Shown here: one piece after another, positions 1 to 22,493 of the stretch
How positions within the stretch are numbered: position 1 is the first letter of the stretch
Layout: each line of letters starts with the position of its first letter
IMG/VR virus record: IMGVR_UViG_3300042542_005977
Span: 1-22,493 of that record
DNA: 22,493 nucleotides
From: a virus
Direction: 5' to 3' (one strand)
Program-made: the position numbers and the translations under genes
Notes under the pieces: generated by a model
The model's database searches: none
Told to the model about the DNA's origin: nothing
What the model saw: only the letters and a program-made list of their open reading frames with translations

Positions 1-621
1 ATCACCGCCGAGGAGCTGCAAGAGCTGGCTTCAATGAGCGATGCAGAATTGGCCGATCAAGGCATCAGCCGCGACGAGGTCAACGCCGCCATCGAGGCTT
101 ACAATGCCGAGGTCGAAGCCGAAGCCGGTGAAGGCGCCGAAGGCGAAGCGGAAGGTGCGGGCGAAGCCGGTGAGGCTGCGGTTCCGGCCGGTGCTTCGGC
201 TGGTGAAGGTGCTTCTTTCAGCGAACTGCGCAAGCGCGTGGTCGAACTCGAAAGCGCCCTGAGCGCAAAGACGGAAGATGCCGAGAAGGCGGAGATCCTG
301 ACGGCGTTCGACGTGCTGGAGCAGAAAATGACCGCGCTGGCGGCGCAGAATGACGCTTTGCAGCGCACCATTCGCCTGCAGGGGATCAAGGCAGCGACTC
401 CGGGAACGGAGAGCGTGCGGATGTTCAATGCGCCGGAAGGCGACGAGAAGGTGACGGAATTTGACCGTCTGGTTTCGGCCAAAGCGACCGAGCTGGAGGG
501 AAAGGGACAGAGCAAGACGACGGCTCGCGCGAACGCGATCCGCTTCACGATGAAGGATAACCCGCGCGCTTATGCGGAGCACAACGCTCATCGCGGGATC
601 GTCAAACTCGCCGACGCCTAA
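1..621 (+). CDS. Scaffold-like protein, 3' part (5' end outside window)
   Basis: The reading frame is open from base 1, so the gene begins upstream; an ATG at 34 is inside it and is not needed as a start. The visible 206 residues hold an Ala/Glu/Gly-rich low-complexity stretch (about residues 37-65), then a predicted coiled coil rich in Leu, Glu and Ala (about 72-125), then a polar, positively charged tail ending in a TAA stop. Acidic, helical proteins directly before the decoration and capsid genes are typically internal scaffolds, or the scaffold half of a prohead protease-scaffold fusion. No protease motif is visible here; it would lie upstream. Role inferred from composition and position only. 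Confidence 0.6.
   Translation: MTAEELQELASMSDAELADQGISRDEVNAAIEAYNAEVEAEAGEGAEGEAEGAGEAGEAAVPAGASAGEGASFSELRKRVVELESALSAKTEDAEKAEILTAFDVLEQKMTALAAQNDALQRTIRLQGIKAATPGTESVRMFNAPEGDEKVTEFDRLVSAKATELEGKGQSKTTARANAIRFTMKDNPRAYAEHNAHRGIVKLADA
109..180 (+). repeat. Degenerate GAAGCC/GAAGGC hexamer tract
   Basis: Imperfect head-to-tail hexamers encode the Glu/Ala/Gly-rich linker of the scaffold-like protein. Such tracts change length easily by slippage. This is seen directly in the sequence. Confidence 0.6.
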
Positions 622-625
622 ACCC

Positions 626-632
626 AAGGAGG
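626..632 (+). promoter_or_regulatory. Strong Shine-Dalgarno of decoration gene
   Basis: AAGGAGG lies 9 bases before the ATG at 642. It is a near-ideal match to the anti-Shine-Dalgarno sequence, as expected for a virion protein needed in hundreds of copies. Confidence 0.85.
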
Positions 633-641
633 AAAAAGATT

Positions 642-998
642 ATGGCAACCATCAATGACAGTGCAGACAGCTTTGTGGCGGCAAGCTCGTCTGGGGTCGC
701 GGGTAAGATCCGCGTCAAACTCAACAGCGACCGCAAATTGGAAGTGGCCGGTGGCTCCGACATCGAAATCGGTGTGACTGACTACAAAACGAAAAACGGC
801 ACGGAAGTCGTGAAGGTCAATCTGACCAACGGCGGCGGCAGCTTTGAAGTGACCGCGGGCGGCGCGGTGACTCCGGGAGCCATCGTCAAGCGTGCAGCGA
901 ACGGCAAGGTCACAACCGACGGCGCCGGAAGCAACTTCGGCATCGCCCTGGGATCGGCGGCGGCCGACGGCGAGATCATCGAGGTCTACCCGCTCTAA
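642..998 (+). CDS. Head decoration (capsid cement) protein, DUF2190-like
   Basis: 118 aa, almost all beta strand, with many Gly, Ser and Val residues and a hydrophobic finish (EIIEVYPL). The second half (GGAVTPGAIVKRAANGKV, then a GIAL segment) resembles small phage capsid-stabilising proteins of the DUF2190/decoration type, which trimerise on the outside of the expanded head. It sits 21 bases after the scaffold-like gene and 21 bases before the major capsid gene, the usual place for such proteins. Family assignment is by pattern and context, not by alignment. The ATG at 642 is fixed by the strong ribosome binding site. Confidence 0.72.
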   Translation: MATINDSADSFVAASSSGVAGKIRVKLNSDRKLEVAGGSDIEIGVTDYKTKNGTEVVKVNLTNGGGSFEVTAGGAVTPGAIVKRAANGKVTTDGAGSNFGIALGSAAADGEIIEVYPL

Positions 999-1004
999 TC
1001 ATCG

Positions 1005-1011
1005 AAGGAGG
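1005..1011 (+). promoter_or_regulatory. Strong Shine-Dalgarno of major capsid gene
   Basis: AAGGAGG lies 8 bases before the ATG at 1020. It is almost a copy of the site before the decoration gene, indicating matched high translation of the two head proteins. Confidence 0.85.
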
Positions 1012-1019
1012 ATAAAATT

Positions 1020-2000
1020 ATGTATCGCAACACAGACGCAGAAATCCGGCCTGAGCTTCAGGTCGTTGTGCAAGAGGCTTTGGAGGCCGAAAAATTCTTC
1101 ATCGCCGACAAGGTGTTCACGCCGTTCGGTGTGGGAACCAAAACCGGCGAGTATCGCAAGATCCTCAAGGGCAGTGGTCAACTGTTGGCTTCGACCAGCA
1201 GCGACATCACCCTGCGCGCACCGCGCACGGCTTACAAAGAAGTCGATCGTAGCTATGAGAAGGCTTCGTTTGCCTGCCAAGATCGCGGTTTGACCGAAGT
1301 GGTCGATGACAGCGATCAGGCGGATCTGAGTCGTTTCTTCGACGCCGAGAGCGTCTCGACGCGCCTCGTTCTTTCCAACATCCTCCGCGCGCAAGAGAAG
1401 CGCGTGGCGTCCAAGGTGATGAACGAGTCGATCTGGGGCAAGGCGGATGCCGCGGTGGCTTACACCGAGGCGAACATCGCCACTCTGGATGTGGCCCGTG
1501 ACATCGAGGAATCGATCGCTCGCGTCCACAAGCGCGGCGAGATGGTCAACACGATCATCCTTTCCCGCAACATCTGGAAGCGCGTTCGTCGCAGCCAGAA
1601 ACTGCGTGAGTATGTCTTCGGCGGCGACAGCGGCGGCAAGATCATCACCAAGGGCGTGTTCCTGGACATCTTCCAAGACAGCGCTCCGATCCAGAATCTG
1701 ATGATCGCCGAGGCGGTCGAGTCGACAGCCAGCAAAGGGCAGTCGGTCACTGACAACAAGTTGTCCTACATCTGGGGGGATGACTACATCTGGGTGGGCT
1801 GCGTCATGCAAGGTGCCCCTGAGATGGGAGGTGCCGGCCGTATCTTCTACTGGCAGGAAGACGCTGAGTTCCAATATGTCGTCGAGAGCTATCGCGAAGA
1901 GAGCCGCCGTTCCAACGTGGTTCGCGTGCGCCAGCACAACGACGAGCATGTGGTCAACGAGTGCGCAGGCACTTTGATCAAGACGGGCTACACGGCCTAA
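1020..2000 (+). CDS. Major capsid protein (HK97-fold type)
   Basis: 326 aa, a common size for an HK97-fold coat protein without a cleaved N-terminal delta domain, which fits a separate upstream scaffold. It follows scaffold and decoration genes. Features typical of the family are an N-terminal acidic amphipathic segment (residues 5-25), a mixed alpha/beta core with a long helix around 105-140, and a beta-rich C-terminal half with aromatic strands (YIWGDDYIWVG and GRIFYWQED, about residues 248-282). No signal peptide or membrane segment. The perfect ribosome binding site and the terminator placed right after the gene support very high expression. The identification rests on order, size and overall pattern. 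Confidence 0.85.
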   Translation: MYRNTDAEIRPELQVVVQEALEAEKFFIADKVFTPFGVGTKTGEYRKILKGSGQLLASTSSDITLRAPRTAYKEVDRSYEKASFACQDRGLTEVVDDSDQADLSRFFDAESVSTRLVLSNILRAQEKRVASKVMNESIWGKADAAVAYTEANIATLDVARDIEESIARVHKRGEMVNTIILSRNIWKRVRRSQKLREYVFGGDSGGKIITKGVFLDIFQDSAPIQNLMIAEAVESTASKGQSVTDNKLSYIWGDDYIWVGCVMQGAPEMGGAGRIFYWQEDAEFQYVVESYREESRRSNVVRVRQHNDEHVVNECAGTLIKTGYTA

Positions 2001-2024
2001 GAAGTTTCACCATCCTGCAACGGA

Positions 2025-2053
2025 CCCCCGGCAGCGCGAGTTGCCGGGGGTTT
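2025..2053 (+). terminator. Intrinsic terminator after the capsid gene
   Basis: A perfect 9-bp stem, CCCCCGGCA (2025-2033) with TGCCGGGGG (2042-2050), encloses an 8-base loop and is followed by a T-rich run (TTTCTGTTT). It starts 25 bases after the capsid stop codon. It would end or attenuate transcripts of the head genes so that the head-tail and tail genes downstream are made in smaller amounts, unless a new promoter or antitermination acts. Confidence 0.85.
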
Positions 2054-2065
2054 CTGTTTGTGGGG

Positions 2066-2070
2066 TTGAC
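2066..2070 (+). promoter_or_regulatory. TTGAC start-associated motif, gene at 2085
   Basis: Context GGTTGACG; the first base lies 19 bases before the ATG at 2085. The TGA within it is an in-frame stop relative to that ATG. There is no clear AGGAGG in between, only G-rich sequence. It belongs to a series of seven such sites in this window. Function unknown. Confidence 0.45.
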
Positions 2071-2084
2071 GGCGGGGTGGCGGT

Positions 2085-2456
2085 ATGTTGTTCGACGAGG
2101 CGATGGCGGCGGCGGATGAGGCGGCGTTTGCGATGCTGAGTTCAGCGCGCGCGACGGTATGGAAGTCGGGGCAAGAGTCGCGGAGGCGGGAGGTGCGGGC
2201 GATCGAGATGCCGCGCGATGTGGGCGGCGATTACCGTCCTGGTGGACGAGTGGAGGAAGTGAACTTCGTTCTGGAGTGCGAGGCGGCGCCTTTGCAGGAG
2301 GAACCGATCGGGCTGGTCTTTGGCAGTCCGGAGGTGAAGGACGGGTGGCTGGTGAAGTGGAAAGAAGTGACTTACCGGATTGCCAGTGTGACGTGGCAGG
2401 GGGCGACGGTGACGCTGAATCTGGCGTCGAGGAATGACAGTAGTGGCGGTTGGTAA
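2085..2456 (+). CDS. Putative head-tail joining / head completion protein
   Basis: 123 aa. A short N-terminal helix rich in Ala (residues 1-24) is followed by a beta-rich body (about 30-118) ending in alternating hydrophobic strands (VTYRIASVTW, ATVTLNLAS). This helix-plus-beta-barrel outline and the place right after the major capsid gene suit a head completion or connector-stopper protein of the lambda FII/HK97 gp10 type, which binds the portal ring and prepares the docking surface for the tail. No specific motif proves this. It is followed one base later by the next gene, suggesting coupled translation. Its ATG lies 19 bases after the start of a TTGAC motif. Confidence 0.5.
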   Translation: MLFDEAMAAADEAAFAMLSSARATVWKSGQESRRREVRAIEMPRDVGGDYRPGGRVEEVNFVLECEAAPLQEEPIGLVFGSPEVKDGWLVKWKEVTYRIASVTWQGATVTLNLASRNDSSGGW

Positions 2457-2457
2457 G

Positions 2458-2880
2458 ATGAGCGCACGTTACGAGATCGAGGCGATGGTGGTGGGGGCTT
2501 TGAAACCCTTGGAGCACGAGTTGGGGGTGCCGGTGCTGGCGGGTCGGACCACGGGTGAGCGACCGGGATCATTCATTGTGGTGCGAGCGGAAGAGGAAAA
2601 GTTTGTGATTCCGAATGCACGGGCAGGTTTTGTCGAGGTCGACGTGGTGAGTGTGTCGCAGTTGGATGATGCGGGTGAGTTAGCGGCGAGCAAGGCCAGG
2701 ATTGAGCGGATCGGGTTGTATTTTGGCACGGCAGAGGTGATGGAGGATATGCGGGAGGCCGGGACGGCGGAGATGACAACGTGGCCGAGTTTTGCGCTGA
2801 TGCGCGGAACGAGCACGTTGCGCAAGGATCGTTCAGTGGGGGATGTGCTGCGCGTATCGTTTGGTGTGCAGCGTATGTGA
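2458..2880 (+). CDS. Putative tail terminator / tail completion protein
   Basis: 140 aa from the ATG at 2458, one base after the stop of the gene before. An in-frame ATG at 2434 would add eight residues and overlap that gene; neither start has a convincing ribosome binding site, and I prefer 2458 for the tight coupling. The protein has an N-terminal helix (YEIEAMVVGALKPLEHELG), then strands around FIVVRAE and FVEVDVVSVS, then a helix ELAASKARIERIGLYF. This alpha/beta pattern, the size and the position match lambda gpU-type tail terminators, which cap the tail tube and join it to the head. Assignment by pattern and synteny only. The stop codon is TGA followed by C. Confidence 0.48.
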   Translation: MSARYEIEAMVVGALKPLEHELGVPVLAGRTTGERPGSFIVVRAEEEKFVIPNARAGFVEVDVVSVSQLDDAGELAASKARIERIGLYFGTAEVMEDMREAGTAEMTTWPSFALMRGTSTLRKDRSVGDVLRVSFGVQRM

Positions 2881-2901
2881 CGACTTCAGATTGGAAATTG
2901 C

Positions 2902-2918
2902 AAGGCGCAGCGCGCTTT
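2902..2918 (+). other. Small hairpin in the 93-base gap 2881-2973
   Basis: AAGGCGC (2902-2908) can pair with GCGCTTT (2912-2918), a 7-bp stem with one G-U pair and a 3-base loop. Short T-rich stretches follow. It could be a weak terminator or an RNA processing or translation-control hairpin before the metallophosphoesterase gene, or chance. Nothing else is recognisable in this gap except the TTGACA motif at its end. Confidence 0.3.
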
Positions 2919-2954
2919 ATCTGGGACTTCTTTATGTCAGGGGGGAGTGGGGGG

Positions 2955-2960
2955 TTGACA
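2955..2960 (+). promoter_or_regulatory. TTGACA start-associated motif, gene at 2974
   Basis: Context GGTTGACA; the first base lies exactly 19 bases before the ATG at 2974, the same spacing as at 2066/2085 and 4406/4425. Its TGA is in frame with that ATG. No Shine-Dalgarno sequence lies between it and the start. Confidence 0.5.
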
Positions 2961-2973
2961 CTGTAAGTGGGTC

Positions 2974-3978
2974 ATGCCCAAAGACAACTGGGGAGCGATT
3001 GCGCGGGAGAGCGCAGAGCACGCACATCGTAGCGTGGTGTCGGATTACAAGCGGCAAATCACGGCCGGGTTGGAACGGATCAAAGAACTGGAGGAGCAGC
3101 TAGGGGTGGTAGACGCGCTGAATGCGGCCAAGCCCTCGCAGAAGCCGTTGGCGGTGAAAAAGACGGCGAAGTGTCAGGCGGTGGCGGTGGCTTTGGCGAG
3201 TGACTGGCACGTGGAGGAGCAGGTGACGGCGGATTCGACCAATGGACTGAATCATTTTGACCTGCGCGTGGCGGAGGCCCGGATCGAGAAGTTTTTTAAC
3301 AGTGTGGTGCGGCTCACGGAGATCGAGCGCAACGGTGCGGAGATCGACACGTGCCTGTTGTTTTTGGGCGGCGACCTGATGAGTGGATATATCCATGAAG
3401 AGTTGGCGGAGACGAATGCGCTGAGTCCGACGGAGACGATTTTGTGGGTGATGGAGCGGGTCTCGCGGGGGATCGCCTCGTTGCGGCAAAATTTTTCGCG
3501 GGTCTTGATTCCGTGTTGCTACGGAAACCATGGGCGGACCACGAAGAAACCACGGCATGCCACGGGGTTTCGCAACAGCTACGAATGGTTGCTCTACAAG
3601 GTGATGTCGCAGCGGGTGCAGGACGGGGTGGAGTGGCAGGTGGCGGATTCGTATTTCAATTACGTGGATCTGTTTGGCAAGACGTTGCGCTTTCACCACG
3701 GGGACGGGTTGAAGTATCAGGGCGGCATCGGCGGGCTGACCATCCCTACGGAGAAGGCGATTGCCTCGTGGAACAAGGCACGCGTAGCGGATCTGGATTG
3801 TTTCGGGCACTGGCACACGCAACAGCAGAATCCGAAGTGGGTCAGTAATGGGTCGCTGATCGGCTACAATGCTTACGCGATCAGCATCAAGGCGTCCTAT
3901 GAGCCCCCGCAGCAGACATATTTTCTCTTCGACTCGAAGAGAGGGCGCACGATCACAGCGCCGATTGTTTTAGCATGA
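2974..3978 (+). CDS. Calcineurin-like metallophosphoesterase
   Basis: 334 aa carrying the whole two-metal phosphoesterase signature in order: D-x-H at 77-79 (in SDWH), GGD at 132-134, GNH at 184-186, HHGD at 241-244 and GHWH at 278-281, followed by NGS at 292-294, the usual spot for the family's N(P)GS turn. These residues normally bind a pair of metal ions and hydrolyse phosphomonoesters, phosphodiesters or nucleic-acid ends. A charged N-terminal region with a short coiled coil (residues 20-46) precedes the domain and may mediate multimerisation. No signal peptide, so cytoplasmic. Proteins of this sort occur in many phages; the substrate is not deducible here. It heads a three-gene non-structural cassette and overlaps the next gene by ATGA. 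The start at 2974 is preceded by a TTGACA motif, not by a Shine-Dalgarno. Confidence 0.88.
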   Translation: MPKDNWGAIARESAEHAHRSVVSDYKRQITAGLERIKELEEQLGVVDALNAAKPSQKPLAVKKTAKCQAVAVALASDWHVEEQVTADSTNGLNHFDLRVAEARIEKFFNSVVRLTEIERNGAEIDTCLLFLGGDLMSGYIHEELAETNALSPTETILWVMERVSRGIASLRQNFSRVLIPCCYGNHGRTTKKPRHATGFRNSYEWLLYKVMSQRVQDGVEWQVADSYFNYVDLFGKTLRFHHGDGLKYQGGIGGLTIPTEKAIASWNKARVADLDCFGHWHTQQQNPKWVSNGSLIGYNAYAISIKASYEPPQQTYFLFDSKRGRTITAPIVLA

Positions 3979-4409
3979 ACTGGAAAGCCGAAGTAAACCG
4001 GATGAATGTTTCGGCTTATGCCTGGCCGAAGGGTTGGAGCACGCGAGACGAGATCGCGGAGCAGGTGGAATGCTCGCCGGAGCGGGTGCGCGAGGTGCTC
4101 AATCCTGGCATCAAGGCGGGAACCATCGAGTTCCGGGATTTCAAGGTTTGGGAAGATGGTCGCTTTGTTCGCCGCACGGGCTACCGGAAGGTGAGCCAAG
4201 CAGCGGCCAGCGCACCGAAGGTCGCGCCGCAGGTTGCGCCGAAGGCGATGGAGCCTAAAGCGGGGATGCCGGTGGTGTCGCGCAAGCGGGGGACCAAGGG
4301 CAAGATCGTGTCGGTGAAGGGCGACCGGATGGTGATTGATTGGGAGACGACGGGGCGGAAGGAGTGCAGCATGTCGGCGTTTCGCAAGAAGGACATCCGG
4401 CTGGCTTGA
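3975..4409 (+). CDS. Small winged-helix-like / SH3-like protein
   Basis: 144 aa, starting in an ATGA overlap with the phosphoesterase gene, so probably translationally coupled to it. Residues 20-70 look like a winged helix-turn-helix: WSTRDEIAEQ, then CSPERVREVLNPGIKAGTI as the recognition-helix region, then strands RDFKVW and GRFVRRTGY as the wing. An Ala/Pro/Lys linker (about 75-98) leads to a small beta domain (103-142, including KGKIVSVKGDRMVIDWE) that resembles an SH3/KOW-like barrel. This suggests a nucleic-acid-binding accessory or regulatory protein, but no family is recognised with certainty. The stop is TGA followed by C, inside a TTGACA motif, and the next start is in the same reading frame. 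Confidence 0.6.
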   Translation: MNWKAEVNRMNVSAYAWPKGWSTRDEIAEQVECSPERVREVLNPGIKAGTIEFRDFKVWEDGRFVRRTGYRKVSQAAASAPKVAPQVAPKAMEPKAGMPVVSRKRGTKGKIVSVKGDRMVIDWETTGRKECSMSAFRKKDIRLA

Positions 4410-4411
4410 CA
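4406..4411 (+). promoter_or_regulatory. TTGACA start-associated motif, gene at 4425
   Basis: The first base is 19 bases before the ATG at 4425. The TGA inside the motif is the stop codon of the winged-helix-like gene and is in frame with the next ATG, with five sense codons between. Confidence 0.5.
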
Positions 4412-4424
4412 TCGGTGGGCAGGC

Positions 4425-4868
4425 ATGGCCCTGCGAATGGTAGCGCGACCGGAGAAATGCCCGCCTTGGGTGGCGGATCTCATTGTTGATCTGGATACGA
4501 AGTGTTTTCCGGAGGATTACCGCGTCAAGCCGGAGGGGGCTTACTGGTGGATCGAAGAGGAGCGGGGCGAGCCGGTGGCGTTTGCCGGGATGAAGGTGTG
4601 CGCTGCGGAATACAATCGCGGGCTAGGCTATCTATCGCGGGCGGGGGTGCTGCCGAAGTATCGGGGGCAGGGACGGCAGCGGCGGCTGATCCGCGCGCGT
4701 ATAGCTTTGGCGCGACGGCTGAATTTACTGGAGGTCGTGACGTATGTGATGGCGGCGAATCTGGCGAGTGCGAACAGTCTGATCGGCGTGGGCTTTCGGC
4801 TTTACAGTCCGGCAGAGCGCTGGGGCGGGAAGGATGCGTTGTATTTCCGGAGGCGACTGGGCGGTTGA
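4425..4868 (+). CDS. GNAT-family N-acetyltransferase
   Basis: 147 aa with the GNAT fold signatures. Residues 50-72 give the central strands (PVAFAGMKV, LGYLSRAGV). Residues 74-89 are motif A, the acetyl-CoA pyrophosphate-binding loop (LPKYRGQGRQRRLI, an R/Q-x-x-G-x-G/A type loop). Residues 111-127 are motif B (ANLASANSLIGVGFRLY) with the usual Asn...GF...Y pattern. Such enzymes move acetyl from acetyl-CoA to an amine: antibiotic, amino acid, peptide N-terminus or protein lysine. The substrate cannot be read from the sequence. It is unusual between head-tail and tail-tube genes and may be a host-modifying accessory gene. The start is preceded by TTGACA and is in frame with the gene before; its own stop is TGA inside the next TTGACA. 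Confidence 0.85.
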   Translation: MALRMVARPEKCPPWVADLIVDLDTKCFPEDYRVKPEGAYWWIEEERGEPVAFAGMKVCAAEYNRGLGYLSRAGVLPKYRGQGRQRRLIRARIALARRLNLLEVVTYVMAANLASANSLIGVGFRLYSPAERWGGKDALYFRRRLGG

Positions 4869-4870
4869 CA
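4865..4870 (+). promoter_or_regulatory. TTGACA start-associated motif, gene at 4887
   Basis: Context GGTTGACAT. The first base is 22 bases before the ATG at 4887. Its TGA is the stop of the acetyltransferase gene and is in frame with the next ATG, six codons on. A second ATG at 4879 is out of frame and not used. Confidence 0.5.
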
Positions 4871-4886
4871 TGGCGCAAATGGCATT

Positions 4887-5246
4887 ATGCCACTTTCAAC
4901 AGCAGGACTAAATGCCGGGGGGGTCACATTGACCACAGCCATTCCTCAGGGAACACAGATCACGAACATGACCGAGATTATTTCGATCACGGTTCGCCGG
5001 ATCAATTCGACTCAGATCGAGGCCAAAAAGAGCAACGGAGACATCGCGGCGATTGCCTATGGCGGCGAGAAATACGAGATGGAGGCCGAGGGTTACACAA
5101 CCGTGACTCAAGTTCCGAACCTCGCGGGCGCGACATGGACTGCCTTCAACCTAACCGGCCGCGTGATGAGCTATGAAATTCTCGGATCGAACGAGGACTT
5201 TGTGAAGCTGCGCGTGAGCGGCATCGGATTTGCCGGAGCCACGTAA
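4887..5246 (+). CDS. Probable tail tube protein (small)
   Basis: 119 aa, almost wholly beta: alternating strands such as IISITVRRI, QIEAKKS, EKYEMEAEGYTT and DFVKLRVSGIGF. Gly/Ala/Thr-rich ends, no Cys, no membrane segment. It lies just before the probable tail-assembly chaperone and tape-measure genes, where siphoviruses encode the tail tube subunit, and no other gene between the capsid and tape measure fits that job better. Tube proteins are often somewhat longer, so an initiator or other tail role remains possible. The ATG at 4887 is 17 bases after the end of TTGACA, with no Shine-Dalgarno. The stop overlaps the next start (TAATG). Confidence 0.5.
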   Translation: MPLSTAGLNAGGVTLTTAIPQGTQITNMTEIISITVRRINSTQIEAKKSNGDIAAIAYGGEKYEMEAEGYTTVTQVPNLAGATWTAFNLTGRVMSYEILGSNEDFVKLRVSGIGFAGAT

Positions 5247-5815
5247 TGGATGAAGTCCGCTTTGTCTTTGACGAGCGGTTCATCGAAGCGTTTGTCAGTA
5301 GGCCTGAAGGGCATCATGTGATGGGACGGCGCTTGCGGCCGTTCAGCACATGGCACTTGTTGCAGTTGCAATATGTGCAGAATCCTTTGGTGACGGGCGG
5401 CGCGGTTGCGGCGGGAGATATGGATTTGGCGACGAGGATTTGCCAGACGCAGTTTCCGGAATCGGTCCGACCGAAGCGGCGGTGGTGGACGTGGCGGGCA
5501 ATACGTGTGCAGTCGGCGGTGGCGGCGTTTGAGGCATACGTGGCAGATTATGCTAGCGGTCCGGACATCCAAGCCGAGCAGACTAAGACGCAATCGGCGC
5601 GGTTGCCCGATATGGACAGTCTACTGCAGGAGTTGGCGCTTTACCGCAAGATGAGTGGGTGTTCGCGTGAGGAGGCGTGGAACGTGCCGATCGGGGAGAT
5701 GGCGTGGATGAATGCGGCGTGGGCGCGGATGGAGGGGGCCAAGTTTTCTATTATGACGGAGTTGGAGCGTGCGGCACTACGGAGGGCGAAGGCAAAATTG
5801 ACAGAGGCGAAATGA
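5246..5815 (+). CDS. Probable tail assembly chaperone
   Basis: 189 aa, mainly helical, with a Trp-rich basic patch (PKRRWWTWRAIRVQ, about residues 75-88). The C-terminal part has a helix-loop-helix (LLQELALYRKMSGCSREEAWNVPIGE, then WMNAAWARMEGA) of the type seen in tail-assembly chaperones, whose short motif around EAW/W-N-P/M is linked to binding the tape measure. It lies immediately before the tape-measure gene and starts in a TAATG overlap with the probable tube gene. In lambda-like phages a second chaperone form arises by frameshift into a downstream frame; here the tape measure begins only 4 bases after the stop, so there is no room for a separate second frame and a single chaperone is more likely. 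Confidence 0.55.
   Translation: MDEVRFVFDERFIEAFVSRPEGHHVMGRRLRPFSTWHLLQLQYVQNPLVTGGAVAAGDMDLATRICQTQFPESVRPKRRWWTWRAIRVQSAVAAFEAYVADYASGPDIQAEQTKTQSARLPDMDSLLQELALYRKMSGCSREEAWNVPIGEMAWMNAAWARMEGAKFSIMTELERAALRRAKAKLTEAK
5798..5803 (+). promoter_or_regulatory. TTGACA start-associated motif, gene at 5820
   Basis: The first base is 22 bases before the ATG at 5820, the same spacing as at 4865/4887 and 21028/21050. Here it lies inside the last codons of the chaperone gene, out of frame with it, so it is not a stop codon of that gene. This may be a true member of the series or chance. Confidence 0.35.
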
Positions 5816-5819
5816 TCGA

Positions 5820-8438
5820 ATGATTCGGCGTTTCGCAGCATGGATAAAAGAACTGTTCCGGCGCAGAAATTTGCGAAAGGAGGCGAAGGCGCAGGCGATA
5901 AAAGAAGCAATTAACCGCGAGCTAAGGGCTGGAACTAAACGAGAGGATATTTATTTAGGGCAAGATGCGCGGGTTCGAACGCAAGCCAACCCAGAAGGGG
6001 TTTTGGTAGCGAATCGTAAAGACGAGCCATTCGGGGCACAAGAGGGTGTTTCGAGGGTGATTGCCGAGGGCAAAGATCCAAAGCGGCATGGCGGCGGGGT
6101 GGTCCCCAATTTCGCGGGTGCTGGGTCGCCGCCGTTGTTTTCGCGCGCGACAATGCAAAGCCTTGGTAGCGGCGCGAGGAACTTGGCCGAGGCAGCCGTG
6201 GGGGCGGACCGCATGAACAAGGCGCTGGGCGCGGCGGGAAAGGCGGGGACGGCACTGAAGGTGGCGTTCGCCGACATGCTCAGTCCGCTAGGGTTGGCGG
6301 CGGGGTTTGCCCTGACGTTCAGCGTGGGTCTTTACAAAGCGGTGATGGACTCTCGCTTGCTGCAGGCGGCTCTGGAGCGGGTCGCGCAGGTGCAGGTATA
6401 TTCGGTGCAATTCGAGAAGTTGCTCGGCGGGATGCGTCAGGCAAAGCAGCGGCTCAATGAGCTGGCTTCCATGGCGGCGAGCGGGCCGTTCAAGTTTGAT
6501 GATTTGGTGCAGGCCAACGAGCGGCTGCAAAGGCTGTCGCGTGGCGGGTTTGCCGGGAAGAAGGCCATGCAGATGGTCGCTGATGCGGCAGCGGCGACGG
6601 GAGTGAGCACGGCGCAGATGGCGGGGATGGTCGGCGGGGCGTTTGATGATGCGTTCAGCGGGCGCTTGATCGAGGGAGCGGTGAATCAGTTGCGAGATGT
6701 GGGAGCGATCAGCATGTCGGCGGCGGACAAGCTGATAAATCTCGAGCGAGCGGGAGTGCGCGGCAAAAAGCTTTTCGATGAACTGACACGTTCTTTAGCG
6801 GCAAACAAGGGGGCGGCGGCCGCGTTGCGCAACACGATTGCGGGGTTGAACAATGAGCTGGAGCAGGCAAAAGGGCAGCAGTTGGGGTCTATCGGGGAGA
6901 TGTTTGCCCAGGGGCAGATGGATGGGTTGCGGGCTTCGATCAAGTTGGTGAAGGAATTCGGGCCGGTGCTCAAGGAGTTGCTGATGCCGTTTGCGGTGGT
7001 GGCCAATGCGATCGGCAAGATGACGCTGGGTGTAAGCAAGTTGGTATCGAACATTCCGGGGCTCAAAAGCGCGCTGGTCGGCGTGGCGCAAGCAGCGGGG
7101 ACGGCAGCGGTGGCATTGGCGGCCTTGGGATTGTTTCAGTTGGCGGTGGCGATCCGGGCTTTGGTCTTGCCGTTGCTGGCGAAGTTGGTGACAGGGTTGG
7201 TAGCTTCTGCAGCGGCGGGTGGTATTGTTGGTCGTGCATTAGGTTTTGTGGCGGGTGGCTTGTTGCGTTTTTTGGGTCCGATCGGGCTGGTCTTGGCGGC
7301 ATTGGATTTGATGGGTGTAAAATTTGAGAATGTGGCAAGGTCGGCAGGTTTGTTGCCGGATTCGGTGACGGAAGCAGCGGAGGCTTCGCGCAAGGCGAGC
7401 CAAGATATTCGGGAGGCGTTGGATGGGTTGCGCGCGGGGGGAGGCGGAACGGCAGGCGAGGGGATAGAAATTTTGGGCGCGGCGGAGGAGAATTTCCGTC
7501 GCGCGGAGAAGGCCCGCAAGGAGGCTGCGGGACAAAGGCCGTCGGAGACTCGAGAGGCGGTAGGAGGCATGGCGGCGACGGTGCTGGGCGCGCCAGTGGA
7601 TGCTCTGGCGGGCATCGTGAATGCGGGAGCGCAAATGATGGGGATGGCTTCGCCCTTCAAGACTTCGGTGGATCAAAGCGGAACGATAGATCCGATTGGA
7701 GGATCGGAAATGTTGCGGGAGTTTTTTACTGGAAGCCAGGGTCAGGCGCAGCGCGAGCAGGAGGCGGCGGCAGCAGCCGAAGAGGCCAAGAGGTTGCGGG
7801 ATGAAGCGCGTGCGCAACTGGATCAGACTCCGGCACAGTTTTTGAATGATCCGGATTTTGCGGCAGCGAAGTCGGAGGCATTGGACATTATGGATCGGGC
7901 CAACGAGGCGCAGGACAGGCTCAATGAGGCGGAGATGCCCGATGAGCAGAGGGCTCAACAACAGCAGAAGATCGACGCGATGCGTTCGGAGGCAGAGGCC
8001 AAGATGGCGCCGGAGGCCATGGAGGAGCGGTTCGACCGGCGGATGGCGCGGGACGATGTGAAGGCGTCGATCACGCGGGCAATGGCCGATGGAACAGGCA
8101 ACGAGCAGCTGCGCCTCCAAGCCAACGAGTTAGAAGATCGAGTGAAAACAGAGCGCCGGGCCAAGGAATTTCAGTCCATGGGGATAGAAAGACCGGAGGC
8201 GATGGAAATGGCCCGCGCGCAGACGGTGAGCGAAAGGCTGCAGAGCGAGCAAGAGCGGGCCCAAGCCATGACGTTTTCTTCGGGTTTGGGCAAAGTGGGT
8301 GGAGCTGCGGGTGAAATGGGCGGTGGCAAAAGCGAGGAGGCCCGACTGTTGACTGAAATCCGCAATTTGATGGAGCGTGACACGAACGGCAAGCCCCCGC
8401 CGCCAATGCCGGAAACCATGAAGAAGATGCAGCGCTAA
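5820..8438 (+). CDS. Tail tape measure protein
   Basis: 872 aa, the longest protein between tube and tip genes. The N-terminus is basic and helical (1-45). Residues about 185-300 resemble the N-terminal tape-measure domain (helices with ERVAQVQVYSVQFEKLLGG, NELASMAASGPFKFDDL and MADAAAATGVSTAQM-like phrases). Hydrophobic stretches lie at about 156-178 and 418-500, as in tape measures that may insert into the host membrane during DNA entry. The rest (about 560-870) is Ala/Glu/Gln/Arg-rich coiled coil. It sets tail length: at about 0.15 nm per residue, roughly 130 nm, an inference from the known rule. The first 150 bases are less GC-rich than the body. An AAGGAGG at about 5877 inside the gene has no usable start just after it. 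Confidence 0.9.
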   Translation: MIRRFAAWIKELFRRRNLRKEAKAQAIKEAINRELRAGTKREDIYLGQDARVRTQANPEGVLVANRKDEPFGAQEGVSRVIAEGKDPKRHGGGVVPNFAGAGSPPLFSRATMQSLGSGARNLAEAAVGADRMNKALGAAGKAGTALKVAFADMLSPLGLAAGFALTFSVGLYKAVMDSRLLQAALERVAQVQVYSVQFEKLLGGMRQAKQRLNELASMAASGPFKFDDLVQANERLQRLSRGGFAGKKAMQMVADAAAATGVSTAQMAGMVGGAFDDAFSGRLIEGAVNQLRDVGAISMSAADKLINLERAGVRGKKLFDELTRSLAANKGAAAALRNTIAGLNNELEQAKGQQLGSIGEMFAQGQMDGLRASIKLVKEFGPVLKELLMPFAVVANAIGKMTLGVSKLVSNIPGLKSALVGVAQAAGTAAVALAALGLFQLAVAIRALVLPLLAKLVTGLVASAAAGGIVGRALGFVAGGLLRFLGPIGLVLAALDLMGVKFENVARSAGLLPDSVTEAAEASRKASQDIREALDGLRAGGGGTAGEGIEILGAAEENFRRAEKARKEAAGQRPSETREAVGGMAATVLGAPVDALAGIVNAGAQMMGMASPFKTSVDQSGTIDPIGGSEMLREFFTGSQGQAQREQEAAAAAEEAKRLRDEARAQLDQTPAQFLNDPDFAAAKSEALDIMDRANEAQDRLNEAEMPDEQRAQQQQKIDAMRSEAEAKMAPEAMEERFDRRMARDDVKASITRAMADGTGNEQLRLQANELEDRVKTERRAKEFQSMGIERPEAMEMARAQTVSERLQSEQERAQAMTFSSGLGKVGGAAGEMGGGKSEEARLLTEIRNLMERDTNGKPPPPMPETMKKMQR

Positions 8439-8442
8439 AGAT

Positions 8443-9249
8443 ATGCCAATCCAAGTCACAGGATTTTTTACCCCGCAGTTTGAAAAAGAGCGGCAAACAG
8501 TAGACCGCGTCGGCTTTATGCAAACGGTTTGGGTGAAACGCGTGAGGACGGAGGAATTCCTCAGCGGCCCAATCCCACCTCAACTTTGGCGGGAGGACAT
8601 ACGCTTCACGCGCGAGGAAGTGGAGTTGGTTGATGGTGTGGCGGTCATCCGACATTTTTATGATGGCCTGCCCAGTGGCGCAACGGATCCCAGCGGTAGG
8701 GCAGGCATTAATACGCTGTATGAATTCGATCCGTCATTTGATGAAGTGCCGATACAAGCGCACCACAACTTCGGCGGGCCCGATGGTTCGGATGACAGCC
8801 TTTTCAAGAAATATGGCGGCTATTATGACGGCAATGGCAATTTGAGATGGCGACCGGCGGAGAGCAAATCAGGCAAGAGTTCATCGAGGGGCCTTGCTCC
8901 TCTTGGGAGTCCCGCGCAATCGGTCGGAGGACCGGGGGCTGTCAAAAGTCTGCAGGGTGTGGAGTCTTACCTTCGGATGGGTGGGGTGTTTCGCATCGTT
9001 TATGCGCATCGCGGTGAAGCCATGCCGTCCAATTTGTTTTTCGGGGTAGGAACAATCCAAACTCCCCCATCATCCAATGTGTTGCCAACTTTGCCCTCGT
9101 CGCGCAACTGGCTGAAGGGGCCGCCTAGTGCGCGGTGGCGTGGCAATGCATGGGAGATCACGGAGGAATACATACTTTCCGGAGTGGGTGGATGGATCAA
9201 GGACATCTACGATGGGCGGACCGAGAGCCAAGCAGGGCAAAGCACGTGA
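8443..9249 (+). CDS. Tail tip / baseplate protein of unknown family
   Basis: 268 aa, beta-rich with many aromatic residues (for example LWREDIRFTREEVELVDG, EVPIQAHHNFGG and GNAWEITEEYIL). A polar Ser/Gly/Pro loop lies at about residues 140-170. It starts 4 bases after the tape-measure stop and overlaps the next gene by GTGA. This position is usually that of the distal tail protein (Dit) in siphoviruses, but I see no Dit signature, so the role is only inferred from position. No clear ribosome binding site precedes the ATG. The first ~100 bases are more AT-rich than the surroundings. Confidence 0.55.
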   Translation: MPIQVTGFFTPQFEKERQTVDRVGFMQTVWVKRVRTEEFLSGPIPPQLWREDIRFTREEVELVDGVAVIRHFYDGLPSGATDPSGRAGINTLYEFDPSFDEVPIQAHHNFGGPDGSDDSLFKKYGGYYDGNGNLRWRPAESKSGKSSSRGLAPLGSPAQSVGGPGAVKSLQGVESYLRMGGVFRIVYAHRGEAMPSNLFFGVGTIQTPPSSNVLPTLPSSRNWLKGPPSARWRGNAWEITEEYILSGVGGWIKDIYDGRTESQAGQST

Positions 9250-9749
9250 TCTACCCCGGTCACAATATTCGCACGAGGAGCTTTGGCCAAGGCGGGCGCC
9301 ACGTGATCGTGTCGCGCGGATCGAATCCTTCGGTCTGGTCGGGGGCGTTTTCGGTGGCCCTGGGCGGAGACTATGTGACGGTGAATTTCGGGTTGGTCAA
9401 CGACGTGGAGCCGGAAATCAACGGAGTGCCGATCAGCGGCGTGACCGCGAAGGGGGATCGGGTGCAACAACCGCAGTTGACCTTGGAAGACGGTTTTGAT
9501 GCGGAGGGGCGGCAGTGGGTGGCGTTGCAGGTCGAGGTGGACGAGGAAGGGCGGTTTGAAAAAAAACCGACAGTTATCGTGACCAAAGACATACGAGCAT
9601 CGGACGAAAAGATCGGCCTGCATCCTCTGGGCGTGTTCACCATTACTCGGGAACTGCATCAAGTAACGCATTTCCATCTCAAACACGCGTGGATCAAAAG
9701 CGTCAGGCGCGATAGCGGGCCTGCGCGGCATTTTTTTTGGAGTGCATGA
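9246..9749 (+). CDS. Tail protein of unknown family (GTG start)
   Basis: 167 aa from a GTG that overlaps the TGA of the gene before (GTGA). An in-frame ATG at 9135 would overlap that gene by over 100 bases with a poor N-terminus, so it is rejected. The product is beta-rich: SVALGGDYVTVNFGLVND, an EINGVPI turn, WVALQVEVDE and TVIVTKDIRASDE, then a His-rich end (LHQVTHFHLKHAW). The phrase with VN...P.I.G recalls a domain common in phage tail proteins with a G-x-V-N motif, also seen in the next gene. Function unknown; a tail-tip or fibre-attachment role is inferred from neighbours. Confidence 0.55.
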   Translation: MIYPGHNIRTRSFGQGGRHVIVSRGSNPSVWSGAFSVALGGDYVTVNFGLVNDVEPEINGVPISGVTAKGDRVQQPQLTLEDGFDAEGRQWVALQVEVDEEGRFEKKPTVIVTKDIRASDEKIGLHPLGVFTITRELHQVTHFHLKHAWIKSVRRDSGPARHFFWSA

Positions 9750-10993
9750 AAAGGCTCTCGCAAGTGGTGGCGCAAAATTCACCGCCGTCGGAGGCGTCAC
9801 CGGCAAAGCCGGTGGTAAGCAGTGGGGTGGGCATTTTGCAATCGCAGGTCGGGGAGGACACGATTCTCTCGGCGCTGCCGACCGCGACCTTCATGCATCC
9901 TTGGGAGGTGCATGCGATCAATCACATAGAGTGGCAGCAGGATGGTCCTCGTGAGGGGTGGACGTTTCGGATGGTGCCGGGTTTTGTCAACGGGATTGAT
10001 CCATTGTGTTTCGGGGTATTTGCCACGGGCGAGACGGCGAGTGCACGGGACATTGCGCGGGGTAGGGGCAGCGGGTTGAACCGGGTGGGCGGAGCAGCGC
10101 GGGAGTTTGGCGGGGGATCGCGGGGATATGGTGACACCAAGCTGGGCGGTGGGGGAGAGCCAGCGTGGTATCCGTTGCTGCAGGGTCCAGTGATTCCGGT
10201 GACGAGCTATATGAAGACGTTCACCAGGATACCGCCGTTTTTCAAGGAGAAGGGAGTTAAAGAAGTTCCGAAGGATTTTGCTGCGGCAGGTTTATCGGTC
10301 AATGAGGCGGGGGGCTTCACGATGGACCTGACGCCGAGCGCTGAAGAGGCGCAAAATCAGATTCCGTCGAGATTGCTGATCGGGCAGGATTTTTGGATTT
10401 CGATTGCCCGGGCCGCTTACAAATCGGATGTGACGCTGGTAGGCAACCTGATCACGGGGCAGATCATGGATTATACGGTGGGTTTTGACGGCTCAGAGGT
10501 GCAGCGCGTGGGCGTGCGCCCAAGACTGAATCAGGGTGATTTTGAGGAAATGGCCCGCGCACGGGAGTCGCGCCGCAATGAGGCGCGGATGCGTGTGCAG
10601 ACGGGCGGGCCGGTGGATGATCCGTATGACTACCAATTTCTTTTCACCTTTTGGCTGTTGAGTCCGGAGATAACACCGCGGTTGGATGCCGGCCAGCCGG
10701 GAGCGCCCGCCCAGACCTCTCCGCCTCTGTCGCAGTGGGAGCCTTATGTCGAGTATGGCATAGGGCCTAATACCACGGGAAACTCGGGCGGCGGGTGGTG
10801 GAATTTTTACCATGCGGCCAAGAACGAGCCGCCGTTCAACGCCAACCAGCTCAGTTTATCTTCGATCGGCGTGTTGGTGGGGCGCTATACGTTTGTGCCG
10901 CAGGCCACGCAGGGATTGCTGGAGGCCGAGCAGCAGAGAATTTTCAACGCAATGCTCAACAGAACCTCAAACGAGGGTAAATTTTGGAACTAA
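9746..10993 (+). CDS. Tail tip protein of unknown family
   Basis: 415 aa from the ATG at 9746, which overlaps the TGA of the gene before and has GGAG four bases upstream; a TTG at 9737 is a worse choice. The N-terminal 40 residues are Pro/Ser/Val-rich, like a flexible lead. The body is mixed, with EWQQDGPREGWTFRMVPGFV followed by NGIDPL (G-x-V-N-G motif), a Gly/Arg-rich loop (about 110-145), and a C-terminal part with aromatic clusters (WEPYVEYGIGP, GGGWWNFYHAAKN). Not recognised. Its place in a run of overlapping genes after the tape measure suggests a structural tail-tip component, possibly a hub-like protein, but nothing shows that directly. Confidence 0.55.
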   Translation: MKRLSQVVAQNSPPSEASPAKPVVSSGVGILQSQVGEDTILSALPTATFMHPWEVHAINHIEWQQDGPREGWTFRMVPGFVNGIDPLCFGVFATGETASARDIARGRGSGLNRVGGAAREFGGGSRGYGDTKLGGGGEPAWYPLLQGPVIPVTSYMKTFTRIPPFFKEKGVKEVPKDFAAAGLSVNEAGGFTMDLTPSAEEAQNQIPSRLLIGQDFWISIARAAYKSDVTLVGNLITGQIMDYTVGFDGSEVQRVGVRPRLNQGDFEEMARARESRRNEARMRVQTGGPVDDPYDYQFLFTFWLLSPEITPRLDAGQPGAPAQTSPPLSQWEPYVEYGIGPNTTGNSGGGWWNFYHAAKNEPPFNANQLSLSSIGVLVGRYTFVPQATQGLLEAEQQRIFNAMLNRTSNEGKFWN

Positions 10994-10994
10994 C

Positions 10995-11177
10995 ATGGTA
11001 GACGAATTCGGCTTGGACAAGGCGGCGCGGCGGGCGGCGGCGAATGATTTGCAGCAGCAAGAACGTCGATTGCCTGTGAATCTGAACTGGGCGTTGCCCG
11101 GGGCGTTGACTCCGTTTGACTGGAAGTTTTTCGGGGTGCAGCCTCCGGAATCGGGGATGCCGAAGAAATCATCATGA
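10995..11177 (+). CDS. Small tail-region protein, 60 aa
   Basis: Begins at ATG 10995, one base after the previous TAA, and ends in an ATGA overlap with the next gene, so it fits exactly between two neighbours. The N-terminal half is helical and charged (LDKAARRAAANDLQQQERR); the second half is Pro/Trp/Phe-rich (LNWALPGALTPFDWKFFGVQPP). A reading frame extending upstream to 10812 is the antecedent gene's shadow. Family unknown; small proteins here may be adaptors between tip proteins. Confidence 0.6.
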   Translation: MVDEFGLDKAARRAAANDLQQQERRLPVNLNWALPGALTPFDWKFFGVQPPESGMPKKSS

Positions 11178-11620
11178 TCACAGTGGCATTTGATTTGGCG
11201 GATGATGGGCAGGAGGATGAGCGGCGGCGGCTGGTAGAGGAAATCGCGCGGCTTCAAGCCCAGCTGGAGGCTTTGCCGCCGGGTGACGATCCCGGCCTTG
11301 TGCGGGCGAGCTTGCAGGCAACCATCAATGGACTGCAGAGCAGACTCGCCGCCATGAACGCCTTCAATGAAGACGAGATTGATGATCTTGATGTAGAGGC
11401 GTTGGATGATCTGATCGAGGAATTAGACAGCGCGATCAACACGGAGTCAGATTTTCAAACCAAGCAGTATTTAATGAGGCTTCTGGCGAAAGCACGGGCA
11501 GCGCTGGCAAGAAAATCGCGAGAAGATTCTGCGCTCAGGCGAGCATCCACCAAAACAGTCATTCTTAGAGCTGGAGGCGACGTTAGGACCTTTTTCCCCG
11601 CACGAAAAGGTCGGAATTGA
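11174..11620 (+). CDS. Coiled-coil protein of unknown function
   Basis: 148 aa, start coupled by ATGA to the small gene before. Residues 12-65 form a likely coiled coil (RRRLVEEIARLQAQLEALPP and later LQATINGLQSRLAAM). An acidic segment follows (about 67-92, with DEIDDLDVEALDDLIEELD), then a basic helical tail (LLAKARAALARKSRE). This looks like an oligomerising or chaperone-like helper, not a receptor-binding part. The stop TGA is inside a TTGACA motif. The last ~60 residues are more AT-rich than average. Function not recognised. Confidence 0.6.
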   Translation: MITVAFDLADDGQEDERRRLVEEIARLQAQLEALPPGDDPGLVRASLQATINGLQSRLAAMNAFNEDEIDDLDVEALDDLIEELDSAINTESDFQTKQYLMRLLAKARAALARKSREDSALRRASTKTVILRAGGDVRTFFPARKGRN

Positions 11621-11622
11621 CA
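11617..11622 (+). promoter_or_regulatory. TTGACA start-associated motif, gene at 11638
   Basis: The first base is 21 bases before the GTG at 11638; the TGA is the stop of the coiled-coil gene. Unlike the other sites the next start is in another frame. An in-frame TAA ends at 11637, so the start cannot lie further upstream. Confidence 0.4.
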
Positions 11623-11637
11623 GGTGTGGGGCGGTAA

Positions 11638-14376
11638 GTGCGCTCCTTGTATTATGCCAATTTGCAGACTCGGCGACCGGCCAGCAGTATAGGGGGCGGC
11701 GAAGTCACGGTTCCTAGTCTGTTGGCCGGACAACAGTGGCAGATTGCGCTGCGCTTTACCGATGCTGCGGATGGCCAGTTCGGAGAGATCCGTCCCCCGG
11801 TGCGCAGTTTGCGGGCCTCGCTTGGACCGGTGGATGCGCGACCGGCAGCGGGTAGCTTTCGTTTGCAGGTAGGTTTGGGTAATTCGACAAGTGCCAACAC
11901 GACAGCAGTCTTGCCTGCCAATGCCACGGCAGTTCAGGTGGCGGCGGCGCTGAATGGGTTGGCAGGCGCAGGCGGAGACTATTCGGTGGATTTCGATGCT
12001 GGATCTTACCTGATCCGGCGCGCTGGCGGGCAGATGGTGACTTTGACCGCGAGGCAGAATGTCTTGCGTCCGATCAGCGCGGTGCGAGTGAGGCCTTATC
12101 AAGTGGATGGCGCCTGGGTGCACGAGGTGCGCTTGATCCAAGCGCCTTATGCTTTTGCCGACAATGCGGCGCAAGCATTACCGACACCGCCTTACGTGCA
12201 GACGCTGGTGGATGGCTACACTTCGCCGGACAACACGTGGAAGATCAACGAGGTGCAGCAGTTGATCTTACCAGCGGAGTTCCGGTCTACTTACCGGCTG
12301 ACTTTCAATTATGCAGGCGGCGTGGCCAACACGGGGTTGCCGCGCAAAACACGGGTGCTGGGGATCGAGGACGGCGCCGAGGAGTTGCAGGCGGCGATCA
12401 ATGAAATTCTCAAGGATTTGGGGGGCTACGACGGCGAGGTGGAGGTGGCCAACCCAACCAGCAATGTGGCGCGCATCACTTTTGGCGGCAAGGCTTTGGA
12501 CGGTGTCGATGTGCCGCCTTTGGGGGTGGAGGCGTTTCCGTTGCCGGGCGACGAGGGGGATTGGGTATTCACGTTAGACTTAAATCGCTCCGAGATGTGG
12601 GTGGCGCTGCGCGGGGCAGAATCGGTGACTGTGCCTTTCGAGGTGGAGGCGGATGTCTATATCGACCGCAACGATTTGAGTCAGGGGTGGACGACGATCA
12701 AGCTCTGGAGCGTGCCGGTGACGGTGACGCGGCCGTTGCTTTATGAGGGCCTAGCGGCGGCCCAGTCCATTGATTGGCTAAGGCCGATTTCGCCTCGCTC
12801 GTATGTGCCGTTCAATCCCGACCAGATCATAACCGGTCAGCAGCATTGGGTGGGGACGATCGGGTTTGGCGCGGCCAACAGTCCGGCTTATGGCACTGCG
12901 GTGAGCGTTGGTTTTGGCACGGCAGGGGGGGAGCAGATTTTCACGATCGACCATGATCTGAATACCGAGGCAGTGCATGTGACGGTGCGAGAAAATGAAG
13001 CGCCTGGAGACATCGTTTCGCCGAAACGGGTGAGCGTGGACGGACCGAATAGTGTCTCTGTGGCCTTCGGCAGCGCCTTATCGAGCGGTGAGGTTTACGG
13101 GGTGGTGATCACGAGCGCGGGACCGCGCAGTGTGTTCTTGGGGCACACGCACACGACGGCGCAAGTGACGGGGTTGGAGGAAATCATCGGGGCATTGGCC
13201 GAGCGCGTGCTGGCACTGGAGCGGCTGTTGCCGAGGAGTGGTGCAACGGAGAGCGGGATAAGTGATAAACCGGCTGAGACGTTGCTTCCGTGCGTTGGGG
13301 AAGTTTTGCCCGATTTAAGCACGTTGGATTTCCGATCGCCAACCGTGGCAAGCCAAACCTTTGCTACTCCAAAACAGGGAATCCCGGCATCGGAACAGCT
13401 AAACCTAATTCCCAAAGCGCCGGAGGGAACGTCCGCGGCGCAACAGGAGAAGCAGGCGGAGGACGAAAAGGTCAAGCAAAAGGAGGATCCGGATGCGATG
13501 CCGCCGAATTTGTTGCTGCGCGCTCTGATTCCGGGCGTGGGAAGCACTGGCAAGCCCGCTCGCCCAGGGGGCAAAAACAATGAGGGAGAGGTTGTTCCAG
13601 AGGTGCCAGAAGAGCCTGCAGCCCCGGCGCTCTTCCCGCCTCGTCGTGGATCAAAAATGCCCGTTTTGCTGCAAGCAGTGCAGAGTTCGGCGCCGGTCAA
13701 TACGTCAGTGTTGCCCACGGGCACGGAGTTGGTCGATGGCAGGGTGTATCGCTACACGGGCAGCGAGGAGTTTTTCGTGCCGGGCGATCTGGGGCGGCCG
13801 ACTCTGAAGCTGCCGTCGCAGGGCGTGTTTGCCTACAAGCAGGGGCAGTTTTACCGAGTGCGAAGTGAGGGTGGCAGTGTGTATTATCCGGTGGAGTTCG
13901 AGCGCGAGCTGTGGCGCGTGCATCTTTCGGCACAGCAGATGCCAGAGGGTGCAACGCTGACGATCGGGGGGGAACTGAGGTATCGCCTCTTGGGAGAGTT
14001 TTTCGATGCGGTGCTGGCCAAGCAGGCGCCGCTGGATTTGGCAGCGCAATACATGCTCTACGTCGAGGCGTTGGAGTTGGAGGAGGGTGGGGCGCTAGGT
14101 GCGGTAAAGCGCACGACCACTCTTGCGGCAACACAGGTGATCGTTTCGCCCGTGCTGAAATCCTTCCGCTGGAGGCTGGCTGTCACGCGGGACGCGGCGG
14201 GGTTGGCCTCGAGTTTCACGGCCTTTTCGACGACCACTTCGGCAAGCGGATTCTCCGCGCCGTTCATTTTGCGGATGCGTTTGGGCGGCTTTGACATCGA
14301 CGATATGGCGTCGGATGTGGTGAGGGGCCAAGTGGCTCTGATTATGCCCCCGACCCGGGCAGAGGTAGCACTATGA
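11638..14376 (+). CDS. Large multi-domain tail tip / baseplate protein, 912 aa
   Basis: Start GTG 11638 directly follows an in-frame TAA; TTG 11647 is the only close alternative. Residues ~73-130 and ~215-300 both look like small beta domains with a helix of the VQVAAALNGL / ELQAAINEIL kind, so a repeated domain. Residues ~310-370 are a strand-rich domain (VPFEVEADVYID, TTIKLWSVPVTVTRP). Residues ~420-500 resemble a tail-fibre beta domain ending in GHTHTTAQVTGL (502-510), then a short helix (GALAERVLALERLL) that may trimerise. A charged, Pro-rich linker spans ~535-690. Residues 692-912 are clearly related to the protein encoded next. Likely a peripheral baseplate or fibre-anchor protein on the virion surface; exact role unknown. 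It ends in an ATGA overlap. Confidence 0.7.
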   Translation: MRSLYYANLQTRRPASSIGGGEVTVPSLLAGQQWQIALRFTDAADGQFGEIRPPVRSLRASLGPVDARPAAGSFRLQVGLGNSTSANTTAVLPANATAVQVAAALNGLAGAGGDYSVDFDAGSYLIRRAGGQMVTLTARQNVLRPISAVRVRPYQVDGAWVHEVRLIQAPYAFADNAAQALPTPPYVQTLVDGYTSPDNTWKINEVQQLILPAEFRSTYRLTFNYAGGVANTGLPRKTRVLGIEDGAEELQAAINEILKDLGGYDGEVEVANPTSNVARITFGGKALDGVDVPPLGVEAFPLPGDEGDWVFTLDLNRSEMWVALRGAESVTVPFEVEADVYIDRNDLSQGWTTIKLWSVPVTVTRPLLYEGLAAAQSIDWLRPISPRSYVPFNPDQIITGQQHWVGTIGFGAANSPAYGTAVSVGFGTAGGEQIFTIDHDLNTEAVHVTVRENEAPGDIVSPKRVSVDGPNSVSVAFGSALSSGEVYGVVITSAGPRSVFLGHTHTTAQVTGLEEIIGALAERVLALERLLPRSGATESGISDKPAETLLPCVGEVLPDLSTLDFRSPTVASQTFATPKQGIPASEQLNLIPKAPEGTSAAQQEKQAEDEKVKQKEDPDAMPPNLLLRALIPGVGSTGKPARPGGKNNEGEVVPEVPEEPAAPALFPPRRGSKMPVLLQAVQSSAPVNTSVLPTGTELVDGRVYRYTGSEEFFVPGDLGRPTLKLPSQGVFAYKQGQFYRVRSEGGSVYYPVEFERELWRVHLSAQQMPEGATLTIGGELRYRLLGEFFDAVLAKQAPLDLAAQYMLYVEALELEEGGALGAVKRTTTLAATQVIVSPVLKSFRWRLAVTRDAAGLASSFTAFSTTTSASGFSAPFILRMRLGGFDIDDMASDVVRGQVALIMPPTRAEVAL

Positions 14377-15176
14377 TTATTTCAGCGATCGAGAAGATTG
14401 AAGCATTGCCGGTGCCGCCGCTGGGCTTCCTGCCGGCATTACACGATGCGACGTTGACGACGTTTGTCGGAACCACGCTGGTCACAGGCACAGCCGTTGC
14501 CTCCACATTGCCCAGCGCGGACCAGCATGCCAATCAAGTGTTTTTGGTCACGGACGCGGACATTACGGCGCCGAGTTATGAGTCTTGGCCAGCGCAGACG
14601 ATTGCCAAGACCACGCATGTGGGGTCGGACGGAAGATTTTGGTATCCGGTGGTGCCTTACGGAACGACGAACACCTACTACCCCAAGGCCTTCGAGCGGA
14701 CTCTTTACACGATTGCTTTTACTCCGTCGTCTTTGCCTTTGAGGCTACAATGGGAGCTACTGCGGGAATACAGCTTCCGACTTTTCAACAACAACACGGA
14801 TGTGGTGTGGAATATCGTGTGGGAGTTTGGTGACAGGATTGCGGAGACATCCCCAGCCCCGGTTGGCCCGAACATCAAGGCTTACTCGTGGCGGCGGCCT
14901 CTCTTGGACGAGCAAATTCCGATCACCGATGTGCTAACCAAGAATATTTTCGGCATCAGCTTGCGTAAGATCGACTACACACAAGCGGGAGCACCGGTGT
15001 ATGAGTCGACTATCGAGCGGTATGGGAGGCGATTGGCAGCGTCGAGCGCGCAGTTGCCTTTGACGGAACACTTTGTCCTGCGGCTGCGCTTATCGTCGTT
15101 CGACACCCTGGACTATGTGACGAGTCCGCGGGGTTACGTGGCCTATTTGGTCGATGTCGTGAAAGCTAAGGAGTAA
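14373..15176 (+). CDS. Tail protein, paralogue of the preceding protein's C-terminus
   Basis: 267 aa starting in an ATGA overlap, with GAGG seven bases upstream of the ATG. From about residue 46 to the end it follows the last ~220 residues of the 912-aa protein: LP-start, then GRFWYPV...TYYPKAFERTLYTIAF (versus GQFYRVR...VYYPVEFERELWRVHL), and near the end FVLRLRLSSFDTLDYV...GYVAYLV (versus FILRMRLGGFDIDDMA...GQVALIM). So it probably arose by partial gene duplication and folds as the same beta domain. It presumably forms a neighbouring or mixed ring in the tail tip. It is followed 2 bases later by the 1516-aa gene, whose Shine-Dalgarno it contains. Confidence 0.65.
   Translation: MIISAIEKIEALPVPPLGFLPALHDATLTTFVGTTLVTGTAVASTLPSADQHANQVFLVTDADITAPSYESWPAQTIAKTTHVGSDGRFWYPVVPYGTTNTYYPKAFERTLYTIAFTPSSLPLRLQWELLREYSFRLFNNNTDVVWNIVWEFGDRIAETSPAPVGPNIKAYSWRRPLLDEQIPITDVLTKNIFGISLRKIDYTQAGAPVYESTIERYGRRLAASSAQLPLTEHFVLRLRLSSFDTLDYVTSPRGYVAYLVDVVKAKE
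15168..15173 (+). promoter_or_regulatory. Shine-Dalgarno of the 1516-aa gene
   Basis: AAGGAG ends 5 bases before the ATG at 15179 and overlaps the last codons of the gene before. It is a classical strong site, unlike the TTGAC-type starts elsewhere in the window. Confidence 0.8.
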
Positions 15177-15178
15177 TT

Positions 15179-18100
15179 ATGCCACTGACTCCGGTAACTA
15201 ATGTCGCGGTGGGAACGCTGACGCGGACTACGAAGTTTGGGTCTTTTGATTACCGGTATGGACGCAGTGACCGATCTTTAACAATACTGAATCAGAGCTT
15301 GCCCGTGCAGCTAGATTACGAGGCGACGATTACTTGGACAAATAACGAGTCGCAAAACCACTTTGTTGAGATTAGGACGAGCGGAACTGGTGCGCCGGAA
15401 ACAGTCCAACTAGCGCCACGCGGAGCGCGGTCGATAAGGATTCCAATACAGAATTGGAAGTCGGCTGACAACTCCACGGCAAGCCGCACAGTCTCGATTA
15501 GCGTCAATTTGAAAACTGCCACAGAAGAGTCTGCCGTGACTACTGTGACGCGCACGATTTCGCTAAATGAGGTAGGGAGCATTCCGAGCGACCCGAGTTT
15601 GTTTGCCGTGGAATTCGCAGCCGGAACTCCCTTAGCGGGTTCGTTGAAGCTTCCTCCGCATAGCGGATTGCGATCGGGCGACTTGCTATTTTACGGGAAC
15701 TTGAGTTTTACTAATCTTGGGACAACACCGATTATTACGGCTTTTGGAAAATCGGCGCCCGATGCCCGTCTGTGGGGACTGCAACGGTTTTTTGCATACG
15801 ATGATGAAGTGGTGCCAGTAGGCCCGGTGGCGGATAGAAGCGGCATCAATCAAGTTACAGGGCTTTCTACGCCGAGCTTTTTTAGCCAAAGCGGGCATTT
15901 AGGGTTGGTGGACCAAGGGTTTTATCGCGCGCGCGGGATATTTACGTTGGCTTCTGCTCCTTCGCTCGTTCTTGCGGGTGCGCCGGTTTCCCCGCCATTC
16001 GGCTTGCCACCGGGCGTAACTTTTATTAGCGAGTGGGTAGTCTCCATCGGCGGGGGTCAGTATGCGGCCATTCCCACGCCGCGCGTTTGGACTAATACAG
16101 AAATAACCGTTGAAAGAGAGACTATTTTTGAATATTGGCGTAATGGTCTTCCTGTTCCTCGGATTACTTCCCCTGCAAATGTCTCGGTCAATGTCGGAGA
16201 TAATGTTTTTTATACGCTGACCGCAGAAAGTCCCGTGGGAGTGGATAGTTTTGCGGTGAATTTTGGCACGACGACGGGACTGAGTTACAATAGCATAACG
16301 CGTCGCGTTACTGGTATTTTGACAACTTCAGGGGTGCGCACGTTTACGGTAAGCGCGTCCAACGAATTTGGAACCGTGACGCAGACCGTTACGGTCAACG
16401 TAGGCGTGGTGGTTCCGGTAATCACGAGTGCTGTGCAGGTATCCGCCGTCGCGGGGACTCCCTTTACGTATCAGTTCAGTGCGACGAATGCCACGACCTT
16501 CTCGGTAAATCTGAACGGTGTTCCGGGGATTTCCTACGACTCCTCGACGCGGCGGATCACGGGTGCTTTCACCTCTGGAGGAATCAAATCCATCACTTTG
16601 ACTGCGAGCAACGCAGACGCCACAACTACCCAAACGCTCAATGTGTCGGTGGCTGTGGTTGCTCCGGTATTCACCAGCGCGCTTACGGCTGACAATATTG
16701 CGGGATTGCCTTTCAGCTACACGTTAGCGGCGCGCGATGCGACCGACTACAGCGTGTCTTTTGGCACGACTGCGGGGCTGACGTATGATTCGGCCACTCG
16801 GACGATCTCAGGCGTCCTGACTGCCGGGGGCGCTTACAACGTAAGCATGACGGCCTCGAATCCATACGCCTCGAAGACCGAGACATTGGTGATCACGGCA
16901 AGGGTGGTTGCGCCGTTGATCGGGCGGTATGTGGGGGTGGCGAGTCTAACGCGCTCGGGGACCGTGGCGACGGCGGTGTGTAGCGGCAATCACGGTCTAT
17001 CGGTGGGAGCCTTGGTGAACATCGTGGGGGCGTCTATTAGCGCTTACAATGGGACATTTACCATCACGGGCGTGCCTGCGTCCAATTCCTTGCAATACAC
17101 GGTAAGCGGATCGCCTGCGACTCCGGCGGTGGCGGCGACGCCGGATGGGATCTTGGCGGGGCCGGGCGCTCTGACTCTGGCGGCACGTGCGGGGGATGAT
17201 TTCAACTATGAAATCATCGCGACGAATGCGACGAACACGGCGGTGGAGTTCGGGACTTCGACGGGACTTGCGTATTCGCCGCAGACGAGGCTCATCACGG
17301 GAGCGTTTACGTCGGTGACTCCGGTGCAAGCGCTCCGGCTGACGGCAAGCAATCCACTGGCCAACACGACGCGGGAGTTAACGGTCAATGTGACAATCCC
17401 GCAACCGAGGGTGACGAGTGCCTTGCAAGTGCGGGCGATCACGGGACAGCCGTTTTCTTATGTGCTCAATACGGTGGATGCGACGAGTGTGGCGGTGAGT
17501 TTCGGAACGGCCCTCGGCCTGACTTACAATGCGACTAATCGCACTCTATCCGGTGTCTTCGCGGAAAGTTTGGCGGGGCAGCAGGTGATCGACATTGCCT
17601 TGGCCAACGAGTTTGCCAGCAACAGCCAGCAGTTGTTGATCAACGTGGAAATTCCACGGTTGCAAGATCCGAAAAATGTCGCGGTGAGTTTGCTGCATCG
17701 TGTGTGGGCGGCTCCCGGCAGGCAGACGACGGTGTATGGCAGCGAATTGGTGCCGCCGAACAAGTTTGATCTGTATGGATTGGTCACGTGGGAGAATACG
17801 GAGCCTCGCACGCACAACGTCATTTTGACGGTGGCGGGTCGCCGCACGACGAGACCCTCGGGGAGCACTTCGGCGCTGGTCTATCTGGCCTCGTGGACTG
17901 CACCGGAGGTGGCGGCGAAGACAGTCAACATCGGAGTGCAGTTGACCGGGACGGAGTTCAGTTCGACCTTGGTGACAAGTAATGTGTCCGTGAATGCGGC
18001 GGCGGCGGCGGAGTTCACCGGGGAGTTGGCGGTTCGCTCCGATGCGAATTTCGACCCGGCTAATGCCTTGCTGGTGCCCGGATGGAATGGCGCATTGGAC

Positions 18101-19729
18101 CGGAATCCGGCGACGTATCTGAATCAAGTTTACATCGAATATACCCCACCCGATCAGTTTCTCTTTTTGCGCCGAGGTGATGAGGCGGATCGTTTCCTTG
18201 CTCAAAATCCCGGTGCATTTGAAGCATGGAATCAGCCTCGCGGCAGCGGCGCGCTGCTGATTCAAGTTCCGGGAAAACTAACAGCAGGCGCGGAGGTATC
18301 AACAAGCGGCACAGACGAGCTTGGCAAGGTAACTTACGATTTGTCTGATGAAGTTGTCTCTGGGGACTATTATTTTACTTCGGTGGAGCAGCGGGCCTTG
18401 GATTTGCCGGGGCGATTGATCGGCGGCGCGGTCTATCGCGCGGAACTGAGGGTGGCGACGGGTGCTGTGCTGCCCAAGAGTTCAACCTACCAGATTACTT
18501 GGGAGGGGCTTAGCGGCACGCGCCGTATTCCGCCCCAATATGTCACGCGGCAGCACTACAATGTGGCCATGATTGCGCAAGGGGTGTCGGAGTTGCCGCT
18601 GGGCACGGCCTTGAGCAAGTCGCTGTTTTTCACGGCTCCGGCTTTGACGGTGCCGTTCACCGCAACCGGGCCTTCGGGCGCGTTTGCCATCAATCGCCCG
18701 GCGCGCATTCCCTTGGTTGCTTCGCGGCGGGCAACTTGGACGATCGACTCGATTCAAGCCGCCAATGGCTCGGCGGCAAACTTGCCGGAGTTTGGCATCG
18801 AGTATGATCCGCCGGTCTTCGGCACTTCGGGACCGGAGCGCGCCTACTTGGTGGGCTCGCCAAGCACGGCGGGGGTGTTTCGCTTTAACATGACGGCGCG
18901 CAGCGGAAGCGAAAATGCTTCGGCAACAGGGACAGTATCGCTTGTGGCGAGTTTGCCACGCACGACGATCTCAACCAATAGCACGATTACCCGTGACGGC
19001 TGGAAGGCGAAGGTCGGTGATGAGCTAAGTCTCGCTTTCAGTTCCAACCCGCCCACATCGCTGTGGACGGCCACGGGACTGCCACCGGGAGTGCGGCTGA
19101 ATCAAGACGGAACGATCATCGGAAGATTTACGAAAGGGGGCAATTATCTGGCGACAATCTCTGCTCAAGGCATTGGAACATCGCCGTATGACCCGTCACT
19201 GCCGACGACGATAAAGTTCACGATCGAGGCGGGTAGCGTGGCCTTGGAGGATTATTCAGCAGCGGGTCGCTCGCCGTGGCTTTTGTCGGAGTGGCAACTG
19301 ATCGACCTGCACGTGCTGGCCCGGAGCCGGGAGGTGCAGAGCACGATGTTCGAGGGCGGGGCATTGCGGATCAAGGTGGGTGATGCCTTGAACTTCGGCA
19401 TCTTTTTCGTGGATGCGGCGGACAATGTGTTTGAGCTTGCTCCGTCTCGTCTGCGTTTGACGATTCGCAAGGCGGATAATCTGGATGATCTGATGATCTT
19501 CAAGGGCGCGGAACCACCAGTCGCGGTGGAAAGCAACTTCCAGACTTACTATGAACTCAACGTGGTAACAGGAAGTCGGGAGCGTGAAGTGGCACTGGAA
19601 TGGGCGGAGGAGAATGAAAAGAACGAGCCGCTGAAATGCGTGGCTGACCTTGATTGGGTGAAGGATGGTAAGAACTACAGTTCGCGCACGTTCCCGGTGA
19701 TCTTGGAGTTGGATGTGACCAGACCGTAG
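15179..19729 (+). CDS. Giant tail protein with Ig-like repeats, 1516 aa
   Basis: Modules in order: a beta domain (about 5-145); an unrecognised region (about 146-325); five putative-Ig (He_PIG-like) repeats at about 327-411, 412-495, 496-578, 664-741 and 742-825, each with NATxxxVxFGT..GL.Y...TR.I.G.FT..G and TASN phrases; an inserted domain at about 580-660 with an HGLS...V.I.GA...YNGTFTIT pattern known from other phage tail proteins; a second copy of the N-terminal module (about 832-950); an unrecognised region; two further Ig-like units (about 1163-1355, one with GLPPGVRLNQDGTI); and a C-terminal module (1365-1516) shared with the next gene. No signal peptide or membrane segment. Probably a long side fibre or host-adhesion protein of the tail. 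GC is clearly lower in the first ~1.1 kb. Strong AAGGAG start; TAG stop. Confidence 0.75.
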   Translation: MPLTPVTNVAVGTLTRTTKFGSFDYRYGRSDRSLTILNQSLPVQLDYEATITWTNNESQNHFVEIRTSGTGAPETVQLAPRGARSIRIPIQNWKSADNSTASRTVSISVNLKTATEESAVTTVTRTISLNEVGSIPSDPSLFAVEFAAGTPLAGSLKLPPHSGLRSGDLLFYGNLSFTNLGTTPIITAFGKSAPDARLWGLQRFFAYDDEVVPVGPVADRSGINQVTGLSTPSFFSQSGHLGLVDQGFYRARGIFTLASAPSLVLAGAPVSPPFGLPPGVTFISEWVVSIGGGQYAAIPTPRVWTNTEITVERETIFEYWRNGLPVPRITSPANVSVNVGDNVFYTLTAESPVGVDSFAVNFGTTTGLSYNSITRRVTGILTTSGVRTFTVSASNEFGTVTQTVTVNVGVVVPVITSAVQVSAVAGTPFTYQFSATNATTFSVNLNGVPGISYDSSTRRITGAFTSGGIKSITLTASNADATTTQTLNVSVAVVAPVFTSALTADNIAGLPFSYTLAARDATDYSVSFGTTAGLTYDSATRTISGVLTAGGAYNVSMTASNPYASKTETLVITARVVAPLIGRYVGVASLTRSGTVATAVCSGNHGLSVGALVNIVGASISAYNGTFTITGVPASNSLQYTVSGSPATPAVAATPDGILAGPGALTLAARAGDDFNYEIIATNATNTAVEFGTSTGLAYSPQTRLITGAFTSVTPVQALRLTASNPLANTTRELTVNVTIPQPRVTSALQVRAITGQPFSYVLNTVDATSVAVSFGTALGLTYNATNRTLSGVFAESLAGQQVIDIALANEFASNSQQLLINVEIPRLQDPKNVAVSLLHRVWAAPGRQTTVYGSELVPPNKFDLYGLVTWENTEPRTHNVILTVAGRRTTRPSGSTSALVYLASWTAPEVAAKTVNIGVQLTGTEFSSTLVTSNVSVNAAAAAEFTGELAVRSDANFDPANALLVPGWNGALDRNPATYLNQVYIEYTPPDQFLFLRRGDEADRFLAQNPGAFEAWNQPRGSGALLIQVPGKLTAGAEVSTSGTDELGKVTYDLSDEVVSGDYYFTSVEQRALDLPGRLIGGAVYRAELRVATGAVLPKSSTYQITWEGLSGTRRIPPQYVTRQHYNVAMIAQGVSELPLGTALSKSLFFTAPALTVPFTATGPSGAFAINRPARIPLVASRRATWTIDSIQAANGSAANLPEFGIEYDPPVFGTSGPERAYLVGSPSTAGVFRFNMTARSGSENASATGTVSLVASLPRTTISTNSTITRDGWKAKVGDELSLAFSSNPPTSLWTATGLPPGVRLNQDGTIIGRFTKGGNYLATISAQGIGTSPYDPSLPTTIKFTIEAGSVALEDYSAAGRSPWLLSEWQLIDLHVLARSREVQSTMFEGGALRIKVGDALNFGIFFVDAADNVFELAPSRLRLTIRKADNLDDLMIFKGAEPPVAVESNFQTYYELNVVTGSREREVALEWAEENEKNEPLKCVADLDWVKDGKNYSSRTFPVILELDVTRP
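16157..17660 (+). repeat. Five-unit Ig-like (He_PIG-type) protein repeat array
   Basis: Units of about 83 codons start near 16157, 16412, 16664, 17168 and 17402. Shared marks are ITSA...AG.PF.Y near the start, V.FGT..GL.Y in the middle, TR.I.G.F then TASN.....T..L.V at the end. Between units three and four lies a separate ~80-codon domain (about 16930-17160). The repeats have diverged at DNA level, so this is an old duplication. Confidence 0.75.
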
Positions 19730-19733
19730 CGCC

Positions 19734-20492
19734 ATGAACGAATCTGCCGTCGATCGGGTGCCTTGGATTGGGGCCAGATGGGATCTGTTGGATTTGCAGG
19801 TGTTGCTGCGCGGGGGGCTGGTGCAGGGCACGCTGTTGGAGAATGGGACGCTGCGATTGCGGGAGGGCGACAGCTTTCGGTTGGCGGTGTTTTTCGTCAA
19901 CGGGCTTGATCAGGTCGTGGATCCCGCGCCTTCGCAGGTGAGGTTCTCGATCCGGGCCGCGAACAATGTCGATGAATTGCTGACCATGGCGCTCCAACCG
20001 GCGGTAGCGCAAAGCGAGGAGGGGATGCCGTATTTTTTGTTTGAGCCGAACGTGGCCCGGTTGGGAGGTGCGGCGACGGAATTGATGGATGGGCAGAATG
20101 AGTTGCGCTGCGTGGCTGATGTGGATTGGACGGTGGGCGGCAAGATTTACAGTTCGGCTTCTTTTCCGGTGTTGTTTGAGTTTGGGCTGACGACTCAGGA
20201 GGAGGTGAAAAACATCACCACCCGCCCGACGACACCGACAAAACCGACTACTCCGACGACACCGACGACACCGACAAATCCGACGACACCGACGACACCA
20301 ACGCCGCCGCAACCGCCTCCTCTGCCGCCATCGCCTCCCGGCTTGGATGAGGGGGCGATACGGGCATTGTTTGATCAATGGCTGTTGGAAGTGTTGCCGG
20401 TGGAGGAAGGGTTTCTTTATGTGCGCAACGGCGAGATTACGGATGCGGTGCCGGGCACGGATTGCAGCACGGGGGAGCAATGGACGCCGTAA
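19734..20492 (+). CDS. Tail protein with Thr-Pro stalk, paralogue of 1516-aa C-terminus
   Basis: 252 aa. Residues 10-152 match the last 150 residues of the protein before: PWIGARWDLLDLQVL versus PWLLSEWQLIDLHVL, GDSFRLAVFFV versus GDALNFGIFFV, APSQVRFSIRAANNVDEL versus APSRLRLTIRKADNLDDL, and LRCVADVDWTVGGKIYSSASFPVL versus LKCVADLDWVKDGKNYSSRTFPVI. This is a clear tandem duplication. Residues 163-202 form a TTP/PTT stalk, followed by a 50-residue C-terminal piece (IRALFDQWLLEVLPVEEGFLYV) that may trimerise or bind the next protein. It lies 4 bases after the giant gene's TAG with no Shine-Dalgarno; GTGAC at 19715 is 19 bases before the ATG. Likely a BppU-like baseplate arm or fibre connector (inferred). 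Confidence 0.68.
   Translation: MNESAVDRVPWIGARWDLLDLQVLLRGGLVQGTLLENGTLRLREGDSFRLAVFFVNGLDQVVDPAPSQVRFSIRAANNVDELLTMALQPAVAQSEEGMPYFLFEPNVARLGGAATELMDGQNELRCVADVDWTVGGKIYSSASFPVLFEFGLTTQEEVKNITTRPTTPTKPTTPTTPTTPTNPTTPTTPTPPQPPPLPPSPPGLDEGAIRALFDQWLLEVLPVEEGFLYVRNGEITDAVPGTDCSTGEQWTP
20220..20339 (+). repeat. Thr-Pro-encoding microsatellite (9-base CCGACGACA units)
   Basis: Imperfect repeats of CCGACGACA and close variants encode a TTP stalk, then a Pro-rich end. In-register slippage would lengthen or shorten the stalk by three residues per unit without breaking the frame. Confidence 0.8.
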
Positions 20493-21031
20493 AAGTATGC
20501 GCGGTTCCAAGCGCGCGAGTGCCGATTGTGGGCGGACGAGTTTTGATCGGGCGCTGTAATCCGGTCATCAACGGCGATTTTCGCGATCTCACGGGATTGG
20601 TTGCTCGGCCCGACGGATGGTATGGTGGAATGCCTGCTGGGTGGGTGGGGCGGGCGGGACAAATCTTTGCGGTGAAAACATTTGGCCAGACATTTTTTGC
20701 CAATTTGCACGTTCTTACGAGAGAGACCGGCGTGTTTTTTCGACAGGATGTTGGACGCAGTTGTTGCGGAAGAGTTTCTCTGCGGTTTTACGTGGACAAT
20801 CCTTACAACAATGCCCTTTACGGAGACTATAGCCTGACTTACCAAATCATTGCCGATGGCGCGGTGGCGGCGAGCGAGGTGGTAAGTGGCGGCAGAAATG
20901 CACCCCGCACGGTAACATTGCAGGCTCAGGTCAAGGCGGGAGCGCCAATCGCCATCGCTTTCTGCAAGGGCGCGCTCAACCACGCGATGGGGATCACCGA
21001 CGTGTCGATGGTCGGGGTGGTGCGTGATTGA
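20480..21031 (+). CDS. Carbohydrate-binding-like (jelly-roll) tail protein
   Basis: 183 aa from the ATG at 20480, which overlaps the 3' end of the gene before by 13 bases and has GGGGGAG three bases upstream. An in-frame ATG at 20378 would overlap far more and give a poor N-terminus. The body begins NPVINGDFRDLTGL, then PDGWYGGMPAGW, a pattern typical of secreted or virion jelly-roll domains of the carbohydrate-binding type (NGDF...GW). Later strands (RVSLRFYVDN, YSLTYQIIADG, PRTVTLQAQV, APIAIAFCKG) and the end GITDVSMVGV fit the same fold. A Cys pair at 95-96 plus C7, C26 and C162 is notable. A receptor- or glycan-binding role is inferred. The stop TGA lies within a TTGACA motif and is in frame with the next gene. 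Confidence 0.6.
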   Translation: MDAVKVCAVPSARVPIVGGRVLIGRCNPVINGDFRDLTGLVARPDGWYGGMPAGWVGRAGQIFAVKTFGQTFFANLHVLTRETGVFFRQDVGRSCCGRVSLRFYVDNPYNNALYGDYSLTYQIIADGAVAASEVVSGGRNAPRTVTLQAQVKAGAPIAIAFCKGALNHAMGITDVSMVGVVRD

Positions 21032-21033
21032 CA
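21028..21033 (+). promoter_or_regulatory. TTGACA start-associated motif, gene at 21050
   Basis: The first base is 22 bases before the ATG at 21050. The TGA is the stop codon of the carbohydrate-binding-like gene and is in frame with the next ATG after six sense codons. Confidence 0.5.
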
Positions 21034-21049
21034 CCTGCGGCAAGGGCAG

Positions 21050-21382
21050 ATGATAGCGAGAGACATCATAATTCCCCGCCGCAGTGATTTTGTGTTCGAG
21101 GCGCATTTCAAAACTGGATCCGCGCCGCTAAATGTGGGTGGGTGGAAGTTTTGGTTCACGGCCAAGAGATCGCTCGATGATCTGGATGAGGCGGCGATCT
21201 TTCAAAAGGTGGCGGCCCCATCCATGGGCACCAGTGTTTCGTTTCACATCAACGAGAACGATACGGCCGAGGCAGGAGAGTTCTTTTACGACTTCAAGGC
21301 GCTGAGCCCGGCTGGATATGGTGCGCCGCTGCAAGGCGGTGCCTTGAGTATCCCGCCCGTGGTGACATTGGCGGCAAGCTAA
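21050..21382 (+). CDS. BppU N-domain-like small tail protein
   Basis: 110 aa. RRSDFVFEAHF, then GWKFWFTAKRSLDDLDEAAIFQK, then SVSFHINENDTAEAGEFFYDFKAL: a single beta domain whose outline (loading strand, then W/F-x-F/S-T/I-x-K/R, then D-x-DEA/L) recalls the N-terminal domain of phage upper baseplate proteins (BppU). The same outline occurs in the 252-aa protein (VRFSIRAANNVDEL) and in the C-terminus of the 1516-aa protein (LRLTIRKADNLDDL), so it may be a third, diverged copy. It probably links fibres to the tail tip. Start by position after TTGACA, with AAGGG seven bases before the ATG. Confidence 0.55.
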   Translation: MIARDIIIPRRSDFVFEAHFKTGSAPLNVGGWKFWFTAKRSLDDLDEAAIFQKVAAPSMGTSVSFHINENDTAEAGEFFYDFKALSPAGYGAPLQGGALSIPPVVTLAAS

Positions 21383-21386
21383 ATCC

Positions 21387-22493
21387 ATGACTTACCTGCG
21401 GGCAGACTTCGATTTTGCCGACCCATCAAACGCGATGTCGGCGCTACGTGCCGACTTCGACATTGATTCCTTGGTTCAAGTGGAATCGGCAAACTTTGTC
21501 GGGTCGTGGTTTGTCGCGCAATTTGGCTTTCCCATGGTGGGTCCAACCGGTCCAGCCGGAAACGCGTCTTCCCACACCCACCCCGCCAATCAAATTTCTG
21601 ATTCGACGGGTTCGGGCCGAACACTGCTGACGTCCAATCTTGTCGGCGCGAGGGCGCACCTCAGTTTGTTTCCATCGTTTGCCGACAGGGCGGCTTTCCC
21701 CGCGACGGGTGATGTGGATCGCGTCTATACGGCTCTGGACACATCCAAGATCTATGTCTGGGTGCCGTCGTCATCTACCTATGTGGAGGTATCTCCGCAA
21801 GTCAAAGCCGACTGGAACGCAACGAGTGGCGATGCGGAGATCCTAAATAAACCCTCCTCGCTTCCGCCTTCTGCCCACAATCACGACGACCTCTATTTCA
21901 ACGCCGCCGTTCCGTGGACTGCCAACCACACCATTGCTGACGGAACCCGCTATCTCGCTGGAGATGTAGTGTATTCAGGTGGGAGGATTTATCGGGCAAA
22001 ATACGACAACGAATCTATGCCTGTCACCGAGGCACTGTATTGGGAGGACTTAGGGCCGGGCAATCGGCTGAATATTGATGGACGGGACATTGCGAATATT
22101 CCGAACCACGACGACCGCTACTACACCGAGACCGAGACTGACACATTGCTTAACGGCAAAATATCGGTGCCGACAACAGTCGTATCAACATACAATAGTT
22201 CACAAACCGTCACCCTCACCGCTCGACGCCATGCTTACTATTTAGTAGAAGCGAATACTGGCGCGACAGTGCAACTGACGCTACCTCCCGCAAGTAGCGG
22301 CACCCTAGTTGGAGACATTGCGACATTTGCAAGGTTATCGGCCAGCCCATTTAACCAAGGGACCATTACAGTTGGCTCAACGATCATTGGACACGCCGAG
22401 CAAAGAACTTTTCGGTATACAGGCGATCCGGTCAATATGTGGAACCTCTTAGAGGTCGATACTCACACTCACCCATTCAGCAGTATATCAGAC
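21387..22493 (+). CDS. Tail fibre protein, 5' part (runs off window)
   Basis: Open from ATG 21387 to the last base, 369 codons without a stop. Residues 4-9 and 20-25 repeat LRADFD. Residues 51-58 (VGPTGPAG) are a short collagen-like triplet run, then SSHTHPANQISDSTG. Residues 104-126 (FPATGDVDRVYTALDTSKIYVW), 138-156 (PQVKADWNATSGDAEILNK) and HNHDDLYF / NHDDRYYTETETDTLL (164-171, 240-255) are stock phrases of phage tail fibres. Residues 184-224 (ADGTRYLAGDVVYSGGRIYRA, then YWEDLG) resemble a small chitin-binding-type CBM5/12 module. It ends here with HTHPFSSISD. HxH motifs in fibres can bind metal at trimer cores. Role: host recognition at the tail tip. No Shine-Dalgarno; GC drops toward the end. 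Confidence 0.82.
   Translation, partial: MTYLRADFDFADPSNAMSALRADFDIDSLVQVESANFVGSWFVAQFGFPMVGPTGPAGNASSHTHPANQISDSTGSGRTLLTSNLVGARAHLSLFPSFADRAAFPATGDVDRVYTALDTSKIYVWVPSSSTYVEVSPQVKADWNATSGDAEILNKPSSLPPSAHNHDDLYFNAAVPWTANHTIADGTRYLAGDVVYSGGRIYRAKYDNESMPVTEALYWEDLGPGNRLNIDGRDIANIPNHDDRYYTETETDTLLNGKISVPTTVVSTYNSSQTVTLTARRHAYYLVEANTGATVQLTLPPASSGTLVGDIATFARLSASPFNQGTITVGSTIIGHAEQRTFRYTGDPVNMWNLLEVDTHTHPFSSISD

Follow-up and report, generated by a model that had tools for sequence, protein, structure and literature searches.

A predicted two-subunit nuclease cassette with an accessory acetyltransferase gene in the late region of a virus

Organization of the locus

The window, that is, the whole stretch of DNA analysed, spans 22,493 bases and is a virus record of IMG/VR. 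It contains three complete open reading frames (ORFs) on the + strand at positions 2974-4868, as the initial annotation had reported, which encode a metallophosphoesterase (MPE), a predicted winged-helix protein (WH) and a GNAT acetyltransferase (Table 1). The overlap of the MPE stop with the WH start, ATGA at 3975-3978, was also confirmed; 15 nt separate WH from GNAT, and 18 nt separate GNAT from the next ORF. Profile searches identified a cement gene (PF09956, phrog_673) and a capsid gene (phrog_1005, E 4e-30) upstream of the cassette. The labels of tail terminator (2434-2880) and tail tube (4887-5246), assigned earlier to the flanking genes, found no support among Pfam or PHROGs profiles, and the tape-measure label elsewhere in the window is weak (phrog_28, E 0.005). 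The locus had further been described as one that normally holds structural genes only, which is too strong, since the isolate K1ind1 encodes an MPE, a polynucleotide kinase and an ATP-binding protein, on the other strand, between its tail-protein and tail-assembly-chaperone genes. The TTGACA junctions that had been proposed to link the three genes occur at chance frequency (10 in the window, 9.68 expected), and no promoter-like site was found on the + strand between positions 2000 and 5900. TTGACA is therefore no evidence of joint expression, and the argument for it is left with tight spacing and position only. Judged from its position, the cassette would be expressed late.

Table 1. Features of the cassette in the window
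Feature	Position	Strand	Length	Basis
MPE (metallophosphoesterase), probable catalytic nuclease subunit	2974..3978	+	334 aa	phrog_284, predicted fold
MPE N-terminal helical segment, residues 1-51, W-x-x-[IV]-[AE]-R, proposed docking segment	2974..3126	+		Motif counts, MPE1/MPE2 alignment, model
MPE motif I, D77-W-H79	3202..3210	+		D and H invariant in alignment
MPE motif II, G133-D134	3370..3375	+		Invariant in alignment
MPE motif III, N185-H186	3526..3531	+		Invariant in alignment
MPE motif IV, H241-H242	3694..3699	+		Invariant in alignment
MPE motif V, H279-W-H281	3808..3816	+		Both H invariant in alignment
WH, winged helix + C-terminal Tudor/KOW-like domain	3975..4409	+	144 aa	Model, MPE linkage
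GNAT acetyltransferase	4425..4868	+	147 aa	PF00583, nuclease-type neighbours of its family
GNAT acetyl-CoA loop, R-G-Q-G-R-Q	4662..4679	+		R80, G81, G83, Q85 invariant (GNAT alignment)

The MPE and WH proteins

The window MPE matches phrog_284, annotated as "exonuclease", over residues 14-333 (E 3.6e-40). The calcineurin-like metallophosphoesterase superfamily is characterized by five motifs, DxH, GD, GNH, H and GHxH, all of which are present in the window protein; D77-x-H79, GD134, GN185H186, H241H242 and GH279xH281 are invariant across 24 aligned relatives. A Pfam search of the window MPE gave no match, the PF00149-type Metallophos profile included, while members of a second MPE family (L067-L069) match PF00149 above the cut-off. 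With motifs and fold in place, the absent Pfam match is a missed profile in a diverged family. The AlphaFold model (pLDDT 78) has a helix at residues 6-51. Foldseek identified TmMre11 as the closest structure (4nzv_B, E 8e-8), and VIA-align matched the model to DP1, the exonuclease subunit of PolD (8ppt_A, Z 16.6, rmsd 3.4, 232 aligned residues), and to Mre11 (3tho_B, Z 15.8, rmsd 4.1, 206 aligned). The lipid phosphatase LpxH is also near (Z 13.6), so the substrate cannot be read from the fold alone; the Foldseek matches also include the Ap4A hydrolase/phosphodiesterase 3qfm. A search of the PDB by sequence gave no usable solved relative.

Relatives of the window MPE were found in 123 of 50,697 phage isolate records, all below 60% identity, the 40 listed being 31-36% identical. 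The gene lies near exonuclease VIII, RusA and sigma factor genes in cyanophage S-CBS1 and near exonuclease and sigma factor genes in cyanophage KBS-S-2A, and in a Bacteroides phage its neighbours are a DNA polymerase gene and one of Cas4 type. A distant relative from IMG/VR (L030) is located near primase, helicase, Cas4, Sak4 and RusA genes. A DNA nuclease is the economical reading of the MPE, as an activity predicted from its sequence and model. NCBIfam and PADLOC, the latter a library of defence rather than counter-defence systems, gave no match for the three window proteins or for representatives of the second MPE family and of the HTH-MPE fusions described below.

The WH model (pLDDT 81.7) has the helix-helix-helix-strand-strand order of a putative winged helix, after which comes a small barrel that resembles the Tudor domains of UvrD and RapA and the KOW domain of Spt5. 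The barrel aligns with the UvrD Tudor domain (7egt_B, Z 6.9, rmsd 1.5, 47 aligned residues), and matches to winged helices are modest, below the clear range of the tool (6pln, Z 6.3; 1sfx, Z 5.6). Pfam gave no HTH match above cut-off for the window WH, neither Pfam nor PHROGs assigned it to a clear family, and no match was found among the 50,697 isolate records. In some relatives the barrel is replaced or absent.

Linkage of MPE and WH

In an IMG/VR scan anchored on WH and built, like the GNAT scan below, on patterns from known members, which possibly misses diverged free-standing relatives, an MPE was found directly upstream in 68 of 68 loci. Fifty-six of these MPEs belong to the family of the window (MPE1) and 12 to the second family (MPE2), one of the latter (L106) being split over three frames. 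Loci here are contigs, many of them nearly identical; non-redundant counts are given separately. The reciprocal scan with MPE1 gave 34 loci, 28 of them followed directly by WH, four without it and two cut by a contig end; the four that have neither WH nor WH2 all hold an MPE of 43-46% identity. WH2 is a remote winged-helix relative of WH (hhalign E 6e-7), whose seeds were six ORFs picked by eye. Among the 80 MPE2 loci listed, of 377 confirmed, WH is present in 55, WH2 in 16 and neither in five, with four cut. ATGA-type overlaps join MPE and WH in 33/50 non-redundant MPE1 pairs and 37/56 MPE2 pairs. In total, 107 non-redundant cassettes hold MPE and WH: 44 MPE1-WH (m1-wh), 47 MPE2-WH (m2-wh), six and eight with GNAT added (m1-wh-gn and m2-wh-gn, respectively), one m2-m2-wh and one m2-m2-wh-wh. 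On these sequence comparisons, MPE plus WH is supported as the core unit of the cassette.

The profiles of MPE1 and MPE2 align over residues 3-87 only, which comprise the N-terminal helix and motif I. The motif W-x-x-[IV]-[AE]-R is present in 49 of 51 non-redundant MPE1 proteins that have WH, the remaining two being truncated, and in none of the seven that lack it; for MPE2 the corresponding figures are 20/55 with WH and 0/17 without that WH family, three more being cut. This distribution makes the N-terminal helix a candidate docking element, with the W motif itself not required in MPE2: since 35 of the 55 MPE2 proteins with WH lack it, docking by the W motif is not general.

Related phages hold either MPE1 or MPE2 at the same site and keep WH, as observed in the pairs L067 vs L013/L014, L085 vs L183, L087 vs L171, L112 vs L053 and L025 vs L164. 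The upstream DNA of L067 (MPE2) is 79-90% identical to that of L013 and L014 (MPE1) as far as about the tenth MPE codon, its WH is 97% identical to that of L014 and 80% to that of L013, and its downstream DNA matches L013 at 98% over 4.1 kb. In L085/L183 and L087/L171 identity is 87-89% up to the MPE start and similarity resumes at the WH end or just beyond it; L112/L053 are 72-74% identical on both sides, GNAT included, and L025/L164 73% downstream. Given this exchange at one locus, the two MPE families appear to serve one function next to WH.

The GNAT family and its neighbours

The window GNAT matches PF00583 with 37.4 bits (cut-off 20.7, E 3.5e-9). The acetyl-CoA loop of GNAT enzymes follows the pattern Q/RxxGxG/A, and the window sequence RGQGRQ fits it; no match to the protein was found in the 50,697 phage records. 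The GNAT-anchored scan gave 50 loci. GNAT directly follows MPE1- or MPE2-WH in 14 of them and directly precedes an HTH-MPE fusion in 18 and an HNH-like gene in 14; the other four (L111, L117, L123, L154) are cut by contig ends. A nuclease-type neighbour thus accompanies this GNAT family in 46/46 informative loci. The fusion label is based on PF00149 matches above cut-off (L145, L152), weak HTH matches (L131, L124) and aligned motifs. The HNH-like genes are presumably of that type, judged from HNH motifs together with weak matches, namely to an AI2M-like HNH in L149 (E 0.003) and to a restriction enzyme, PADLOC mREase_IV, in L138 (E 1e-5). In a tree of 38 GNAT rows, with modest support and long branches for L042 and L147, the partner type changes at least seven times by parsimony count.

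A search for the three-gene order in other phages, suggested at the outset, recovered the full trio outside the window in L112/L113 and the L053 group. A planctomycete MAG (L042), a case beyond the 107 cassettes, has an MPE1 (40% identity), an 80-aa HTH-like gene and a GNAT (36%) in a row, hence the same order with a different wHTH. GNAT is found in 14 of the 107 non-redundant cassettes, which makes it optional for the nuclease. The proposal of a joint system of three genes consequently holds for its MPE-WH core (68/68), and the trio is not fixed. Relatives that lack members at random, or carry them in unrelated places, had been named as evidence against such a system; GNAT is indeed often absent and cassettes occupy several slots, but the absence is one-sided, because the GNAT family has its nuclease-type neighbour in every informative locus. 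In view of these neighbours and the recurring trio, GNAT as a stray local gain was rejected. Mom-type DNA modification by the window GNAT was likewise weighed but not taken up; a separate gene, labelled Mom-like by its motif, lies apart in L156.

Genomic positions of the cassettes

Most placed cassettes are located in late regions, next to genes for endolysin, virion protein, capsid or portal; PHROGs profiles recovered capsid, portal, endolysin and virion proteins among the neighbours. Counts in this section refer to non-redundant sets, with gn-fus and gn-hnh for GNAT beside a fusion or an HNH-like gene. The cassette follows an endolysin gene in 8/8 m2-wh-gn, 14/15 gn-fus, 7/44 m1-wh, 2/6 m1-wh-gn and 1/47 m2-wh sets, endolysins being called from 7 of 10 upstream representatives and by similarity to those. 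It precedes a virion structural protein (phrog_3287) in 17/44 m1-wh, 28/47 m2-wh and 4/15 gn-fus sets, these last four also lying after an endolysin. Other cassettes are beside a giant gene (~1,590 codons) and/or a capsid gene (2/44 m1-wh, 9/47 m2-wh), before a portal gene (2/44 m1-wh), or between head and tail modules (2/44 m1-wh and 4/6 m1-wh-gn, the group of the window). The slot was not given or was cut for 14/44 m1-wh, 9/47 m2-wh, 1/15 gn-fus and 6/6 gn-hnh sets. In one of the sets without an assigned slot, that of L011, a RecT gene lies within 3 kb.

The position is stable inside a clade, and several slots are used overall. In two members of the capsid group of the window (L239, L240) the site after the capsid gene is without a cassette, and MPE-WH lies before the portal gene instead. 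No cassette was seen in L245 and L248 (74% capsid identity), both diverged fragments; no near-identical pair of occupied and empty sites was found, only diverged capsid relatives without the cassette. DNA identity between the window and L004 or L028 is 70-99% through GNAT and ~50% at the next gene, so that in these comparisons the cassette lies at a recombination border between head and tail.

Comparison with known systems

HTH-MPE proteins related to the L124 fusion occur in 2053 of the 50,697 phage records, several of them annotated as DNA repair exonuclease or phosphoesterase. Those of Drexlerviridae, Guernseyvirinae, Dhillonvirus and others combine an HTH with an MPE, like the window cassette, and their genes often adjoin lysis, terminase or tail genes. 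For instance, the gene accompanies a polynucleotide kinase between tail genes in K1ind1, lies between endolysin and terminase in bob (Dhillonvirus), and adjoins an HNH gene and lysozyme in Pam1. These are single fused proteins of a different MPE family, whereas the window has two ORFs overlapping by ATGA; its HTH subunit carries a Tudor/KOW-like tail, unlike the fusion, and its GNAT has no counterpart alongside HTH-MPE in four isolate regions. The best reading of these sequences is that the cassette would be a split variant of the phage HTH-MPE "DNA repair exonuclease".

The phrog_284 exonucleases of S-CBS1, KBS-S-2A and of Bacteroides and Phocaeicola phages belong to the MPE family of the window (31-36% identity for the listed records). 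In the regions examined, the isolate genes are part of replication/recombination modules, unlike the virion-gene block of the window, and the cyanophage gene has an HNH-like ORF after it rather than WH, and no N-terminal W motif. Mre11/SbcD and PolD DP1 have the same metal-ligand motif pattern as the window MPE. Their catalytic fold is common to the predicted model (Z 15.8 and 16.6, respectively), at ~15% identity, and the partner in the window is a wHTH.

Regarding published phage proteins, Gp48, the MPE of mycobacteriophage A10ZJ24, degrades DNA in vitro and needs its motifs (PMC12287305). Gp48 is an early protein, unlike the MPE in the virion block of the window, and the available text of that paper describes no WH or GNAT partner, the likeness being one of analogy. 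Rac of phiKMV-like phages is a phage GNAT that acts on the host transcription machinery (PMC7552054); the available text of that paper describes no nuclease link, whereas the window GNAT family has nuclease-type neighbours. In Phimunavirus and KP34-like phages, the position of a calcineurin-like phosphoesterase gene varies in an otherwise conserved gene order (PMC6115819). Among the titles and abstracts listed by a search of open-licence PMC papers, none describes an MPE-WH-GNAT cassette.

Proposed function and alternatives

At the level of sequence, the comparison establishes the constant linkage of MPE and WH, the exchange of MPE families and the constant nuclease-type neighbour of GNAT. On balance, the cassette probably codes for a nuclease of two subunits, metal-dependent and targeted to DNA, together with an accessory acetyltransferase, and is predicted to belong to the late region. 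The nuclease reading draws on the MPE-WH linkage, the exchange of MPE families, the HTH-MPE fusion after a related GNAT (18 loci), the fold, phrog_284, the DNA-module neighbours of relatives and, by analogy, Gp48; it is weakened by the likeness to LpxH, by WH matches of Z <7, by the W motif being missing from most MPE2 proteins with WH and GNAT from most cassettes, and by the five of 80 listed MPE2 and four of 34 MPE1 loci without WH or WH2. The MPE, with its Mre11/PolD-DP1 fold and five motifs, would be the catalytic subunit and the winged helix of WH would bind DNA, while the Tudor/KOW-like tail may contact either RNA polymerase or DNA. The two proteins may be held together, at least in forms with the W motif, by the helix at the N-terminus of the MPE. 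Made late, the complex could trim or cut concatemers at their ends or branches ahead of packaging, or else act on leftover host or rival DNA. Processing of DNA, one of the roles suggested initially, is favoured by the fold and by relatives in replication/recombination modules, and acetylation of a virion protein, another, found no support. GNAT would most likely acetylate the nuclease complex or a protein working with it, tuning activity or DNA binding; this role as a regulator is possible, if doubtful.

A broader and rather unlikely extension is that these are modular, mobile late-phage cassettes for DNA cutting, in which swappable catalytic modules (two MPE families, HTH-MPE fusions and HNH) share a wHTH, and GNAT controls the nuclease or protects against it. 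If true, the cassette would be a phage weapon or a homing unit for which acetylation serves as the safety switch; we know of no such use of a GNAT enzyme.

It is also unlikely that the cassette is a selfish, homing-type mobile element. In that case MPE-WH, HTH-MPE or HNH would cleave genomes that lack the cassette, at intergenic sites in between late genes, and would spread through repair, with GNAT as a passenger or a self-control gene. Such an element would agree with the several different slots, the allelic exchange of cassettes between kept flanks, the HNH-like genes as alternative partner of GNAT, the weak match of the L124 HTH to an I-HmuI NUMOD-like domain (E 0.002) and the break of homology at the cassette 3' end against L004 and L028. 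The stability of the slot within a clade argues against it, as do the missing near-identical occupied/empty pair, L245 and L248 being diverged and fragmentary, and the lack of HNH, GIY-YIG or LAGLIDADG Pfam matches in the window trio. To our knowledge, no MPE homing endonuclease has been described.

Counter-defence, with the MPE hydrolysing a nucleotide signal of a defence system (of the cyclic oligonucleotide, ADP-ribose or Ap4A type), is improbable: such hydrolases exist within the MPE fold, and 3qfm is an example among the matches, but the constant DNA-binding-type partner or HTH fusion and the relatives in DNA modules point to nucleic acid, and PADLOC, within its defence scope, matched none of the three proteins. 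We give still less weight to a protein phosphatase MPE and a GNAT acetylating structural proteins from the same operon; the position among virion genes would suit them, but fold and family favour DNA nucleases and the relatives in replication/recombination modules have no virion neighbours. Three unrelated extra genes, adjacent by chance in one phage, are very improbable and were already disfavoured, since the absence of GNAT from most MPE-WH cassettes is outweighed by WH with its MPE in 68/68 loci, GNAT with its nuclease-type neighbour in 46/46 and the trio recurring elsewhere.

On the preferred reading of a late, two-subunit nuclease, the split form suggests that HTH and MPE are two halves of one machine, of which the catalytic one is exchangeable and its partner stays. 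It further suggests that such nucleases are accompanied by a subfamily of GNATs, which may be a first clue to the role of some phage acetyltransferases, and an unplaced phage enzyme becomes a testable system of two or three parts.

Late region of the phage and its relatives

The IMG/VR contig L002 (IMGVR_UViG_3300042507_007719), of 49.6 kb, is identical to the window across the 13,975 bases compared, and therefore a longer record exists of the same phage or of a very close one. Homology with the loci L004 and L028 is broken between the head and tail modules, at the cassette's 3' end (window ~4900). Upstream of the cassette, directly 3' of the capsid gene, lies a strong, terminator-like hairpin of 14 pairs, which could reduce read-through into the cassette and the genes that follow.

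The loci L004 and L010 carry a giant late protein of ~1,590 aa close to the portal gene, and the L004 copy matches exclusively PHROG families of unknown function. The place of the GNAT acetyltransferase gene is taken in the related L005 group by a 191-aa ORF, for which the PHROG profile search gave no match.

Features of the late region and of the compared loci
Feature	Locus	Position	Strand
Terminator-like hairpin	Window	2022-2053	
Giant late protein	L004	331-5106	
Giant late protein	L010	5238-9980	
191-aa ORF	L005	11246-11818	
HNH-like ORF 3' of MPE1 relative	L039 (KBS-S-2A)	12922-13245	
HNH-like ORF 3' of MPE1 relative	L040 (S-CBS1)	8674-8994	
Putative Mom/XF1762-like gene	L156	3656-4141	-

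HNH-like neighbours

In cyanophages KBS-S-2A and S-CBS1, the relative of MPE1, the metallophosphoesterase family of the window, is followed by an ORF that we take, by motif, to be HNH-like, and then by a sigma factor. GNAT genes are also paired with an HNH-like gene (L138, L144, L149, L156 and 10 further GNAT loci), and no metallophosphoesterase gene was found adjoining the pairs at these loci. About 1.8 kb from the pair in L156 is a gene whose product, judging by motif, presumably resembles the Mom/XF1762 DNA-modification family. GNAT and the HNH-like gene possibly form a separate acetyltransferase-nuclease pair.
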